Made by a program: the position numbers and the translations under genes
Part shown: one piece after another, positions 1 through 64,000 of the stretch
How positions within the stretch are numbered: the stretch's first letter is position 1
How the letters are laid out: each line of letters starts with the position of its first letter
Assembly: GCA_030683815.1 (NCBI GenBank)
Contig: JAUXPJ010000010.1
Span: 1-64,000 of the forward strand
Source: Flavobacteriaceae bacterium
GTDB taxonomy: Bacteria > Bacteroidota > Bacteroidia > Flavobacteriales > Flavobacteriaceae
DNA: 64,000 nt
Reading direction: 5' to 3'
Notes under the pieces: model-generated
What the model was told of the DNA's origin: nothing
Databases searched by the model: none
The model's input: the letters and a program-made list of their open reading frames with translations, nothing else

Positions 1-380
1 AGCAACCTCGTACTAACATCCACAGTGCAAAATTAAGTAACAGATTGCTTCAGTTTTTTCAAAACTTCGCAAAGACTTTATCAAACATAACTTTAATTCC
101 GTCTTTGCGAGCGTTAGCGAAGCAACCTCATTCTAACATCCACAGTGCAAAATTAAGTAACAGTTTGCTTCAGTTTTTTCAAAACTTCGCAAAGACTTTA
201 TCAAACATAACTTTAATTCCGTCTTTGCGAGCGCTAGCGAAGCAACCTCATATCATTGCGAGCGTTAGCGAAGCAACCTCATGTCTTTGCGAGCGTTAGC
301 GAAGCAACCTCATTCTAACATCCACAGTGCAAAATTGAGAAACAGATTGCTTCATTTCACTTCGTTTCATTCGCAAAGAC
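1..380. repeat. REP-like repeat cluster with a 120-bp tandem unit
   Basis: Two copies of a 120-bp unit lie head to tail (1-120 and 121-240) and differ at only four positions by eye (10, 12, 44 and 114 of the unit). A rearranged partial third copy fills 241-380. The core GCGAGCGTTAGCGAAGCAA recurs four times. GTCTTTGCGA (101, 221, 283) faces its exact complement TCGCAAAGAC (67, 187, 371), so the units can fold into hairpins. Short reading frames here are repeat translations, not genes. The rest of 381-471 is AT-rich spacer. The cluster begins at the window edge and may extend to the left. Confidence 0.85.
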
Positions 381-471
381 GAAAAAATAATTATATTTAT
401 TCCATGAAAAAGAACTTTATTTATTCTAAGGATAATAAAAATCAATACTTTTACCTTCAATAAAATCCTTA

Positions 472-1593
472 ATGGAAACTATGAAATTTGCCCTCATCAC
501 ACATGTAAAGCACAGCATCAAGGATTCTCAATATTATGGCTATGCACCTTATGTTTATGAAATGAATTTATGGTTTAAAAAGGTAAATTATGTTAAAATT
601 GTTGCACCTTTAAGTGATCAATTGCCAACAGATATTGATACAGTTTATAAACATTCCAACATCGTTTTTAATCCAATTCCATCATTTCATTTAAAAGATT
701 GGAAAAGCAGAATTAGGACGATTGTTGTTTTACCAAAAATATTTTATCAAATATATAAAGCGATGCAATGGGCCGACCACATCCATTTGCGTTGTCCGGG
801 AAATATAGGTTTATTAGCCGCTTTGGTTCAAATCCTGTTTCCTAACAAACCAAAAACGGCTAAATATGCGGGTAATTGGGATCCAAATTCAAAGCAGCCT
901 TGGAGCTATCGGCTGCAAAAATGGATATTGAACAATACCTTTTTAACTAAAAATATGCAGGTATTGGTGTACGGCAATTGGCCAAATCAGTCCAACAATA
1001 TCAAGCCATTTTTTACGGCAACTTATCATGAAAATGAAATTATAAATATGCTTCCACGGGTTTTAACAGAGCCCTTACAATTTATTTTTGTCGGAACCTT
1101 AACAGCAAATAAACGTCCGCTAATATGCGTTGAAGTCATTCATCTGTTAAAACAAAAAGGATATTTGGTACAATTAGAATTATATGGTGAAGGATATGAA
1201 CGACATCATATTGAGAATTACATACTCGATAATCACCTGCAAAATGAAGTGATTTTAAAAGGAAATGTTTCCAAAGAAACGCTTAAAAAAGCGTATCAAA
1301 AAAGTCATTTTTTATTGTTTTTTTCTAAATCAGAAGGATGGCCAAAATCCGTTTCCGAAGCCATGTTTTGGGGATGCGTTCCTGTTACAACGCCAGTTTC
1401 GTGTGTTCCTTTTATGCTGGGATATGGATCTCGTGGCACTTTAGTAAATGCAGATAGAGCTGAAATCATAAACGCTATCGAAAACTACTTAAACAATCCG
1501 GAACGTTATCAAGAGCACGCACAAAACGCTATGGAATGGTCGCAACAATTTACTCTTGAGAAGTTTGAAGCAGCAATAGAGAAGTTGGTTTAA
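472..1593 (+). CDS. GT4-type glycosyltransferase
   Basis: A 373-residue GT-B-fold glycosyltransferase, first gene of the polysaccharide locus visible here. The C-terminal half (from about residue 200) has the family-1/4 pattern: a strand ending FVGTLTANKR that opens the donor-binding domain, LYGEGYE, and the E-x7-E motif in SEGWPKSVSEA near residue 287. It probably adds one sugar to a lipid-linked repeat unit on the cytoplasmic face. An alternative ATG at 481 would start MKFALITHV, directly at the first Rossmann strand, and is equally plausible. Donor and linkage cannot be read from sequence. Confidence 0.85.
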   Translation: METMKFALITHVKHSIKDSQYYGYAPYVYEMNLWFKKVNYVKIVAPLSDQLPTDIDTVYKHSNIVFNPIPSFHLKDWKSRIRTIVVLPKIFYQIYKAMQWADHIHLRCPGNIGLLAALVQILFPNKPKTAKYAGNWDPNSKQPWSYRLQKWILNNTFLTKNMQVLVYGNWPNQSNNIKPFFTATYHENEIINMLPRVLTEPLQFIFVGTLTANKRPLICVEVIHLLKQKGYLVQLELYGEGYERHHIENYILDNHLQNEVILKGNVSKETLKKAYQKSHFLLFFSKSEGWPKSVSEAMFWGCVPVTTPVSCVPFMLGYGSRGTLVNADRAEIINAIENYLNNPERYQEHAQNAMEWSQQFTLEKFEAAIEKLV

Positions 1594-1761
1594 GTAGATA
1601 GTGATAGGCAGTAGGCAGTAGCAGTAACAAAAAATGAGCGGTAAAACGTGAAAAAAGTTAATTCAACGATTAAGCAGTTAACCAATTAACCATTTCAACT
1701 TTATACATTTTAACATTACAACTTTTTAACTTTTGAACTATATTTACATCCAAAATACCGC

Positions 1762-2856
1762 ATGAATCGTCAACCCGTCGTTTTGCAACTTACAGATTCC
1801 TTGGAGGCAGGAGGTGCAGAGGTGGTGGCAATTAATATTGCCAATGCTTTGAATCATAGAAAAATATCTTCCCATTTAGCAGTTTCGCGTAAAGAAGGTT
1901 CTTTAAAAAATCGATTAGAAAATGAAGTAGGGTATTACTTTTTAAACCGCACCAAGTTGATTGATTTCCGTGCTTTTCAAAAATTACATCAGTACATAAA
2001 TCAACATAGAATCACCATTCTTCACGCCCATGCCTCTTCTTGGTTTTTGGCCGTTGTGATGAAATTATGGAATCCATCCGTAAAAATAGTATGGCATGAT
2101 CATTTTGGTTTTAGTGAACAACTCCATAAACGAAATTCATTTCCAATTAAAATGGGTTCAATTTTCTTTAAAACGACCATTTCGGTCAATCAAATTTTAC
2201 TTGATTGGGCAAAAAAAAGTTTATATGCCAAATATTTCTATTACCTTCCTAATTTTGTGATGAAAACCAGAAAAAATACAGCTGAAAAACCGACTATTTT
2301 AGCGGGTAAATCGGGCAAAAGAATCATTTGTTTGGCAAATTTAAGACCTCAAAAAGACCATTTGAATTTGTTAAATGCTTTCAAAATGATGCATCAAGGA
2401 TATCCCAATTGGACTTTGCATCTCATCGGAAATAAATCAGATTTAAAATATTACAATGAAATTCAGGCATTTATCAATCAAAATAATTTAAAAGAACATG
2501 TGTGGATTTACGGTGATCAATCAGATGTTTCCCTGCTTCTAACACAGGCAGATATTGGTGTGTTATCCTCTAAATCAGAAGGCTTGCCATTAGCTTTATT
2601 GGAATATGGGATGGCGAAACTCGGAGTAGTTGTAACGAATGTAGGAGATTGTGCAGAGGTATTGGACAACGGTAAAAACGGATGTTTAGTTCATCCTTCA
2701 AATGCGGAGGAATTTGCACAAAAAATGATATTTTTGATTAACAATGAACAGGAGCGAAAAACTAGAGGAGAAAACCTTTATCAAAAAGTTCAAACTACCT
2801 ATTCAGAAGAAGCTGTTTGCAGACAATTATTAAATATTTATTATCAACTTGTATAA
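1762..2856 (+). CDS. GT4-type glycosyltransferase
   Basis: A 364-residue glycosyltransferase. The N-terminus has the classic acceptor-domain opening SLEAGGAEVVAINIANAL, and the C-terminal donor domain has LANLRPQKDH and the E-x7-E motif EGLPLALLE near residue 273, followed by a GDCAEVLDNGKNGCLV-type loop. It should transfer a nucleotide-activated sugar onto a growing lipid-linked oligosaccharide. Its stop overlaps the TTG start of the polymerase gene by 8 bases, which suggests translational coupling. The 168-base gap before it has only low-complexity spacer. Confidence 0.87.
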   Translation: MNRQPVVLQLTDSLEAGGAEVVAINIANALNHRKISSHLAVSRKEGSLKNRLENEVGYYFLNRTKLIDFRAFQKLHQYINQHRITILHAHASSWFLAVVMKLWNPSVKIVWHDHFGFSEQLHKRNSFPIKMGSIFFKTTISVNQILLDWAKKSLYAKYFYYLPNFVMKTRKNTAEKPTILAGKSGKRIICLANLRPQKDHLNLLNAFKMMHQGYPNWTLHLIGNKSDLKYYNEIQAFINQNNLKEHVWIYGDQSDVSLLLTQADIGVLSSKSEGLPLALLEYGMAKLGVVVTNVGDCAEVLDNGKNGCLVHPSNAEEFAQKMIFLINNEQERKTRGENLYQKVQTTYSEEAVCRQLLNIYYQLV

Positions 2857-4186
2857 ATTATTACAAAATAATCGCTTTTTATGGGTCTTGCTGCACTTAG
2901 CATTGGGCGTCTTTATTGGGATTCCATTACTGACTTCTGTACTTTCTTTGGGAATAGTGATGTTTGGTTTTGTCATTATTATAGCCCGTAGAAATGAACA
3001 TCAGGAGGCAGTATTATTCAGTGCTTATTTGGTGGGGAGTGAGGTGTTGTTTCGAATGTCAGGTGGGGCGGTGTTACACGAGCTGACCAAATATGCGGTG
3101 ATGGTGTTTTTAGTAATCGGGATGATAGTAGAACCTAAAAAACACCATGTCAATCCCGTATACCTCTTGTATTTGATGTTGTTATTGGTGGGAATAGCCT
3201 TTACCGACGTTCCCTTTTCCGAGTCCATACGAAATGCAGTAGCTTTTAACCTAAGTGGACCCTTTGCTCTGGGGGTGGCAGCGATGTATTTTTATAACCG
3301 TAAGATTTCATTAGACCAACTTTTGAGATTTTTATTTTACATGTCTTTACCAGTGTTAACTATGCTTTCCTATTTATTTTTAAAAACGCCGGCCCCTCAA
3401 GAGATTGTTTTTGGTACCCAGTCTAATTTTGAAGCATCTGGGGGCTTTGGACCCAATCAGGTAGCTACTATTTTAGGAATAGGTTTTTTTATTTTAGCCG
3501 TACATATCTTATTAAAAAAAGAATTTTCGGGAATTCGTTGGTTAGATTTAATTTTATTGATCTATATTTTTTACAGAACCTTACTAACCTTTTCAAGAGG
3601 TGGACTTTATACCGTACTTGTAGCATTAGGTTTTTTTGCTTTTTTTATTCTAGTGATGCAAAAAAATCGCATTAAAAATGTTGTAAAGTACGGAAGTATA
3701 ATTGGGATAATGTTTATTGCGGTTTGGCTGTTTACTTCAAACGTTACCGGGGGTATGTTAGAAAATAGGATGATGAATATGAATGCGCTTGGAGAATATA
3801 GGTCAGGGGATGTTACTACAGGTAGAGCAGATATATTTGCTCAAGAATTAGAATCATTTTATGAAAATCCCTTTTTCGGAATTGGGGTGGGTAGTTCGAA
3901 ATTTCATCGCATGGAAATTACAGGTAAGGAGGTAGCTTCACACAATGAAATGAGTCGGTTGCTTAGTGAGCATGGGGGGATTGGCTTAATTATTTTAGGA
4001 TTATTAATTTTAGTGCCCCTCTATCAAATAAAACAGCAATCCTATCTGGCGAAAGCTTTTTTAAGTGCATTTTTTGTAATTTGGTTTTTAACTATCAATC
4101 ACTCGGCGATGCGCGTGGCGCTTCCTGCATTTTTTTATGGGTTGAGCACCATTCAATTAATGAAAAAAGACAGTGAGTTAACATGA
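2849..4186 (+). CDS. O-antigen polymerase / ligase family membrane protein (Wzy-like)
   Basis: A 445-residue polytopic membrane protein with about 11-12 hydrophobic segments. The region around residues 250-370 matches the Wzy_C/O-antigen ligase type: FSRGGLYT, then a large loop with GRADIFAQELESFYENPFFG and a conserved SHNE before LLSEHGGIGL. It is the expected repeat-unit polymerase, or a ligase, of the surrounding locus; the two roles cannot be told apart by motif alone. The start is TTG inside the preceding gene; no in-frame ATG occurs until about residue 38, which would cut the first membrane segment. Confidence 0.83.
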   Translation: MYKLLQNNRFLWVLLHLALGVFIGIPLLTSVLSLGIVMFGFVIIIARRNEHQEAVLFSAYLVGSEVLFRMSGGAVLHELTKYAVMVFLVIGMIVEPKKHHVNPVYLLYLMLLLVGIAFTDVPFSESIRNAVAFNLSGPFALGVAAMYFYNRKISLDQLLRFLFYMSLPVLTMLSYLFLKTPAPQEIVFGTQSNFEASGGFGPNQVATILGIGFFILAVHILLKKEFSGIRWLDLILLIYIFYRTLLTFSRGGLYTVLVALGFFAFFILVMQKNRIKNVVKYGSIIGIMFIAVWLFTSNVTGGMLENRMMNMNALGEYRSGDVTTGRADIFAQELESFYENPFFGIGVGSSKFHRMEITGKEVASHNEMSRLLSEHGGIGLIILGLLILVPLYQIKQQSYLAKAFLSAFFVIWFLTINHSAMRVALPAFFYGLSTIQLMKKDSELT

Positions 4187-5196
4187 AAAGAATCCTATAT
4201 ATAGGGAATTTTATTTCAAATCATACCCGCTACGTTGGGGCTTCAGAGGTATTGTTATACTTGTTAGAAAAAGAAGGGTATAACATTCAGAAGGCTTCTC
4301 ATAAAAAAAACAAATTCCTGCGATTGTTAGATATGATGTTGAATGTAATTAGTTTAAGAAAGTCAATTGACGTAATAATAATAGATACCTTCAGTACAAC
4401 AAATTTCTATTATGCATTAATGGTAAGTCAACTGTCACGTTTATTTAAAATTCCTTATATCCCTATTTTACACGGAGGGAACTTGCCTAAACGTCTTAAA
4501 AATGATGCTTATTTAAGCAGTCTTATTTTTAAAAATGCCAAGACGCTGGTAGCACCTTCTCATTATTTAAAATATGAATTTGAGAAAAAAGCTTACTCGG
4601 TTCAATACATTCCGAATACCATACCTATAGGAGATTATAAATATCAGAACCGAAAGTTAATAAAACCCAAGTTGTTGTGGCTACGCGCTTTTGAAAAAAC
4701 TTATAACCCAACGATGGCGATAGAAGTACTCAGAAAGTTATTAAATGAGTATCCATCGGCAAGTTTGTGCATGGTGGGTCCTACTAGAGATGAAACCCTA
4801 GAACTGTCAAAAGATTTGGTAAAGCGTTATCAATTGGAAAGTCAAGTTCAATTTACCGGAGTCTTGTCAAAAAAAGAATGGCATACCCTATCTGAAAAAT
4901 TTGATATCTTTATCAATACAACTACCGTAGATAATACTCCGGTAAGTGTAATAGAGGCAATGGCATTGGGACTTCCTATTATATCGACTAAGGTTGGGGG
5001 AATGCCCTATTTGATAGAACATCAAAAAGAGGGGGTGTTAGTGACTTCTAGGGATGTAAACGCGATGGTAGCGGCTATAATAACAGTGATAGAAAACCCT
5101 GTATATGCTAATTATCTAGCAATGAATGCTCGTAAAAAAGTAGAACAATTTGATTGGAAAGTTGTAAAAGAAGCATGGAATAAAGTGTTGAATTAA
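4183..5196 (+). CDS. GT4-type glycosyltransferase
   Basis: A 337-residue GT-B glycosyltransferase whose ATG overlaps the polymerase stop (ATGA). Visible marks are the N-terminal YIGNFISNHTRYVGASEVL loop, LLWLRAFEKTYNP at the start of the donor domain (about residue 163), LCMVGPTRDE, and DNTPVSVIEAMALGLPIIST near residue 248. The first acidic residue of the usual E-x7-E motif is Asp here. It probably acts in the same repeat-unit assembly line as its neighbours. Confidence 0.85.
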   Translation: MKRILYIGNFISNHTRYVGASEVLLYLLEKEGYNIQKASHKKNKFLRLLDMMLNVISLRKSIDVIIIDTFSTTNFYYALMVSQLSRLFKIPYIPILHGGNLPKRLKNDAYLSSLIFKNAKTLVAPSHYLKYEFEKKAYSVQYIPNTIPIGDYKYQNRKLIKPKLLWLRAFEKTYNPTMAIEVLRKLLNEYPSASLCMVGPTRDETLELSKDLVKRYQLESQVQFTGVLSKKEWHTLSEKFDIFINTTTVDNTPVSVIEAMALGLPIISTKVGGMPYLIEHQKEGVLVTSRDVNAMVAAIITVIENPVYANYLAMNARKKVEQFDWKVVKEAWNKVLN

Positions 5197-5203
5197 AAAA
5201 TTA

Positions 5204-6592
5204 ATGAAAAAGTTAGTAAATAAAATAGTTCAATACAGCCCAACGTTTATTAAAAGTATTGGAATAAACGCTTATGGTTATTATTGGGAAAAAAGAAGAT
5301 TTGGGGGAGATTTTCAAATAGAATTAGAAGCCTCAAAGAAAAGAGAATTATATAGTTTAAGTGAATGGAAACTGTATCAAACAGCTCAATTGAGAAGATT
5401 ATTGATACATGCTTTTCAAACAGTTATATTCTATCAGGAAAAATACAAGGAAGCTGGCTTTTCATTAAAAGATTTTGAAAATTTTGAATTAGATCAAATT
5501 TCTAGACTACCTATATTAGAAAAAGATGATTTAAGAAGATTTGGAACATCAAACTTGCTTTCAACTAAGAGAGAAAGGGGAATTTTTTTAAATAGTAGCG
5601 GTAGTACAGGCACGCCTGTAAAAATTTACTTTTCCAAAAGGTTTCATCAGCAATGGAGTGCTTTATATGAAGCACGAGTTAGAAATTGGGCAGGTGTCAA
5701 TTATAAACAATCGAGAGGGATGATTGGAGGAAGACGAATTGTGCCTTTAGCAAATACAAAACACCCTTTTTATTTGCGTAATAGAGCTGAAAATCAAACA
5801 TATTTTTCTGCTTATCACATTGGCCCAAAAACGATAAATAATTACTTAGAAGGGATGTTAAAGTACCCCATTGATTATTTAGTAGGCTATGCAACGAGTA
5901 TATATATACTAGCTGATTTATTTGATCAATATAAATTATATCCACCTCCATTAAAAGCCGTTTTAACCTCCAGCGAAAAGTTAACATCAAATATGAGAGT
6001 GTGTATTGAAAAGGTTTTTCAGTGTAAAGTTTTTGATGCTTATAGTGGAGTAGAAGCTTGTGGGTTAATTTCAGAGAATAATCAAGGAGAGTTGTTGTTT
6101 AGTCCTGATTCTGGAATTATGGAAGTTATTAAAAATGATGGAACACCAGCACAAATAGGAGAAATTGGGGAGGTAATTGCAACAGGTTTGTTAAATTTTG
6201 ATCAGCCATTAATTCGATATAGAATTGGAGATGAAGTAATATTTTCAGCTTCACAAATATCAAAGTCTGAGATGAATTTTCCTATCATCCAAGAAATTGA
6301 AGGTAGAATAGAAGATGTCATTATTGGTGCTGATGGAAGAAAAATGGTGCGATTTCACAGTTTATTTACCGATATTCCTTATTTACAGATGGCTCAAATA
6401 GAGCAGTTTTCTCGTACAGAATTTGTGATTAATCTAAAAGTAGAACAAGGATTTTCTTCAGCTCAAGAAACAATAATTAAAGAGCGATTAGAAAGTCAAT
6501 TAGGAAAATCTTCACTAAAGTTTAATTTTGTAGATGAAATTCAAAGAAATGAAAACGGCAAGTTTAAAGCTGTTATTTCAAACATTAAATAA
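5204..6592 (+). CDS. CapK/PaaK-like adenylate-forming enzyme of the polysaccharide locus
   Basis: A 462-residue member of the phenylacetate-CoA ligase-like AMP-binding family. The phosphate loop is NSSGSTGTPVK near residue 130; SSEKLTSNM, YSGVEACGLISE, and RIGDE follow in the expected order, and the C-terminal small domain has EGRIEDVI and a GKFKAVI lysine. Relatives found in capsule loci (CapK) are thought to activate an acyl or amino-acid group for decorating the glycan; that role is inference. It lies 7 bases after one glycosyltransferase and 2 bases before another, so it is clearly part of the operon. Confidence 0.82.
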   Translation: MKKLVNKIVQYSPTFIKSIGINAYGYYWEKRRFGGDFQIELEASKKRELYSLSEWKLYQTAQLRRLLIHAFQTVIFYQEKYKEAGFSLKDFENFELDQISRLPILEKDDLRRFGTSNLLSTKRERGIFLNSSGSTGTPVKIYFSKRFHQQWSALYEARVRNWAGVNYKQSRGMIGGRRIVPLANTKHPFYLRNRAENQTYFSAYHIGPKTINNYLEGMLKYPIDYLVGYATSIYILADLFDQYKLYPPPLKAVLTSSEKLTSNMRVCIEKVFQCKVFDAYSGVEACGLISENNQGELLFSPDSGIMEVIKNDGTPAQIGEIGEVIATGLLNFDQPLIRYRIGDEVIFSASQISKSEMNFPIIQEIEGRIEDVIIGADGRKMVRFHSLFTDIPYLQMAQIEQFSRTEFVINLKVEQGFSSAQETIIKERLESQLGKSSLKFNFVDEIQRNENGKFKAVISNIK

Positions 6593-6594
6593 GT

Positions 6595-7806
6595 ATGCGT
6601 AAAGTAATTTGGGTAATCAATCAAACGGCTGGAAAACCAGATTCAGGATGGGGAGAACGTCATTATTTTTTAAGTAAATATTGGGTAAAAAAGGGTTATG
6701 AGGTAGTGATTATTTCGGGCTCTTATAACCATTTATTTATAAATCAGCCCAACATTGCAAAACAAACTTTTACGCTCGAAAAAATAGAAGAAGGTATTAC
6801 TTTTTGTTGGGTAAAAATACCAGTTTATAATGCAGCCAGTGTTTTTAAGTTGTGGAGTATGATTGTTTTTGCATTTAAGGTACTTTTTTTAACTAAAAAA
6901 ATAATTTCCAAGCCTGATGTGATCATTGTATCATCCATGCCAATTTTTCCAATTGTATCAGGTTGGTTTTTAAAAAAACGCTATAAAGCACAGAAGCTTT
7001 TTTTTGAAATTCGAGATTTGTGGCCATTAACACCACTGTATTTAAAAGGTTATAAATCTTATCATCCAATGATTATTTTGATGAAATGGTTGGAAACTTT
7101 TGGATATCGAAAAGCAGATTATATTGTTTCACTGTTACCTAAAGCAGGTCAATACATCAATCCAATTTCAGGAAATCCGAATAAATTTGTGTGGATTCCA
7201 AATGGTATTGATCAAGAATTATTAGATAAGGAACAATTGTCTAAAGAAATAATCTATAATATTCCCAAAGATAAATTCATAATTGGTTATGCAGGAACTA
7301 TTGGTTTAGCAAATGCATTGGAATATTTTATAGGTGCAAGTGTGATTTTAAAAGAAGATTCCTCTGTTTATTTTGTGTGTGTGGGTGATGGGTATTTAAA
7401 ATCTGAGTTACAAGAAATTACTAAAGGAAACTCCAATATAACTTTCTTACCTAAAATCAAAAAATCACAAGTACAATTAATATTAGAACAATTTGATGTG
7501 TGTTTTATAGGTAGGAATGATACCCGTTTATTTGATTATGGTGTTTCATCAAATAAGTATTTCGATTATATGTTAGCTAAAAAACCCGTTCTAGTTTCTT
7601 CAAAATATATTAATGATCCAGTTCAGTTATCGGGTTGTGGTATTACAGTTAAACCAGAATGTGCCAATGCCATTGTAGAAGGAATAAAATCTTTTCAATC
7701 AATGACAGTAGAGCAAAGGAATTATATGGGCAAAAAAGGGTATTATTATGTGTTAAAAAATCATAACTTTAGAATTTTAAGTGAGCAATATGAACAATTA
7801 TTCTAA
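6595..7806 (+). CDS. WbuB-like GT4 glycosyltransferase
   Basis: A 403-residue glycosyltransferase of the WbuB type. Diagnostic stretches are the N-terminal SGWGERHYFLSKYWVKKGYEV, the IRDLWPLTPLYLKG segment near residue 139, VWIPNGID near residue 200 and IGYAGTIGLANAL at the start of the donor domain. Enzymes of this type usually add an early sugar, often GlcNAc- or FucNAc-like, to the lipid carrier, which suits its place directly before the initiating sugar transferase. It overlaps the next gene by 17 bases. Confidence 0.86.
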   Translation: MRKVIWVINQTAGKPDSGWGERHYFLSKYWVKKGYEVVIISGSYNHLFINQPNIAKQTFTLEKIEEGITFCWVKIPVYNAASVFKLWSMIVFAFKVLFLTKKIISKPDVIIVSSMPIFPIVSGWFLKKRYKAQKLFFEIRDLWPLTPLYLKGYKSYHPMIILMKWLETFGYRKADYIVSLLPKAGQYINPISGNPNKFVWIPNGIDQELLDKEQLSKEIIYNIPKDKFIIGYAGTIGLANALEYFIGASVILKEDSSVYFVCVGDGYLKSELQEITKGNSNITFLPKIKKSQVQLILEQFDVCFIGRNDTRLFDYGVSSNKYFDYMLAKKPVLVSSKYINDPVQLSGCGITVKPECANAIVEGIKSFQSMTVEQRNYMGKKGYYYVLKNHNFRILSEQYEQLF

Positions 7807-9196
7807 AAAGAAAAGCATTAAACATCTTCAATTTTTGAAGAGAGGCGTGATCTTGCGCATTGTTGATTTATTAGTAACGATAGTCAGTATTGTTTTAATA
7901 GCCTTTTTTTTTAAATTAAAGTATTTTAACGGATTTGATTCTAACTTATTCGTTTGGTTACTAACCTATTCAGTTTATTTCTTAATGTATGGTGAAATCT
8001 TTGAACTCTACCATATTGCTAAATCATATGATTTATATTTTACCATCCGAAGTGTATTTTTAACCGCTATCTTTACCACGGTTAGCTATATTTTTACACC
8101 AATTATTGCACCCGTACTTCCTAATTCAAGAATTGAAATACTCCTTATTTTTCAAACTATATTATGGTCTTTACTATTATGGAGGATTTTATACATCACC
8201 TTTTTCTTTCATCCTATTTTCTTAAAAAAAGTCTTAATAATTGGAGAATCAGAAGATATTGAAAAATTAGTTGACATCACTTCCAAATATTCTAGTGAGT
8301 ATTCTATAGTTGGGTATGTGTCTTCTGCTAAAATTGATGCTATTGGTAATCAAATTACATGGTATTCTATCCATAATCCGTCATTAGAAGAAATAATTAG
8401 TAAGGAGAGAGTAACCACTTTAATTATATGTGGTAAAGCTATCAAAGATTCATTTCAAGTATATAGTCATTCAATATTAAGAATATTTGAGCAAGGAGTT
8501 GTAGTTATTTCTAACAATGAATTCGTTGAGCAACTCACAAAGAGAATTGCTAAATATAGATTGAATGATTCTTTCTACGATTATTTTACCTATAGTAAAT
8601 ATATTAATAGTACAACTTACTTAAGTTTTATTAGAATTTTTGATGTTTTAGCATCATTAGTTGGATTATTTTTATTGGGAATAATCATTCCTTTTATTTT
8701 CATAATAAACCTCTTTTTGAATAAAGGTCCGCTCTTTTATAATCAAGAAAGAGTGGGTAAAAATGGGGTAATCTTTAAAATATTTAAACTCCGTACTATG
8801 GTAGTTGGAGCTGAAAAAGGGCTACCATTATGGGCAACAAAAGATGATTTGCGGATAACAGCCTTTGGAAGTTTCTTAAGAAAATCTAGAATTGATGAAT
8901 TGCCTCAGTTTTATAATGTTTTAAAGGGTGAAATGAGAGTAATTGGTCCACGTCCAGAGCGACCAACATTTGTAAAAATGTTAGAAGAAAAGCTTCCCTT
9001 TTATGCGATTCGTCATGTCATTAAACCTGGTTTAACAGGATGGGCACAAGTTGAATATCCTTATGCTAACACAGTTGAAGATCAAGAGGTGAAATTGTGT
9101 TACGATTTATATTATATAAAAGAACGCAATTTACTGATGGATATTAAAATAATCCTAAAAACAGTCAATACCATCTTGTTTTATAAAGGTTATTAA
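7790..9196 (+). CDS. Polyprenyl-phosphate sugar-1-phosphate transferase (WbaP/WcaJ type)
   Basis: The initiating enzyme for lipid-linked polysaccharide synthesis: it moves a sugar-1-phosphate from a nucleotide sugar to undecaprenyl phosphate at the inner membrane. Four to five N-terminal membrane segments, a CoA-binding-like middle domain (about 145-250) and a C-terminal bacterial sugar transferase domain are seen, the last with GPLFYNQERVGKNG, FKLRTM, LRKSRIDELPQ and GPRPERP, ending KPGLTGWAQV. ATG at 7790 is preferred to the upstream in-frame GTG at 7781. It is the last gene of this locus; IS-like debris follows. Confidence 0.92.
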   Translation: MNNYSKKKSIKHLQFLKRGVILRIVDLLVTIVSIVLIAFFFKLKYFNGFDSNLFVWLLTYSVYFLMYGEIFELYHIAKSYDLYFTIRSVFLTAIFTTVSYIFTPIIAPVLPNSRIEILLIFQTILWSLLLWRILYITFFFHPIFLKKVLIIGESEDIEKLVDITSKYSSEYSIVGYVSSAKIDAIGNQITWYSIHNPSLEEIISKERVTTLIICGKAIKDSFQVYSHSILRIFEQGVVVISNNEFVEQLTKRIAKYRLNDSFYDYFTYSKYINSTTYLSFIRIFDVLASLVGLFLLGIIIPFIFIINLFLNKGPLFYNQERVGKNGVIFKIFKLRTMVVGAEKGLPLWATKDDLRITAFGSFLRKSRIDELPQFYNVLKGEMRVIGPRPERPTFVKMLEEKLPFYAIRHVIKPGLTGWAQVEYPYANTVEDQEVKLCYDLYYIKERNLLMDIKIILKTVNTILFYKGY

Positions 9197-9250
9197 ATGT
9201 TGTTGAACAGTTTAATATTCGAATTGTTGACTGTATACTGAATACTGACA

Positions 9251-9747
9251 CTTGTACATCCCTAAATAGAGTTGACCGTCATTTAATACAAACAATGATA
9301 TTTTATAAATTCCATAGCATAACCAAAACCATACTATTTGTAAGCATAGCTTTTAAAGGCATTGGCAAGTTTATTTTATGCAAGAACATGAGTTTTAGCC
9401 GACATCTTTTGTATTTCATAGCAAAACAAGCTGTTTTCGCAGCGGCTGGCAGTGGAGCCTTCCCTAGTGCAACGAATTGGAAGGCGCACAATATGAAAAC
9501 AGCGTAGTTTTCAAGTAATAGAAAAGGAGTCTTGATTTTTTGGTTCGTTTTGCATCAAGGCAAAATGAACAGTAAGAAGCACTTGCTATAAATTTATAAC
9601 CAAATTGTATTCGATTTCCTACAATACAACAATACAACAGTTAGCAATTAGCCGTTAGTTATAAGTATGGATGACGGAAGTGTGATGAGAGAATAGGTAA
9701 AAGTGAAAAATTAAAAAAATGGTCAACCTATATCAGGGACATACAAC
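9251..9747. repeat. Gene-free segment with IS-like inverted ends
   Basis: The 575-base gap 9197-9771 has no convincing gene. Two 27-base segments, 9251-9277 and 9721-9747, are imperfect inverted repeats of each other (18 of 27 positions by eye), sharing TTGTA, TCCCT and GTTGACC, which resembles the ends of an insertion sequence. The 443 bases between them hold no transposase, only short frames and two hairpins. This could be a decayed or non-autonomous element at the end of the polysaccharide locus. I cannot name the IS family. Confidence 0.4.
9430..9503. repeat. Nested inverted repeat (structured DNA)
   Basis: GCTGTTTTC (9430-9438) faces GAAAACAGC (9495-9503), with a second stem CCTTCC (9458-9463) / GGAAGG (9479-9484) inside. 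A further hairpin follows at 9543-9570 (GTTCGTTTTGC against GCAAAATGAAC, one G-T pair). The nesting looks built rather than random, but no reading frame across it is convincing, so it is listed as a structured repeat. Confidence 0.5.
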
Positions 9748-9771
9748 ATACAACTTTTCACTCTTCACTTT

Positions 9772-11373
9772 TCACTGCTCATTGTTCCTCTTTCTAAATA
9801 CCGAAGATAACAACACCAATACCATCACAAAAATAGATATACGAGCAATATAATCTCCTTGTCGAGTATAAAAAGTAAAGTCTTTATTTAGTTGAATTTT
9901 TTCTTTTAAAACTCCTTTTTTACCGTATGGAATCGATTTTATAATATCTCCTTTCTGATTAATAACAGCTGAAATTCCGGTATTGGCAGAGCGGGCAATG
10001 GCACGTCTGTTTTCAATAGCGCGCAAAGAAGCAAAAGTCAAATGTTGTCGATGTCCTTCACTGGTACTCCACCACCCATCATTGGTAATAATCGCTAAAA
10101 AATCTGCCTTTTTATGAACGTATTTGGTAACATATTCACCATAAACCGATTCATAACAAATAATGGGTGCCGCATTAACAGGATTTGAGGTATAAGCAGT
10201 AAATACATCACGGTTTTTTTGAGGCGTTAAAGTGGCTACACTTCCGCCTAAATCAATCATCACATTGCCCAAAAGCGGTTCTACTACTGTGCGATACGGA
10301 ATATGTTCAACTCCCACCACCAATTTCGATTTGTGATAAATAGGCACATAATTGGTTTTATCGATTAAAAAGGCAGAATTATAACTGTTGTACCAAACAT
10401 TGCCTTTTTTGTAATAATTAGAAGTTGGAATACGATGCATCATCGCTTCTTGAGTAGAATAAAAACTGATTCCGCCTAAAAAATGCGTTTTGGGATATTG
10501 GTTGATAAAATCCTTTAAAATAAAATATTCAGCAGAGAAGTTAAACTCTTCAATTTCCGTGGCATTGGCAATTGAAGTTTCCGGTGCGATGATAAAAGTA
10601 ATTGTACTATCCATGGCAGTTTTGGTTAAAGCCACTAATTCATGGGCACTTTCTGCATTGGTTTTGTGATATTTTTCACTATAAGGATCAATATTGGGTT
10701 GTAAAACAAGCGCGTTAATATTTGCTCCTTTTTCCTGATATGAATGATACAGATATAAAGAAGCAAAAATTCCGATAATTACAATCGTACTTTGCAATAA
10801 CATTTGTTTGATTAAATAAGGTAGATTTTTATTTTGTTGATAGCTGATAAAGACACTAAAAATGCCGGCATTTACAATCCAAACCCAAAGAGTTCCGCCA
10901 AATATTCCGGTATATTCATACCATTGTACCCATTGGTAATACGATGCAAAACCATTTCCTAGGTTGAGCCATGGCCATGAAAAATCCCAATTTTGATGAA
11001 ACTTTTCAAAAGAAATCCATAAAGTAATTAAGAAAAGTAAGCTCAATTTTTGAGTAGTCCGTTTAGCCAGTAAATGATAAAATACGAAAACCAAGGTCAT
11101 CAACAAAGAATTGACGATGAGTGCAAAAAACATCCCAAAAGGCGTTGCGTACCAAATCCACCAGGTAGTTATGGAATTCCATGTCAAAAAAGTCAGATAA
11201 CTATAAGCAAATACTTTGCGTAATTTATGGTTTTCTGATGAGATTCTAATTTGATATTCTACCCATAAAAGTGGAACAAAAGCAACAAATAAGAATAATG
11301 GAAAACCGTAAGTTGGCCAGCTGATGGCTAATAATAAGCCGGATACAACGGATAACAGCAATTTATTTTTCAT
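9772..11373 (-). CDS. lnt: Apolipoprotein N-acyltransferase
   Basis: Adds the third acyl chain to the N-terminal cysteine of lipoproteins in the inner membrane. Residues 1-210 form about six to eight membrane segments (LLAISWPTYGFPLFLFVAFV at the start); a nitrilase-fold domain follows with the Glu-Lys-Cys triad visible as APETS (about E264), SKLVVGVEHIPY (about K348) and ICYES (about C405). The start at 11373 gives 533 residues. A longer frame runs 30 codons upstream, but that extension is translated from a palindromic intergenic repeat and was rejected. Confidence 0.95.
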   Translation of the reverse strand: MKNKLLLSVVSGLLLAISWPTYGFPLFLFVAFVPLLWVEYQIRISSENHKLRKVFAYSYLTFLTWNSITTWWIWYATPFGMFFALIVNSLLMTLVFVFYHLLAKRTTQKLSLLFLITLWISFEKFHQNWDFSWPWLNLGNGFASYYQWVQWYEYTGIFGGTLWVWIVNAGIFSVFISYQQNKNLPYLIKQMLLQSTIVIIGIFASLYLYHSYQEKGANINALVLQPNIDPYSEKYHKTNAESAHELVALTKTAMDSTITFIIAPETSIANATEIEEFNFSAEYFILKDFINQYPKTHFLGGISFYSTQEAMMHRIPTSNYYKKGNVWYNSYNSAFLIDKTNYVPIYHKSKLVVGVEHIPYRTVVEPLLGNVMIDLGGSVATLTPQKNRDVFTAYTSNPVNAAPIICYESVYGEYVTKYVHKKADFLAIITNDGWWSTSEGHRQHLTFASLRAIENRRAIARSANTGISAVINQKGDIIKSIPYGKKGVLKEKIQLNKDFTFYTRQGDYIARISIFVMVLVLLSSVFRKRNNEQ

Positions 11374-11416
11374 AAAAAAATATTCTAAATTAGGTAATTG
11401 TAAATCCCATCCTAAA

Positions 11417-11550
11417 TCCTTCCCCAAGGGAAGGACTTTTTTTTCTTTTATCTCACTCATCACTCATCTTAACGCTGGCGCGAGCATCTTGCTCGTGCCT
11501 TTACATTTATTTTAAATATTTATAATTAGTACGAGCGTCACGCTCGTACT
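11417..11550. repeat. Three palindromic intergenic hairpins
   Basis: Three separate hairpins lie upstream of lnt: TCCTTCCC/GGGAAGGA at 11417-11435, a GCGAGCA/TGCTCGT stem at 11478-11498 with one G-T pair on extension, and a perfect 10-base stem AGTACGAGCG/CGCTCGTACT at 11528-11550. None is followed by a clear T-run, so they look like REP-type palindromes rather than terminators. The rest of the 11374-11685 gap is unremarkable. Confidence 0.65.
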
Positions 11551-11685
11551 AGCGGATAACGTCATTTTAAATTGTTTTTTGTAAAAAAATTAACCATCAA
11601 ACGGACGATAAATTATCATCCAAAACTAATTGTCCCCAACGGGCTATTATATCTTAATTTTTTTCTTTATTCTAACTACTCACTT

Positions 11686-12750
11686 CTATTTAAAATACTC
11701 AAAGTCTATTTTTAAAGAAAAGACATTGGAGTATAAAGCATTTCCAACACTGGCAATATTGGTTAAAGCATAATCTAACTGTATGCCTTGATATTTAAAT
11801 CCGATTCCAAAATTGGGTTGAAAATTATAATTGCTTGTTTCATCAAATTGAAGTTCTTTTTGGATATTATTAACGCCTCCTCTGAGATATACAAGCTCTA
11901 AATAATCCAGTTGAAATCCCAATGCGGGCTCAATACTCACCAAATTGGCAGCAATAATATCATTGGTTTTGGTAAAACGGAGATTTAAATCGATTTCAGT
12001 AAGCAAGTTTAAATCGCGGTTGATTTCAAAGTTTCTGGCAATCCCGATTTGCGCTTTTGGCAGGGTGATTTCTACCGTTTCGGGCATTTCTTGATTTTGA
12101 CCAGGAATAGCATCGCGTATTTTTTCAAAACTTGCTTTGTCAATACTCCATGCGTTAAAGGTTGTGGTAATATCGCGCAGCATCAATCCATATTTCCATT
12201 GGTTTTGCTCATATTGCAAACCGATATCAAATCCCAGCCCCCATGAAGAAGCAAAATCACCAATAATCCTTCTGACAATTTTACTGTTTACACCAAACTT
12301 CAGGTTGTTAAACTTTAACTGACGGGCATAAGCAATATTGAGTGCATAGTCAGTAGCCGAAAATAAACTAATTCTGTTGTAATCGATATTTCCCTGACTG
12401 TCAATTAATTCAGTTGTGTTTAAAATATCATCTACTCCGAAACGAATTAACGAAATTCCCAAAGCGCTTTGGTCATCCAAAGAAAATGCATAAGCGGCAT
12501 AATCGTATTTGGCAATTCCGGCAAAATATTCGGCATGCATTAAACTGGCCTGATTTCCATCCAAAGAAAGCAATCCGGCCGGATTCCAATAAACTGAGTT
12601 TACATCTTTCGAAGTGGCAACTACCGCTTTACCCATCCCAAATGAAGCAGCATCAACCCCAATCGATAAAAATTCGTTCGAATATTTACGCGTTGTTTGC
12701 GAGAAAACGAGCGGCGAAATGAATAATATGATGAATAATAAATGTTTCAA
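11686..12750 (-). CDS. PorV/PorQ-family outer-membrane protein (PorV2-like)
   Basis: A 354-residue predicted beta-barrel with a signal peptide (MKHLLFIILFISPLVFSQ). The opening GVDAASFGMGKAVVATSKDV and VYWNPAGL is characteristic of PorV-type FadL-like proteins associated with the type IX secretion system. Alternating beta-strand patterns continue to the C-terminus, which ends in an aromatic-rich YFK. True PorV is an outer-membrane shuttle for T9SS cargo; this shorter paralogue type is commonly annotated PorV2, and its exact role is not established. It is an isolated minus-strand gene. Confidence 0.8.
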   Translation of the reverse strand: MKHLLFIILFISPLVFSQTTRKYSNEFLSIGVDAASFGMGKAVVATSKDVNSVYWNPAGLLSLDGNQASLMHAEYFAGIAKYDYAAYAFSLDDQSALGISLIRFGVDDILNTTELIDSQGNIDYNRISLFSATDYALNIAYARQLKFNNLKFGVNSKIVRRIIGDFASSWGLGFDIGLQYEQNQWKYGLMLRDITTTFNAWSIDKASFEKIRDAIPGQNQEMPETVEITLPKAQIGIARNFEINRDLNLLTEIDLNLRFTKTNDIIAANLVSIEPALGFQLDYLELVYLRGGVNNIQKELQFDETSNYNFQPNFGIGFKYQGIQLDYALTNIASVGNALYSNVFSLKIDFEYFK

Positions 12751-12972
12751 GAATTTTAAAAAGTTTACGCAAATATCATATTTATATTTAAAATCAAGAA
12801 TTTTTATTGAAAGATTTAAAGATTAAAAAAGGAATTGAGATTTTGCTCAACCAATTTATTTCAACTTTCTACATTAAAACTTTCAAACATTAAACGTATC
12901 ATTAAACATTTTCTTATTTTTACAGAAATTAAAATAATAAATTACTGTGTTTAATGAAAAAACAACCAAAAA

Positions 12973-13012
12973 ACACATCCCTAACCCCTCTCAAGAGGGG
13001 TTAGGGATGTGT
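12973..13012. repeat. Perfect 19-base-arm palindrome
   Basis: ACACATCCCTAACCCCTCT (12973-12991) is followed after two bases by its exact complement (12994-13012). It sits in the 294-base gap between two divergent genes, so it is not placed as a terminator for either. A longer relative with the same ACACAcc ends and CCCTCT centre occurs at 55328-55420, which supports a dispersed repeat family. The rest of the gap is AT-rich spacer. Confidence 0.85.
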
Positions 13013-13044
13013 AAATTGATATTTAAAATGATAAAAATCTACAT

Positions 13045-13788
13045 ATGATACTCAAAAAACACCTTCCTAATTTATTTACTTTTTTAAACTTATCCGCTGG
13101 TTTGGTTGGAATTTTATTTGCTCTGGAAAACCAGTTAGCAGCAGCAGCTATGATGGTTCTCTTGGGTATCTTTTTTGATTTTTTTGACGGATTCTTTGCC
13201 CGAATTTTAAAAGTGATGAGTGAATTTGGTAAACAATTAGATTCTTTAGCCGATTTGGTAACAAGCGGAGTAGTGCCGGGATTAATTATTTTCCAATTGT
13301 TAAAGCAATCATCAGTTTCTTGGGGTGGTAACGATGTGTTGAGTATGATACAAGCTGGAAATTATCTTCCTTTTATCGGATTAATTATTCCGTTAGCTTC
13401 GGCATATCGATTAGCTAATTTTAATATAGATGAACGCCAAACCTCCTCTTTTGTTGGTTTACCAACCCCAGCCAACGCTTTGTTAATTATTTCATTGCCA
13501 TTGATTATCGCTTACAGTCATCATGCAGAAATGATTACATTAATTCAAAAGCCCTATTTTTTAATCGGAATAACTTTAGTAGGTGCTACTTTATTAAATG
13601 CTGAAATTCCGTTATTTGCGTTGAAATTTAAAACCTACGGATTTAAAGAAAATGTGATAAAATACCTCTTTCTTTTATTGATAATTGTGTTGGTAAGTTG
13701 GCTGCAATTTATTGCAATCCCAATGATTATTGTACTGTATGTGTTGCTTTCGATAATCGAAAATTTATTTTTTAAGATTAAAGATTAA
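13045..13788 (+). CDS. pssA: CDP-diacylglycerol-serine O-phosphatidyltransferase
   Basis: Makes phosphatidylserine, the precursor of phosphatidylethanolamine, at the inner membrane. The CDP-alcohol phosphatidyltransferase signature is complete: FDGFFARILKVMSEFGKQLD followed by SLAD, near residues 46-70, with the paired aspartates that bind metal. About seven hydrophobic segments are seen, and the family-specific GLPTPANA loop occurs near residue 148. At 247 residues it matches the usual length. Confidence 0.93.
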   Translation: MILKKHLPNLFTFLNLSAGLVGILFALENQLAAAAMMVLLGIFFDFFDGFFARILKVMSEFGKQLDSLADLVTSGVVPGLIIFQLLKQSSVSWGGNDVLSMIQAGNYLPFIGLIIPLASAYRLANFNIDERQTSSFVGLPTPANALLIISLPLIIAYSHHAEMITLIQKPYFLIGITLVGATLLNAEIPLFALKFKTYGFKENVIKYLFLLLIIVLVSWLQFIAIPMIIVLYVLLSIIENLFFKIKD

Positions 13789-13804
13789 AGATTATGTGAA
13801 AAAT

Positions 13805-13835
13805 TTGTAAAACTACCAAAAATTGGTAACTTTAC
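13805..13835 (+). promoter_or_regulatory. parDE promoter with overlapping palindromic operator
   Basis: TTG (13805-13807), a 19-base spacer and TAACTTTA (13827-13834) form a Bacteroidota-type promoter with one mismatch in the -7 box. An inverted repeat overlies it: 13807-13819 and 13823-13835, 13-base arms with 2 mismatches, centred on ACCAA-AAA-TTGGT. This placement is what autoregulation by a ParD antitoxin would need. Confidence 0.7.
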
Positions 13836-13852
13836 ATGAAATTATAAATCCT

Positions 13853-14122
13853 ATGGGAAAGAACACATCCATATCGTTAGGTCATCATTTTGAAAATTTT
13901 ATAGAAGATAGTCTTTCAAAAGGCAGATTTCAAAATGCCAGTGAAGTTGTTAGAGCTGGATTACGACTATTAGAGGAAGATGAAAATCGCTTATTAGTTT
14001 TAAAAAATGCAATCCAAGAAGGAATTAATAGTGGTCGAGTTGAAAACTTCGATTCAAACAAATATCTTGAAATTTTAAGGGATAAGAAAATTGCAAATGG
14101 CGAAATATCATCTAACAAATAA
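13853..14122 (+). CDS. parD: ParD-type antitoxin
   Basis: An 89-residue ribbon-helix-helix antitoxin. The N-terminal strand MGKNTSISLGHHF and the helices FIEDSLSKGRFQNASEVVRA and LRLLEEDENRL match the ParD/CC2985 family; the C-terminal half is the likely toxin-binding tail. ATG at 13853 is chosen because an upstream TTG frame would begin inside the -7 box. It overlaps the toxin gene by 26 bases. It should neutralise the next product and repress the shared promoter. Confidence 0.88.
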   Translation: MGKNTSISLGHHFENFIEDSLSKGRFQNASEVVRAGLRLLEEDENRLLVLKNAIQEGINSGRVENFDSNKYLEILRDKKIANGEISSNK

Positions 14123-14390
14123 AGCTGTTGAAGATTTAGCGGAAATTTGGTATTATACTTATGAGGAATGGTCTGAAAATCAAGCGGATAAATATTACTT
14201 TTTACTTTTAGGTTCTTGTCAAGAAATAGCCGAAAATCCAAATAGAGGTAAAAAATATGATAAGGTTACAGAAAAGTTATTAGGTTATAAATCAAATCAA
14301 CATATTATTTTCTATATAATTCTTTCAAATGATGAAATTGAAGTTATAAGAATTCTTCATACTAGAATGGACTTGAAAAGTAAACTTTAA
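14097..14390 (+). CDS. parE: RelE/ParE-type toxin
   Basis: A 97-residue ParE-superfamily toxin: YHLTNKAVEDLAEIWYYTYE at the start, then PNRGKKYD, and the C-terminal strand pair IIFYIILSNDEIEVIRILHT with the family's conserved R-I-L-H. ParE members usually poison DNA gyrase, RelE members cleave mRNA; this sequence is closer to ParE. ATG at 14097 lies inside the antitoxin gene, and this overlap ties the two products together. Nothing in it looks broken. Confidence 0.88.
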   Translation: MAKYHLTNKAVEDLAEIWYYTYEEWSENQADKYYFLLLGSCQEIAENPNRGKKYDKVTEKLLGYKSNQHIIFYIILSNDEIEVIRILHTRMDLKSKL

Positions 14391-14482
14391 TAAAACGGTA
14401 ATGTGGTCAAAAATAGTTGGTGGATTTATTATCTTCACAACTTTACAACATTTTAACATTATTACTTTATAACTTAAAAAAC

Positions 14483-15217
14483 TTAAAGTCTTTTTTTCTT
14501 AAGTTCAAAAGATTCACCTAAATACACTCTGCGCACAACTTTATCAGCAGCTAATTCTGCCGGGGTACCTTCTTTAAGGATTTTTCCTTCAAACATCAAA
14601 TAGGTTCTATCGGTGATGGCTAAGGTTTCTTGAACGTTATGATCGGTAATTAAAATGCCAATATTCCTGTCTTTTAAATGGGCAACAATGCGTTGAATAT
14701 CTTCTACAGCAATCGGATCAACACCTGCAAATGGTTCATCTAACAAGATGAATTTTGGGTCGGATGCTAAGGCACGGGCAATTTCAGTTCTTCTGCGTTC
14801 TCCTCCCGACAATAAATCACCGCGATTTTTACGAACATGTCCCAATCCAAACTCTGCAATCAGTGATTCTAATTTTTCTAATTGTTCTTTTTCTGATGTA
14901 TAATTAAATTGTAATACAGACAAAAGATTCTCTTCAACGGTCATTTTTCTGAAAATGGAGGCTTCCTGCGCTAAATAACCAACACCTTTTTGAGCGCGTT
15001 TATACATCGGGTCAAAAGTAATTTCTTCATCATTTAAATAAATATGACCTTCGTTTGGCTGAATCATCCCAACAATCATATAAAAAGAAGTTGTTTTTCC
15101 GGCTCCATTTGGGCCGAGTAAACCTACAATTTCCCCTTGTTCCACTTGTAATGAAATGCCTTGTACAACAAGTCTGTTTCCATATTTTTTTTGAATATTT
15201 TCAGCGCGTAAAATCAT
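14483..15217 (-). CDS. lptB: LPS export ABC transporter ATP-binding protein
   Basis: The ATPase that powers lipopolysaccharide extraction by LptFG. Motifs appear in order: Walker [13 protein letters not shown] (about residue 34), Q-loop [19 protein letters not shown], signature [16 protein letters not shown], Walker [14 protein letters not shown] and the switch His in LITDHN. ATG at 15217 gives 244 residues, the family length; the frame extends further but only through the spacer. It is the last gene of a four-gene run starting at kdsD. Confidence 0.95.
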
Positions 15218-15227
15218 CTTTATTATT

Positions 15228-15578
15228 TTATTGAGTATTATTTTCCAGTGCTTCCCAAAACTCATAAGCTCTGCGTAAATGAGGAACTACAATGGTTCCG
15301 CCCACTAAAGTGGCAATTGACATGGTTTCCATCATTTCTTCTTTAGTTACTCCTTCTTTGAAGCAAGTTTCTAAATGGTATTTGATACAATCATCACAAC
15401 GCAATACGGCAGAAGCTACCAATCCCAATAATTCTTTGGTTTTGATATCTAAATGTCCTTTTTGATAAGCATTGGTATCGATGTTAAAAATCCTTTTAAT
15501 AACTAGGTTGTTATTGGATAATATTTTATCGTTCATTTTCTGACGGTAAGCATTGAAATCATCTACAGGATTACTCAT
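15228..15578 (-). CDS. Carboxymuconolactone decarboxylase / AhpD-like protein
   Basis: A 116-residue all-helical protein of the CMD family with the AhpD-type redox pair CDDC followed by [12 protein letters not shown] (about residues 74-89). These pairs usually support peroxidase-linked or disulfide reductase chemistry; the substrate is unknown. It overlaps tatC by 8 bases and ends 10 bases before lptB, so it is co-transcribed with envelope genes, a neighbourhood that does not by itself give the role. Confidence 0.88.
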
Positions 15579-16389
15579 TGGTCAATTCTTTTTTTTGTTT
15601 ATTTTTATAAACTACTACTGATATTAAAATACTAATTTCATATAATATTAATATGGGTATGGCTACAATAATTTGGCTGACAATATCAGGAGGAGTTATA
15701 ATAGCTGCTAAAATTAAAACGCCTACTAAGGCATGTTTTCTATAAGTTCTTAAAAATGCAGGTGTTACAACGCCAAATTTGGTTAAAAAATAAATAATAA
15801 TTGGTAACTCAAATATAACACCTGAAACTAATACTGATGTTTTGAGTAAACTCATATAAGAATCAATATCAATATTGCTGAGTACTTGGTCTGAAACTCG
15901 ATAAGCCCCTAAAAAGTTAATGGATAATGGTGTAATGATATAATATCCAAAAAGCACTCCTATAAAGAATAAAAAAGATGAAATAAAGACAAAGCTTGCT
16001 GCATATTTTTTTTCAGTTTCATATAATGCCGGACTGATAAAGAGCCATAATTGCCATAAAATGAAGGGAAAAGCTATAATGATTCCTGCAATGATAGATG
16101 TCCACATATGCGCATTGAACTGTCCGCTCATGGTTCTACTTTGTACTACAAAAGGAATTTCATCAATACACAAACCTTCTGTTCCAAAATATCTTGATAC
16201 CTCACAAAAGAAGCGATAGGTAACAAAATTGGGATCTTTAGGTCCAAAAATAATCACATCAAAAATGAAATTCTTAAAGAAAAAAGCCACCACAGCTACT
16301 ATAAATACAGCAAGGGCAATTTTGAATAAGCGTCTTCTCAATTCGTCGAGATGGCCTAAAAACGACATCTCTTTAGTGCTTTCTTTCAT
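15571..16389 (-). CDS. tatC: Sec-independent protein translocase TatC
   Basis: The core receptor of the twin-arginine system, with six membrane segments. The family opening MSFLGHLDELRRRLFK, the cytoplasmic-face pattern FPFILWQLWLFISPALYETEKK and GVIFELP are all present. At 272 residues it is of normal size. A short insert with two cysteines (about residues 66-76) lies in the first periplasmic loop. Its start abuts the kdsD stop with no gap. No tatA or tatB is in the window. Confidence 0.95.
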   Translation of the reverse strand: MKESTKEMSFLGHLDELRRRLFKIALAVFIVAVVAFFFKNFIFDVIIFGPKDPNFVTYRFFCEVSRYFGTEGLCIDEIPFVVQSRTMSGQFNAHMWTSIIAGIIIAFPFILWQLWLFISPALYETEKKYAASFVFISSFLFFIGVLFGYYIITPLSINFLGAYRVSDQVLSNIDIDSYMSLLKTSVLVSGVIFELPIIIYFLTKFGVVTPAFLRTYRKHALVGVLILAAIITPPDIVSQIIVAIPILILYEISILISVVVYKNKQKKELTNE

Positions 16390-17355
16390 CTAAAAAATAC
16401 CTTCTTTTATAATGTCATGCAAGTGAACAACACCCACATAAACTTTATTTTTGGTTACTAAGATTTGAGAAATATTATAAGTTTCCATAGTGTCGAGTGC
16501 TTCAATTGCCATGGAATCTACGTCAATAGTTTTTGGATGAAAACTCATGATATCTTTAGCCGTTAAAGTAGTGAAATTTTCACAGTTTTTTAACATTCTT
16601 CGGATGTCACCATCTGTTATAATTCCGATAATTTGGTTGTTATCAATTACCGCTGTTGCGCCTAATCGTTTTTCACTAATTTCAACAATAACATCTTTAA
16701 TATTGGAAGAAGGAAGTACTTGTGGAACCTGATTTTTAGCAACTAAATCGCTCACACGTAAATACAATTTTTTTCCTAAAACGCCACCAGGATGGTATTT
16801 AGCAAAATCACTGCTGGAAAATCCGTTTAGTTCTTGAAGACAAACAGCCAAAGCATCACCTAAAACTAATTGTGCAGTTGTAGAGCTGGTTGGAGCTAAA
16901 TTATTTGGACAGGCCTCTTTTTCTACAAATGAATTGAGTGTAAAGTCTGCATTTTGACCTAAATAGGAATCAATATTACCTGTAATCGCAATTATTTTAT
17001 TGCCATAATTTTTAATCAGCGGAATTAAAACTTTGATTTCTGGTGTATTTCCACTTTTAGATAAACAAATAACTACATCATCTTTCTGAATATTGCCTAA
17101 ATCGCCATGAATAGCATCGGCTGCATGCATAAAAACCGCCGGTGTTCCCGTTGAATTAAAAGTGGCTACAATTTTAGTGGCGATATTGGCGCTTTTTCCA
17201 ATACCGGTAACAATTACACGTCCGTTAGAATCATAGATAAATTGAACTGCCTTTTGAAAGGCTTCATCAATAAAATTGACTAAATTGCCAATAGCATCGC
17301 TTTCGAGTTGGATAGTTTGTTTTGCAATAGCTATAATATTATCTTTGTTTTCCAA
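16390..17355 (-). CDS. kdsD: Arabinose-5-phosphate isomerase
   Basis: Converts ribulose-5-phosphate to arabinose-5-phosphate, the first step to Kdo for lipopolysaccharide. It has an SIS domain (about 30-170) with GIGKSANIATKIVATFNSTG, HGDLG and SKSGNTPE, then two CBS domains (about 205-320) with IIGIITDGDIRRML. The 321-residue length is standard for the KpsF/GutQ family. It leads an operon with tatC, the AhpD-like gene and lptB. Confidence 0.93.
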   Translation of the reverse strand: MENKDNIIAIAKQTIQLESDAIGNLVNFIDEAFQKAVQFIYDSNGRVIVTGIGKSANIATKIVATFNSTGTPAVFMHAADAIHGDLGNIQKDDVVICLSKSGNTPEIKVLIPLIKNYGNKIIAITGNIDSYLGQNADFTLNSFVEKEACPNNLAPTSSTTAQLVLGDALAVCLQELNGFSSSDFAKYHPGGVLGKKLYLRVSDLVAKNQVPQVLPSSNIKDVIVEISEKRLGATAVIDNNQIIGIITDGDIRRMLKNCENFTTLTAKDIMSFHPKTIDVDSMAIEALDTMETYNISQILVTKNKVYVGVVHLHDIIKEGIF

Positions 17356-17395
17356 AATTATAGTGTTAAGAAAAATATTTTTTATAAATTTAGTA

Positions 17396-17403
17396 CAAAA
17401 GTA
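17396..17403 (-). promoter_or_regulatory. -7 box of the kdsD operon promoter
   Basis: Read on the minus strand this is TACTTTTG, an exact TANNTTTG match. No well-spaced TTG is clear: the nearest is 21 bases upstream. The predicted start of transcription is about 30 bases before the kdsD ATG. Confidence 0.55.
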
Positions 17404-17426
17404 TCCAATTTAGATTAATTATAGCA

Positions 17427-19619
17427 ATGGACAATAAAGAAATTGATTTAAGAAAGGAATTGAAAAAATATTTCGGGTTTGATCAATTTAAAGGATTACA
17501 GGAAGAGGTAGTAACCAGCATAATCGAAAATAAAAACACTTTTGTGATTATGCCTACAGGTGGCGGAAAATCATTGTGTTATCAACTTCCGGCACTTATT
17601 AAAGACGGAACAGCCATCGTTATTTCTCCTTTAATTGCCTTGATGAAAAATCAAGTAGATGCGCTTAGAGGTATTTCCACACACAGAGGTATTGCACACG
17701 TTTTGAATTCTTCTTTAACAAAATCTGAAGTAAATCAGGTAAAAAAGGATATTGAAAGTGGCATTACTAAATTGTTATATGTGGCTCCAGAATCACTTAT
17801 TAAAGAAGATTATGTCGATTTTTTACAGGATCAAAAGATCTCTTTTGTTGCCATAGATGAAGCACATTGTATTTCAGAATGGGGACATGATTTTAGACCT
17901 GAATACAGGAATTTGAAAAATATTATCAGTCAAATTCGCAACGTTCCTATAATTGCATTAACAGCTACTGCTACCGAAAAAGTACAAGAAGATATCTTAA
18001 AGAATCTTGGGATTACGGAAGCTGCCACATTTAAAGCATCGTTTAACAGACCCAATCTTTTTTATGATGTACGACCAAAAACCGCTAATGTAAACAGTGA
18101 TATCATCCGATTTGTAAAACAATATCCGGGAAAATCGGGAATTATTTATTGTTTAAGTCGGAAAAAAGTAGAAGAAATTGCGCATGTATTACAAGTTAAT
18201 GATATAAAAGCAGTTCCTTATCATGCCGGATTAGACCCAAAAACGCGTTCCAAACATCAGGATATGTTTTTGATGGAAGATGTGGACGTTGTTGTGGCTA
18301 CTATTGCCTTTGGAATGGGAATTGACAAACCGGATGTTCGATTTGTGATTCATCACGATATCCCTAAAAGCTTAGAAAGTTATTATCAAGAAACAGGAAG
18401 AGCCGGTAGAGATGGTGGTGAAGGTTATTGTTTAGCATATTATTCTTATAAGGATATTGAAAAATTAGAGAAGTTTTCTTCAGGAAAACCGGTTGCCGAG
18501 CAGGAAATTGGGTTGGCCCTTTTACAAGAAGTGATTGGTTATGCGGAAACTTCTATCAGCCGAAGAAAGTTTTTATTGCATTATTTTGGTGAAGAATTTG
18601 ACGATGTAAATGGGTTAGGAGCCAATATGGATGACAACGTTCGCAATCCGAAGCTTAAAATGGAAGCAAAAGATGACGTTAAATTATTGCTGGAAATTGT
18701 AAGAGATACCAATCAAAAATATAAACTCAAAGAGATTGTCAATACGCTGATTGGCAAGGTCAATGCCATGTTAAAATCGCACAGAACAGATGTTTTACCA
18801 TTCTTTGGGAAAGGAAAATATAAAGATGATAAATATTGGACTGCGCTGATTAGACAGGTGTTGGTTGGGAGTTACATCAGAAAAGAAATTGAACAATACG
18901 GTGTGATGAAATTGACAGAAAAAGGAGAAGCATTTATTCAACATCCAACTTCATTTAAGATGTCTGAAGACCATTCCTACGAAGAAGGAGATGAAGCTAT
19001 TATTTTAAGCTCAAAAACTACTGCAGTTTTAGATGAGTTGTTGATGAAAATGTTGAAAGACTTGCAAAAAAGTGTAGCTAAAAAATTAAATATTCCGCCT
19101 TACGTAGTTTTTCAGGAAGTTTCTCTGGAAGATATGGCGCTTAAATATCCTATAACTATTGATGAACTCAAAAGTGTACATGGAGTAGGAGAAGGGAAAG
19201 CCAAGAAATATGGAAAACCATTTGTAGAGCTCATCGCTAAATATGTAGAAGAAAATGATATTATCAGACCCGATGATTTTATATTCAAAAGTACCGGTGA
19301 AAATTCCGGCATCAAATTGTTTATCATTCAAAATACAGATCGAAAAATTCCGTTGCAAGATATTGCCAAATCTAAAGGAATCACTTTTTTAGAGTTGATT
19401 GAAGAGTTGCAACAAATTGTTTATATGGGCACCAAAGTAAATATCGATTATTGTATTGATGATTTACTGGATGAAGAACAGCAAGAAGAAATATTTAATT
19501 ATTATATGGAAGCAGAATCGGACAGAATACAAGATGCTTTAGATGAATTTAAAGGTGATTATGATGAAACTGAATTGAGGTTGATGCGCATCAAGTTCAT
19601 CAGTAAAGTAGCCAATTAA
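17427..19619 (+). CDS. recQ: RecQ-family ATP-dependent DNA helicase
   Basis: A 3'-5' helicase for recombination and replication repair. Walker A is MPTGGGKSLCYQLP (about 41-54), Walker B IDEAHCISEWGHDFR (about 144), motif III ALTATATEK, and motif VI YYQETGRAGRDGGEG. After motif VI comes SRRKFLLHYFGEEFDDVNG, where E. coli RecQ has four zinc cysteines; here none is seen, so the zinc module is altered. A winged-helix region and an HRDC domain (about 525-615) follow, then about 115 further residues. Length is 730. Confidence 0.93.
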   Translation: MDNKEIDLRKELKKYFGFDQFKGLQEEVVTSIIENKNTFVIMPTGGGKSLCYQLPALIKDGTAIVISPLIALMKNQVDALRGISTHRGIAHVLNSSLTKSEVNQVKKDIESGITKLLYVAPESLIKEDYVDFLQDQKISFVAIDEAHCISEWGHDFRPEYRNLKNIISQIRNVPIIALTATATEKVQEDILKNLGITEAATFKASFNRPNLFYDVRPKTANVNSDIIRFVKQYPGKSGIIYCLSRKKVEEIAHVLQVNDIKAVPYHAGLDPKTRSKHQDMFLMEDVDVVVATIAFGMGIDKPDVRFVIHHDIPKSLESYYQETGRAGRDGGEGYCLAYYSYKDIEKLEKFSSGKPVAEQEIGLALLQEVIGYAETSISRRKFLLHYFGEEFDDVNGLGANMDDNVRNPKLKMEAKDDVKLLLEIVRDTNQKYKLKEIVNTLIGKVNAMLKSHRTDVLPFFGKGKYKDDKYWTALIRQVLVGSYIRKEIEQYGVMKLTEKGEAFIQHPTSFKMSEDHSYEEGDEAIILSSKTTAVLDELLMKMLKDLQKSVAKKLNIPPYVVFQEVSLEDMALKYPITIDELKSVHGVGEGKAKKYGKPFVELIAKYVEENDIIRPDDFIFKSTGENSGIKLFIIQNTDRKIPLQDIAKSKGITFLELIEELQQIVYMGTKVNIDYCIDDLLDEEQQEEIFNYYMEAESDRIQDALDEFKGDYDETELRLMRIKFISKVAN

Positions 19620-19624
19620 TCCAA

Positions 19625-20302
19625 TTAATGCGCGAAGATTATTGCCAAAGTAAATCCGACCAAAATACTGATAAATTTCACCAAATTAAACTTATGGTCT
19701 TTAGAACTTTCAAAGATAATAGTGGTAGAGATATGCAATAAAACTCCGATAACCAAAGCCGTTATTTCCGTCTTGTAATTGATAATAATTGGTAAATAAG
19801 AACCGGCTAAATTACCAAGTGGAGACATGCAGGCGAACGCTGTTAAAAAAATAACAGCATATTTTTTGGGCATTTCTGAAGCTAGAAAAAAAGTTCCCAG
19901 TATAATTGAAATGGGAACATTATGTACAACAATTCCTACTAATAAAGAATGGTCGTCTAAATGAGAAAGCGGTAAACCTTCAATAAAAGCATGCAAACTT
20001 AAACTGATGAATAATACCCACGGAAAATAGGTTTCATTGTGCAAATGTACATGTCCGTGATCAGCCCCTTTCGAGAAAAAATCGAGCACTATCTGAATGA
20101 TTAATCCGAAAATTATAAATACACCAATATTTATGGTATTGGTGTCTTGAAAAACTTCGGGCAATAATTCAAGCATGATAATCGCCAATAAGTAGGCACC
20201 GCTAAAAGACAATAAAATTTGAGAAGTTTTTAATTTAGGTTTTACCAACAATACAATTAGCATCCCAACAACAACCGAAAGAAATAAAATGAAATTACTC
20301 AT
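19625..20302 (-). CDS. ZIP-family divalent metal transporter
   Basis: A 225-residue membrane protein with about seven to eight helices. HAFIEGLPLSH and VVHNVPISIILG carry the paired His/Glu and His/Asn metal-site motifs of ZIP helices 4 and 5. A His-rich stretch, GADHGHVHLHNET, sits before helix 4. Zinc or iron uptake is likely; metal identity is not readable. Its start overlaps the upstream methyltransferase stop by 4 bases, and it meets recQ tail to tail with 5 bases between. Confidence 0.87.
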   Translation of the reverse strand: MSNFILFLSVVVGMLIVLLVKPKLKTSQILLSFSGAYLLAIIMLELLPEVFQDTNTINIGVFIIFGLIIQIVLDFFSKGADHGHVHLHNETYFPWVLFISLSLHAFIEGLPLSHLDDHSLLVGIVVHNVPISIILGTFFLASEMPKKYAVIFLTAFACMSPLGNLAGSYLPIIINYKTEITALVIGVLLHISTTIIFESSKDHKFNLVKFISILVGFTLAIIFAH

Positions 20303-21027
20303 TGTACCACCAATATTAACCTATCCGAAGTTTTTACGTTAAAAGGTTCCAAGTTATAATTACCAAAAGTATGATTTAATTTAAATCCGACGATGTTTAA
20401 ATAACTGTTAATTTTAGAAAAATCAATACATTTTACTTTTTCAAAAAAGTGATGTTTTTGTCCGTTATCATCAATTTCAATACTTTTAACAATAAATCCG
20501 TTCTCCAACTTTTTAGTGATATGAAAATAAATTCCGTCAATATATTTTGTTTCTTCAGCAACTAAATTTTCAATCGCTTTTCCGATATTGATAAAATCAA
20601 TAACAGTAAAACTATTGGGTTTTAAAGCATTCTTAAAATTAGTTAAAACCTGTAAATCATCTTCATCATCATCAAAATAACCAAAACTGGTGAACAAATT
20701 GAAAACGGCATCATATTTTTTTGAAAAAGGAATTCTCATATCATGAACATCAAAAACAAGCTGTTCATTTTCAAATTTTTTAGCCGATAAAATGCTGTTT
20801 TTAGAAAGATCCAAACCGGTAACATAAAATCCTAAAGTGCTTAAATATAAGGAATGACGACCTTTTCCGCAAGGGATATCAATAATCTCAGATCCTTTTG
20901 GAATTTCTAAAAAAGAAGTTAGATTATTCATAAAAAATTGTGCTTCATCGTTATTTCTGTGTTGATATAAAATGTGATAATAAGGAGAATCAAACCAAGA
21001 AACAAACCAATCGGTGGGAGTATTCAT
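20299..21027 (-). CDS. Class I SAM-dependent methyltransferase
   Basis: A 242-residue Rossmann-fold methyltransferase. Motif I is IDIPCGKGRHSLYLS near residue 49, followed by GLDLSKNS and FDVHDMRIPF, with DAVFNLFTSFGYF as the motif IV region. The DIPCGKGRHS form is typical of small-molecule or unassigned enzymes; the substrate is unknown. ATG at 21027 is preferred because upstream codons are spacer. It is coupled by ATGA overlap to the ZIP gene. Confidence 0.87.
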   Translation of the reverse strand: MNTPTDWFVSWFDSPYYHILYQHRNNDEAQFFMNNLTSFLEIPKGSEIIDIPCGKGRHSLYLSTLGFYVTGLDLSKNSILSAKKFENEQLVFDVHDMRIPFSKKYDAVFNLFTSFGYFDDDEDDLQVLTNFKNALKPNSFTVIDFINIGKAIENLVAEETKYIDGIYFHITKKLENGFIVKSIEIDDNGQKHHFFEKVKCIDFSKINSYLNIVGFKLNHTFGNYNLEPFNVKTSDRLILVVQ

Positions 21028-21043
21028 ACACTGAGTCTTTTTG

Positions 21044-21105
21044 CAAAAATACATTTTTTTAAAAGGAAGCTTCCCATTATAAACCTAAATATTTAGTTAC
21101 TTTTG
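21044..21105. promoter_or_regulatory. Divergent -7 boxes around GGAAGCTTCC
   Basis: On the minus strand 21044-21051 reads TATTTTTG, pointing to the methyltransferase/ZIP pair; on the plus strand 21098-21105 reads TACTTTTG, pointing to the THUMP methyltransferase. The palindrome GGAAGCTTCC (21065-21074) lies between them. The -33 elements are weak on both sides. Confidence 0.5.
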
Positions 21106-21122
21106 TAGAAAATGAACAGTAG

Positions 21123-22280
21123 ATGGAAGAAAATTTTAAAATGTTGGCAACTACTTCTTTTGGATTAGAAGGTATATTAGCTGAAGAATTAAGCGCTTTA
21201 GGTGCTCAAAAAGTAACGGAAGGTGTGCGAAGTGTTTCTTTTTTTGGTGATAACGGATTTTTGTATAAAGCCAATTTATCGCTCCGTACAGCCATCAGAA
21301 TTTTAAAACCTATCCATGAATTTAAAGTCACCGATGAAGTTGATTTAGTAAAAAGTTTACAAAAAATAAAATGGGAAGATTACCTTTCGGTTGATGGTAC
21401 TTTTTCGATTAATGCTGTGGTCAATTCTAAATATTTCACCACCAATTCGCATTATATTTCCTTAAAAAGTAAAGATGCCATTGCCGATTATTTTAGACAC
21501 CAATACCATAGACGCCCCAATGTTGATATCAAAAATCCTGATTTAAAAATCCATGTTCATATTCAGCATGATAATTTAACGGTTTCTATAGATTCTTCAG
21601 GTGATTCGCTACACAAACGCGGCTACAGAACTGCTACCAATATCGCGCCGATTAACGAAGTGTTAGCGGCCGGAATGATTTTGTTATCGGGATATGATGG
21701 AAATTCTCATTTTATTGATCCGATGTGCGGTTCCGGGACCATTTTAATTGAAGCTGCGATGATTGCGCATCACATTCCGGCAAATATCAATAGAAAAGGT
21801 TTTGCTTTTGAAAAATGGGCTGATTTTGATACTAATTTATATGAGCTTATCAAACAAGCTTTGTTAAAAAAAGTAAGAAATACAGCTTATAAAATCATTG
21901 GTTATGACAAAGCCCCATCAGCCGTTTTAAAAGCCAAAGACAATATTAAAAATGCCAATTTGGATGGATTTATTATGGTAGAACAGCGCAATTTTTTTGA
22001 AACCGAAAAAGAAGTTGATGGTCCAGCAACACTTTTATTCAATCCGCCGTATGGAGAGCGATTGCAAATTGAAACAGCTCCGTTTTACAAAGAAATTGGA
22101 GATACATTAAAACATCATTATCCGGATACAACGGTTTGGTTTATCACTTCAGATTTTGAAGGATTGAAACATGTAGGATTGAGAACTTCTAAAAAAATTC
22201 CGCTTAAAAATGGTGATTTAGATTGTAAATTGGTGCGATATGATATGTATGCAGGGACTAAAAAAATTCAAAATAACTAG
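21123..22280 (+). CDS. THUMP-domain RNA methyltransferase (RlmL N-terminal/Trm-like)
   Basis: A 385-residue SAM-dependent RNA methyltransferase. A THUMP RNA-binding domain covers about residues 45-155, and DPMCGSGTILIEAAMIAHHI (about 200) is motif I. NPPYGERL (about 308) is the N6-adenine/N2-guanine type catalytic motif, so a base amino group is the likely target, probably a 23S rRNA guanine by analogy with the RlmL N-terminal half. An exact TACTTTTG -7 box lies 18 bases before the start. Confidence 0.88.
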   Translation: MEENFKMLATTSFGLEGILAEELSALGAQKVTEGVRSVSFFGDNGFLYKANLSLRTAIRILKPIHEFKVTDEVDLVKSLQKIKWEDYLSVDGTFSINAVVNSKYFTTNSHYISLKSKDAIADYFRHQYHRRPNVDIKNPDLKIHVHIQHDNLTVSIDSSGDSLHKRGYRTATNIAPINEVLAAGMILLSGYDGNSHFIDPMCGSGTILIEAAMIAHHIPANINRKGFAFEKWADFDTNLYELIKQALLKKVRNTAYKIIGYDKAPSAVLKAKDNIKNANLDGFIMVEQRNFFETEKEVDGPATLLFNPPYGERLQIETAPFYKEIGDTLKHHYPDTTVWFITSDFEGLKHVGLRTSKKIPLKNGDLDCKLVRYDMYAGTKKIQNN

Positions 22281-22382
22281 TGGTTAGATAAAAGAATAAA
22301 AACAATTGACAATTGACAATGAAAAATGAAAAATGAAAAAAAGTATTTAATGCTTAAAGCTTATTGCATATTGCTTAATGCT

Positions 22383-22410
22383 TTGAAGAAATAAATATTT
22401 TCTATCTTTC
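22383..22410 (+). promoter_or_regulatory. priA promoter
   Basis: TTG (22383-22385), a 17-base spacer and TATCTTTC (22403-22410) fit the Bacteroidota promoter with one mismatch, 14 bases before the priA ATG. The gap upstream (22281-22382) holds short direct repeats such as ACAATTG and GAAAAAT. Confidence 0.6.
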
Positions 22411-22424
22411 AGTAAATTAAACGC

Positions 22425-24866
22425 ATGTATTTTATCAATGTAATTTTTCCTTTAGCACTTCCAAGATTATATACTTATCAGGTTGATGATAAAGAAGTTA
22501 CGTTATTAAAACCCGGAATGCGTGTTGCAGTTGAGTTTGGTAAACGAAAAGTTTACACCGCTTTAGTGCATCAAATACATCAAAACCCGCCACTTAATTA
22601 TCAGGCAAAACCCATTCATCAAATTATTGATGAACAGCCGTTGGTGAATGAATTTCAATTAAAACATTGGGAGTGGGTGGCCGATTATTATATGTGTACT
22701 TTAGGTGAAGTTTTTAAAGCCGCAACACCTTCATCACTTTTGCTGGAAAGTGAAACGGTCTTGATTAAAAATAAATTGTTTAATCAAGAAGATGATTTAA
22801 ATCCGGATGAATTTCTGATTTTAGAGGCGCTTGAACATCATCAACAATTACCTATTGATAGATTATCTTCTATAATCGACGGGAAAAAGGGTTTATCGCT
22901 TATCAGACAATTGATGGAGAAAAAAGCGATTAGCTTAAAAGAAGAAATCAGTGAAATTTATCAGCCAAAACTCGAAAAATACATCAAATTACATCCACAA
23001 TGGGAAGAAGATGGTAAGTTGGTTGTTATTTTTGATTTGGTACAAAGAGCTGCTAAACAACGCGATGCTTTGATGACTTATTTTTCTATCAAATCAACCA
23101 CTCAAAAACCGATTAAATTCAAAACCCTTGCTGAATCTGCGCAATGTTCTGTTGCCGTTTTAAATGCTTTGGAAGAAAAGAATTTGTTGGAAACATATTA
23201 TATTCGAGTTGATAGAGTCCGCTATGAAAATAAGGTTGAAAAACCTAAAACTTTAAGTGATGAGCAAACGCTGGCTTTTAATGAAATTAAAAATCATTTC
23301 AATGATAAATCAGTTGTGCTTTTAAAAGGGATTACGGGTAGTGGAAAAACAGAAATCTATGTAAAACTGATTCAGGAGCAACTCGATTTAAAACAACAAA
23401 TACTTTATTTGTTACCGGAAATTGCCTTAACAACCCAAATTATCCAACGGCTCAAAAAATATTTTGGGAATAAAATAGCCGTTTATCACTCCAAATACAC
23501 GCTTAATGAAAGGGTAGAAGTTTGGAATAATGTTTTAAATCAGCAAGAATCTGCTCAAGTTGTTATTGGAGTGCGTTCTTCAATTTTCTTACCTTTTCAA
23601 AATTTGGGGCTTATTATTATCGATGAAGAACATGAGCCATCATATAAACAAATGGAACCTTCACCGCGCTATCATGCCAGAGATACTGCCATTGTTTTGG
23701 CTAAAATTCACCAAGCAAAAGTTTTATTGGGCTCTGCAACGCCATCTTTAGAAAGTTTTCAAAATACGTTGGATGATAAATTCGGATTGGTGAGCTTAAA
23801 AAATCGTTTTGGCGATGTTCAAATGCCTGAAATGGAGTTGATTAATTTAAAAGAAATGCTCCGTAAAAAACGTATGAATGGTCATTTTTCTGAGCGATTA
23901 ATTTTACTGATTAAAGAAGCTTTACATCAAAAAGAACAAATTATTTTATTTCAAAATAGAAGAGGATTTGCACCTGTATTGGCCTGTAAAACTTGTGGAG
24001 TAACACCGCAATGTGTTCAATGTGACGTAAGTTTAGCATATCATAAATTTTCCAAAGAATTGAAATGTCATTATTGCGGTTATACCCAAAAGGTGACCAA
24101 TTCTTGTGTAGCTTGTGGAAGTGAAGATGTCGTTTTTTTAGGATTTGGAACAGAGCAAATTGAACATGAAATTCAAGCTTTATTTCCGGAAGCCAAAGTG
24201 GCGCGAATGGATTATGACACCACCAAAGGAAAGCATTCTTATGAACAGATTTTAGAACAATTCCAACAACAGGAAATTGATATTTTGGTGGGTACTCAAA
24301 TGCTGTCTAAAGGATTAGATTTTGATAAAGTATCATTGGTAGGTGTTTTAAATGCCGATAGTTTATTAAATTTTCCCGATTTTAGAGCACATGAACGCAG
24401 TTATCAGCTATTGGTACAAGTAGCAGGCAGAGCAGGCAGAACCAAAAAAGGAAAAGTGTTGATACAAACCTATAATCCAACCCATGAAATTATTACCCAA
24501 GTAGCCACCAATAATTATATGGAAATGTGTCAAAATCAATTGAAAGAACGACTTCAATTTCAATATCCTCCTTTTTATAAAACGATTAATATTACCTTAA
24601 AACACAAAAATAAAATTGCGCTGGATGAAGGAACAGTCTGGTTTTCTAAAGCTTTGAAAAATACTTTTGGGAATCAGGTTTTAGGACCCACAACGCCTGT
24701 TATTTCTAAAATCAGAAATAAATACATCAAAGAATTGCTGATTAAAATTCCGGCCAATCAATCTTTACAAAAAACTAAAGCAGCTGTAAATCAGTTAAAA
24801 ACCTCCTTTTTAAGTATTGCCATATTTCGGTCTATTCAGCTCATTATTGATGTTGATTCTTATTAA
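22425..24866 (+). CDS. priA: Primosomal protein N' (replication restart helicase)
   Basis: Reloads the replicative helicase at stalled forks. The N-terminal DNA-binding domain is followed by Walker A LLKGITGSGKTEIYV (about 300), DEEHEPSYKQ, and SATPSLESF. The zinc region has eight cysteines in four pairs, CKTCG, CVQC, CHYC and CVAC (about 522-560). GTQMLSKGLDFDKV and QVAGRAGR close the helicase core. The length of 813 is normal. Confidence 0.95.
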   Translation: MYFINVIFPLALPRLYTYQVDDKEVTLLKPGMRVAVEFGKRKVYTALVHQIHQNPPLNYQAKPIHQIIDEQPLVNEFQLKHWEWVADYYMCTLGEVFKAATPSSLLLESETVLIKNKLFNQEDDLNPDEFLILEALEHHQQLPIDRLSSIIDGKKGLSLIRQLMEKKAISLKEEISEIYQPKLEKYIKLHPQWEEDGKLVVIFDLVQRAAKQRDALMTYFSIKSTTQKPIKFKTLAESAQCSVAVLNALEEKNLLETYYIRVDRVRYENKVEKPKTLSDEQTLAFNEIKNHFNDKSVVLLKGITGSGKTEIYVKLIQEQLDLKQQILYLLPEIALTTQIIQRLKKYFGNKIAVYHSKYTLNERVEVWNNVLNQQESAQVVIGVRSSIFLPFQNLGLIIIDEEHEPSYKQMEPSPRYHARDTAIVLAKIHQAKVLLGSATPSLESFQNTLDDKFGLVSLKNRFGDVQMPEMELINLKEMLRKKRMNGHFSERLILLIKEALHQKEQIILFQNRRGFAPVLACKTCGVTPQCVQCDVSLAYHKFSKELKCHYCGYTQKVTNSCVACGSEDVVFLGFGTEQIEHEIQALFPEAKVARMDYDTTKGKHSYEQILEQFQQQEIDILVGTQMLSKGLDFDKVSLVGVLNADSLLNFPDFRAHERSYQLLVQVAGRAGRTKKGKVLIQTYNPTHEIITQVATNNYMEMCQNQLKERLQFQYPPFYKTINITLKHKNKIALDEGTVWFSKALKNTFGNQVLGPTTPVISKIRNKYIKELLIKIPANQSLQKTKAAVNQLKTSFLSIAIFRSIQLIIDVDSY

Positions 24867-24886
24867 AATGAATTGCTTTTATCGAT

Positions 24887-24916
24887 TTGTTATTCAGTAA
24901 TAAAGTATTATATTTG
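24887..24916 (+). promoter_or_regulatory. rpsF operon promoter
   Basis: TTG (24887-24889), a 19-base spacer and TATATTTG (24909-24916) match the Bacteroidota consensus exactly. The leader to the rpsF ATG is predicted to be about 25-30 bases. Confidence 0.8.
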
Positions 24917-24948
24917 CACCCACAAATAATAAACTTAAAGTATTAACT

Positions 24949-25290
24949 ATGAATCGTTACGAAACTGTTTTCATTTTGAATCCCGTTTTATCTGAAACTC
25001 AGATAAAGGAAACAGTAAAGAAGTTTGAAGACTTCCTTGTTTCAAAAGGTGCCGAAATGATATCAAAAGAAGATTGGGGGCTTAAAAAATTAGCTTATCC
25101 AATCCAAAAGAAAAAAAGTGGATTTTACCACCTATTTGAATTCAACGCACCGGCAGAAGCAGTTGCTCCATTTGAGTTAGAATTCAGAAGAGATGACAGC
25201 ATTATGCGTTATTTAACTGTATCGTTAGATAAATACGCGATTGCATGGGCTGAGAAAAGAAGAGAAAGAAACAAAACCTCTAAAAACTAA
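24949..25290 (+). CDS. rpsF: 30S ribosomal protein S6
   Basis: A 113-residue S6 protein, [16 protein letters not shown] at the start and [18 protein letters not shown] in the middle, as in the family. It binds the central domain of 16S rRNA with S18, which is encoded 5 bases downstream. A consensus promoter lies upstream, so it heads the rpsF-rpsR-rplI operon. Confidence 0.97.
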
Positions 25291-25295
25291 GAACT

Positions 25296-25589
25296 ATGTC
25301 ATTAGAACAACAATCAAAAGGAGGAAAACAAGGAGATGTGAGATATCTTACTCCGCTAGACATTGATACTAAAACGAATAAAAAATACTGTCGTTTTAAA
25401 AAGAATGGTATCAAATACATCGATTATAAAGATGCTGATTTCTTACTGTATTTGGTAAATGAGCAAGGTAAAATTTTACCAAGACGTTTAACCGGTACTT
25501 CATTGAAATACCAAAGAAAAGTATCTCAAGCCATTAAAAGAGCGCGTCATTTAGCTTTATTGCCATTCGTAGGAGATTTATTAAAATAA
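25296..25589 (+). CDS. rpsR: 30S ribosomal protein S18
   Basis: A 97-residue S18 protein. [18 protein letters not shown] and the basic block [20 protein letters not shown] are the family core. The N-terminal 20 residues carry extra glycine and lysine, common in Bacteroidota. It is the S6 partner and sits between rpsF and rplI. Confidence 0.97.
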
Positions 25590-25601
25590 GAATAAGAGAT
25601 T

Positions 25602-26054
25602 ATGGAACTGATATTAAAGAAAGACGTAGAAAATTTAGGATATAAAGACGATGTTGTTTCTGTTAAAAACGGATATGGTCGTAATTTCCTAATTCCGCAA
25701 GGAGTTGCTGTAATGGCAACAATATCTGCTAGAAAAGAATTGGCAGAAACGTTAAAACAACGTGCTTACAAAGAAACAAAATTGGTGAATGAAGCTACTG
25801 CTTTAGCCGAAGCTGTTAAAGTGTTAGAAATAAAAATTGAAGCTAAAACTGCTGATGGATCTAAATTATTTGGATCAATCAGCAATATTGATATAGCAGC
25901 AGCTATTGAAAATGCCGGCCATTCAATTGATAAAAAATCTATCAATGTTGTTGGAGGTACTGTAAAACGTATCGGAAAATATGTCGCTAAAGTAAGATTA
26001 CACAGAGAAGTTGTTTTTGATTTACCATTTGAAATTATTGTAGAAAAACAATAA
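25602..26054 (+). CDS. rplI: 50S ribosomal protein L9
   Basis: A 150-residue L9 protein with the N-terminal domain MELILKKDVENLGYKDDVV and GYGRNFLIPQGVAV, a connecting helix (about 45-75), and a C-terminal domain with DGSKLFGSI. It ends the ribosomal operon, 28 bases before a clear terminator. Confidence 0.97.
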   Translation: MELILKKDVENLGYKDDVVSVKNGYGRNFLIPQGVAVMATISARKELAETLKQRAYKETKLVNEATALAEAVKVLEIKIEAKTADGSKLFGSISNIDIAAAIENAGHSIDKKSINVVGGTVKRIGKYVAKVRLHREVVFDLPFEIIVEKQ

Positions 26055-26082
26055 TGTTAATAAGATGTTAAAAAATATAAAG

Positions 26083-26115
26083 AACTCGCACCAAAAATGC
26101 GAGTTTTTTGTTTTT
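26083..26115 (+). terminator. Rho-independent terminator of rpsF-rpsR-rplI
   Basis: AACTCGCA (26083-26090), a 7-base loop and TGCGAGTT (26098-26105) form a perfect 8-base stem followed by a T-rich run. Confidence 0.88.
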
Positions 26116-26195
26116 ATATTTGAATATTAAATTATATTTGAATTATATTAAATTAAATTAAATCAAACAACCAAATTAGTTTAAACATTTTATTT

Positions 26196-29100
26196 ATGAA
26201 AAAACAATTAATTTTCTTATTTGCGGCACTCATGCTGTCATTAAGTTCTTATGCTCAAGTTACAACTGCCCAAGTTCAGGGAGTAATTTTAGATGACTCA
26301 GAAATGGGACTTTTTGGCGCCAATGTAGTAGCCGAACATTTACCAACAGGTTCTACTTACGGAACCAATACATTAGACAATGGTAGATATAACATTCCCA
26401 ACTTAAGAGTTGGTGGTCCTTACAAAATTACCATTAGTTTTGTTGGATTTGAAACTCAAACTATGGATAATGTTTTTCTAAACGTTGGAGATAAACTCAA
26501 ATTAAATTTTACCCTTAAAGGTGCAGCCACAGAATTGGCAACCATAGAAATTAAAGCTACTGCCGGTGGCATTTTCCAAAGTGATAGAACAGGAGCATCA
26601 ACTAACATCAGTAAAAATCAGATTAAAACGATGCCGACAATTTCAAGATCAACGGCTGATTTAACCAGATTAACACCTTCATCTGATGGACATTCATTCG
26701 GTGGAAGAAACAACCAAATGAATAACTTTACGTTGGACGGTTCTATTTTTAATAATCCATACGGTTTAGATGCTGCCACTCCGGGCGGACAAACCAATGC
26801 ACAACCCGTTTCATTAGACGCTATCGATCAAATTCAGGTTGATATTGCTCCTTATGATGTTACAAAAGCCGGATTTACAGGAGCTTCTGTTAATGCCGTA
26901 ACTAAATCGGGTACGAATGAATTTCACGGAACAGTTTTTGGGTTTTATAGAAATCAAGATTTAACCGGAGGTAAAGTTAAAGGAGAAAATGTTTTTAAAG
27001 GAGATTTAAAACATTTACAAGCTGGTTTCAGTTTAGGTGGACCTATTATCAAAGATAAATTATTCTTCTTTGCCAATGCGGAAATGGAAGATCGCTCCGA
27101 TTTAGGCTCTAACTTTTTAGCAAAACGTTCCGGTTTAACGGGAGATAGAGTTTCACGAGTTGAAGCTGCTGATTTAGATTTAGTTTCTCAAACATTGAAA
27201 AACAGATTTGGTTACGAAACGGGTGCCTATGAGAATTACATTCATGACACTAAAAACGTAAAAGCATTAGTGAAATTAGATTGGAATATCAATGATATAC
27301 ATACTTTATCAGCTACTTATAACTTTTTAGATGCCTCTTTGGGTAAACCGGCGCATCCTGAAGCTATCGGCAGAAGAGGTCCAGACCAAACAACTTTACA
27401 GTTTTTTAACTCTGGATATACCATCAATAACGTATTACATTCTGGAATCGTAGAGTTAAAATCAAATTTCAGTAATAAATTCTCGAATAACTTACAAGCA
27501 GGGATAACTAAATTTAGTGATTCAAGAGATCCGTTTTCTACTCCATTCCCTGTTTTAAATATCAATAAAGATGGAAGTAGATATATTGTTGCAGGTCATG
27601 AACCATTCTCTATTCACAATGTTTTAGATCAAAAAGTATATCAAGTTACAGATAATTTTAATATCTATTCCGGAAATCATACCTATACTATTGGAACTTC
27701 ATTTGAAAAATTTGAATTTGGAAACTCATTTAACTTAGGTGTCAATGAACCTTATGGAGTTCCTTATGCGGGTGGAACTTTTGGCCCCGGTTTTGCAAGT
27801 GTTACAGATTTTGTAAACTTTGTAAATTCTGGTGGTATGGATCCTATAGTGCAACATGCAAAAGATGTAAACGCCGCAGGAGGTTTCCCTTTCTCTTATA
27901 CGAATGTTGGACAATGGGCTCTTTATATACAAGATGAGTGGGCTGTAAATGATAAATTTACTTTAACCTACGGAATCCGCATGGATAAGCCATTGTATTT
28001 TGATACTTCCGATCAAGCTAAAGCAGTCCAAGACCGCGCTTTTGATTATGACCCAACTATCACATATTACGATGAAAATGGTAGAGGTTTAACTTTTGAC
28101 CACAGTCATATGCCAAGCGGTACCCCTTTATTCTCACCAAGAGTTGGTTTTAATTACGATGTAAAAGGTGATAAAACACAACAATTTAGAGGAGGTACAG
28201 GTTTATTCTCTGGTCGTTTTCCATTTGTGTGGATTGGAAACCAAGTGTCTAGTCCAAACTGGTGGTTCTACCAAATGACAGCTTATGACTTTAAATTCCC
28301 GCAAGTTTGGAGAACAAACTTAGGATATGATCGCAAGTTAAATAACGGGTGGTCTTCTAGTGTTGATGTAGTTTATACGAAAGATATCAACGCAATGATG
28401 GTAAGAAACTACGGATTAAATACACCAACAGGAACACTTCAAGGTGCAGGCGGTGATAATCGAGTTATTTATAATCCGGCAACTGACAGAGCTAATTTTA
28501 CCGGATTTGGTTTCCCAATTCCTGTTGATGCTTATGTATTTACGAATGACGATAAAGGATATACTTTTAATACCTCTTTTCAGGTATTTAAAACTTGGAA
28601 CAATAATGCAACGGCCAGTTTAGCATATGATTATTTGGTTTCTAAAGATGCCAGTTCAATTCCAGCTGAAATTTCTTCGGATGCTTTTGCTAGAAATCCT
28701 GCCATTGGTAATGTAAATCAAGCTGTAGAGTCTCATTCACGATTTGGACATAACCATCGTTTTGTTGGTTCTTTCAACAAACGATTTGATTATGGAAATG
28801 GTAAATATGCAACTTCTGTTGGTATGTTTATGGAGTATGTTAAAGGTGGTCGTTATAGTTATACTTATGCAGGTGATATCAATAATGATGGTTCTAACTT
28901 AAATGATTTAATTTTTATTCCAACTGCAAACCAAATTAATGCCATGGTATTTACAGGAACTCAAACTGAGCAAAGTGCTCAAAGAGTTGCATTAGAAAAC
29001 TTTATTAAACAAGATGATTACTTAAGTAGCCGTCGTGGAGATTATGCCGGAAAATATGCGACAACTTTGCCTTGGCGTTCCAATTGGGATATGAAAATAT

Positions 29101-29357
29101 TACAAGATTTCTTCTTAAATACACAGAAATCAAAATCAATTCAGTTGAGTATTGATATCTTAAATGTAGGTAATTTTATCAACTCTGATTGGGGTGTGAG
29201 AAAAAATCCAACCAACACTCAGCCAATTGGTGTAACTGTTGACAGTAGTGGATATCCAACCTATTCATTTGATACGAATTTAAAATCAACTTATACCAAT
29301 GATTTTAGTTTGTTATCAAGATGGCAAATGCAATTTGGTTTAAGATATATTTTCTAA
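26196..29357 (+). CDS. Oar-like TonB-dependent outer-membrane receptor
   Basis: A 1053-residue outer-membrane protein. Residues 1-20 are a signal peptide (cut after SSYAQ); about 24-115 is a carboxypeptidase-regulatory-like beta domain; a plug follows (about 125-240) with FGGRNNQMNNFTLDGS and GFTGASVNAVTKSGTNEFHG; the rest is a barrel ending in aromatic FGLRYIF. The plug pattern is that of Oar (OmpA-related) proteins. The ligand is unknown and no SusD partner is adjacent. Two TATATTTG boxes (26115 and 26133) lie upstream. Confidence 0.9.
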   Translation: MKKQLIFLFAALMLSLSSYAQVTTAQVQGVILDDSEMGLFGANVVAEHLPTGSTYGTNTLDNGRYNIPNLRVGGPYKITISFVGFETQTMDNVFLNVGDKLKLNFTLKGAATELATIEIKATAGGIFQSDRTGASTNISKNQIKTMPTISRSTADLTRLTPSSDGHSFGGRNNQMNNFTLDGSIFNNPYGLDAATPGGQTNAQPVSLDAIDQIQVDIAPYDVTKAGFTGASVNAVTKSGTNEFHGTVFGFYRNQDLTGGKVKGENVFKGDLKHLQAGFSLGGPIIKDKLFFFANAEMEDRSDLGSNFLAKRSGLTGDRVSRVEAADLDLVSQTLKNRFGYETGAYENYIHDTKNVKALVKLDWNINDIHTLSATYNFLDASLGKPAHPEAIGRRGPDQTTLQFFNSGYTINNVLHSGIVELKSNFSNKFSNNLQAGITKFSDSRDPFSTPFPVLNINKDGSRYIVAGHEPFSIHNVLDQKVYQVTDNFNIYSGNHTYTIGTSFEKFEFGNSFNLGVNEPYGVPYAGGTFGPGFASVTDFVNFVNSGGMDPIVQHAKDVNAAGGFPFSYTNVGQWALYIQDEWAVNDKFTLTYGIRMDKPLYFDTSDQAKAVQDRAFDYDPTITYYDENGRGLTFDHSHMPSGTPLFSPRVGFNYDVKGDKTQQFRGGTGLFSGRFPFVWIGNQVSSPNWWFYQMTAYDFKFPQVWRTNLGYDRKLNNGWSSSVDVVYTKDINAMMVRNYGLNTPTGTLQGAGGDNRVIYNPATDRANFTGFGFPIPVDAYVFTNDDKGYTFNTSFQVFKTWNNNATASLAYDYLVSKDASSIPAEISSDAFARNPAIGNVNQAVESHSRFGHNHRFVGSFNKRFDYGNGKYATSVGMFMEYVKGGRYSYTYAGDINNDGSNLNDLIFIPTANQINAMVFTGTQTEQSAQRVALENFIKQDDYLSSRRGDYAGKYATTLPWRSNWDMKILQDFFLNTQKSKSIQLSIDILNVGNFINSDWGVRKNPTNTQPIGVTVDSSGYPTYSFDTNLKSTYTNDFSLLSRWQMQFGLRYIF

Positions 29358-29378
29358 AATCTAATTTTACTAACTTTG

Positions 29379-29405
29379 AACCACGCCAATTGGCGTGGTT
29401 TTTTT
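29379..29405 (+). terminator. Rho-independent terminator after the TonB receptor
   Basis: AACCACGCC (29379-29387), loop AATT, GGCGTGGTT (29392-29400), then a run of T. The stem is perfect. Downstream, 29406-29582 is AT spacer with short GATACC/CCAGATA direct repeats near 29529-29572. Confidence 0.9.
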
Positions 29406-29582
29406 ATGAAAGGGTGTGTTTATAAAGTTTGTAATGTTCATAAAGTTATTAATCATTATAACTTTCTAACTTTTAACACTGGTAGTGAGAGAAGTCAAAC
29501 TATTTAACTTTAAACTTTAAACATACAAAATACCAGATACCTGATACCAGATATCTGATACCTGATACTATATACAATTTTC

Positions 29583-30053
29583 ATGAAATACCGTTTACTC
29601 ACCAAAGAACAATTAGAAGCGCTTCCTGTAGAATTCTCCACTTTTTTAGCGAGTCAACAAATTGATGCAAAAGAATGGAAACAATTAAATAAAGATAAAC
29701 CAAAAGTTGTTCTTGAAGAATTACAAGTTTTTAGCGATTTTGTTTGGGAAGATGTGTTGACAAAAGTCAGTTATTTAGAACATAGTTCAGAACAACATCT
29801 CAATTTATTTAAGTGCGAAGTCGATATAATAAATAGAATTTATATCAAAATACAATTTCCTGAAATTGACTTGACAACCACAAACGGTTTAAATTGGTTA
29901 ATGAATCACCTGAAGGATGAGAAAGTTGAAGCTTTTAAAGGATCAAAATCCTATAATCCTGAGAGGAATATTGAAATATTTAAACTGATTGAACAAGGTA
30001 GTGTAATTTCGAAAGATCAATTGTACGAAGCTGTCAGCCAATTAATTGCTTAA
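29583..30053 (+). CDS. DUF6495-family protein
   Basis: A 156-residue soluble protein with no signal peptide or membrane segment; it matches a conserved Bacteroidota family (DUF6495) by its opening MKYRLLTKEQLEALPVEFS and the aromatic SDFVWEDVLTKVSYLEH. The function is unknown. It meets the sirtuin gene tail to tail, overlapping by 20 bases at the 3' ends, so the two cannot share a transcript. Confidence 0.78.
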   Translation: MKYRLLTKEQLEALPVEFSTFLASQQIDAKEWKQLNKDKPKVVLEELQVFSDFVWEDVLTKVSYLEHSSEQHLNLFKCEVDIINRIYIKIQFPEIDLTTTNGLNWLMNHLKDEKVEAFKGSKSYNPERNIEIFKLIEQGSVISKDQLYEAVSQLIA

Positions 30054-30717
30054 CAATTTGAGGGACTCCTACACTGGCTTTTTCTGCCAAAATAGTTAGA
30101 TTTCTAAAATTATTTTCTTGAATTGCAGGCTTTGGGTCAATAAAATATTTAGGGATGTTACTGCCGGCGTACATAATTATATTAGCGGCCGGATACACCT
30201 GCATGGAAGTACCAACAATAATCAAAATATCTGCTTGAGAAGTAATATGTATTGCTTTTTCTAACATTGGAACCATTTCTCCAAACCAAACAATATGTGG
30301 CCTCAATTGTGTTTTTTTATCGCATAAATCGCCTAAATTGATATCGGTTTTGCACTCATAAACAAGATTTTCATCAATAGAACTCCTAGATTTTAAAAGT
30401 TCTCCATGCAAATGAATTATATGGGAACTTCCGGCGCGTTCATGTAAATCATCAACATTTTGAGTGATGATGGTTACCTCAAATTGTTGTTCTAATAAGA
30501 CTAAAGCCAAATGCGCTTCATTGGGGTGAACATCTAATAATTGTTTTCTTCTCTGGTTATAAAAATCGAGTACTAAGGTTTTGTTTTTATACCATCCTTC
30601 AGGTGATGCAACTTCATAAACATTATGACCTTCCCACAATCCGTCAGTATCTCTAAAAGTTTTGAGTCCGCTTTCAGCACTGATTCCCGCACCTGTAAGC
30701 ACCGCAATTTTTTTCAT
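30034..30717 (-). CDS. cobB: Sirtuin-family NAD-dependent protein deacylase
   Basis: A 227-residue class III-like sirtuin. GAGISAESGLKTFRD is the NAD site, TQNVDDLHERAGS and HLHGEL hold the catalytic His (about residue 111), and RPHIVWFGEMVP follows. The zinc-binding loop has only two cysteines (YECKTDINLGDLCDKK), where E. coli CobB has four. It removes acyl groups from lysines; the specific acyl group is not readable. It starts one base after the preceding minus-strand gene. Confidence 0.9.
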   Translation of the reverse strand: MKKIAVLTGAGISAESGLKTFRDTDGLWEGHNVYEVASPEGWYKNKTLVLDFYNQRRKQLLDVHPNEAHLALVLLEQQFEVTIITQNVDDLHERAGSSHIIHLHGELLKSRSSIDENLVYECKTDINLGDLCDKKTQLRPHIVWFGEMVPMLEKAIHITSQADILIIVGTSMQVYPAANIIMYAGSNIPKYFIDPKPAIQENNFRNLTILAEKASVGVPQIVKQLIG

Positions 30718-30718
30718 A

Positions 30719-31090
30719 TTATTCTTTTATCACCTTTTGAATAGTAGCAATAGAGTCACAATTTTGAATAATGAGTGACCATTTTTCTTCATTAAAAGAA
30801 GTATTTATCCAATAAGTTTTACAAGGTTTTGTTTCAGTATTACTCTTCTTAAAATCTACATCACCATTTTTAATCATATTTGATAATGATAAAGAATCAA
30901 TTTGATGAGCAATTAAAATTAAATACGCAGAATTAGAGGTTTTGACAGTTTTAGACTGGATATTTTTCAATACTCTGGCATCAGGCATATAATCAAATGA
31001 AGCATCTTTTTTATTCCAGATAAATAAAACCACCAAAGCACCAATTGCAAATCCAAATCCGTATAAAAAGAAGCGTTTTTTTAAATCCAT
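30719..31090 (-). CDS. Membrane-anchored hypothetical protein (DUF4258-like)
   Basis: A 123-residue protein with a single N-terminal membrane segment (about 8-25) and a soluble domain. The YMPDARVLKNIQSKTV segment and two late cysteines (about 89 and 110) resemble small proteins annotated as DUF4258 in Flavobacteria, a match from memory only. It lies between ald and the sirtuin gene in the same direction. I cannot assign a function. Confidence 0.6.
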   Translation of the reverse strand: MDLKKRFFLYGFGFAIGALVVLFIWNKKDASFDYMPDARVLKNIQSKTVKTSNSAYLILIAHQIDSLSLSNMIKNGDVDFKKSNTETKPCKTYWINTSFNEEKWSLIIQNCDSIATIQKVIKE

Positions 31091-31141
31091 AAATAAATTT
31101 TAATTGTTTTATAACTTGTTAATATGCAACAAATTATATTT

Positions 31142-32341
31142 TTATAACATTAATAAATTGACATCTCTAAACGGTAAATTAAACCAATCGGCAACTGATT
31201 TATTGGTGAGAATACCGTGGTAAAGGTACATTCCTTTTCTCAAACTCAAATCAAATTTAAGGGCATTTTCAAATCCGCCTTCTTCAGCAATATTGAGTAA
31301 ATATGGACTGAATATATTGCTGATTGACAGTGATGCCGTTTTAGAATATCTTGATGGAATATTGGGTACACAATAATGAATAACCCCGTGTTTTGTAAAA
31401 GTTGATTCGTTATGCGAAGTTAAATCTGATGTTTCAAAACAGCCTCCTCTATCAATACTGACATCAACAATAATAGCTCCGTCTTTCATTTCTCTTACCA
31501 TATCTTCAGTAACCAAAATAGGAGAACGAGTTTTTCCTCGAACTGCTCCAATAGCAATATCGCATCGTTTTAAAGCTTTTGCAAGTGTCTTTGGCTGAAT
31601 AGTTGAAGTGTAAATTAATGTTCCTAAAGAATGTTGTAAATGTCTTAATTTAGTAATTGAATTGTCAAATATTTTTACTGAAGCTCCTAATCCTAAAGCA
31701 CTTCGAGCCGCAAATTCACCAACAGTTCCGGCTCCTAAAATAACCACTTCTGTAGGCGGAACACCTCCAATATTTCCCAATAACAAACCGTTTCCCTGAT
31801 GTACATTACTCATCAGCTCTGATGCAATAAGAATAGAAGCAATTCCTGCAATTTCGCTTAGAGATTTTACCACCGGATATTGATGATGTTCATCACGAAT
31901 AAAATCGAAAGCTACGGACGTTATTTTTTTAGTAGCCATCGCTTCAAAATAAGCTACAGATTGTGTTTTGAGTTGTAGGGTTGAAAATAAAAGACTTTGA
32001 GGTTTCATCAAAGCTATTTCTTCTAAAGTGGGTGGCGCCACTTTTAAAATGATATTACAGTTAAAAACTTCTTTTTGGTCATGCGTAATTTTGGCGCCGG
32101 CTTCTGCATATTCCTGATCAGAAAAGTTAGCTCCCTTACCGGCGTTGGATTCAATTACAATTCTATGACCTTGATTACACAAAGCATTAACAGCATCAGG
32201 CGTGAGGCAAATTCTTTTTTCTTGCAGAAAAACTTCCTTTGGAATGCCGATAAATAATTCGCCTTTTTGTTTTTTTACCTCTAGTTTTTCCTCTTGAGGC
32301 ATTAATTCACTTTTACTGAATGGAGAAACAGGATTACCCAT
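31142..32341 (-). CDS. ald: Alanine dehydrogenase
   Basis: A 399-residue NAD-dependent dehydrogenase of the alanine dehydrogenase/transhydrogenase family, which interconverts alanine and pyruvate plus ammonia. The N-terminal domain has IGIPKEVFLQEKRICLTPD, the NAD domain VVILGAGTVGEFAARSALGL (about residue 195), and DVSIDRGGCFETS closes the site. An N-terminal extension of about 28 residues precedes the usual start. The gene overlaps tsaE by 8 bases. Confidence 0.9.
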   Translation of the reverse strand: MGNPVSPFSKSELMPQEEKLEVKKQKGELFIGIPKEVFLQEKRICLTPDAVNALCNQGHRIVIESNAGKGANFSDQEYAEAGAKITHDQKEVFNCNIILKVAPPTLEEIALMKPQSLLFSTLQLKTQSVAYFEAMATKKITSVAFDFIRDEHHQYPVVKSLSEIAGIASILIASELMSNVHQGNGLLLGNIGGVPPTEVVILGAGTVGEFAARSALGLGASVKIFDNSITKLRHLQHSLGTLIYTSTIQPKTLAKALKRCDIAIGAVRGKTRSPILVTEDMVREMKDGAIIVDVSIDRGGCFETSDLTSHNESTFTKHGVIHYCVPNIPSRYSKTASLSISNIFSPYLLNIAEEGGFENALKFDLSLRKGMYLYHGILTNKSVADWFNLPFRDVNLLML

Positions 32342-32750
32342 GATTTAAAATTTCAATAGTTCGTTCTTGGTCGTTGATAACTTCAATGGTGATTTCATCA
32401 ATATTTAAAGGCAGTAAATTTTTTACTTTTTCCGGCCATTCAATAAAACACCAGGCTCCACTATCAAAATATTCTTCAATTCCCATATCCATTGCTTCCG
32501 TTTCTTTGTTAATTCGATAAAAATCAAAATGAAAAACTAAAACATTGTGATTGGATTGATATTGATTCACTAATGAAAAAGTAGGAGAACTAGTCACATC
32601 ATCAATCCCTAAAATTTTTACCAATTCTTTGATAAGTGTAGTTTTGCCGGCACCCATTTCTCCTTTAAAAGTGATAATCTTACTTTTAGAATTCTCTATA
32701 ATAGTTGCCGCAACTTGAGGCAAATCATTTAAATGATATTGTATTTTCAT
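32334..32750 (-). CDS. tsaE: tRNA threonylcarbamoyladenosine biosynthesis ATPase TsaE
   Basis: A 138-residue P-loop protein, KGEMGAGKTTLIKELVKIL near residue 29, SSPTFSLVNQY and IEWPEK, as in TsaE. It works with TsaB and TsaD in making t6A37 of tRNA; neither partner is in the window, but mtaB at 60411-61742 modifies the same base further. It lies 11 bases after porX and overlaps ald. Confidence 0.94.
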   Translation of the reverse strand: MKIQYHLNDLPQVAATIIENSKSKIITFKGEMGAGKTTLIKELVKILGIDDVTSSPTFSLVNQYQSNHNVLVFHFDFYRINKETEAMDMGIEEYFDSGAWCFIEWPEKVKNLLPLNIDEITIEVINDQERTIEILNHG

Positions 32751-32761
32751 CTGTAAAAAAA

Positions 32762-34309
32762 TTATTTTGGTGCAAATATAGCACAGGGAATAATCATTTC
32801 TTCTAATGAAATTCCCCCGTGTTGATAAGAGTTTTTATAATAATTAACATAATGATGAAAATTATTTGGATAGGCAAAAAATAAATTTTCCTTGGCAAAA
32901 ATAAAGGAACTGTTGATGGTAAGAGACGGAAGAAAAATGTCTTTCGGTTTTTTTTCTACATAAACATCATTGTTTTCATAAGACAAACTTTTGCCGGTTT
33001 TATAACGAAGATTTGAGCTGATTTCTTTATCGCCAATAACTTTTGTCGGATTTTTACAATTAATACTTCCGTGGTCTGTTGTAATAATCAATTTCATCCC
33101 TAATTGCTGCGCTTTTTGAATTATTTCTAATAAGGGTGAATTGTTAAACCAACTTAAGGTTAGTGAACGATAAGCTTTATCGTCTCCGGCCAATTCTTTA
33201 ATGACATCCATTTCCGTTTTAGCATGTGAAATCATATCTACAAAATTGTAAACGACCACTGTTAAAGCATTGTCTTTGTAGGATTTAAAATTATCTGCGG
33301 TTTGTTTTCCTGCTTTTAAATTGGTGATTTTGATAAAATCATGTTTTATTTTAAGCCCACAGCGTTTTAGATTTTCAGTCAAAAATTTATCTTCATACAG
33401 ATTTTTTAATCCGTCATCGGTGTCATTTTTCCAATATTGAGGATATTTTTTTTCCATTTCTGATGGCATCATTCCCGAAAACAACGCATTACGCGCATAT
33501 TGAGTTGCCGTAGGTAAAATGCTGAAATACATCAATTCATCTTCTTTTTTATAGAACTGATTGATGACCGGTTCAATTATTCTAAATTGGTCATAGCGCA
33601 AATTATCAATCACCACTAACAAAGTATTTTTTTCTTTTTTGATGATAGGAAAAACTACTTCTTTTAATAAATTATGCGACAAAATTGGTTTATCATCAGT
33701 AGTAAACCAATCTTTGTAGCGCTTTTTAATAAACTTAAAAAAGTGACTATTGGCTTCTTGTTTCTGACTTTCAAGAATTTCAACCATCGATAAATCGGTG
33801 ATATTTTCAAGTGCTAATTCCCAGTAAACCAACTTTTTATACAGGTGAATCCAATCTTCATAGGTCTTTACCATAGATAATTCTAATGCAATTTTTCGAA
33901 ATTCTTTTTGGTAATTAATCGTTGTTTTTTCTGAAATAAGCCGAGAATGATCCAAAGTCTTTTTAAGCGATAATAATATTTGATTGGGATTGACCGGTTT
34001 GATTAAATAATCGGCTATTTTGGAGCCGATTGCCTCTTCCATGATGAATTCTTCTTCACTTTTGGTAATCATGATAACGGGCAAATTGGGTCTTTTTTCT
34101 TTTAATTCAGTAAGTGTTTCCAATCCGCTTAATCCGGGCATATTTTCATCTAAAAAGACAATGTCAAAATCTTCTTCTTCAATAATGTCAACTGCGTCTG
34201 TTCCGTTAGAACAAGTAGTAACTTTATATTGTTTTTGTTCTAAAAATAAGATATGCGGTTTAAGCAAATCAATCTCATCATCAATCCAAAGTATCTGTAT
34301 TTCTCTCAT
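32762..34309 (-). CDS. porX: T9SS response regulator PorX (receiver plus PglZ domain)
   Basis: A 515-residue two-domain protein. The receiver domain (1-120) has WIDDE, the phospho-acceptor D54 in VFLDENMPG, and K104 in LIKPVNP. The C-terminal part (about 200-510) is a PglZ-type alkaline-phosphatase-fold domain with VVIDNLRYDQ, TQYARNALFSGMMPSE and TTDHGSINCKNP. PorX with the kinase PorY controls type IX secretion genes. The receiver fusion separates it from BREX PglZ. It heads a likely operon with tsaE and ald. Confidence 0.93.
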   Translation of the reverse strand: MREIQILWIDDEIDLLKPHILFLEQKQYKVTTCSNGTDAVDIIEEEDFDIVFLDENMPGLSGLETLTELKEKRPNLPVIMITKSEEEFIMEEAIGSKIADYLIKPVNPNQILLSLKKTLDHSRLISEKTTINYQKEFRKIALELSMVKTYEDWIHLYKKLVYWELALENITDLSMVEILESQKQEANSHFFKFIKKRYKDWFTTDDKPILSHNLLKEVVFPIIKKEKNTLLVVIDNLRYDQFRIIEPVINQFYKKEDELMYFSILPTATQYARNALFSGMMPSEMEKKYPQYWKNDTDDGLKNLYEDKFLTENLKRCGLKIKHDFIKITNLKAGKQTADNFKSYKDNALTVVVYNFVDMISHAKTEMDVIKELAGDDKAYRSLTLSWFNNSPLLEIIQKAQQLGMKLIITTDHGSINCKNPTKVIGDKEISSNLRYKTGKSLSYENNDVYVEKKPKDIFLPSLTINSSFIFAKENLFFAYPNNFHHYVNYYKNSYQHGGISLEEMIIPCAIFAPK

Positions 34310-34323
34310 TGTTACTATATTTG
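34295..34323 (+). promoter_or_regulatory. Promoter of the HD-domain gene
   Basis: TATATTTG (34316-34323) is an exact -7 box; CTG at 34295-34297 stands in for TTG at an 18-base spacing. It overlaps the 5' end of porX on the other strand, so the two genes are transcribed back to back. Confidence 0.55.
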
Positions 34324-34345
34324 TGAAACTATTTTAAGAATTAGT

Positions 34346-35587
34346 ATGGTGTTAGAGTTAAATGTCAACAAGTTTAAAATATTAAACGACCCAATTTACG
34401 GATTTATTACGATTCCAAATCGTTTAATTTTTGATTTAATAGAACATCCTTATTTTCAGAGGTTGCGCAGAATTTCTCAAATGGGATTGTCGTCTTTAGT
34501 TTATCCCGGAGCACATCATTCGAGGTTTCATCATGCTATTGGATGTGTTTATTTGATGCAAAAAGCAGTTAGAATTTTACGGTTTAAAGGAATTGAAATT
34601 ACTGATGAAGAGGAAAACGCACTTTATATTGCTATTTTACTACACGATATTGGCCACGGTGCTTTTTCACACGCGCTGGAAAATAGTATTGTATCAGAAA
34701 TAAATCACGAAGCCATTTCTTTAAAATTCATGGAAGCTTTAAACTTGGAGTTTAATTTCCAACTCGATTTAGCAATTGCTGTTTTTAAAGGAAATCATCC
34801 GAAGAAATTTTTGTACCAACTTATTTCGAGTCAATTAGATATGGATCGGTTAGATTATCTCAAACGCGATAGTTTTTATTCGGGTGTGGCCGAGGGGAAT
34901 ATCAATTCAGAAAGATTAATTGCGATGTTAAATGTACATGAAAATGAGTTGGTTATTGAAGAAAAAGGAATTTATTCTGTTGAAAAATTTATAGTTGGAA
35001 GACGATTGATGTATTGGCAAGTATATTTACATAAGACTGGATTAGCTGCTGAACTACTGTTAGTTAACATATTGAAAAGAGCAAAAGAATTGGCTTTGAA
35101 AGGAGTTGAATTATATGCAAACAGCAATTTAAAATACTTTTTATATCAATCAATTGATGCTTCTAATTTTGATGAAGAAACTCTTGTCATATTTGCTCAA
35201 TTAGATGATTATGATGTTTTATCAGCTATAAAAGAATGGACCAAGCATGAAGATAAAATTATTTCAACCCTCTCAAAAATGTTAATTAATAGGAAATTGC
35301 CAAAGATTATTTTACAAAAACAAAAATTTGGAAAAGTTGAAATAAATAAGGTTAAGAAAATGATTTTGGACAAATACGATGTAACTAAAAAAGAGATTTC
35401 ATATTTTGTTTTTGAAGGAAGTGTATCTAACCAAGCCTATAATTTAAAAGATAACAGCATCAAGATACTCTCTAAAAAGGGTAAAACAGTTGACTTAGCT
35501 ATCGCTTCAGACCAATTAAATTTATTAGCTTTATCTAAGCCGGTTATAAAATACTATATTTGTTTTCCTAAGCAGTTAAATTTATAA
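34346..35587 (+). CDS. HD-domain phosphohydrolase
   Basis: A 413-residue metal-dependent phosphohydrolase of the dNTP triphosphohydrolase-like group: [19 protein letters not shown] (about 57-75), [13 protein letters not shown] (about 103) and the [16 protein letters not shown] motif (about 165). Substrate is not known; relatives cleave (d)NTPs. ATG at 34346 is chosen; the frame extends upstream over the porX 5' end without a plausible domain. Confidence 0.88.
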
Positions 35588-35595
35588 GTTAAGAG

Positions 35596-35622
35596 TTGTA
35601 AAAAAACTTTTTCATATTTTTG
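35596..35622 (+). promoter_or_regulatory. lpxD promoter, close to the start codon
   Basis: TTG (35596-35598), a 16-base spacer and TATTTTTG (35615-35622). The lpxD ATG at 35628 is only 5 bases after the -7 box, so transcription may begin at or near the A of ATG. Confidence 0.55.
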
Positions 35623-35627
35623 CATCA

Positions 35628-36668
35628 ATGAAATTTACAGCGAAACAAATAGCAGAAGTTTTGAACGGTGAAATTGTGGGAAATCCATCAATTGAAGTTG
35701 ATAAACTTTCTAAGATTGAGGAAGGAACCAAAGGTTCGCTTACCTTTCTATCCAACCTAAAGTACAAAAACTATCTATATACTACCAACGCTTCAATTGT
35801 AATTGTCAGTAGAGATTTTGAGCCGGAAAAAGAAGTGTATATCACCATGATTAAGGTTGATGATGCTTACCAGGCATTTGCAAAATTATTAGAGTATTAT
35901 AATCAGGTAAAACTCAATAAATTCGGAATTGAAGAACCGAATTTTATAAGTAAATCTGCCAAAATAGGTGAAAATCCATATATAGGTGCTTTTGTATATA
36001 TAAGCAATAATGTTGTTTTAGGTAACAATGTTAAAATATACCCACATGTTTTTATAGGTGAAAATGTTATCATAAAGGAAAATACAACTATTTTTTCCGG
36101 AGCAAAAATATATTCAGAAACAGAAATAGGAAAATATTGCACAATACACTCGGGTGCTGTAATTGGTTCTGATGGTTTTGGTTTTGCCCCTTCAGCAGAT
36201 GGAACGTTTCAAAAAATACCTCAAATTGGTAATGTAATTATTGAAGATTATGTAGATATTGGCGCAGGAACAACTATAGATAGAGCAACTTTAGGATCTA
36301 CTATTATTGGAAAGGGTGTGAAATTAGACAATCTAATTCAAATTGCTCACAATGTTGAAATTGGAAATAATACAGTTATTGCTGCTTTAACAGGTATAGC
36401 GGGTTCGACTAAAATTGGAAAAAACTGTATGATTGGCGGTCAAGTAGGAATTGTTGGCCATATTATTATTGGTGATAATGTAAAAATTCAAGCACAAACT
36501 GGGGTTCTTCGAAGTTTAAAAGATAATGAAGTAGTACAGGGAAGTCCGGCAATAGGGTATAATAATTATTTTAAATCTTATGTACATTTTAAAAATCTAT
36601 CCCAAATTGCTATAACATTAAATAATATCGAAAAAGAAATTAAAGTATTAAAAGAAAAATATGAGTAA
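35628..36668 (+). CDS. lpxD: UDP-3-O-(3-hydroxyacyl)glucosamine N-acyltransferase
   Basis: Adds the second hydroxyacyl chain in lipid A synthesis. The uridine-binding N-terminal domain (about 1-100) opens [18 protein letters not shown]; hexapeptide repeats form the left-handed beta helix, with [13 protein letters not shown] and the catalytic His in [12 protein letters not shown] (about residue 243). At 346 residues it has the usual length. The gene overlaps lpxC/fabZ by 8 bases and heads the lipid A operon. Confidence 0.95.
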
Positions 36669-38055
36669 TTATCAAAAAACAATCGCAAAGGAAGTTTCAC
36701 TTTCTGGTGTAGGATTACACACAGGCAATGTTGTGACAATGACTTTTAGCCCTGCTCCAGCAGGTTTTGGGTTTGCTTTTGAGAGAACTGATTTGGAAGG
36801 CAGACCAATTATTGAAGCTAAAGTTGAATTTGTAACTACAACCCAAAGAGGTACTAATATCGAAAAAAATGGTGTTCGGGTTCATACTTCAGAGCATGTT
36901 TTGGCAGCAGCAGTTGGATTAGACATCGATAATTTATTAATACAAATCAATGCAGTTGAACCTCCAATAATGGATGGTTCATCAAAATATTTTGTTGAAG
37001 CATTAGAAGCTGCCGGAATTGTAGAGCAAGATGTTGAGCGTGAAGTATTTATTGTAAAAGAAGTGATTTCTTATAAAGATGATGAAACAGGAAGTGAAAT
37101 TATGATTATGCCTTCTGATGAATATGAAATTACCACTATGGTTGATTTTGGCACCAAAATTTTAGGAACACAAAATGCCTCAATCAAATCTATAGATGAA
37201 TTTAAAGAAGAAATAGCCAATGCCCGTACGTTTAGTTTCCTTCATGAATTAGAAACGTTACTAGATAACGATTTAATAAAAGGTGGAGATTTGAATAATG
37301 CCATTGTATATGTTGATAAAGAAATTTCACCGGAAACGATTGAAAAGCTGAAAATAATTTTCAAAAAAGAGAAAGTAAGCGTAAGTCCAAACGGAATTTT
37401 AGATAATCTTACTTTACATTGGGCAAATGAAGCAGCAAGACATAAATTATTAGATGTTATTGGGGATTTAGCACTTATAGGTACTCGAATTCGTGGAAAA
37501 GTAATCGCTAATAAACCTGGACATAAAATCAATACTTTATTTGCCAGGAAATTAGCCAATATTATTAAATGTGAGAAACGTAATTATGTTCCTAAATTTA
37601 ATTTATGTGATCCTCCATTGATGGATATCCAAAAAATTATGGAAATTCTGCCTCACAGACCTCCTTTTTTATTGATTGATAGAATTTTAGAATTATCAGA
37701 TAAACATGTGGTGGGGATGAAAAATGTAACTATGAATGAATCCTATTTTATAGGTCATTTTCCGGGAGCACCAGTTATGCCGGGAGTACTTCAGGTGGAA
37801 GCGATGGCACAATGTGGCGGTGTATTGGTTTTAAACACGGTACCTGATCCGCAAAACTACTTAACCTATTTTATAAAAATGGACAATGTTAAGTTCAAAC
37901 AAAAAGTATTGCCGGGTGATACGCTTATTTTTAAAGCCGAATTAATTTCGCCTATCCGAAGAGGGATTTGTCATATGCAGGCATTTGGATATGCCAACAA
38001 TAAATTAGTAGTAGAAGCCGAATTAATGGCACAAATAGTTAGAATCAATGATTAA
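36661..38055 (+). CDS. lpxC/fabZ: LpxC/FabZ fusion: UDP-3-O-acyl-GlcNAc deacetylase and 3-hydroxyacyl-ACP dehydratase
   Basis: A 464-residue two-enzyme fusion normal for Bacteroidota. Residues 1-310 are LpxC, with [10 protein letters not shown], the zinc His in [20 protein letters not shown] and [12 protein letters not shown]. Residues about 320-464 are FabZ, with [35 protein letters not shown]. The first half commits lipid A synthesis; the second dehydrates hydroxyacyl-ACP, so the shared substrate pool is balanced in one chain. Confidence 0.97.
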
Positions 38056-38064
38056 AGAATTAAT

Positions 38065-38847
38065 ATGAATCAACCTTTAGCATATATACATCCCGGAGCA
38101 AAAATTGCTCGCAACGTAGTCGTTGAACCATTTACAACAATTCACAATAATGTTACAATAGGTTCCGGTACTTGGATTGGTTCTAATGTAACGATTATGG
38201 AAGGAGCCAGAATTGGAAGTAATTGCAGAATTTTTCCGGGAGCTGTTATATCAGCCATTCCCCAAGATTTGAAATTTGAAGGAGAAGATTCTCTTACTGT
38301 TATTGGTGACAATACAACTGTTAGAGAGTGTGTTACCATTAATAGAGGAACAAGTGCAACCGGAAAAACAAAAGTTGGTTCCAATTGTTTAATAATGGCA
38401 ACCGCTCATATAGCCCATGACTGTGAAATTGGAGACAATGCTATTGTTGTTAATGGAGTTGCTCTAGCGGGACATGTTACTGTCGGAAAATATGCCATTG
38501 TTGGCGGATTAGCTGCGGTTCATCAATTTATTCATATTGGTGATCACGCAATGATTTCCGGCGGTTCATTAGTCAGAAAAGATGTTCCGCCTTATACTAA
38601 AGCAGCAAAAGAACCGCTTTCTTATATTGGAATCAATTCTATCGGACTTAGGAGAAGAGGTTTTACTACCGAAAAAATTAGAGAAATTCAAAATATTTAC
38701 AGAATTCTATATCAGAAAAATTTTAATACCTCGCAGGCATTAGAAAAAATTGAAGCAGAAATGGAAGCTACTGCCGAACGTGATGATATCATCACTTTTA
38801 TCAGAAATTCTCAGAGGGGAATCATGAAAGGATATTCAGGAAATTAA
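38065..38847 (+). CDS. lpxA: UDP-N-acetylglucosamine O-acyltransferase
   Basis: First acyl transfer of lipid A synthesis. A 260-residue hexapeptide-repeat trimeric enzyme; the catalytic His is in ATAHIAHDCEIG (about residue 118-122), AISAIPQDLKFEGE and GINSIGLRRRGFT are family marks. The C-terminal helices follow from about residue 195. It is 9 bases after lpxC/fabZ. Confidence 0.96.
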   Translation: MNQPLAYIHPGAKIARNVVVEPFTTIHNNVTIGSGTWIGSNVTIMEGARIGSNCRIFPGAVISAIPQDLKFEGEDSLTVIGDNTTVRECVTINRGTSATGKTKVGSNCLIMATAHIAHDCEIGDNAIVVNGVALAGHVTVGKYAIVGGLAAVHQFIHIGDHAMISGGSLVRKDVPPYTKAAKEPLSYIGINSIGLRRRGFTTEKIREIQNIYRILYQKNFNTSQALEKIEAEMEATAERDDIITFIRNSQRGIMKGYSGN

Positions 38848-38876
38848 ACAAATATAAATCAGATAAGAAAAAATAA

Positions 38877-39440
38877 ATGGCAAGTACATCAGATATTAGA
38901 AATGGCTTATGCATTAAGTTTAACAATGATACATTTAAAATTATTGAATTTTTACATGTTAAACCCGGAAAAGGTCCGGCATTTGTAAGAACAAAATTAA
39001 AAAGTTTAACTTCTGGAAAAGTGCTGGATAATACCTTTTCCGGCGGTCAGAAAATTGATGAAGTAAGAGTAGAGACCAGAAAATACCAATTTTTATACAA
39101 TGAAGGAGAGCAGTATTTCTTTATGAATACAGATGATTATAACCAAATTACACTTTTAAAAGAAGTATTGGATGCTCCAGAATTAATGAAAGAAGGCGAG
39201 ATGGTAACCATCATCATCAGAGCAGAAGATGAATTTCCTTTATCTGTTGAAATGCCTGCCAGCGTTATTTTAAAAGTGATTGAAACTGAACCGGGATTAA
39301 AAGGAAATACGGCTACCAATGCTACAAAACCGGCCATTGTTGAAACAGGAGCCAGAATAAATGTTCCTTTATTTATTAATGAAGGAGATAGCATTAAAAT
39401 TGAAACGGAAAAAGGATCTTATTTGGAAAGAGTGAAATAA
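38877..39440 (+). CDS. efp: Elongation factor P
   Basis: A 187-residue EF-P, which relieves ribosome stalling at proline runs. Three beta domains are seen. The loop VKPGKGPAFV has Lys32 as the usual modification site. Placement after lpxA, with a second LpxD-like gene next, makes efp part of the lipid A transcript; a family-typical order in Flavobacteria. Confidence 0.96.
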   Translation: MASTSDIRNGLCIKFNNDTFKIIEFLHVKPGKGPAFVRTKLKSLTSGKVLDNTFSGGQKIDEVRVETRKYQFLYNEGEQYFFMNTDDYNQITLLKEVLDAPELMKEGEMVTIIIRAEDEFPLSVEMPASVILKVIETEPGLKGNTATNATKPAIVETGARINVPLFINEGDSIKIETEKGSYLERVK

Positions 39441-39475
39441 TAATTTTTTTATATCTTTAGATATAAAAAAAAGAC

Positions 39476-40399
39476 ATGAAATTTACTAAAACCTTTACTT
39501 TAAAAGAAATAGCTGGTATTATTAATTGTAAATATGTTGGCTCGGATGATTTTCCCATTAGTGGAATGAATGAAATTAATGTGGTAGAATCTGGTGATAT
39601 AGTATTTGTTGATCACCCAAAATATTACATCAAAGCATTAAAATCAGCAGCTACCATTATTTTAATCAATAAAGAAGTGGAGTGTCCCGAGGGGAAAGCT
39701 CTATTGTTAACGGATGATCCTTTTAGAGATTTCAATAAACTGGCGCATTATTTTAAACCATTTAAGAGGGCAGATAATATTATTGCAGAATCTGCTCAAA
39801 TAGGTGAAAACACGATTATTCAGCCTAATGTATTTTTAGGAAACAATGTTATTATTGGAAAAAATTGTTTAATTCATCCCAATGTTGTTATTTATGATGA
39901 TTGTATAATTGGCAATTATGTCACGATTCATGCAGGTACTGTCATAGGTGCAGATGCTTTTTACTATAAAAAACGGGCTGATTGTTATGACAAACTCAAT
40001 TCCTGCGGTTCAGTTCTTATAGAAGATTATGTAGATATCGGCGCCTTGTGTACGATAGACCGTGGTGTAACAGGAATTACTACTATCAAAAAAGGAACAA
40101 AAATAGACAATCAAGTGCAAGTTGGTCATGATACGGTTATTGATGAACGTTGTCTAATAGCAGCGCAAACCGGAATTTCCGGATGCGTTGTTTTAGAAGA
40201 ACAAGTAACTTTATGGGGTCAAGTAGGAACCAACAGTGGCATTAGAATTGGGGCAGGAGCCATCGTTTTTGGTCAATCCGGAGTTACAAAATCAATAGCC
40301 GGAGGTAAATCTTATTTTGGTTCTCCAATAGCTGAATCAAGAGAAAAAATGAAAGAAATCGCTCGGGTAAAACAAATTTCACTTAAACCCAAAAATTAA
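39476..40399 (+). CDS. Second LpxD-like acyltransferase
   Basis: A 307-residue paralogue of LpxD with the uridine-binding-like N-terminal domain and hexapeptide repeats (about 100-290). The catalytic His is kept in [12 protein letters not shown] (about residue 222). The loop that reads GSDGFGFA in the first copy is [17 protein letters not shown] here, so substrate binding has probably changed. Possible roles are a different acyl chain or a different nucleotide sugar; I cannot decide. Confidence 0.85.
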
Positions 40400-40432
40400 A
40401 AGAAATCCTTTTAAATACCCATATTAAAAGTG

Positions 40433-40440
40433 TAATTTTG
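40433..40440 (+). promoter_or_regulatory. -7 box before sucD
   Basis: TAATTTTG matches TANNTTTG exactly; the -33 element is weak (TTA at the expected place). It lies 30 bases before the sucD ATG and suggests sucD can be transcribed apart from the lipid A genes. Confidence 0.5.
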
Positions 40441-40470
40441 TGCCTCTTTAACAATAAATTTAATTCAACA

Positions 40471-41346
40471 ATGAGCGTATTAGTTAATAAAGATTCAAAA
40501 ATAATAGTGCAAGGATTTACCGGAAGTGAAGGCACCTTTCATGCTGCCCAAATGATAGATTATGGCAGTAACGTTGTTGGCGGTATAACTCCGGGAAAAG
40601 GAGGTCAAAACCATTTAGGAAAACCGGTTTTTAATACTGTTGCCGATGCTGTAGAAACTGTTCAAGCAGATACATCAATCATATTTGTACCACCGGCATT
40701 TGCTGCTGATGCCATTATGGAAGCGGCTGCTGCCGGAATCAAAGTAGTCATTTGTATTACAGAAGGGATTCCGGTTTCTGATATGGTAAAGGTTAAAGAG
40801 TATATCTCCGATAAAGGATGCAGATTAGTTGGGCCTAATTGTCCGGGTGTAATTACTGCGGATGAAGCTAAAGTTGGAATTATGCCAGGATTTATCTTTA
40901 AAAAAGGCAGAGTAGGTATAGTTTCAAAATCAGGAACTTTGACTTATGAAGCCGCTGATCAAGTTGTAAAACAGGGTTTTGGTATTTCAACAGCTATCGG
41001 AATTGGTGGAGACCCAATTATTGGAACCACTACCAAAGAAGCGGTAGAATTATTTATGAATGATACGGAAACAGATATTATCGTTATGATTGGTGAAATT
41101 GGTGGTCAATTGGAAGCAGATGCTGCTCGTTGGATCAAAGCCAATGGAAATAAAAAACCAGTAGTCGGATTTATCGCTGGTCAAACTGCTCCTAAAGGGA
41201 GAACAATGGGGCATGCCGGAGCTATTGTTGGCGGGGCAGATGATACTGCTCAAGCTAAAATGAAAATTTTACGTGAAAACGGAATTCATGTTGTAGAATC
41301 ACCAGCTAAAATCGGTGTGAAAGTAGCTGAACTCTTAAAAAAATAA
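40471..41346 (+). CDS. sucD: Succinyl-CoA ligase, alpha subunit
   Basis: CoA-binding subunit of the TCA-cycle enzyme making ATP or GTP from succinyl-CoA. [20 protein letters not shown] opens the CoA domain; [20 protein letters not shown] and the phospho-His in [13 protein letters not shown] (about residue 247) follow. ATG at 40471 starts [10 protein letters not shown] and gives 291 residues, the usual length. sucC is not in the window. Confidence 0.95.
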
Positions 41347-41365
41347 GATTCAAATAGATGAGTTT

Positions 41366-41393
41366 AAACCACGTCAAATAACGTGGTTTTTTT
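41366..41393 (+). terminator. Rho-independent terminator after sucD
   Basis: AAACCACGT (41366-41374) and ACGTGGTTT (41381-41389) make a 9-base stem followed by T7, 20 bases after the stop codon. Confidence 0.88.
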
Positions 41394-41550
41394 ATGGCAA
41401 TTCAGTATATTTGATAAAACTTAAATTAAATTCATGAAATAGCCATGTTTGTAAAAACACAATTGCGAAGCAATCACTGAACACCAAAACAAATAAAATT
41501 AGTGAAGTAAACATTGATAAAAAAAAAATTAATCAAACTGGCGTATTCCA

Positions 41551-41625
41551 TCCCGATTTATCGGGACAAGTAATGACAAATAAAATTTATAGTGAGCGCC
41601 TGTGCTGAACGCAGTCGAACTAAAC
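41551..41625. repeat. Palindromic repeat fragments upstream of fabG
   Basis: TCCCGAT (41551-41557) and ATCGGGA (41560-41566) form a 7-base hairpin with a 2-base loop. GAGCGCCTGTGCTGAACGCA at about 41593 continues into GTCGAAC and resembles the GAGCGCAGTCGA family found at 50.3-51.1 kb. Together they fill the gap 41394-41641, which otherwise has an AT-rich spacer. Confidence 0.6.
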
Positions 41626-41641
41626 AATTAATCAGCTGTAT

Positions 41642-42388
41642 ATGAAACTATTAGAAAATAAAATTGCTTTGATTACCGGTGCCTCTCGAGGTATAGGAAG
41701 AGGAATTGCCGAAGTTTTTGCAAAACATGGTGCAAATGTTGCATTTACCTATAATGCTTCAGCTGAAGCTGCTGCTGAATTGGAAAAAGATTTACAACAA
41801 TTTGGTGTAAAAGCGAAAGGTTATAAATCGGATGCCTCTAAATACAATGAGGCTCAGCTGCTTGTTGATGAGGTTTTAAGAGATTTTGGCACAATTGATA
41901 TCCTAATCAACAATGCAGGAATTACCAAAGATAATTTACTGATGCGTATTTCTGAAGAAGATTTTGACAAAGTCATAGAAGTCAATTTAAAGTCAGTGTT
42001 TAATTTAACGAAAGCAGTGATTAAACCTATGATGAAACAACGTTTTGGTTCTATTATCAATATGAGTTCTGTGGTTGGCGTAAAAGGAAATGCCGGTCAA
42101 ACTAATTATGCGGCTTCAAAAGCGGGAATTTTAGGATTTACAAAATCTGTAGCACTTGAATTAGGTTCAAGAAATATTCGTTGCAATGCTATTGCTCCCG
42201 GATTTATTGAAACTGAAATGACTGAAAAATTAGACGAAAATACGGTAAGAGGCTGGAGAGATGCTATTCCTTTAAAACGAGGCGGAACTCCTGAAGATGT
42301 AGCCAATACTTGTGTTTTTTTAGCATCAGAAATGAGTGCTTATATAACGGGGCAGACTATTAATGTTGATGGTGGAATGTTAACTTAA
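41642..42388 (+). CDS. fabG: 3-oxoacyl-ACP reductase
   Basis: NADPH-dependent reductase of fatty-acid elongation. The SDR signatures are complete: TGASRGIGRGIA (about 12), NNAG (about 89), the catalytic Ser in INMSSVVG and YAASK (about 154). PGFIETEMTEKL and the C-terminal YITGQTINVDGGM are those of FabG. It is 248 residues, the standard size. Confidence 0.95.
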   Translation: MKLLENKIALITGASRGIGRGIAEVFAKHGANVAFTYNASAEAAAELEKDLQQFGVKAKGYKSDASKYNEAQLLVDEVLRDFGTIDILINNAGITKDNLLMRISEEDFDKVIEVNLKSVFNLTKAVIKPMMKQRFGSIINMSSVVGVKGNAGQTNYAASKAGILGFTKSVALELGSRNIRCNAIAPGFIETEMTEKLDENTVRGWRDAIPLKRGGTPEDVANTCVFLASEMSAYITGQTINVDGGMLT

Positions 42389-42452
42389 CAATTAACAATT
42401 AATTCCTAAACTTTAAACATTAAAACATTAAAACATTAAAACATTTTAACAT

Positions 42453-43280
42453 ATGAGTAATCACCAAATTAACCCGTTTCCAAAACAGTTTTTAATATTA
42501 CTTTTTGGAGGAATTGCTTTTATCATAATGATAGCAATCTCTACTATTACCATAGAATCAGGAAAGGCCGGAGTTTTATACAGAACTTTTGGAGGTGGAG
42601 TTGACACCGTATTTTATTTTGATGAAGGATTCCATTTCGTTGCTCCTTGGAATAAAGTATTTATTTACGAAGTTCGTCAACAAGAATTATTTGAGAAAAT
42701 GTCGGTGCTTTCGGCTAATGGTCTAGAAATTAAATTAGATGCCTCCGTCTGGTATCAACCAATAGGCAGTGAATTGGGACTTTTACACAAAACAAGAGGT
42801 GAAAATTATTTAGAGCGCGTAATTCAACCTTCTATTCGTTCTGCAACCAGAAGTGTGGTTGGTCGTTATACGCCGGAACAAATCTATTCCTCAAAACGCG
42901 ATGCAATTCAAGCTGAGATTTATGAAGAAACTAAAAAGATTCTTGACAATCAACATGTGCAATTAAATGAAGTTTTAGTGAGAGATGTAACCTTACCACA
43001 AACCATTAAAACAGCCATTGAAAATAAATTAGGGCAAGAACAAGCTTCGTTAGAATATGAATTTCGTTTGGAAAAAGCGGCTAAAGAAGCGGAGCGTCAG
43101 CGAATTGAAGCAAGAGGAAAATCTGATGCAAACCGTATTCTAAGTGAATCATTAAATGATAAAATTTTAAAGGACAAAGGAATTGAAGCCACTTTAGAGT
43201 TGGCAAAATCTCCCAATTCAAAAGTAATAGTTATTGGATCTGGAAAAGATGGGCTTCCATTAATTTTGGGAAATAACTAA
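42453..43280 (+). CDS. Prohibitin-family (SPFH) membrane protein
   Basis: A 275-residue SPFH protein with one N-terminal membrane segment (about 12-32). The SPFH domain has ESGKAGVLYRTFGGGV and EGFHFVAPWNKVFIYEVRQQ; a long coiled coil rich in Ala, Glu and Arg follows (about 180-240). Prohibitin-like proteins form membrane-bound rings; the bacterial role is unclear. Short direct repeats ATTAAAAC (42419-42446) precede it. Confidence 0.88.
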   Translation: MSNHQINPFPKQFLILLFGGIAFIIMIAISTITIESGKAGVLYRTFGGGVDTVFYFDEGFHFVAPWNKVFIYEVRQQELFEKMSVLSANGLEIKLDASVWYQPIGSELGLLHKTRGENYLERVIQPSIRSATRSVVGRYTPEQIYSSKRDAIQAEIYEETKKILDNQHVQLNEVLVRDVTLPQTIKTAIENKLGQEQASLEYEFRLEKAAKEAERQRIEARGKSDANRILSESLNDKILKDKGIEATLELAKSPNSKVIVIGSGKDGLPLILGNN

Positions 43281-43373
43281 AAAAAGATGGTGTTTAAAAA
43301 GTGTTTTAATTTGTCAGTTCTGTAGATGTTAGATATTTCGGCAACAAAATTAACTTTGATAAATTTTGTTGCT

Positions 43374-43562
43374 ATGAGAAACGATAGCAAAGATTTAACC
43401 TTAGAAAGAAACTATTTAGAGAAGTATAGATTTCTAATAAAAGAGTGTGAACAGGTTAAAAACAGAATCTATCCATCGTTTAAAAAACCAATTGAAATAA
43501 TAACCGTTACCGAATTAAGTAACCTTTACAAATCGTGTATATCAGTTGGAGAATTGAATTGA
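43374..43562 (+). pseudogene. Possible transposase N-terminal remnant
   Basis: A 62-residue frame whose first half, YLEKYRFLIKECEQVKNRIY, resembles the N-terminus of IS481-type DDE transposases as I remember them; the remaining residues do not continue the fold and no catalytic part follows. Just upstream GCAACAAAATT (43341-43351) faces AATTTTGTTGC (43362-43372), an 11-base perfect inverted repeat around AACTTTGATA. It sits at the edge of the second glycan region. It could also be an unrelated small gene. Confidence 0.4.
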
Positions 43563-43645
43563 TTAGGTAAGTGAATTATATTAAGTACGTCACTTAGAGG
43601 ATTTCGAGTTATCGGAATCGTATCGAGAAGCAGATAAAGATCAAT

Positions 43646-44770
43646 ATGAAAAAAATTGTTTTTGTAACCGGTACCCGGGCTGATTTCGGAAAGTTAAAAC
43701 CTTTAATTCAAATCCTTCAAAATCAATCAGATTTTGAAACATACCTTTTTGTAACCGGAATGCATTTAAATCCACTTTACGGATACACTCTTCTAGAAAT
43801 AGAAAAAACAGGATTTAACAATATTCACACCTTTGAAAATACCACCTGTGAAACCACGATGGAATTAACGCTGGCGAAAACTATTGAGGGATTTTCAAGT
43901 TTTGTCAAACAACTTCAACCCGATTTAATCGTAGTGCACGGCGATCGGGTGGAAGCTTTGGCAGGCGCCATAGTGGGATCTTTAAACAATCGATTGGTAG
44001 CTCATATTGAAGGAGGCGAATTGTCAGGAACCATTGATGAGTTAATCAGACATGCCGTAACTAAAATGAGCCATCTTCATTTTGTGGCGAACGATGAAGC
44101 AAAAAATCGTTTATTGCAGTTGGGCGAAATTGCTGAATCCATTGCTGTTATTGGATCTCCGGATGTAGATGTGATGTTTTCCAATGAATTACCATCCTTA
44201 AAAGTGGCTAAAAACTATTATGAAATTCCATTTCAAAATTATGCAATAGCGCTCTTTCATCCCATTACCACCGAAATCAATTTAATGCCCGATTATGTAA
44301 AACAATGGATTGATGGTTTAACAGCAACTGATAAAAAGTACCTAATGATTTATCCCAACAATGATTTGGGTTCTTCAATTATTTTAGATTGCTGCCAAAC
44401 GCTTAAAGAAAATCCCAATTTCAGAATTTTACCTTCGGTACGCTTTGAGTATTTTCTGACACTTTTAAAGAACGCCGATTTTATCATCGGTAATTCGAGT
44501 GCCGGAGTTCGAGAAGCGCCATATTATGGAGTTCCAACCATTAATATAGGAACCCGTCAGCAAAACAGGGTTAATTTAATGGATATTCAAAATATTGATT
44601 GTAAATCCAAACAAATAGTAAGTGCAGTTGCTGAGCTGAAAGAAAAAAATACCACCGAAACTGTACAGCCCTTTGGCAATGGAAACAGCGCTGCATTGTT
44701 TTTAAAATCCTTAGAAGATAAAGCTATCTGGAACATCAACCATCAAAAACAGTTTAGAGATATCTATTAA
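43646..44770 (+). CDS. neuC: UDP-N-acetylglucosamine 2-epimerase (hydrolysing), NeuC-like
   Basis: A 374-residue epimerase that releases ManNAc or a related sugar from UDP-GlcNAc-type substrates, the entry step to sialic-acid-like nonulosonates. VFVTGTRADFGKLKPLI, HGDRVEALAGAIVGSL, HIEGGELSGTIDELIRHAVT and GNSSAGVREAPYYGVPTINIG (broken into family blocks) are all present. No neuB or neuA is beside it, so the pathway is incomplete in this window. It is the first complete gene of the second glycan region. Confidence 0.9.
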   Translation: MKKIVFVTGTRADFGKLKPLIQILQNQSDFETYLFVTGMHLNPLYGYTLLEIEKTGFNNIHTFENTTCETTMELTLAKTIEGFSSFVKQLQPDLIVVHGDRVEALAGAIVGSLNNRLVAHIEGGELSGTIDELIRHAVTKMSHLHFVANDEAKNRLLQLGEIAESIAVIGSPDVDVMFSNELPSLKVAKNYYEIPFQNYAIALFHPITTEINLMPDYVKQWIDGLTATDKKYLMIYPNNDLGSSIILDCCQTLKENPNFRILPSVRFEYFLTLLKNADFIIGNSSAGVREAPYYGVPTINIGTRQQNRVNLMDIQNIDCKSKQIVSAVAELKEKNTTETVQPFGNGNSAALFLKSLEDKAIWNINHQKQFRDIY

Positions 44771-44932
44771 CCATACTTATAGAATTTAGATGATAGATAA
44801 AAGACTATTTTAATAGAAATCAATAGTTTATCATATTTACTTTTCCTTATATATAACCGTTTTTTAATAATATGATTTTTTTGTGTTGTTGGCAATCAAT
44901 ATCGGTGGCAGGATTTTTTCATGTATTTTTTT

Positions 44933-45033
44933 GTGCCGTAGGCACTAACTATCGGCAGCAATCAGATTCAACATAAAACAGCGTGCCGCAGGTACGCAAC
45001 AAGACAAAAGGAAAGATTGCGTACCTACGGTAC
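44933..45033. repeat. Three REP-like hairpins
   Basis: The 321-base gap 44771-45091 has no gene but holds three stem-loops: GTGCC-GTA-GGCAC (44933-44945), GCGTGCC-GCA-GGTACGC (44981-44997, one G-T pair) and GTACC-TAC-GGTAC (45021-45033). All share a Y-C-C / G-G pair and a three-base loop. They stand directly before an IS200-type transposase remnant, the usual setting for REP or IS200/IS605 subterminal hairpins. The left part of the gap is AT-rich with nothing notable. Confidence 0.75.
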
Positions 45034-45091
45034 ATTTCAATCCGTAATTTTGAATATATTAGCAGAAAAATAGCTGCCAAATTCTACCTAT

Positions 45092-45376
45092 ATGGCAAAT
45101 ACTTTTACACAAATCCATATCCGTTTTGTTTTTGCAGTGAAATTTAGAAAAGGAATGATTCAGCCGCAATGGAAAGATTCATTATATAAATATATTACGG
45201 GAATCATTCAAAATAAAAATCATAAACTTTTATGTATCAACGGGATGCCGGATCATATTCATATTTTGATTGGAGTAAGACCCTCTCAATCGGTTTCAGA
45301 TTTAATGAAAGAGGTAAAATAAAGAGCATCTTATTGGATTAATAAAAATAAAGTGAGAAATAATCAATTTAAATAG
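45092..45376 (+). pseudogene. IS200/IS605-type transposase remnant
   Basis: MANTFTQIHIRFVFAVKFRK and the HUH site PDHIHILIG are those of TnpA-like Tyr transposases. A TAA at 45320 interrupts the frame, but the same frame continues RASYWINKNK, a recognisable continuation of the family, to TAG at 45374. The C-terminal half with the catalytic Tyr is missing. The remnant stops 3 bases before the next gene's ATG, so the fucosyltransferase gene lies at the break. Confidence 0.85.
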
Positions 45377-45379
45377 AAT

Positions 45380-46309
45380 ATGATTACGTATTCACAATTA
45401 GGTCGAAAGGGTAATCTTGGCAATCAAATGTTTCAGATTGCATCAACAATCGGTATTGCAGAAAAGCATGGACATGATTACTTTTTTCCATTTTGGCAAT
45501 TTTCAAGATATTTTGAGAATCAATTACCAGTTGCAAATATGGATGAAAGTTATAAAATTATATTTGAAGAAAAATATAATTATTATGAAAGGGTGATTGA
45601 CAAATGTAATTATGATATTCGTGGATGGTTACAGTCTGAAAAGTATTTTAATCAAATAATAACAAAAGAAATATTTAAATTTAAAAAAGAATTTACAGAA
45701 GAATTATACCACAAACATCAATTATTATTTTTAAAGAAAACAATATTAATATCCATTAGAAGAGGTGATTTTGTTAATAATCCATACTTTTTTCAATTGT
45801 CATTTAGGTATTATTTTTTAGCAATTATTGAAAATTTTCCTGATTGGAAAGAAAGAAATTTGATTTTAATAAGTGATGATATTAAATATTGTAAATTTCA
45901 TTTTTCTTTTTTAAAGAATGTGTATTTTTTTGATAATTTATCAGCAATAGAACAAATAGCTTTAGGTTCAAAATGTGATGATTTTATTATCAGCAACTCT
46001 ACTTTTTCATGGTGGATAGCATGGCTCGGTGAAAAAGAAAATTCGAAAGTAATTCGACCTCTTAGAAATTTTAGGGGTCAATTTAGTAAGCAAAATGATG
46101 ATTCGGATTATTTTCCTTCAAGATGGATATGCTTTAATGATAATTTATTTAGATTAGAAAAAAAATATTATTTTTTAATAATGAAGGCAAATGTTTATTC
46201 TTTATTTGTAAATACAAAATTTAGATATTTAAAATTTAAAAAAACGAGTAAAAACATTGTAAAAATGATTTTATTTTTTTTGCATTTACGTAAAAATTAT
46301 GATTCTTAA
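45380..46309 (+). CDS. GT11-family fucosyltransferase-like protein
   Basis: A 309-residue protein with the GT11 motifs RKGNLGNQMFQIAS at the start, ISIRRGDF near residue 135 (the Arg-containing HxRRxD-type donor motif, with His replaced by Ser) and FIISNSTFSWWIAWLG near 210. GT11 enzymes usually make alpha-1,2-fucose links. The gene is visibly more AT-rich than its neighbours, notably in the C-terminal third, and begins right at the transposase break; both fit recent acquisition. Confidence 0.83.
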   Translation: MITYSQLGRKGNLGNQMFQIASTIGIAEKHGHDYFFPFWQFSRYFENQLPVANMDESYKIIFEEKYNYYERVIDKCNYDIRGWLQSEKYFNQIITKEIFKFKKEFTEELYHKHQLLFLKKTILISIRRGDFVNNPYFFQLSFRYYFLAIIENFPDWKERNLILISDDIKYCKFHFSFLKNVYFFDNLSAIEQIALGSKCDDFIISNSTFSWWIAWLGEKENSKVIRPLRNFRGQFSKQNDDSDYFPSRWICFNDNLFRLEKKYYFLIMKANVYSLFVNTKFRYLKFKKTSKNIVKMILFFLHLRKNYDS

Positions 46310-46318
46310 TATGAACCA

Positions 46319-46474
46319 ATGAACAAACTAGGAATTGTAATCACCGACGGAGTTGGATACCGTAATTTTATCCTCAGTGATTTTATAAGCAAATCTAAAC
46401 AAACTTTTGATGAAGTGGTCATTTTTTTGTGTTTGCCAAATAGTACTTCTTACTTTTTATACCTTCAAAAATAA
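46319..46474 (+). pseudogene. Truncated copy of the start of the gene at 47797
   Basis: A 51-codon frame that begins MNKLGIVITDGVGYRNFIL. Its first 40 codons match the start of the downstream glycosyltransferase-like gene: 106 of 120 bases and 36 of 40 residues by eye. After the CLP block it becomes unrelated and stops. Both copies also share AACCAATG at the start. It was probably part of a related gene, later cut. It has no sign of being functional. Confidence 0.85.
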
Positions 46475-46497
46475 ATCTAAATAGTTAAAATTGTTTG

Positions 46498-46525
46498 TTG
46501 AATTAAACAATATGATGTAAATTTG
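46498..46525 (+). promoter_or_regulatory. Promoter of the AAA ATPase gene
   Basis: TTG (46498-46500), a 17-base spacer and TAAATTTG (46518-46525) match the Bacteroidota consensus exactly. The ATG follows 18 bases later. No other gene of this glycan region shows such a clean promoter. Confidence 0.72.
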
Positions 46526-46543
46526 TGGTTTATAACAAACAAA

Positions 46544-47740
46544 ATGGAAGATTTATTTGAGAAATACAGACAAAAAGTAAATTATACTTCTACAACATTT
46601 GTTAGAAGCATCATGAATGATATTAATTGGAACTCGCGGCTAATTGGTATAAAAGGTGTTCGTGGTATTGGGAAAACTACCTTGCTTTTGCAATACATCA
46701 AACTAAATTTGAGTCATGAATTAGAAAATACCTTATATGTAAGTCTAGATAATATTTGGTTCAGCAATCATTCTTTAATTGAACTGGTAGATTATTTTGT
46801 TAAAAGAGGTGGTAAATATCTTTTTTTGGATGAGGTACATAAATATCCAAATTGGTCACAAGAACTCAAAAATATATATGATGATTTTCCATTGCTCAAA
46901 GTGGTATTTACAGGTTCGTCTTTGTTGGAAATACTAAATGCCAGAGCTGATTTGAGTCGCCGTGCAAGAATATATTTAATGCAAGGACTTTCTTTTCGTG
47001 AGTATATCAATATGGAAACAGGAATTGAATTTGAACGTTTTACTTTGAACGAAATACTTGAAAATCAAACCCAAATAGCCAATAATATCATCACAAAAAT
47101 AAAACCTTTACATTATTTTGATTCCTATTTAAAACTGGGTTATTATCCATTTTATAAAGAAAATCCTGAACTTTATCACAGCGCTTTAAAAGATGTTATC
47201 AATATGGTGCTAGAAATAGAATTGCCTTTGCTTCGAGGAGTAGATTTGTCTTATGTATTCAAAATAAAACAACTGCTTGTTATCATTGCAGAATCGGTTC
47301 CTTTTGTTCCAAATGTGAGTAAATTGAGCGAAAAAATGGGAATCAATAGAAGTACTTTGCTTTTGTATATTCATTATTTAGATGAAATAGAACTGACAGC
47401 TAATTTGTACAAACAATCGGGTGGAATTAGTAAATTGCAAAAACCGGTTAAAATATTTTTAGATAATACCAATTTGATGTTTGCTTTAACGCCAAAACAA
47501 ACGAATTTAGGAAATATCAGAGAAACTTTTTTTGCCAATCAATTAAGTTATCAACATCAATTAATGTATGTTGAGCATGGAGATTTTTTGGTAGATGAGC
47601 ACTTTGTTTTTGAAATTGGAGGGAAAAATAAAAATACAAAACAGCTAAAAAATACAGACAATGCTTTTGTAGCTGCCGATAATTTAGAAATTGGATTTAA
47701 TAAGACTATTCCTTTGTGGTTGTTTGGATTTTTGTATTGA
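46544..47740 (+). CDS. AAA_14/DUF4143-type ATPase
   Basis: A 398-residue ATPase: Walker A GVRGIGKTTLLLQY (about 36), Walker B KYLFLDEVHKYPNW (about 93), sensor VVFTGSS (about 122). A winged-helix part follows (about 255-300), and the C-terminal DUF4143-like domain ends FVFEIGGKNKNTKQ and IPLWLFGFLY. The ExGGK pattern suggests a PD-(D/E)XK-like fold; this is inference. Members of this family are widespread but of unknown function. It sits alone inside a glycosyltransferase cluster. Confidence 0.85.
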   Translation: MEDLFEKYRQKVNYTSTTFVRSIMNDINWNSRLIGIKGVRGIGKTTLLLQYIKLNLSHELENTLYVSLDNIWFSNHSLIELVDYFVKRGGKYLFLDEVHKYPNWSQELKNIYDDFPLLKVVFTGSSLLEILNARADLSRRARIYLMQGLSFREYINMETGIEFERFTLNEILENQTQIANNIITKIKPLHYFDSYLKLGYYPFYKENPELYHSALKDVINMVLEIELPLLRGVDLSYVFKIKQLLVIIAESVPFVPNVSKLSEKMGINRSTLLLYIHYLDEIELTANLYKQSGGISKLQKPVKIFLDNTNLMFALTPKQTNLGNIRETFFANQLSYQHQLMYVEHGDFLVDEHFVFEIGGKNKNTKQLKNTDNAFVAADNLEIGFNKTIPLWLFGFLY

Positions 47741-47796
47741 TATAAAATTAAAAATATAAAATGAAATATATAATTGTTTTTGAAAAAAAATAACCA

Positions 47797-49188
47797 ATGC
47801 AAAAACTAGGAATTGTCATCACCGACGGAGTTGGATACCGCAATTTTATCCTCTCTGATTTTATAAGTGCCTCAAATCAAACTTTTGATGAAGTGGTCAT
47901 TTTTTCATGTTTGCCAAAGCATGTTTATACAACACTTCCAGAAAATTTCACCATCATTGAATTGGAGGTGTTTCAAGAAAAATTTCCGGCTTGGTTTTTT
48001 AGAAAAGCAAAAGAACTTACCCATCTTCACTTAAATGCCAAAGATAATTTCGGGATTCAGGACAATTTAAAAGCAAACTATTCCACTGCAAAAACTCCCC
48101 GAGGGTTGGTCACTCGTTTGCTGCACAAATGGACTGCCAAAGTACATTCAGAAAAATGGATTCAACGCTATAACTGGCTGCAACAAAAAACATTTCAGTC
48201 AAATCCAATTACGCAACAATACCTGAAGCTTTTAAAAGAGTATCAGCTTTCTATCTTATTTTTTACGCATCAACGTCCACCTTATATTGCACCTTTAATT
48301 TATGCGGCAGAGCAATTAAAAATCAAAACCGCCACTTTTATTTTTAGTTGGGATAACTTGGCGTCTAAAAGCAGGATGGCCGGCAATTTTGATTACTATT
48401 TGGTTTGGAGCGATTTAATGATGCAAGAATTATTGCAATTTTATCCCTCTATTAAAGCAGCTCAAATAGCCGTTGTCGGAACACCACAATTTGAACCCTA
48501 TGTGTTAGATAGGTATAAAATAAGTAAAGATGAATTGATAAAAACTTTTAATTTAGACGCCCAAAAACCCATACTTTTATTCACTTGCAATGATTCAAGC
48601 AGTGAAAATGATCCCATTTATCTGGAGTTGGTAGCCCATTTTATAGCAACTGACAAATTAGTGAAGGAAGTTAATTTAGTGGTCAGAACTTCACCGGCAG
48701 AAGATCCAACGCGATTTAAACATATTGCCGGGAAATTTTCTTTTATTCACTGGAATTACCCCGATTGGAAACTCAGCAGAACTCATCATCAAGAAGCTTG
48801 GTCTCAAAGGGTTCCCTCTTTTCAGGATATCGTTCATTTACGGGGCTTATTAAACCATTGTGATTTATGTATCAACGTGTTGTCAACCATTACGTTGGAT
48901 GCTTTTTTGTTTGATAAACCCGTTATTAATCCCATTTTTGGAAATCAGGAAAATCAACTGTTCAACGATCAAAAATTCTTGAGTTATCAACATTTAGTCA
49001 CCTTAGTAGATTCAAATGCCACGTTGATTGTAAAGAATGAACAACAATTGTTGGATGCCATCAATAAGCAGCTTCAAGAAAAGGATACTCGAAAAATTGA
49101 GCGAAGTAATTTTCTGAAGTTGCAAATTGGAAAACCACTTCCTGGAACCAGTTTACGAATTGCACAAACTTTAAAGGATTGGTGTTGA
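47797..49188 (+). CDS. Glycosyltransferase-like GT-B protein of the glycan region
   Basis: A 463-residue protein not assigned to a named family. The C-terminal half (about 240-440) has a GT-B donor-domain layout: KPILLFTCNDSSSENDPIY, VVRTSPAED, then LRGLLNHCDLCINVLST and TLDAFLFDKPVINPIFG. It resembles capsule and CDP-glycerol-type transferases in that pattern. The next gene's ATG overlaps its TGA. A truncated relative of its first 40 codons lies at 46319. Function as a sugar transferase is likely, not proven. Confidence 0.7.
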   Translation: MQKLGIVITDGVGYRNFILSDFISASNQTFDEVVIFSCLPKHVYTTLPENFTIIELEVFQEKFPAWFFRKAKELTHLHLNAKDNFGIQDNLKANYSTAKTPRGLVTRLLHKWTAKVHSEKWIQRYNWLQQKTFQSNPITQQYLKLLKEYQLSILFFTHQRPPYIAPLIYAAEQLKIKTATFIFSWDNLASKSRMAGNFDYYLVWSDLMMQELLQFYPSIKAAQIAVVGTPQFEPYVLDRYKISKDELIKTFNLDAQKPILLFTCNDSSSENDPIYLELVAHFIATDKLVKEVNLVVRTSPAEDPTRFKHIAGKFSFIHWNYPDWKLSRTHHQEAWSQRVPSFQDIVHLRGLLNHCDLCINVLSTITLDAFLFDKPVINPIFGNQENQLFNDQKFLSYQHLVTLVDSNATLIVKNEQQLLDAINKQLQEKDTRKIERSNFLKLQIGKPLPGTSLRIAQTLKDWC

Positions 49189-50270
49189 TGAAAAAATCCA
49201 AAAAAATAGCCGTGATTTGTAATTACCGATTGATGCCGGAGCGCATTGGCGGAATGGATCGTTTTTTTTGGATGTTTGATGCCGAAGCTAAAAAAAAGGG
49301 ATATGAAATTAGTTGGTTTTTTCCCAATTATAACCTTCATAACAACTATCAAAATCTGACTGTTATTGGTATAGATAACCAATCAGTTGAGGATTCGTTC
49401 TTGATTTATTGTCAACAGAATCAAATCAGGTTTGATGTAGTCATCACTCATTTTGTTGAATTGTGTACGCCTTTTTATCAAAAAGTAAAGAATGATTTTG
49501 GAGATAAAATCATCGCAGTAGATCACAATCCGAGACCTTTAGAAGGATATTCTTTGATAAAAAAAATCAAGAAAAAAGTCAAAGGAATTATATTTTCACG
49601 TTATATTGATGTATTTGTGGGCGTTTCTGAATATACCAAAAATCAAATGTTGATTGATTTTGGCTCGCAAATAGAAAAGAAAACCAAGGTCATTTATAAC
49701 GGAATTGAACATCAATTATATCAAAAAAGAATCCGAAGAAATCATGCATCACCTACTTTTTTAGTGGCGAGTCATTTACGTTATTCAAAAGGAATTCAAG
49801 ATTTAATTGCCGCAGTTTCTTTATTACCCGATGCCCTTAAAAGCAAACTGAAAATTGATATTTATGGTGAAGGTGTTTATAAAGCAGATTTGCTAAGTAA
49901 AGTTAAAAGCGCTCAACTCGAAAAATGTTTCAATTTTAAGGGAAGTGTGCCCAATTTATATGAAATTTACAGTCAATACGATTATATGATTCAACCAACT
50001 CATATGGAGTGTTTTAGCTTGTCAATTTTAGAAAGTTTAAGTGCTAATGTACCTGTAATAACTACCTCGGTAGGAGGAAATGAAGAAGTCATTAAAGCCG
50101 GAGTAAATGGGTATATCATACCACCGCAAGATATTTTATCGTTAAAAACTATATTAGAAAACGTTATTTTAGGAAATGATAAAATAGAAAAAAAAGTTGA
50201 TTCACTGATAGAAAATGAATTTTCTATGGAGAAAATGGTTGAGAGTCATCTTACTTTATCAAAAGTTTGA
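49188..50270 (+). CDS. GT4-type glycosyltransferase
   Basis: A 360-residue enzyme whose ATG overlaps the preceding TGA by one base (TGATG); an in-frame TTG at 49179 is less likely. The N-terminal domain has RIGGMDRFFW, and the donor domain has LVASHLRYSKGIQDLI (about 198), GEGVYKADLL, and MECFSLSILESLSANVPVI with E-x7-E (about 275). It should add a sugar in the same pathway as the gene before it. Confidence 0.87.
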   Translation: MKKSKKIAVICNYRLMPERIGGMDRFFWMFDAEAKKKGYEISWFFPNYNLHNNYQNLTVIGIDNQSVEDSFLIYCQQNQIRFDVVITHFVELCTPFYQKVKNDFGDKIIAVDHNPRPLEGYSLIKKIKKKVKGIIFSRYIDVFVGVSEYTKNQMLIDFGSQIEKKTKVIYNGIEHQLYQKRIRRNHASPTFLVASHLRYSKGIQDLIAAVSLLPDALKSKLKIDIYGEGVYKADLLSKVKSAQLEKCFNFKGSVPNLYEIYSQYDYMIQPTHMECFSLSILESLSANVPVITTSVGGNEEVIKAGVNGYIIPPQDILSLKTILENVILGNDKIEKKVDSLIENEFSMEKMVESHLTLSKV

Positions 50271-50343
50271 TTTTTTTATGATAATTTTTAACATGACTTT
50301 GAAAAAGCAAATAGTCTTTTGTCAAATCGATATGATTTATGTT

Positions 50344-50455
50344 GTCACCTCGAGCAGTTTATACTGAACGAAAACCCAGTACAGTCGAGAGAGAATTAAG
50401 TTACGTTGTCAAATCGAGAAGTTTATACTGAGCGAAGACGAAGTACAGTCGAGAT
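50344..50455. repeat. Left REP-like cluster beside the GIY-YIG gene
   Basis: Two direct copies of a unit of about 48 bases (50344-50391 and 50408-50455). Each starts GTCA, passes TCGAG and AGTTTATACTGA, and ends GTACAGTCGAGA. They differ in a few places (for example CC/AA after GTCA). The second copy is 20 bases before the nuclease start codon. Confidence 0.8.
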
Positions 50456-50474
50456 TAATATTAAAAAGGTCATT

Positions 50475-50807
50475 ATGAAATTCTATTATATTTATATTTT
50501 AAAATGCAGTGATAACTCTTTATATGTTGGAATTACTTCGGACATTGAAAGAAGAGTTATGGAGCACAATGCTGGAAAATATCCAGATGCATATACACAT
50601 GATAGAAGACCTGTAACTTTGGTGTTTTACCAAGATTTTACAGAACCCAATCGAGCTATAGACTTTGAAAAAAAAATAAAAAAATGGAGTCGAGCTAAAA
50701 AACAAGCGTTGATAGATGAAAATTATGATAAATTGCAGTATTTGTCTGAATGTAGAAATGCAACTCATTATAAATACAATTTAGATAATGAATTTGATGA
50801 AGACTAA
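50475..50807 (+). CDS. GIY-YIG nuclease family protein (UPF0213-like)
   Basis: A 110-residue single-domain GIY-YIG protein. YYIYILKCSDNSLYVGITSD holds both halves of the motif, ERRVMEH the catalytic Arg, and AIDFEKKIKKWSRAKKQALI the metal-binding Glu. Stand-alone proteins of this kind are common and of uncertain function. ATG at 50475 is chosen because upstream codons are repeat sequence. It is flanked on both sides by one REP-like family, the right side beginning in inverted orientation. Confidence 0.9.
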   Translation: MKFYYIYILKCSDNSLYVGITSDIERRVMEHNAGKYPDAYTHDRRPVTLVFYQDFTEPNRAIDFEKKIKKWSRAKKQALIDENYDKLQYLSECRNATHYKYNLDNEFDED

Positions 50808-50831
50808 GATTTTAAATTTTTATTTGATAAA

Positions 50832-51060
50832 CGTCTCGACTGCGCTCGACATGACAAAAGTTATAGATTGCGCTCGACGGGACAAAAGAAATAGATTGTC
50901 AAATCGAGTTGATTTACATTGTCACCTCGAGCAGTTTATACTGAGTGAAGACGAAGTACAGTTGAAAGGGAGCGCAGTCGAATGTCAAATCGAGCGCAGT
51001 CGAGATTTAGTTTATATTTGTAATACATAGGGAATGCGTCTCGACTCCGCTCAACGTGAC
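50832..51060. repeat. Right REP-like cluster beside the GIY-YIG gene
   Basis: An inverted copy, CGTCTCGACTGCGCTCGACA (50832-50851) running into TGAC, is followed by direct copies with GTCAAATCGAG and GTCACCTCGAGCAG near 50897-50995, then by another inverted copy CGTCTCGACTCCGCTCAACG from 51038. The family is the same as in the left cluster. The whole gap 50808-51083 is taken up by it. Confidence 0.8.
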
Positions 51061-51083
51061 AAGGAATTTAACTAGAATTTAAA

Positions 51084-52265
51084 ATGAACATCGCTTTTTT
51101 AACCCCCGAATATCCACATCCAAAAACCGGAAACTCCGGCGGTATCGGAACGAGTATCAAAAACTTGGGATTTGGATTGGCAGCTCAAGGATGTTCTGTG
51201 CGAATATTGGTTTATGGGCAAAAAATGGATGCAGTTTTTGAGGATCATGGGATGATAATTCAGCAAATAAAAAATGTAAAATTGAAAGGATTGTCTTGGT
51301 TTTTAACGCGCAAAAAAATTAAAAAAATCATTGATCAATTGTATGAAAATAATGAAATCGATTTGGTTGAAGCGCCCGATTGGACAGGAATAACATCCTT
51401 TATCAAACCAAAAAAGTGTAAAATAGTCATTCGTTTACACGGAAGCGATACTTATTTCTGTCATTTAGATCAGCGTCCGGTAAAATGGATCAATAAATTC
51501 CATGAAAAAAGAGCGCTCAACAATGCCAACGGACTTATTTCGGTGAGTCAGTTTACCGCCAATCTCACCAATAAAATTTTTGGATTTACCAAGGAATTCG
51601 TCATAATTCCCAATGGAATTGATACGAGTCTATTTACTGCAAATGATGATTTCTCTTTCATTAGGAGAGGAGATGGGGGAGCGGATGTCATTTTATATTA
51701 TGGCAGTCTAATCAGAAAAAAGGGCTTATTAGAATTACCCTTAATTTTCAATGAAGTCATCAAAAAAAATCCTAATACAAAACTCATGATAGTGGGTAAA
51801 GATGTTCCTGATAAAATTTCAGGAAACAAATCAACTTGGCAAATGATGCAAGCATTATTTACTGATGAGGCCAAAAAGAAGGTAAGTTATTTAGGAAGTA
51901 TTGCTCATACAGCAATAAAAAAACAAATTGAAAAAGCAAGCGTTTGTATTTTTCCTTCATTTGCTGAGGCCTTACCGGTTTCATGGTTAGAAGCCATGGC
52001 GATGGAAAAAGCAATTGTTTGCTCTAATATCGGATGGGCAAACGAAATTATTGAGGATGGAGTGGACGGATTTTTAGTGCATCCCAAAAATCACACTGAA
52101 TACGCCAATAAAATTGTGGCATTATTAGAAAATAAAGAACTTCAGAAAGAAATCGGAAACAATGCGAGAAAAAAAATGGAACATAAATTTAGCATTGAAA
52201 TAGTAGCAAAACAGAGTTTGGAGTTTTATGAAAGTGTTATAAAGATTAAAAGATTAAAAGATTAA
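51084..52265 (+). CDS. GT4-type glycosyltransferase
   Basis: A 393-residue enzyme. The opening AFLTPEYPHPKTGNSGGIGT with the acceptor-domain glycine loop, IRLHGSDTYF, VIIPNGIDTSLF (about 175), LYYGSLIRKKGLLELP and EALPVSWLEAMAMEKAIV (E-x7-E near 300) fit family 4. It restarts the glycan run after the GIY-YIG/REP interruption. The tail IKIKRLKD is a low-complexity end. Confidence 0.87.
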   Translation: MNIAFLTPEYPHPKTGNSGGIGTSIKNLGFGLAAQGCSVRILVYGQKMDAVFEDHGMIIQQIKNVKLKGLSWFLTRKKIKKIIDQLYENNEIDLVEAPDWTGITSFIKPKKCKIVIRLHGSDTYFCHLDQRPVKWINKFHEKRALNNANGLISVSQFTANLTNKIFGFTKEFVIIPNGIDTSLFTANDDFSFIRRGDGGADVILYYGSLIRKKGLLELPLIFNEVIKKNPNTKLMIVGKDVPDKISGNKSTWQMMQALFTDEAKKKVSYLGSIAHTAIKKQIEKASVCIFPSFAEALPVSWLEAMAMEKAIVCSNIGWANEIIEDGVDGFLVHPKNHTEYANKIVALLENKELQKEIGNNARKKMEHKFSIEIVAKQSLEFYESVIKIKRLKD

Positions 52266-52273
52266 ATTATTGG

Positions 52274-52301
52274 TATCAAGTATCAAGTATCAAGTATCAA
52301 G
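52274..52301. repeat. Four tandem 7-base repeats
   Basis: TATCAAG is repeated four times without error (52274-52280, 52281-52287, 52288-52294, 52295-52301) in the short gap before the GT2 gene. Confidence 0.95.
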
Positions 52302-52381
52302 AAATTGATATTAAAGTAACCGGTAAAACATTTTAACTATTACTTTTATAAATTTGAACTAAAAAAAATTAATCAACAAAA

Positions 52382-53926
52382 ATGAATTTAAAATTAAAAG
52401 AATTTACAACAAAAAATGGTGAAATAATCCTCTATAATGGCAATCCCAATTTTGAAATATTGGAACGGCTTTCATTGGGAGTAGGTGATATCTGGCACAG
52501 TTCATTTGAACAGGGATATAAAAACGCTTTTCCAGAATTGGTTTATCAAACTGCTACTTTTTTTTGGTATCTCAATGATTTTGATCAATTGGATGAATGT
52601 GTCAGTTGGCGCATCAATCCTCATCATTTTGCAGTTCGGAAATCGGTTTGGGAAATTTTAAACGGATTTGATGCCGAATATAAAAATTCACAATTACAGG
52701 CCTTGGATTTTGGATACAATGCCCTCAGAAATTCGGGTGCTATTCCGCTTTATGTCAAAGGACTTTTTGAAATAACTAAAAAAGATGCCATCGAAATAAA
52801 TGCAAAAGACCATTATACTTTTTTTATAAAAAATTTTAAAATAGAACACGCCGTTTTTATGTTGTTTAGAAAAGGATGTTGGAAATGGAATGAATGGATC
52901 GGCTTTTTTTATGCCAAAAAATATTTTGTGCAACGCAGCAATATCCCGCAAATTCCTGTCAGAAAATTACAGGAAATTCAAGGAAATCCGAATGTGAGTT
53001 ATATCATTCCAACCATGATGCGTCAAGATTTTACCCAGCAATTGTTAATTGATTTATCAAACCAAACCAATCCGCCTAGTCAAGTTGTGGTGGTGGATGC
53101 TACTCCCGAAAATCAAAGAGATGAGCAATTGTATCACCAAAAAAAATATTCCTTTGAATTGATTGTCAAATGGCAACAAACCAAAGGAAGTTGTAGAGCC
53201 AGAAACGAAGCCATTGATTTATGCACAGGCGATTTTATTGTTTTTGGTGATGATGATATTAGAATACCTGCTGATTACATTGAAAATCATATCCGATTTT
53301 TACAAACCTACAAAGTAGGTGCTTGTGCCGGATTGGACATTCGAGCTGATCATCAAAAACAAAATTTGAATGATTTACAAAAAAAATTGGAAAATTACGG
53401 CAGTAAAAGATTTTTATCAGGTGCAGTACCTAATTTTAACAATGCCAATAATTGTGTCAAAAGAGAATTTGTCAATCAATTAGTTGGAAATGACATCAAT
53501 TTTGACGGTGGTTACGGAGAAGACAATGATTTTGGCTTGTCGCTTGCAAAAATCGGAGTCATAGTTTTACACAACCCTTTTTCAACCAATTTACATTTGA
53601 AACCTCCAATGGGTGGCTATCGTTTTTGGGGAACCCAAGCCAAGATTATAGGTAAAAAACGAAAATCACAACCATGGGAATTGGATACCCCGGTAAAATG
53701 GATTAAACCCGTTCCAAGTCCAACCATCATGTATGGCATACTCAAACATTTTACCCCACAACAATTAGTAGAATACCGGTATAAATATTTCTTTTTATTT
53801 TTATTTAAAGGATCAAAAATTTCTTTTTTGTATCGATTGATAAAAATTCCGTACAGGCAAATTCAGTTTAACAAATCCCTATTTTACGCTAAAAAACTGA
53901 TGTCTTTAGGAAAGAGAACTAAATAA
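52382..53926 (+). CDS. GT2-family glycosyltransferase with an extra N-terminal half-domain
   Basis: A 514-residue protein. Residues about 200-420 form a complete GT-A domain: VSYIIPTMMRQDFTQQLL, the DDD motif in VFGDDDIRI (about 294), and GGYGEDNDFGLSLAK as the acceptor-side ED motif. The first about 150 residues resemble only the rear half of such a domain (INPHHFAVRKSVWEILNGFD), with no DxD and no nucleotide-binding start. A duplicated, decayed domain is one explanation. It is the last gene of the region. Confidence 0.83.
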   Translation: MNLKLKEFTTKNGEIILYNGNPNFEILERLSLGVGDIWHSSFEQGYKNAFPELVYQTATFFWYLNDFDQLDECVSWRINPHHFAVRKSVWEILNGFDAEYKNSQLQALDFGYNALRNSGAIPLYVKGLFEITKKDAIEINAKDHYTFFIKNFKIEHAVFMLFRKGCWKWNEWIGFFYAKKYFVQRSNIPQIPVRKLQEIQGNPNVSYIIPTMMRQDFTQQLLIDLSNQTNPPSQVVVVDATPENQRDEQLYHQKKYSFELIVKWQQTKGSCRARNEAIDLCTGDFIVFGDDDIRIPADYIENHIRFLQTYKVGACAGLDIRADHQKQNLNDLQKKLENYGSKRFLSGAVPNFNNANNCVKREFVNQLVGNDINFDGGYGEDNDFGLSLAKIGVIVLHNPFSTNLHLKPPMGGYRFWGTQAKIIGKKRKSQPWELDTPVKWIKPVPSPTIMYGILKHFTPQQLVEYRYKYFFLFLFKGSKISFLYRLIKIPYRQIQFNKSLFYAKKLMSLGKRTK

Positions 53927-54070
53927 TGATTATCTTTTCGTGTAGTTTGTTATTCAGAAAGTAGTGAGGAATCTAAAGAGTATTTAGTATTGAGACAACT
54001 TTAGGCTTTAAACATTTCAACATATCAACATTATTACTTTTTAACTTTAAAACTTCTAAAATCATATATG

Positions 54071-54078
54071 TATCTTTG
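54071..54078 (+). promoter_or_regulatory. -7 box of mnmA
   Basis: TATCTTTG fits TANNTTTG exactly, 19 bases before the mnmA ATG; no clear -33 TTG at the right spacing. The rest of 53927-54070 is AT spacer. Confidence 0.5.
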
Positions 54079-54097
54079 CTTCAATTAAAAGAAAAAC

Positions 54098-55285
54098 ATG
54101 AAACGAGTCATCGTAGGGCTTTCGGGCGGAGTAGATAGCAGTGTAGCTGCCTATTTGTTACAACAACAAGGATATGAAGTTATTGGTTTGTTTATGAAGA
54201 ACTGGCATGATACTTCGGTAACCATTTCTGACGAATGTCCTTGGTTAGAAGACAGTAATGATGCGATGTTGGTAGCTGAAAAATTAGGAATACCGTTTCA
54301 GGTAGTGGATTTGAGTGAACAATACAAAGAATGCATTGTAGATTATATGTTTCGGGAATATGAACTGGGAAGAACGCCCAATCCGGATGTGCTTTGTAAC
54401 CGAGAAATAAAATTTGATGTTTTTATGAAAATTGCGTTGGAATTAGGCGCGGATTATGTAGCCACTGGTCATTATTGCAGAAAATCCGAGGAAGAAATCA
54501 ACGGAAAACCTATCTATAAATTATTGGCCGGGAAAGATTCCAACAAAGATCAGTCGTATTTTCTGTGCCAACTTTCTCAAGAACAATTGTCAAAATCCCT
54601 TTTTCCTATTGGGGAACTAACCAAACCGGAAGTTAGGACTATTGCTGCCGGTTTAGATTTAATTACCGCCGAAAAAAAAGACTCTCAGGGCCTGTGTTTT
54701 ATAGGAAAAGTGCGCTTACCGGAATTCCTTCAGCAACAATTAAAACCCAAAGAAGGAGTTATAGTTCAAATACCCGATACCTTTGAAAAGTACCATCAAC
54801 CACTTCCTAAATTTCAAAATAAAGAAGCAGAATTAAGGTATAAATCAACCGATTTTAATTATAAAATTTCTGATGGAAAAGTAGTTGGTAAGCACTTTGG
54901 CGCCTATTATTTTACTATTGGTCAACGGAAAGGACTCCATATTGGTGGCACTATAGAACCCCTGTTTGTCATTAATACCGATGTTGCTAACAATGTAATT
55001 TTTGTGGGTGAAGGTGCACATCATCCCGGATTAAAAAGAAAGGTATTGCAAGTTCAGAACGAAGAAGTTCATTGGATTCGAGAAGATTTAAAGCTCAATA
55101 AAGGTGAATCATTAAAAGTAAAAGCACGAATTAGATACCGTCAACAATTAAGTAAAGCGGTAGTTTACCAATTTAAATCAGGGTTATATGTCGAATTTGA
55201 AAACGATCAATCGGCTATTACCAAAGGACAGTTTGCAGCTTGGTATATGGAGGACGAATTATTGGGATCTGGCGTTATTTCCTGA
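54098..55285 (+). CDS. mnmA: tRNA-specific 2-thiouridylase
   Basis: Adds sulfur to U34 of Lys, Glu and Gln tRNAs. The PP-loop [15 protein letters not shown] is near residue 6, catalytic cysteines are in [11 protein letters not shown] (about 98) and [11 protein letters not shown] (about 198), and [10 protein letters not shown] is a family mark. The length of 395 is usual; the insert CPWLEDSND near residue 45 is common in Bacteroidota. Next comes a palindromic repeat rather than a co-transcribed gene. Confidence 0.95.
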
Positions 55286-55327
55286 TTGTAAATTATTTAC
55301 AGCAGTTTACATTACTGAATTTGAGAA

Positions 55328-55420
55328 ACACACCCCCAATCCCGACAGGTCGGGTTAGAAAGAAATAAATTTCCCTCTTGAGAGAGTTTATCCCGATTTA
55401 GCGGGAGGTTAGAGGTGTGT
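55328..55420. repeat. Composite palindromic repeat
   Basis: Outer arms ACACACC (55328-55334) and GGTGTGT (55414-55420) enclose CCCGAC/GTCGGG (55341-55354), a CCCTCTTGAGAG core and TCCCG/CGGGA (55391-55406). The ends and core match the perfect palindrome at 12973-13012, so both belong to one dispersed family. It sits 42 bases after mnmA but has no T-run. Confidence 0.75.
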
Positions 55421-55508
55421 AGTTATAGGTTTACACAAAAAAGTATCAAACATGGTTATTTCGTTTTAAAATAGTAATTTCGTTTATCTCAAATCTTAGA
55501 TAAGGAAA

Positions 55509-56933
55509 ATGAAAGAATTTAATTTTTATAATTTCACAAAAGCTATTTTTCAACTCGTGCTTCTAGGACTTTTAATTTCTTGTGATAAAGATAGTACTAT
55601 TGAAACTCCTGATTCCAATATCACAGACCCTCCTGACACTCAAATTGAAATAGCTTGGGTTTATTTTAAAGACAAACCATCCAAAGAAACCTATAAATCA
55701 AATCCATTAACTATGCTGTCGCAACGTTCCATCAACAGAAGAACGAAACAAAATATTCCTTTGGACGATATCGATGTACCGATTGAAAAAACGTACTATA
55801 ATCAGATAAAAAATACTGCCGGAATTAAAATCATGGCGAAATCAAAATGGCTAAATGCGTTGCATATTGAGGGAACCAAAACCAATATCAACAAGTTAAA
55901 ACTAATCAGTTTTGTTTCTAAGGTGGATTTTGCTGATAAGTCTTTAAATATATCAGGAAGAATTTCGGATGCAAAACGCTCTCACCATCCAGAAAACAAA
56001 TTTGGAACCATAACAACAGATTTTAACTACGGAAATACCTTAACTCAAATTCAAATGTTGGGTGGCGATGTTTTACATCAACAAAATTTTACAGGAAATG
56101 GAATGTTAATTGCCGTTATCGATGCCGGTTTCCCTGGTGTCAATACGATGAGTGCTTTTAGCAGAATGCGAAGCAATAATAAAATTCTTGGTGGCTACGA
56201 TTTTGTCAATCGAAATGATAATTATTATACAGGAAATTCACACGGAACATCGGTTTTATCAACTATTGCGGGTTATGTAGAAAATCAATTTGTAGGGACA
56301 GGACCTGATGCTTCTTTTTATTTGTTTATTACCGAAGATAGCGCTAAAGAAACTCCGCTGGAAGAGAGTTTGTGGGTTGAAGCCGCAGAACGAGCCGATA
56401 GTTTGGGTGTCGATATCATCAATACATCCTTAGGATATTACACTTTTGATAATCCCAAACACGATTATACCTATGCCGATATGAATGGCAGTAAAACTTT
56501 TATTTCGCGTGGAGCAGAATTAGGTGTTTCTAGAGGAATGATTTTAATCAATGCCGCCGGTAATGAAGGAGCTGTTGTCTGGAAATACATCATCGCCCCG
56601 GCCGATGCAAAATCAGTTTTGACTGTTGGTGCCGTTAATGAAAATAAGGTAATAGCCTCTTTCAGTTCTTTTGGACCTACTTCTGACGGAAGAGTAAAAC
56701 CCGATGTTTTGGCTCAAGGGTTGAATGCATTTGTAATTAATTCTTCAGGACAAATTGCACCTTCTAGCGGTACTTCATTTGCGTCACCTATTATGGCTGG
56801 AGTAATTGCCTGTTATTGGCAGAAAAATCCGACTAAAACCAATAAAGAAATTATTAAACTGATTAAAGAATCTGCTCATTTATATCAAAGTCCAACTCCA
56901 CAAGAAGGTTATGGTATCCCAAAATTTAATTAA
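55509..56933 (+). CDS. Subtilisin-like S8 serine protease, predicted lipoprotein
   Basis: A 474-residue protease. The signal peptide ends in the lipobox LLISC (Cys about 26) followed by DKDST. A propeptide-like part has AWVYFKDKPS and LSQRSINRR. The catalytic domain has VIDAGFPG (Asp about 204), NSHGTSVLSTIAG (His about 244) and SSGTSFASPIMAG (Ser about 420). It ends soon after the last core helix, with no C-terminal T9SS sorting domain, which many Flavobacterium relatives have. The next ATG overlaps its stop by one base. Confidence 0.88.
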   Translation: MKEFNFYNFTKAIFQLVLLGLLISCDKDSTIETPDSNITDPPDTQIEIAWVYFKDKPSKETYKSNPLTMLSQRSINRRTKQNIPLDDIDVPIEKTYYNQIKNTAGIKIMAKSKWLNALHIEGTKTNINKLKLISFVSKVDFADKSLNISGRISDAKRSHHPENKFGTITTDFNYGNTLTQIQMLGGDVLHQQNFTGNGMLIAVIDAGFPGVNTMSAFSRMRSNNKILGGYDFVNRNDNYYTGNSHGTSVLSTIAGYVENQFVGTGPDASFYLFITEDSAKETPLEESLWVEAAERADSLGVDIINTSLGYYTFDNPKHDYTYADMNGSKTFISRGAELGVSRGMILINAAGNEGAVVWKYIIAPADAKSVLTVGAVNENKVIASFSSFGPTSDGRVKPDVLAQGLNAFVINSSGQIAPSSGTSFASPIMAGVIACYWQKNPTKTNKEIIKLIKESAHLYQSPTPQEGYGIPKFN

Positions 56934-57868
56934 TGACAACAAGAATAACCAAACTTTTTAAGATACAATTTCCCATTATTCAAGGGGGAATGATTTGGGT
57001 AAGTGGCTATAAATTAGCAGCAGCGGTGAGTAATGCCGGTGGCTTGGGATTAATTGGCGCAGGTTCCATGTATCCGGAGGTGCTGAGAGAACACCTTCAA
57101 AAGTGCAAAAGATCTACCGATAAACCTTTTGGTGTCAACGTTCCGATGTTGTATCCCAATATCGAAGAAATTATGAATATTATCGTTGAAGAAGGAGTTA
57201 AGATTGTTTTTACTTCCGCAGGAAATCCGAAAACGTGGACTTCTTTTTTAAAGGATAAAGGGATTATTGTTGCGCATGTAGTGAGCAGTGTGAAATTTGC
57301 GTTGAAAGCTCAGGAAGCCGGTGTAGATGCAGTTGTAGCGGAAGGATTTGAAGCAGGCGGACATAACGGACGGGAAGAAACTACTACTTTTACCTTAATT
57401 CCTATGGTGAAAGAAAAGTTAACGATTCCGTTAATTGCAGCCGGTGGAATTGCAACCGGAAGGGGAATGTTAGCAGCGATGGTGTTAGGTGCCGATGGCG
57501 TTCAAATAGGAAGTAGGTTTGCAGCGAGTGAAGAATCTTCTGCGCATCAAGCGTTTAAAGAAGTGATTGTAAATACACAAGAAGGAGATACTATATTGAC
57601 TTTAAAAGAATTAGCTCCAGTCAGATTAATTAAAAATCCGTTTTATCAGCAATTGCAAGACTTGTATCAACAGCATCCAACGACTGAACAACTCCGGCAA
57701 TTATTGGGTAGAGGCAGAGCTAAAAAAGGAATGTTTGAAGGCGATTTAATTGAAGGCGAATTAGAAATTGGTCAAATTGCCGGATTAATTCATGAGATTA
57801 AACCGGTTGCCGAAATTATAAATGAAATACTAGAGGAATTTAATTCCGTAAAGAGATCATTTTGTTAA
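56933..57868 (+). CDS. Nitronate monooxygenase / FabK-like flavoprotein
   Basis: A 311-residue FMN-dependent TIM-barrel protein. IIQGGMIWVSGYKLAAAVSNAGGLGLIGAG opens the barrel (written here only as the family's start; key residues are the GGM and GGLG), followed by VAEGFEAGGHNG (about 145) and AAGGIATGRGMLAAMVLGAD (about 178). Members oxidise nitronates or reduce enoyl-ACP; the His in GGHNG suits the first. Coupling to the protease is by overlap only. Confidence 0.86.
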   Translation: MTTRITKLFKIQFPIIQGGMIWVSGYKLAAAVSNAGGLGLIGAGSMYPEVLREHLQKCKRSTDKPFGVNVPMLYPNIEEIMNIIVEEGVKIVFTSAGNPKTWTSFLKDKGIIVAHVVSSVKFALKAQEAGVDAVVAEGFEAGGHNGREETTTFTLIPMVKEKLTIPLIAAGGIATGRGMLAAMVLGADGVQIGSRFAASEESSAHQAFKEVIVNTQEGDTILTLKELAPVRLIKNPFYQQLQDLYQQHPTTEQLRQLLGRGRAKKGMFEGDLIEGELEIGQIAGLIHEIKPVAEIINEILEEFNSVKRSFC

Positions 57869-57870
57869 TT

Positions 57871-58245
57871 TTATTTTCCCAAAATTAATTTTAACGCTAC
57901 TAGAATTAAGACACTTCCAAATATTTTTTTCAGCGTTTGCTGGTCAAGACTTAACGCTACTTTAGATCCAATAAATCCACCGATAATAAAAATAGCAGAA
58001 ACAATAATGGCATAACGCCAATCAATAGCACCTGCTTGATGGTAATTATAAACTGCCATTAGAGTCACTGGAGGCAGCATTACCGCTAAACTTAAACCTT
58101 GTGCCTGAAATTGTGAAAATCCCAAGAGGAATACAAATAAAGGAACCATAATGATGCCTCCTCCAACGCCGATTAAACCGCTTAATAAACCAGCACTTAA
58201 ACCTATTAATACAAGGGTAATAACTATAGATGTTGTCATTTTCAT
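57871..58245 (-). CDS. Half-size TSUP (TauE/SafE) family membrane protein
   Basis: A 124-residue membrane protein with four hydrophobic segments. GLSAGLLSGLIGVGGGIIMV is the TSUP signature, which occurs once; full-length members have two such halves and about 250 residues, so this one would need to dimerise. Small anion or sulfur compound export is the family theme. The start is uncertain: MKMTTS (58245) or the Met two codons later (58239). Confidence 0.8.
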   Translation of the reverse strand: MKMTTSIVITLVLIGLSAGLLSGLIGVGGGIIMVPLFVFLLGFSQFQAQGLSLAVMLPPVTLMAVYNYHQAGAIDWRYAIIVSAIFIIGGFIGSKVALSLDQQTLKKIFGSVLILVALKLILGK

Positions 58246-58306
58246 TTGTTTGTTTTTCTGTTGTTTTATAATAATCAATTGAAATACGATACGTTAATCT
58301 TTTAGA

Positions 58307-59206
58307 TTAAATTGGAATTTTTAAACTATAAATTTTATTTGTTGTATTTTTTAAGGAATTTTCCCGCAACCAAGGATTGTAAATTCGTAATAATTTATAA
58401 TTGGATTGATTGTCCTTTGCAAATTGAATCAAATCAGGAATTTCAGTCGCTACTTCCACCGTTTTAAATTGTGTAGGTTGATAATAATCTTCTTGTTCTA
58501 ATTCAAATCCGTATTTGGTAGGATTTGTAAAAATTTCTTTAAAAATAATGATTCTAGGAATATATCGAGCCGTTTCATCCACTACCAATAAATCGTAATA
58601 ATTGCTTACTTGTTGTTCTTTCACTCTTTTTCCAATGCCATTATTTCCAGCATTATAGGCCGCAGCCGTTAAGGTCCAATTACCAAATTTTTCTTTCGAT
58701 TTCAGCAAGTATTTACAGGCTGCATGGGTCGATTTTTCTACATCATAACGTTCATCTACATTATCATTTACTTCCAATCCGTTTTCTTGAGCGGTACCTT
58801 TCAACAATTGCCAAAAACCGCGAGCGTCGGAAGGAGAAACTACATTTTGCAAACCACTTTCAGCCACTGCCAAATACTTAAAATCATCTGGAACTCCATA
58901 TTGTTTTAAGATTGGTTCGATGATAGGGAAGTATTTGTTTACCCGTTTTAATTGAAGAAGTGTATTGGATTGCCAATAGGTGATAATGTGAAGCTCTTTG
59001 TCAAATCGTTCATGAATATCCGGTAAATGAAGCGGTGCTTTTTCACCTGCAAAATTTAAATTTTGTGGAACTTTTAACCCTTTAATAATATAGGTTTCAG
59101 CGGTGTTTTTATGTAAAAATTGACTGTTGGTAACACTATTAATAAATAAACCACTCAATAAAAGCACGGTTAAAATTGAAAAAAATCGGTTGGGTATATT
59201 CATCAT
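58307..59206 (-). CDS. Lytic transglycosylase (SLT domain)
   Basis: A 299-residue periplasmic enzyme with an N-terminal membrane anchor or signal (about 6-25). The SLT fold is at about 110-225: YLAVAESGLQNVVSPSDARG with the catalytic Glu in AVAESGL, FWQLLKGTAQENGL, and AAAYNAGNNGIGK. It cuts peptidoglycan glycan strands with 1,6-anhydro ends. No LysM domain is present, unlike MltD types. It lies 9 bases after rfbC. Confidence 0.9.
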   Translation of the reverse strand: MMNIPNRFFSILTVLLLSGLFINSVTNSQFLHKNTAETYIIKGLKVPQNLNFAGEKAPLHLPDIHERFDKELHIITYWQSNTLLQLKRVNKYFPIIEPILKQYGVPDDFKYLAVAESGLQNVVSPSDARGFWQLLKGTAQENGLEVNDNVDERYDVEKSTHAACKYLLKSKEKFGNWTLTAAAYNAGNNGIGKRVKEQQVSNYYDLLVVDETARYIPRIIIFKEIFTNPTKYGFELEQEDYYQPTQFKTVEVATEIPDLIQFAKDNQSNYKLLRIYNPWLRENSLKNTTNKIYSLKIPI

Positions 59207-59215
59207 ACATAGGTT

Positions 59216-59758
59216 TTAGTTAAACGGACTTTCAAATGTAGAAAAGGTTTCACCAATTAAATCTTTTTGAGATAAGACAGGCTGATCACAATTCCACTCA
59301 ATATGTAAACTAAAATCGTTCCAAAGTATTGTATGCTCAGCACTTTTTTCATAATAATTGGAACATTTATAACTAAAAATGGTATGATCCTCTAAGCTAA
59401 GGAAACCGTGTGCAAATCCTTCCGGAATAAATAATTGCTTTTTATTTTTTGCTGATAAAACCACCGAAAAATATTTGCCATAAGTGGGAGAAGATTGGCG
59501 CAAATCAATAGCAACATCCAATACACTTCCTTGAATTACGCGCACTAATTTGGCTTGTGCAAAGGGCGGAATTTGAAAATGCAATCCACGTAATACATTT
59601 TTTTGAGACATCGATTCGTTATCTTGAACGAATTTACAGTTAATAAATTCAGCTACTTTTTGCTCATTAAATGATTCAAAAAAGTAACCACGTTCATCTT
59701 CAAAAACGGCGGGAGTCAGCAGTAAAACATCTTTTAAAGGAGTCGTTTCAATGTTCAT
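59216..59758 (-). CDS. rfbC: dTDP-4-dehydrorhamnose 3,5-epimerase
   Basis: A 180-residue cupin epimerase of the dTDP-L-rhamnose pathway. LTPAVFEDERGYFFESFNEQ, NVLRGLHFQIPPFAQAKLVR with the catalytic His in GLHFQ, GSVLDVAIDLRQSSPTYG, FIPEGFAHGFLSLED and a Tyr-rich YKCSNYY are all family blocks. rfbA, rfbB and rfbD are not in the window. It sits between the hydrolase and lytic transglycosylase genes, 5 and 9 bases from them. Confidence 0.95.
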   Translation of the reverse strand: MNIETTPLKDVLLLTPAVFEDERGYFFESFNEQKVAEFINCKFVQDNESMSQKNVLRGLHFQIPPFAQAKLVRVIQGSVLDVAIDLRQSSPTYGKYFSVVLSAKNKKQLFIPEGFAHGFLSLEDHTIFSYKCSNYYEKSAEHTILWNDFSLHIEWNCDQPVLSQKDLIGETFSTFESPFN

Positions 59759-59763
59759 TTTTT

Positions 59764-60411
59764 TTAGATTGCTTGTTGAATTAATTGACTGATAGTTTTC
59801 GCTTTATTTAAAATCATAATATGCCTTCCACCGTTTACAATAATACAATTTTTGATGTATTTAATGGGAAAAACTTCGTCTTTATTTCCGTGTATATGAA
59901 TGATTTTCGGATCAGCCAGTGTTCGATCCCAATTCAAAACATTCCGCACTGCCCATTTTAAATAATTATAATCTCTTTTTGAAAGGTACAATCGATACAA
60001 ATCTATGCGTTCTGCTGTTTTTTTTCCAAAAAATATTTGAATAGAAAATTCTAAAGCATAAATTAATAAGTAAGGAAACAACCGGTATAAACGAATTTTT
60101 TTGGCAATTCTTGATAATTTAGAATGCTCGTATTTGGTTTTGATACTGGAAATAATGATGGTTTTTGAATCAGTTAAATAATTTTTCATTTCCTGAACAA
60201 TAATGCCACCAAATGAAACACCGATTAATATCGGATTTTCGTGTCTTACAAGTGCACACATTCTTTTAGAATAATCAGAAACAGTTTCGTTTTTTAAAGG
60301 ATCTATCCATTCTAAATAATGGATTTCATAATGCGATGGAAATTTTAAGTGCTCAAATATTTTGGAACTTGCTGCCAAACCGGGAACAAAATAGAGGTGA
60401 ATCTTTTCCAT
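59764..60411 (-). CDS. Alpha/beta-hydrolase
   Basis: A 215-residue alpha/beta-hydrolase. The opening IHLYFVPGLAASSKIFEHL has the oxyanion HG-like PG turn; the nucleophile elbow is LIGVSFGGIIVQEM with Ser about 62, the acid is likely D/E in HGNKDEVFP (about 179), and the His is in NGGRHIMI. Substrate unknown. Start at 60411 overlaps the mtaB TGA by one base (TGATG). Confidence 0.87.
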   Translation of the reverse strand: MEKIHLYFVPGLAASSKIFEHLKFPSHYEIHYLEWIDPLKNETVSDYSKRMCALVRHENPILIGVSFGGIIVQEMKNYLTDSKTIIISSIKTKYEHSKLSRIAKKIRLYRLFPYLLIYALEFSIQIFFGKKTAERIDLYRLYLSKRDYNYLKWAVRNVLNWDRTLADPKIIHIHGNKDEVFPIKYIKNCIIVNGGRHIMILNKAKTISQLIQQAI

Positions 60412-61742
60412 CAGCAAACGGTATAAGTAGCAAATTCGATCAAGACTTCTCCTTCTTCATCAATCTCACAAAGTTTTATATCATGTAATGTATTCACTAA
60501 ATTTTCATTCCATGCTATTTTAACACGTACATAATTTTCGGTAAATCCGAAGATAAATCCGCCTCTATTTTCATTTTCAAATAAAACAGTGGCAGTAGTT
60601 CCCAACTGGCTTTCATAAAAAGCGCGTCTTTTTTTTGCCGATAAACCACGTAACATTTTGCTGCGTTTGTGACGTATATTTTTAGGAACAACGCCTTCCA
60701 TTTCAATGGCTTCGGTGTTGGGTCGCTCAGAATAAGTAAAAACGTGTAAATAAGAAATATCCAATTCATTTAAAAACTGATAGGTTTCTAAAAATAATTC
60801 ATCGGTTTCGCCCGGAAAACCGACAATAACATCTACACCAATACAGGCGTTAGGCATGAGATTTTTGATGGTTTCAATCCGATTGGCAAATACTTCACGT
60901 GGGTAACGGCGCTTCATCAACTTTAACAATTCGTTGCTACCGCTTTGCAGCGGAATGTGAAAATGGGGTACAAAAGATGTTGAAATACTTACTTTTTCAA
61001 TAATTTCATTGGTTAATAAGTTGGGCTCGATGGATGAAATCCTGATGCGTTCAATTCCGTTGATTTTGTCCAATTCTTGAACTAATTCATAAAAGGTATG
61101 TTCGTGTTTCTTATCACCCAATTCACCTTTTCCATAATCGCCGATATTAACACCGGTTAACACAATTTCCTTGATATTCTGTTCGGCTATTTCACGGGCG
61201 TTTTTCAATACATTTTCTAAGGTATCACTCCGAGAAATTCCTCTGGCTAGCGGAATAGTACAATAGGTACATTTATAATCGCAGCCATCCTGAACTTTTA
61301 AAAAAGCCCGGGTTCGGTCGCCAATGGAGTAGGAGCTATCGTAAAAATTAGCATCTTCTATTTCACATGAATGAATTTCACTGACTTCATTTTTAGATAA
61401 ATCATTAATATAATTGGTTATTTTAAATTTTTCAGAAGTTCCCAATACTAAATCAACTCCATCAACCGCAGCCAATTCTTCGGGTTGTAATTGGGCATAA
61501 CACCCAATGGCTACCAAAAAAGCATTTTCATTTACTTTTAATGCGTTTTTAACGATACTTTTAAAGCGTTTATCGGCATTATCAGTTACTGAACAAGTGT
61601 TAATAACGTAAATATCAGCTACTTCATCAAAACCAACCCGTTGAAAACCTTCTTTTTTAAAATTTCTGGAAATTGTAGAAGTCTCTGAAAAATTGAGCTT
61701 ACAACCCAAGGTATAAAATGCCACTTTTTTTTGTCCGTTCAT
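60411..61742 (-). CDS. mtaB: tRNA t6A37 methylthiotransferase
   Basis: A radical-SAM enzyme that adds a methylthio group to t6A37. The UPF0004 domain has YTLGCKLN, INTCSVTD and IGCYAQ (three Cys for the second cluster); the radical SAM motif is CDYKCTYC (about 158), followed by GVNIGDYG and the TRAM-like C-terminus. ATG at 61742 gives 443 residues. It is the first gene of a minus-strand run, with a consensus promoter upstream. Confidence 0.94.
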   Translation of the reverse strand: MNGQKKVAFYTLGCKLNFSETSTISRNFKKEGFQRVGFDEVADIYVINTCSVTDNADKRFKSIVKNALKVNENAFLVAIGCYAQLQPEELAAVDGVDLVLGTSEKFKITNYINDLSKNEVSEIHSCEIEDANFYDSSYSIGDRTRAFLKVQDGCDYKCTYCTIPLARGISRSDTLENVLKNAREIAEQNIKEIVLTGVNIGDYGKGELGDKKHEHTFYELVQELDKINGIERIRISSIEPNLLTNEIIEKVSISTSFVPHFHIPLQSGSNELLKLMKRRYPREVFANRIETIKNLMPNACIGVDVIVGFPGETDELFLETYQFLNELDISYLHVFTYSERPNTEAIEMEGVVPKNIRHKRSKMLRGLSAKKRRAFYESQLGTTATVLFENENRGGFIFGFTENYVRVKIAWNENLVNTLHDIKLCEIDEEGEVLIEFATYTVC

Positions 61743-61762
61743 TCCATTACATTTATAGCTTG

Positions 61763-61790
61763 CAAAGTTACACATTTTTATAATTTACAA
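61763..61790 (-). promoter_or_regulatory. mtaB promoter
   Basis: On the minus strand: TTG (61790-61788), 17 bases, TAACTTTG (61770-61763), all matching the Bacteroidota consensus. The leader to the mtaB ATG is about 15 bases. It is divergent to the peptide-binding lipoprotein gene. Confidence 0.78.
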
Positions 61791-61814
61791 TTAACAATCA
61801 AGCGCTGCAATTAT

Positions 61815-63470
61815 ATGATACATAAATGGCTGGAGAAAAATAAGAAAATGATGGGTAAACTAATAGCATTAAAATTATTAAAGTACTTAATAATAGCATT
61901 TTACCTGTTTTTCTTTAGTGCTTGCTCAACTTCTTTAAAGGGAGATAAAACGGAAGTATTTCGCTATAATGAACATACCAATATTTCATCTTTAGATCCT
62001 GCATTTGCTAAAAATCAATCCAATATTTGGGTGGTAAATCAACTGTTTTCAGGTTTGGTACAGTTGGATGATTCGTTAAAAGTACAACCTGATATCGCGA
62101 AACATTGGAAAATTTCTGTGGATGGGGAAAAATATACCTTTTATTTAAGAAATGATGTGTTTTTTCACAAACATAAATTATTTGGAAAAGACAGTACCAG
62201 AAGGGTAAAAGCGTCTGATTTTGTATTTTCTTTTAACCGATTGCAAGATGAAAAAGTAGTCGCTCCCGGAAGTTGGGTTTTGAAAAATGTCAGTAGTTAT
62301 ACTGCTGAAAATGACACCACTTTTGTGATCACTTTAAAAGAAAGTTTTCCTCCTTTTTTAGGATTGTTAACGATGAAATATTGTTCCGTTGTTCCACAGG
62401 AAGCAGTTGATTTTTACGAAGCCGATTTTCGTTCAAACCCAATCGGAACCGGACCATTTCAATTCAAATTGTGGGTAGAGAACACTAAATTGGTGTTGAG
62501 AAAAAATACGCTCTATTATGAAAAAGATATAAACGGAGCTCCGTTACCGTATTTAGAAGCGGTTGCTATTACTTTTTTGCCTGACAAACAAAGTGAGTTT
62601 ATGCAATTTGTCCAAGGAAATATCGATTTTATTTCGGGTTTAGATGCTTCTTATAAAGATGAGTTATTGTTGAATGATGGAACTTTAAATCCGAAATACG
62701 AATCGCAATTCAATATGTATAAGAATTCGTATCTGAATACTGAATATTTAGGTTTTTATTTAAAAGAGATTAAGGGAACTGCGCCTGTCCACGAGCTATT
62801 GCGTAAAGCCATTAATTATGGATTTGACCGTGAAAAAATGATGTTGTATATGCGAAACGGTATCGGAATCGCCGCTAAACACGGAATTGTTCCTGTTGGT
62901 TTATCATCCTCCAGAAATGTAAAAGGCTTTACTTATGATATTGAAAAAGCTAAAAAACTAGTATTGGCATATCAACAACTTACCGGTAATAATTATCCAA
63001 AAGTTACCATTTCTACCAACAGTCAGTATGTAGATTTATGTGAGTTTATACAGCGTGAAGTGCAAAAAATTGGTATTGAAATGCACGTGGAAGTAGTTCC
63101 GGCATCAACTTTAAAACAAGCAAAAGCTACCGGAAAATTATCGGTTTTTAGAGGAAGCTGGATAGCCGATTATCCCGATGCCGAGAATTACTTATCCCTT
63201 TTTTACAGCAAAAATTTCGCTCCGGAAGGACCCAATTATTTTCATTATAAAAATGATTTATTTGATTTATGGTATGAAAAATCGTTTACACTAACCAATG
63301 ATTTGAAACGGAACGAACTCTACCAAAAAATGGACAGTTTACTGATGAGTTCGGCTCCTATTGTTCCCTTATATTATGATGAAGTGTTGCGATTTACACA
63401 GGAAAATGTGGTTGATTTGGGAATCAATCCAATCAATTTATTGATATTGAAAAGGGTAAAAAAGAAGTAA
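61815..63470 (+). CDS. Peptide-type ABC transporter substrate-binding lipoprotein
   Basis: A 551-residue SBP_bac_5 protein. The signal has the lipobox FFSAC; RYNEHTNISSLDPAFAKNQS and VVNQLFSGLVQLD open the binding domain, and DIAKHWKISVDGEKYTFYL and SNPIGTGPFQFKLW follow. Oligopeptides or dipeptides are the usual ligands. The start is uncertain: ATG at 61815, or 61848 in MMGKLIALK. No permease or ATPase gene lies next to it. Confidence 0.9.
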   Translation: MIHKWLEKNKKMMGKLIALKLLKYLIIAFYLFFFSACSTSLKGDKTEVFRYNEHTNISSLDPAFAKNQSNIWVVNQLFSGLVQLDDSLKVQPDIAKHWKISVDGEKYTFYLRNDVFFHKHKLFGKDSTRRVKASDFVFSFNRLQDEKVVAPGSWVLKNVSSYTAENDTTFVITLKESFPPFLGLLTMKYCSVVPQEAVDFYEADFRSNPIGTGPFQFKLWVENTKLVLRKNTLYYEKDINGAPLPYLEAVAITFLPDKQSEFMQFVQGNIDFISGLDASYKDELLLNDGTLNPKYESQFNMYKNSYLNTEYLGFYLKEIKGTAPVHELLRKAINYGFDREKMMLYMRNGIGIAAKHGIVPVGLSSSRNVKGFTYDIEKAKKLVLAYQQLTGNNYPKVTISTNSQYVDLCEFIQREVQKIGIEMHVEVVPASTLKQAKATGKLSVFRGSWIADYPDAENYLSLFYSKNFAPEGPNYFHYKNDLFDLWYEKSFTLTNDLKRNELYQKMDSLLMSSAPIVPLYYDEVLRFTQENVVDLGINPINLLILKRVKKK

Positions 63471-63479
63471 TAGTATTGG

Positions 63480-64000
63480 TTAGAAGGGTGTTATAATTAC
63501 TGAAAATAGCTCTTTGCCTGTAGCCAGATTAAAGAAATCTTTGGTGAGTTCTTTAGTTCCTTTGTATGGATAGTTAGTGATTGGTTCAATACAAAGCATA
63601 TTGGAAACCTCTGTCCACAACATAAAATGTTGAAAACCTTCTGTTTTAATATGAATGTTAAAGCCTTGTTCTTTAATTAATTGTATTTCGTTTGTATTTA
63701 AAAAAGGGTAAGCAATAGAACCCCCTTCCAAAATTCTTTGTAGATTAACTTGTTGTGTTTTTGATTCGCAAATTTCCACATTATTTCCAGCTAATTTAAA
63801 TGCCGGGTGATAACCAAACATAAAGGGCATTCCTTCTTCTGCACTGATTTCAAAGTCAATTTTTAGATGAGTATTGGTGAGTTCAAAACTTTTATAAAAA
63901 ATAAAATTGTAAGACCAAAATACTTCAGTTTCAGTAGATCGGTGCGGATAATTGGAGTTTTTTACCAGAGTATTGGCCGTATATGATTTTTGATAGTTAC
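63480..64000 (-). CDS. Aldose 1-epimerase family protein, 5' end outside the window
   Basis: The last gene on the minus strand. The frame is open from the stop at 63480 to the window edge; upstream of an internal ATG (63830) it still reads in family style (EVFWSYNFIFYKSFEL, then LKIDFEISAEEG), so the start is beyond 64000. MPFMFGYHPAFKL carries the His of the galactose-mutarotase-like active site. About 173 residues are visible. Which sugar it acts on is not known. Confidence 0.85.
   Translation of the reverse strand, partial: NYQKSYTANTLVKNSNYPHRSTETEVFWSYNFIFYKSFELTNTHLKIDFEISAEEGMPFMFGYHPAFKLAGNNVEICESKTQQVNLQRILEGGSIAYPFLNTNEIQLIKEQGFNIHIKTEGFQHFMLWTEVSNMLCIEPITNYPYKGTKELTKDFFNLATGKELFSVIITPF

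Follow-up and report, generated by a model that had tools for sequence, protein, structure and literature searches.

An AAA_14-type ATPase gene in a glycan locus of a Flavobacteriaceae bacterium sits between two diverged copies of one gene's start, and this block can be read, with a probability of roughly 0.6, as the scar of a single-gene mobile unit which entered through recombination with a homologous crossover at one end and an illegitimate joint at the other. The site of the event is a 463-codon gene that lies intact downstream of the ATPase. The arrangement was found in a stretch of 64,000 nucleotides (hereafter the window) from a genome of 2.5 Mb in 23 contigs.

The repeated gene start in the glycan locus

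The glycan locus holds, in order, an epimerase gene (43646-44770), an IS200-type transposase fragment, a GT11 gene, a stub, the ATPase gene, the 463-codon gene and two GT4 genes. The IS200/IS605-type fragment (45092..45322, plus strand, 76 codons) matches PF01797 (E 1.9e-17) and scores above the cut-off of NF033573, as the sequence-only reading had proposed, but it is not cut 3 bases before the GT11 start codon as was stated there. There is an in-frame stop at codon 77, homology continues to about 45364, and when the fragment is read past the stop the match to the family profile stops at residue 88-91, about 15-25 bases 5' of the GT11 ATG. The GT11 (fucosyltransferase-like) gene that follows (45380..46309, plus strand; PF01531, E 4e-20) is indeed AT-rich, with 23.3% GC against 33.1% for the whole window. 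No link was found between the ATPase event and either the GT11 gene or the transposase fragment; they need not share one event, and the fragment is probably unrelated to it. The fragment was also rejected as a vehicle, as it is broken and lies outside the repeats described below, between which there is no transposase.

The GT11 stop codon is 9 bases from the ATG of the stub, which is normal operon spacing, and the stub therefore occupies the usual place of the next operon gene. It belongs to a direct repeat (46314..46440 and 47792..47918, both on the plus strand) of 127 ungapped bp with 89% identity (BLAST E about 1e-45), which is far beyond chance and bears out the 88% over 120 bases estimated earlier. 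The repeat begins five bases 5' of the ATG and ends at codon 41; the downstream copy is the start of the intact 463-codon gene, and the upstream copy holds the five bases and the first ~41 codons of that gene. The stub ORF (46319-46474, plus strand) had been described as a 51-codon copy of the gene at 47797 that keeps the ATG context of the full copy. It does have 51 codons, but about 41 are copied and the last 10 are unrelated read-on, and the retained context consists of five bases (AACCA) with nothing beyond those. The stub is probably a remnant of the resident gene; no sign was found that it is a conserved gene, and the same stub was found in no other of the genomes examined. The 463-codon gene itself (47797..49188, plus strand) is glycosyltransferase-like, with no Pfam match and with a match to the BFO_1060 glycosyltransferase family below threshold only.

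Versions of the locus with and without the ATPase exist in relatives. In G002, which belongs to the same genus, a different glycosyltransferase-like gene is followed directly by a homolog of the 463-codon gene (62% aa) and there is no ATPase, and this is the uninterrupted version that the sequence-only reading had suggested looking for. The gene is present in one copy each in G002 and in a second ATPase-free relative, G032. The closest ATPase (79% aa) is carried by a Bacteroidetes MAG (L053). It lies between the same epimerase as in the window and, 16 bp further 3', a gene orthologous to that of 463 codons (51% aa), and no stub is detectable there. DNA identity between the window and L053 is 75% for the ATPase and about 67% for the flanking genes, suggesting movement of the ATPase after the two loci had split.

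Further along the same glycan locus, dispersed repeats (50319-50394, 50383-50458 and 50896-50971; 70-84% alike) lie around a small GIY-YIG nuclease gene (50472-50804). The versions of the locus in L053 and G002 also have GIY-YIG genes or fragments, at a different position.

The ATPase and the extent of the proposed moving unit

The ATPase (46544..47740, plus strand, 398 aa) comprises an AAA+ module with intact Walker motifs, a helical middle part and a C-terminal domain with PD-(D/E)XK-like residues. Its assignment to AAA_14 (PF13173) is secure (E 7e-31; 107 bits against a curated cut-off of 27), and the DUF4143 match over residues 240-340 is below the curated cut-off (20.3 against 28.1 bits). 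The PADLOC model of PDC-S01 matches residues 30-351 (E 1e-20, 72 bits), and by this profile match the protein is a predicted divergent relative of PDC-S01. PDC-S01 itself is described as a fusion of an ATPase with a PD-(D/E)XK domain; it is reported to be very common, in fourth place among defence candidates across prokaryotes, and its antiviral activity to be still unvalidated by experiment (PMC12988326).

The predicted model of the window protein is confident (pLDDT 92). D347, E357 and K363 are invariant across 74 sequences; in the model this region forms a helix-strand-strand-helix-strand arrangement, and the spacing of EIGGK differs from that of E-X-K. The modelled C-terminal domain appears compatible with a PD-(D/E)XK-like nuclease fold, short of proof. 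Among the matches listed, the fold search returned general AAA+/ORC/STAND-like structures only (TM at most about 0.4) and no nuclease, and searching solved structures by sequence gave no useful match.

As had been predicted, the gene carries its own Bacteroidota-type promoter, TTTG-N20-TAAATTTG (46494..46525, plus strand), and this is overlapped by an operator-like palindrome, ATTGTTTGTTGAATTAAACAAT (46490..46511, plus strand). A TAnnTTTG box at most 60 bp from the start was found for 163/193 ATPases and 37/182 controls, and palindromes with arms of at least 7 occur in 50% of the ATPase promoters compared with 12% of the regions upstream of control ORFs and 9% of shuffled sequences. The sequence of the palindrome varies from copy to copy. 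Copy-specific palindromes, often two or more, were observed near the TAnnTTTG box in the 100 bp upstream of ATPases, for example those of the window, L053, L155 and L139. The promoter palindromes may reflect autoregulation by a DNA-binding protein, and the gene product is likely to be an ATPase that binds DNA, regulates its own expression and carries a nuclease-like domain, the gene being a candidate for phage defence, for selfish spread, or for both.

Close ATPases in unrelated contexts have in common only about 50-125 bp of upstream DNA and the coding sequence to the stop, and the moving unit is therefore taken to be the promoter and the gene. The ATPases of L134 and L255 (85% aa), for instance, have DNA in common from -67 to the stop, and the stub in L255 ends at -65. 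In the window the minimal mobile unit was placed at 46467..47766 (plus strand), the segment that shares the 75% identity with L053. Shared inverted ends were not found among close ATPase copies, nor was a transposase or integrase belonging to the unit found between the window repeats, where the ATPase is the sole gene.

Repeats around related ATPases

Relatives of the ATPase were surveyed at 80 loci, for which each species was represented by one genome, and at further loci from whole genomes, which gave 193 distinct copies with flanks. A direct repeat was called tight if it ended at most 300 bp from the start codon and began at most 300 bp from the stop. Tight repeats were present for 24/193 ATPase copies and for 3/305 control genes of similar size (Fisher P 4e-8), in loci that are unevenly sampled and among related copies that are not fully independent; pairs of swapped flanks gave 2/302. 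In a largely independent set of full-length PDC-S01 relatives the count was 7/29 (P 2e-6), and among broader AAA_14 genes it was 5/27, of which one case is common to the first set and one to the PDC-S01 set. About 86% of the members of the ATPase family have no tight repeat, and the scar is either not obligatory in the family or has decayed.

The repeats are clear gene ends in 8 of the 24 tight cases. Gene starts are duplicated from the ATG in the window, in L255 (sugar transferase), in L138 (GT4) and in L045 (GT2), and 3' ends are duplicated in L047 (porQ-like), L153 (nadR-like), L136 (queG-like) and L094, where the gene names other than those of glycosyltransferases are our own reading of the sequences. 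Other repeats correspond to a MutS-like C-terminus (L391) and to the 3' end of a tRNA-Ala gene (L342). Dispersed or intergenic repeats and terminators account for about half of the tight cases and count for less as evidence; dispersed intergenic repeats explain part of the set (e.g. L055, L084, L134 and L190) and were kept separate from the gene ends. A protein-level search for older stubs yielded one convincing extra case, L235. Because partial gene copies bracket ATPases in many unrelated contexts (porQ-, nadR-, queG- and mutS-like genes and a tRNA-Ala end), the event belongs to the ATPase family and not to the glycan locus. It had been proposed from the letters that two versions of a glycan locus were exchanged with the ATPase as incidental cargo; the diverged copies and both versions of the locus do exist, but the ATPase is probably more than a passenger, and may drive the process or merely survive it.

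Two observations concern the surroundings of these genes. In L394 and L342 the repeats around PDC-S01/AAA_14 genes resemble tRNA 3' ends with their flanks, tRNA-Ala being confirmed in L342 only. In L066, L085, L112 and contig C3 of G201, two or more AAA_14 ATPases are clustered with repeats between them.

The genome of the window contains four units of stub, ATPase and gene in all. The other three are on contig C12 (L045/L336, G000:C12:74000-86000), in a second glycan locus where each of three AAA_14 ATPases has a 5' stub of the following glycosyltransferase gene before it and that gene itself after it; the sequence-only reading had proposed a search for the family in other glycan loci, and it does occur there. 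The first part of the array consists of a short stub, a 444-aa ATPase and GT308, and the second of a 97-bp stub, a 403-aa ATPase, a 62-bp stub, a 396-aa ATPase and the GT2 gene. Of the three ATPases, the one of 403 aa is a full-length member of PDC-S01 (463 bits). Two of these ATPases are each preceded by a GT2 stub, indicating that the start of the GT2 gene was hit by two insertions, one after the other. The three consecutive GT2 starts differ from one another to about the same extent (9-11 of 62 bases), which would also suit tandem paralogs, i.e. two related glycosyltransferase genes side by side, the body of the first having been replaced by the ATPase. This explanation was rejected as very unlikely, as it fails for the 3' ends of normally single genes (porQ-, nadR-, queG- and mutS-like) and for the tRNA-Ala end, and no remnant of the 3' part of a first gene was found.

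It could also be argued that any foreign gene may enter a recombining locus by ordinary one-sided recombination and that the ATPase is nothing special. Homology-facilitated illegitimate recombination is an established route which can build arrays of remnants (PMC5361080), and tight repeats were found for 2/28 Fic genes. This argument is unlikely to hold, given that AAA_15 genes (0/18) and N6_N4 methylases (0/26) bring the three other accessory families to 2/72 in total, in what are small controls for mobile single genes, against 24/193 and 7/29 for the ATPases, and given the four ATPase units in a single 2.5 Mb genome. One of the two Fic cases appears to involve a specificity-subunit-like repeat, from a family with internal repeats. 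In L420 a Fic gene lies between copies of a 77-bp repeat (91%) resembling a segment of a type I restriction specificity subunit.

Divergence of the copies and probable mode of entry

The geometry of the block also matches an insertion with long target duplication in place, in which 127 bp of the resident gene would have been doubled and the useless copy would have decayed. Long and variable target duplications have been reported for the insertion of restriction-modification (R-M) genes (PMC3031569), and repeats of 92-96% identity do occur in the ATPase family. A useless copy is expected to decay evenly, with pN/pS of about 0.5 or more. The seven gene-end cases with coding differences have mismatches of 30/12/80 by codon position and a pN/pS of 0.21, and in-place decay was rejected for these pooled cases (P 1e-7); as read from the alignment, the mutS-like L391 has silent changes only. 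Duplication in place is on these figures improbable. The excess at silent sites in the pooled cases means that, before they met, the copies had diverged in separate lineages, each as a working gene. The same had been claimed for the two copies in the window, and it probably holds on the strength of the pooled cases; the window repeat by itself, with 14 differences, gives P 0.31 in the same codon test, and the clustering of these differences within codons (P 0.001) points weakly in the same direction. As for the native copy in G052, the porQ gene of G037, from the same genus, is too distant (73% aa) to discriminate.

Under entry of a mobile unit from one side, incoming DNA carrying the ATPase and a gene start, from a related strain, would pair with the resident gene. 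A homologous crossover would take place within that gene at the end that carries the gene start, and the opposite end would be joined illegitimately about 122 bp inside it, so that the resident start would be left as a stub with an intact gene downstream. The ATPase family would repeat this one-sided entry with the 5' or 3' ends of many genes. The strain pairs surveyed with and without the unit are not near-identical, and we infer the one-sided recombination step.

Some integrative elements restore the end of the gene that they enter and leave a truncated resident copy. The ATPase units resemble these in that the target stays whole, the newcomer supplies the end and a truncated resident copy remains, but differ in having no integrase between the repeats and in using many different target genes. 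R-M genes whose insertion involves a long target duplication (Nobusato 2000 and Furuta 2010, as given in PMC3031569 and PMC3154945) are likewise small transposase-free units that have long and variable direct repeats of host sequence on either side. The window unit, however, is a lone ATPase gene without a methyltransferase, and the repeats around the ATPases differ mainly at silent sites, which indicates two sources and not duplication in place; bracketing by repeats of host sequence is thus common to both, whereas an origin by duplication of the resident copy was not found in the pooled cases. The C12 array recalls the arrays of T6SS immunity genes (PMC5361080), where a series of insertions, all anchored in a single gene, leaves remnants lined up side by side, although in C12 the remnants are gene starts and not immunity genes, and the inserted gene is an ATPase. 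Like PDC-S01, the window protein is an AAA ATPase, with a putative DUF4143-type C-terminal domain (sub-cut-off match); it is nevertheless divergent, at 72 bits, and mobility scars of PDC-S01 are undescribed in the papers found. No earlier description of such scars around these ATPases was found in the open-access literature, which is weak evidence of novelty.

One-gene units of this kind can enter dense operons without breaking them, and their diverged repeats make the insertions partly traceable to a donor lineage. A mobility scar around PDC-S01 also offers a test of whether it is a defence gene or a selfish gene. A further and rather doubtful proposal is that PDC-S01-type ATPases are autonomous homing-like genes, which would bind their own copy-specific operator while the nuclease-like domain would act on ATPase-free alleles, and one-ended repair would copy the gene in together with the end of the neighbouring gene. 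If this were true, one of the most widespread candidate defence genes would be at least partly a selfish mobile gene, and the embedding of PDC-S01 in other systems would reflect insertion and not shared function.

Follow-up and report, generated by a model that had tools for sequence, protein, structure and literature searches.

The window, that is, the whole stretch of 64,000 nucleotides analysed here, contains a gene for a small GIY-YIG protein that is bracketed by units of one hairpin repeat family. The features of this locus are as follows.

49179–50270: glycosyltransferase gene upstream of the nuclease gene, its identity judged from its sequence
50343–50391, + strand: TGTCA-tagged hairpin unit, long-loop variant, assigned from sequence (repeat family D1)
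50407–50454, + strand: TGTCA-tagged hairpin unit, long-loop variant, ending 20 bases 5′ of the ATG, assigned from sequence (family D1)
50475–50807, + strand: GIY-YIG nuclease gene, 110 amino acids, tail SECRNATHYKY (type T1), assigned from the PF01541 match and tail alignment
50832–50856, − strand: inverted TGTCA-N4-GAGCGCAGTCGA-N4′ unit, 24 bases 3′ of the stop, assigned from an exact 16-mer match (50834–50849) and the consensus
50860–50884, − strand: degenerate inverted unit with 3 mismatches (family D3)
50920–50968, + strand: long-loop unit of the same type as the upstream units, 84% identical to the upstream copy (family D1)
50970–50981, + strand: partial copy, the core GAGCGCAGTCGA without the TGTCA head (family D5)
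50983–51007, + strand: complete short unit, core exact (match at 50990–51005)
51037–51061, − strand: inverted unit with 2 mismatches in the searched 16-mer (family D3)
51084–52265: glycosyltransferase gene downstream of the nuclease gene

This layout confirmed what an earlier note on this DNA had described, namely two direct units ending 20 bases before the nuclease ATG, a downstream cluster opening with an inverted copy 24 bases past the stop (its units reach 51061) and a position between two glycosyltransferase genes. The two upstream units and the unit at 50920–50968 represent variants of the core hairpin with a long loop. When TCGAGCGCAGTCGAGA was searched at up to three mismatches, the window gave four matches, where shuffles predicted 0.04. 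The source genome (2.5 Mb, 23 contigs) yielded 13 repeat matches at up to one mismatch, situated at the window locus and five other sites, and the reversed control pattern yielded none. At four of the five non-window sites, the repeats formed an inverted (+ then −) pair 42 bases apart. Two further genes were observed in the neighbourhood. The glycosyltransferase cluster includes an AAA_14 ATPase with a weak DUF4143 match (46523–47740), and a truncated Y1_Tnp (IS200-like) transposase gene lies 5 kb upstream of the nuclease gene (45092–45322), its match extending beyond the stop up to contig position 45358.

The window protein is a member of the GIY-YIG superfamily (PF01541; 70.1 bits against the curated Pfam cut-off of 22.6), and a search of NCBIfam with it assigned no family. 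Residues Y7, Y17, R27, H31 and E65, which we take to be the catalytic residues, showed no variation across 21 aligned GIY-YIG proteins. The AlphaFold model (pLDDT 88) was closest to the UPF0213 NMR models 1zg2 and 1ywl, followed by Slx1, and placed the final helix at residues 84–96, with low confidence beyond residue 90. Because of this predicted fold and the invariant GIY-YIG residues, the protein is likely to be an active nuclease. The source genome has a single copy of this gene; its second GIY-YIG match lies inside a 600-codon open frame.

As an imperfect hairpin with a TGTCA tag, the repeat follows the pattern TGTCA-N4-GAGCGCAGTCGA-N4′, and its stem letters covary. Its consensus was derived from 642 core copies at the collected loci (at most one mismatch), reduced to 498 dissimilar units. 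These units share a conserved order of TGTCA, four variable bases, the near-invariant 12-base GAGCGCAGTCGA and four variable bases, with almost no conservation beyond the hairpin unit. The letters of the tag were conserved in 90%, 89%, 95%, 89% and 81% of units (T, G, T, C and A, respectively). The four stem positions were paired in 96%, 96%, 95% and 94% of units, compared with the 74%, 72%, 42% and 41% expected from column composition. As DNA, single 25-base units folded no better than shuffles (z about 0.3 and 0.5), and the inverted dimer folded strongly relative to shuffles (z −7.4). Among 439 core clusters, a count in which overlapping loci were entered more than once, 292 were single, 43 were arranged as + − and 34 as − +. 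Many copies were situated in intergenic DNA.

The core was closely associated with nuclease genes across the family. In the first locus sample (29 new loci from a protein search and 60 further stretches down its list), bracketing by the core was seen for genes with the tail ECxN-x-T/S-H. The earlier note had proposed counting how often the gene adjoins the repeat; in a separate profile scan of named genomes, all 80 loci had a core at up to two mismatches within 150 bases of the gene; 69 had one at each side. At 126 related genes, core density was 8.39 per kb within 150 bases and 0.14 per kb beyond 600 bases, a difference of approximately 60-fold. The nearest upstream core lay on the + strand of the gene in 99 of 113 cases, the nearest downstream core was inverted in 82 of 109, and the median distances were 26 bases to the ATG and 13 from the stop. 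Some loci had unusual structures. The nuclease unit occurred in tandem copies in L085 (G212; spacing about 765 bases) and in L049 (G244) and L050 (G013; about 1 kb in both). In L051, L199 and L210, the nuclease frames lacked the usual stop and continued downstream (1254, 843 and 1104 bases, respectively), the L051 frame crossing a stretch that is hairpin-like (GLDSARPD) before entering a second protein.

The type of hairpin followed the type of C-terminal tail. Among 189 gene places (199 minus 10 with identical flanks), all 124 genes with an ECxN tail carried the GAGCGCAGTCGA-core hairpin (H1), all 35 short-tailed (KKKFK) sister genes carried a different TGTCA hairpin (H2) and all six SKNY-tail genes carried a third (H3), although related genes are not independent, so these counts are not probabilities, and the tail classes, H2 and H3 were defined post hoc, after part of the same loci had been seen. 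Word counts in the flanks gave the short-tailed group hairpin as TGTCA-(G/C)TTCGAGTG-...-TGTATCGAGAA(G/C), and the SKNY-tail hairpin contains GAGC(C/T)TGTCGA. Another hairpin type was additionally present at two ECxN, two short-tailed and one SKNY gene. The remaining 24 genes, with other tails, included seven with H1, two with H2, two with H3 and 14 with none (one bears two); among them were H1-bracketed genes with the tails QCRN, EFRN and TCKN, which the tail pattern missed. On contig L184, two nuclease genes of differing tail type each adjoined their own hairpin; one of these tails departs from the first-type pattern by one letter and was counted among the other tails. The short-tailed genes had initially been scored as unbracketed because only one core was sought, and their use as a repeat-free control was rejected when an assumption-free repeat search found repeats across the gene. 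In a tree of 77 proteins based on few columns, the short-tailed group formed one clade (97/98), and the housekeeping relatives YhbQ and YazA branched apart on long branches.

The pairing seen in other families of the same class agrees with the Flavobacteriaceae pattern: G470 had the first hairpin, G376 the second and G413 the third. Of 30 loci outside the family, 19 were examined; at six, one flank or both carried H1, H2 or H3, and none of the three was found at the other 13. A further tail–hairpin pairing occurred at one outside locus (L352, G358), where the nuclease tail is NPxW and the bracketing repeat resembles CGTCATGCAGAGCGCAGCGAAGCATC.

Relatives of the nuclease were also found in a search of plasmid records, in Alphaproteobacteria and in two Neisseria records. 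From the 84 matches listed (50 + 34, some records in both), 28 loci were chosen. Repeats across the gene exceeded the best of 60 shuffles at 14 of these loci (L327 and L328 only marginally), and 12 of the 28 had strong inverted repeats of the CGTC or CCTC type. Genes in this set of 12 occurred in Azospirillum, Sinorhizobium, Rhizobium, Shinella, Novosphingobium, Sphingobium and Methylobacterium, as well as in Neisseria gonorrhoeae, whose GIY-YIG homologue is bracketed by a CGTC-type repeat; the Azospirillum gene is positioned between sufB and sufC. At L307, repeats were visible by eye and not detected in the shuffle test, and the same test found none at L310, L320, L321 and L322. Nine chosen control genes, including Bacillus subtilis yazA and Escherichia coli yhbQ, had no bracketing repeats. 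In the 77-protein tree, the window protein was outside the branch holding the Neisseria and rhizobial members. A 2013 study (Di Nocera, De Gregorio and Rocco, PMC3733652) described CGTC-tagged REPs, whose tag is often TGTC or CCTC, from Alphaproteobacteria, Neisseria, Bacteroidetes and others. They were given stems of 8–9 bp, loops of 4–5 bases and a short tail, and were said to have no transposase of their own. Based on the sequence comparisons, we propose GIY-YIG nucleases as a candidate dedicated enzyme of these repeats.

At the genome level, a nuclease protein match was obtained in 200 of 299 genomes of the family, counting all GIY-YIG relatives, and the core was present in 166, with almost no matches to the reversed control pattern. 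Genomes with the tail motif had at least five cores in 43 of 47 cases, and those without it in 60 of 252 (Fisher, 6e-19), the motif used for this count being strict, such that some tails were missed. The earlier note had taken absence of enrichment beside the nuclease, or a repeat common in genomes without the gene, as evidence against a link. Enrichment was clear, and several repeat-rich genomes nonetheless lacked the gene. A profile search of 20 repeat-holding genomes found no nuclease match at E 0.01 in six (G080, with 43 cores, G097, G222, G282, G058 and G015), and at E 0.001 no match was found in G340 (34 cores), G501 (7) and G317 (6); G340 is represented by one contig and belongs to another family. 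We infer that gene loss accompanied by slower repeat loss would explain such genomes. In G104 and G231, the tail DNA motif matched and no exact core was present; these matches may be due to chance or represent a nuclease without its repeats.

A large proportion of the Flavobacterium loci had the nuclease gene at a syntenic site common to the window, and in other genera it was at other loci. Within part of Flavobacterium, the gene at the window locus seems to have passed down vertically and to be now a resident, not a recent arrival. In Algibacter, 12 repeat sites of an uncultured genome (G299) were compared with two congeners, a presence/absence reading being obtained at six. The core was missing in both aligned relatives at L247, L249 and L255, and at L245 it was missing in G300 and ambiguous in G265; at L251 and L267, the relatives had an aligned copy that was partly degenerate. 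As these relatives were mostly 75%–90% identical, junctions were inexact and no target duplication was readable. Single hairpin units at L247, L248 and L255 were apparently inside open coding frames of Algibacter genomes. For L247 and L255 (G299), the host genes looked conserved and the core was absent from the aligned relatives.

The earlier note had inferred a link between nuclease and repeat family from position, and this link was strengthened by the enrichment, by the finding of one hairpin per nuclease type and by independence from Y1 transposases (see below). The data are also compatible with its further suggestion of a nuclease that would spread the repeat. Cognate recognition of the hairpin by the nuclease is predicted and very likely, and spreading of the repeat by the nuclease is plausible. 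We consider it probable, with reasonable though incomplete confidence, that the GIY-YIG endonuclease targets the bracketing hairpin and that repair or copying of cut hairpins spreads the repeat and the gene unit. In this proposed mechanism, the target of the small stand-alone endonuclease would be the hairpin with its 5′ TGTCA tag, variable 4-bp stem and invariant 12-base core, and the C-terminal helix and tail would recognise it. The enzyme would act on the repeat in single-stranded form, during replication or on DNA taken up in transformation, and nick or cleave the exposed strand at or near the TGTCA tag. Repair or copying of the cut hairpins could then lead to the spread and persistence of the repeat and its inverted dimers, and now and then the complete gene unit (about 0.4 kb) might spread as well. 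Nuclease and hairpin would stay together because the former is specific for the latter. The analysis itself shows the bracketing, the enrichment, the stem covariation, the pairing of hairpin with nuclease type and the independence from Y1 transposases; that the enzyme binds the hairpin, cleaves it as a single strand and contributes to its spread is inferred.

Other explanations of the association were considered. The nuclease might recognise the hairpins without spreading them, using them as control sites, for example in DNA uptake during transformation, as is reported for Ssn in Neisseria, and the repeats would spread by recombination or replication slippage. Such a role would fit the presence of the gene at one common locus in many Flavobacterium species, its single copy alongside few repeats in the source genome and the repeat-rich genomes without the gene. 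It is rather unlikely, since the gene is closely bracketed in many lineages at different loci, and both the dimer organisation and the insertions within genes resemble dissemination. A different possibility is that a RAYT-type Y1 transposase mobilises the repeats, with the GIY-YIG gene carried along as a passenger, given the truncated Y1_Tnp gene 5 kb away and the 5′ tag and hairpin resembling RAYT-linked REPs. However, among 13 genomes searched (12 repeat-rich genomes and the source genome), Y1_Tnp (PF01797) was not found in seven, including G179 with its 104 cores, and 29 of 30 Y1 loci had no core, the other having one with one mismatch. The RAYT hypothesis was rejected for these 13 genomes, and it is largely refuted and very improbable.

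The gene and the repeats could also simply collect in the same permissive intergenic regions, by chance or at hot spots. The abundance of repeats in intergenic DNA and the location of some genes in variable clusters, such as the glycosyltransferase locus of the window, would be expected in that case; the short median distances, the inverted orientation and the 60-fold density would not. Type-specific pairing, which holds even with two nuclease types on contig L184, refutes this explanation unless the pairing is an artefact of relatedness, and we regard it as the least probable of those considered. Cutting of the hairpin by its cognate nuclease, followed by repair or copying, is our preferred reading, and it can tentatively be extended, as a possibility that we would not yet favour: GIY-YIG nucleases might serve the CGTC/TGTC-tagged REP superfamily as a whole, across Bacteroidota and Proteobacteria, as its dedicated enzymes. 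They would then form a second, non-RAYT spreading machinery in which the C-terminal tail would read the core, and a gene plus the hairpin at each end (~0.4 kb) might be among the smallest self-contained mobile units.

With these results, bacterial repeats of a class described in 2013 as having no enzyme gain a candidate for one. Within one bacterial family, each of three nuclease tail types has its matching hairpin, which opens the specificity to tail and hairpin swaps. A causal pairing would account for a large share of the short-repeat content of Flavobacteriaceae and would put a set of small sequence-specific DNA-cutting enzymes at hand.

Among known systems, the housekeeping GIY-YIG proteins (UPF0213/YhbQ/YazA) have the same fold and size as the window protein, but the chosen examples lack bracketing repeats and are on separate long branches. 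RAYT/TnpA-REP systems with GTAG REPs are similar in that an enzyme gene is bracketed by a scattered, tagged hairpin, often in inverted dimers; they differ in having an HUH Y1 transposase instead of a GIY-YIG protein and a GTAG instead of a TGTC tag, and 29 of the 30 Y1 (HUH) transposase loci in the searched genomes lacked the core of the repeat studied here. CGTC-tagged REPs are likewise short palindromes with an unpaired CGTC/TGTC end tag, form inverted dimers, lie in some cases within genes and have no RAYT (PMC3733652). Head-to-head dimers are their usual arrangement; the 439 clusters counted above held single units and pairs of both orientations. Their stem of 8–9 bp contrasts with the 4-bp outer stem and invariant 12-base core found here, and the study reports no associated transposase, in contrast to the attached GIY-YIG gene (PMC3733652). 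In the 498 units of the window family, the end tag is of the CGTC/TGTC kind, and the 8–9 bp stem with a 4–5 base loop is not present. A literature search, covering few subscription journals, found no work linking GIY-YIG nucleases to REPs. A 2025 paper in Nature Communications reportedly describes a GIY-YIG family, Ssn, that cuts single-stranded DNA site-specifically; its sites are said to include a Neisseria repeat, and Ssn is said to affect transformation. That family would resemble the present case in linking a small GIY-YIG protein to a genome-wide repeat, and such a tie between protein and repeat family was found here; the window protein differs in lying off the Neisseria branch and in having its own C-terminal tail and hairpin. 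The earlier note had regarded a GIY-YIG protein in a REP-associated role as new, a view weakened by the reported Ssn family and the bracketed N. gonorrhoeae homologue. The principle of a nuclease tied to a repeat is thus probably not new, and the window gene would, if the Ssn family is as reported, represent a Bacteroidota branch of the Ssn kind with its own hairpin. Novelty may lie in the three tail–hairpin pairs and in the connection to CGTC REPs.
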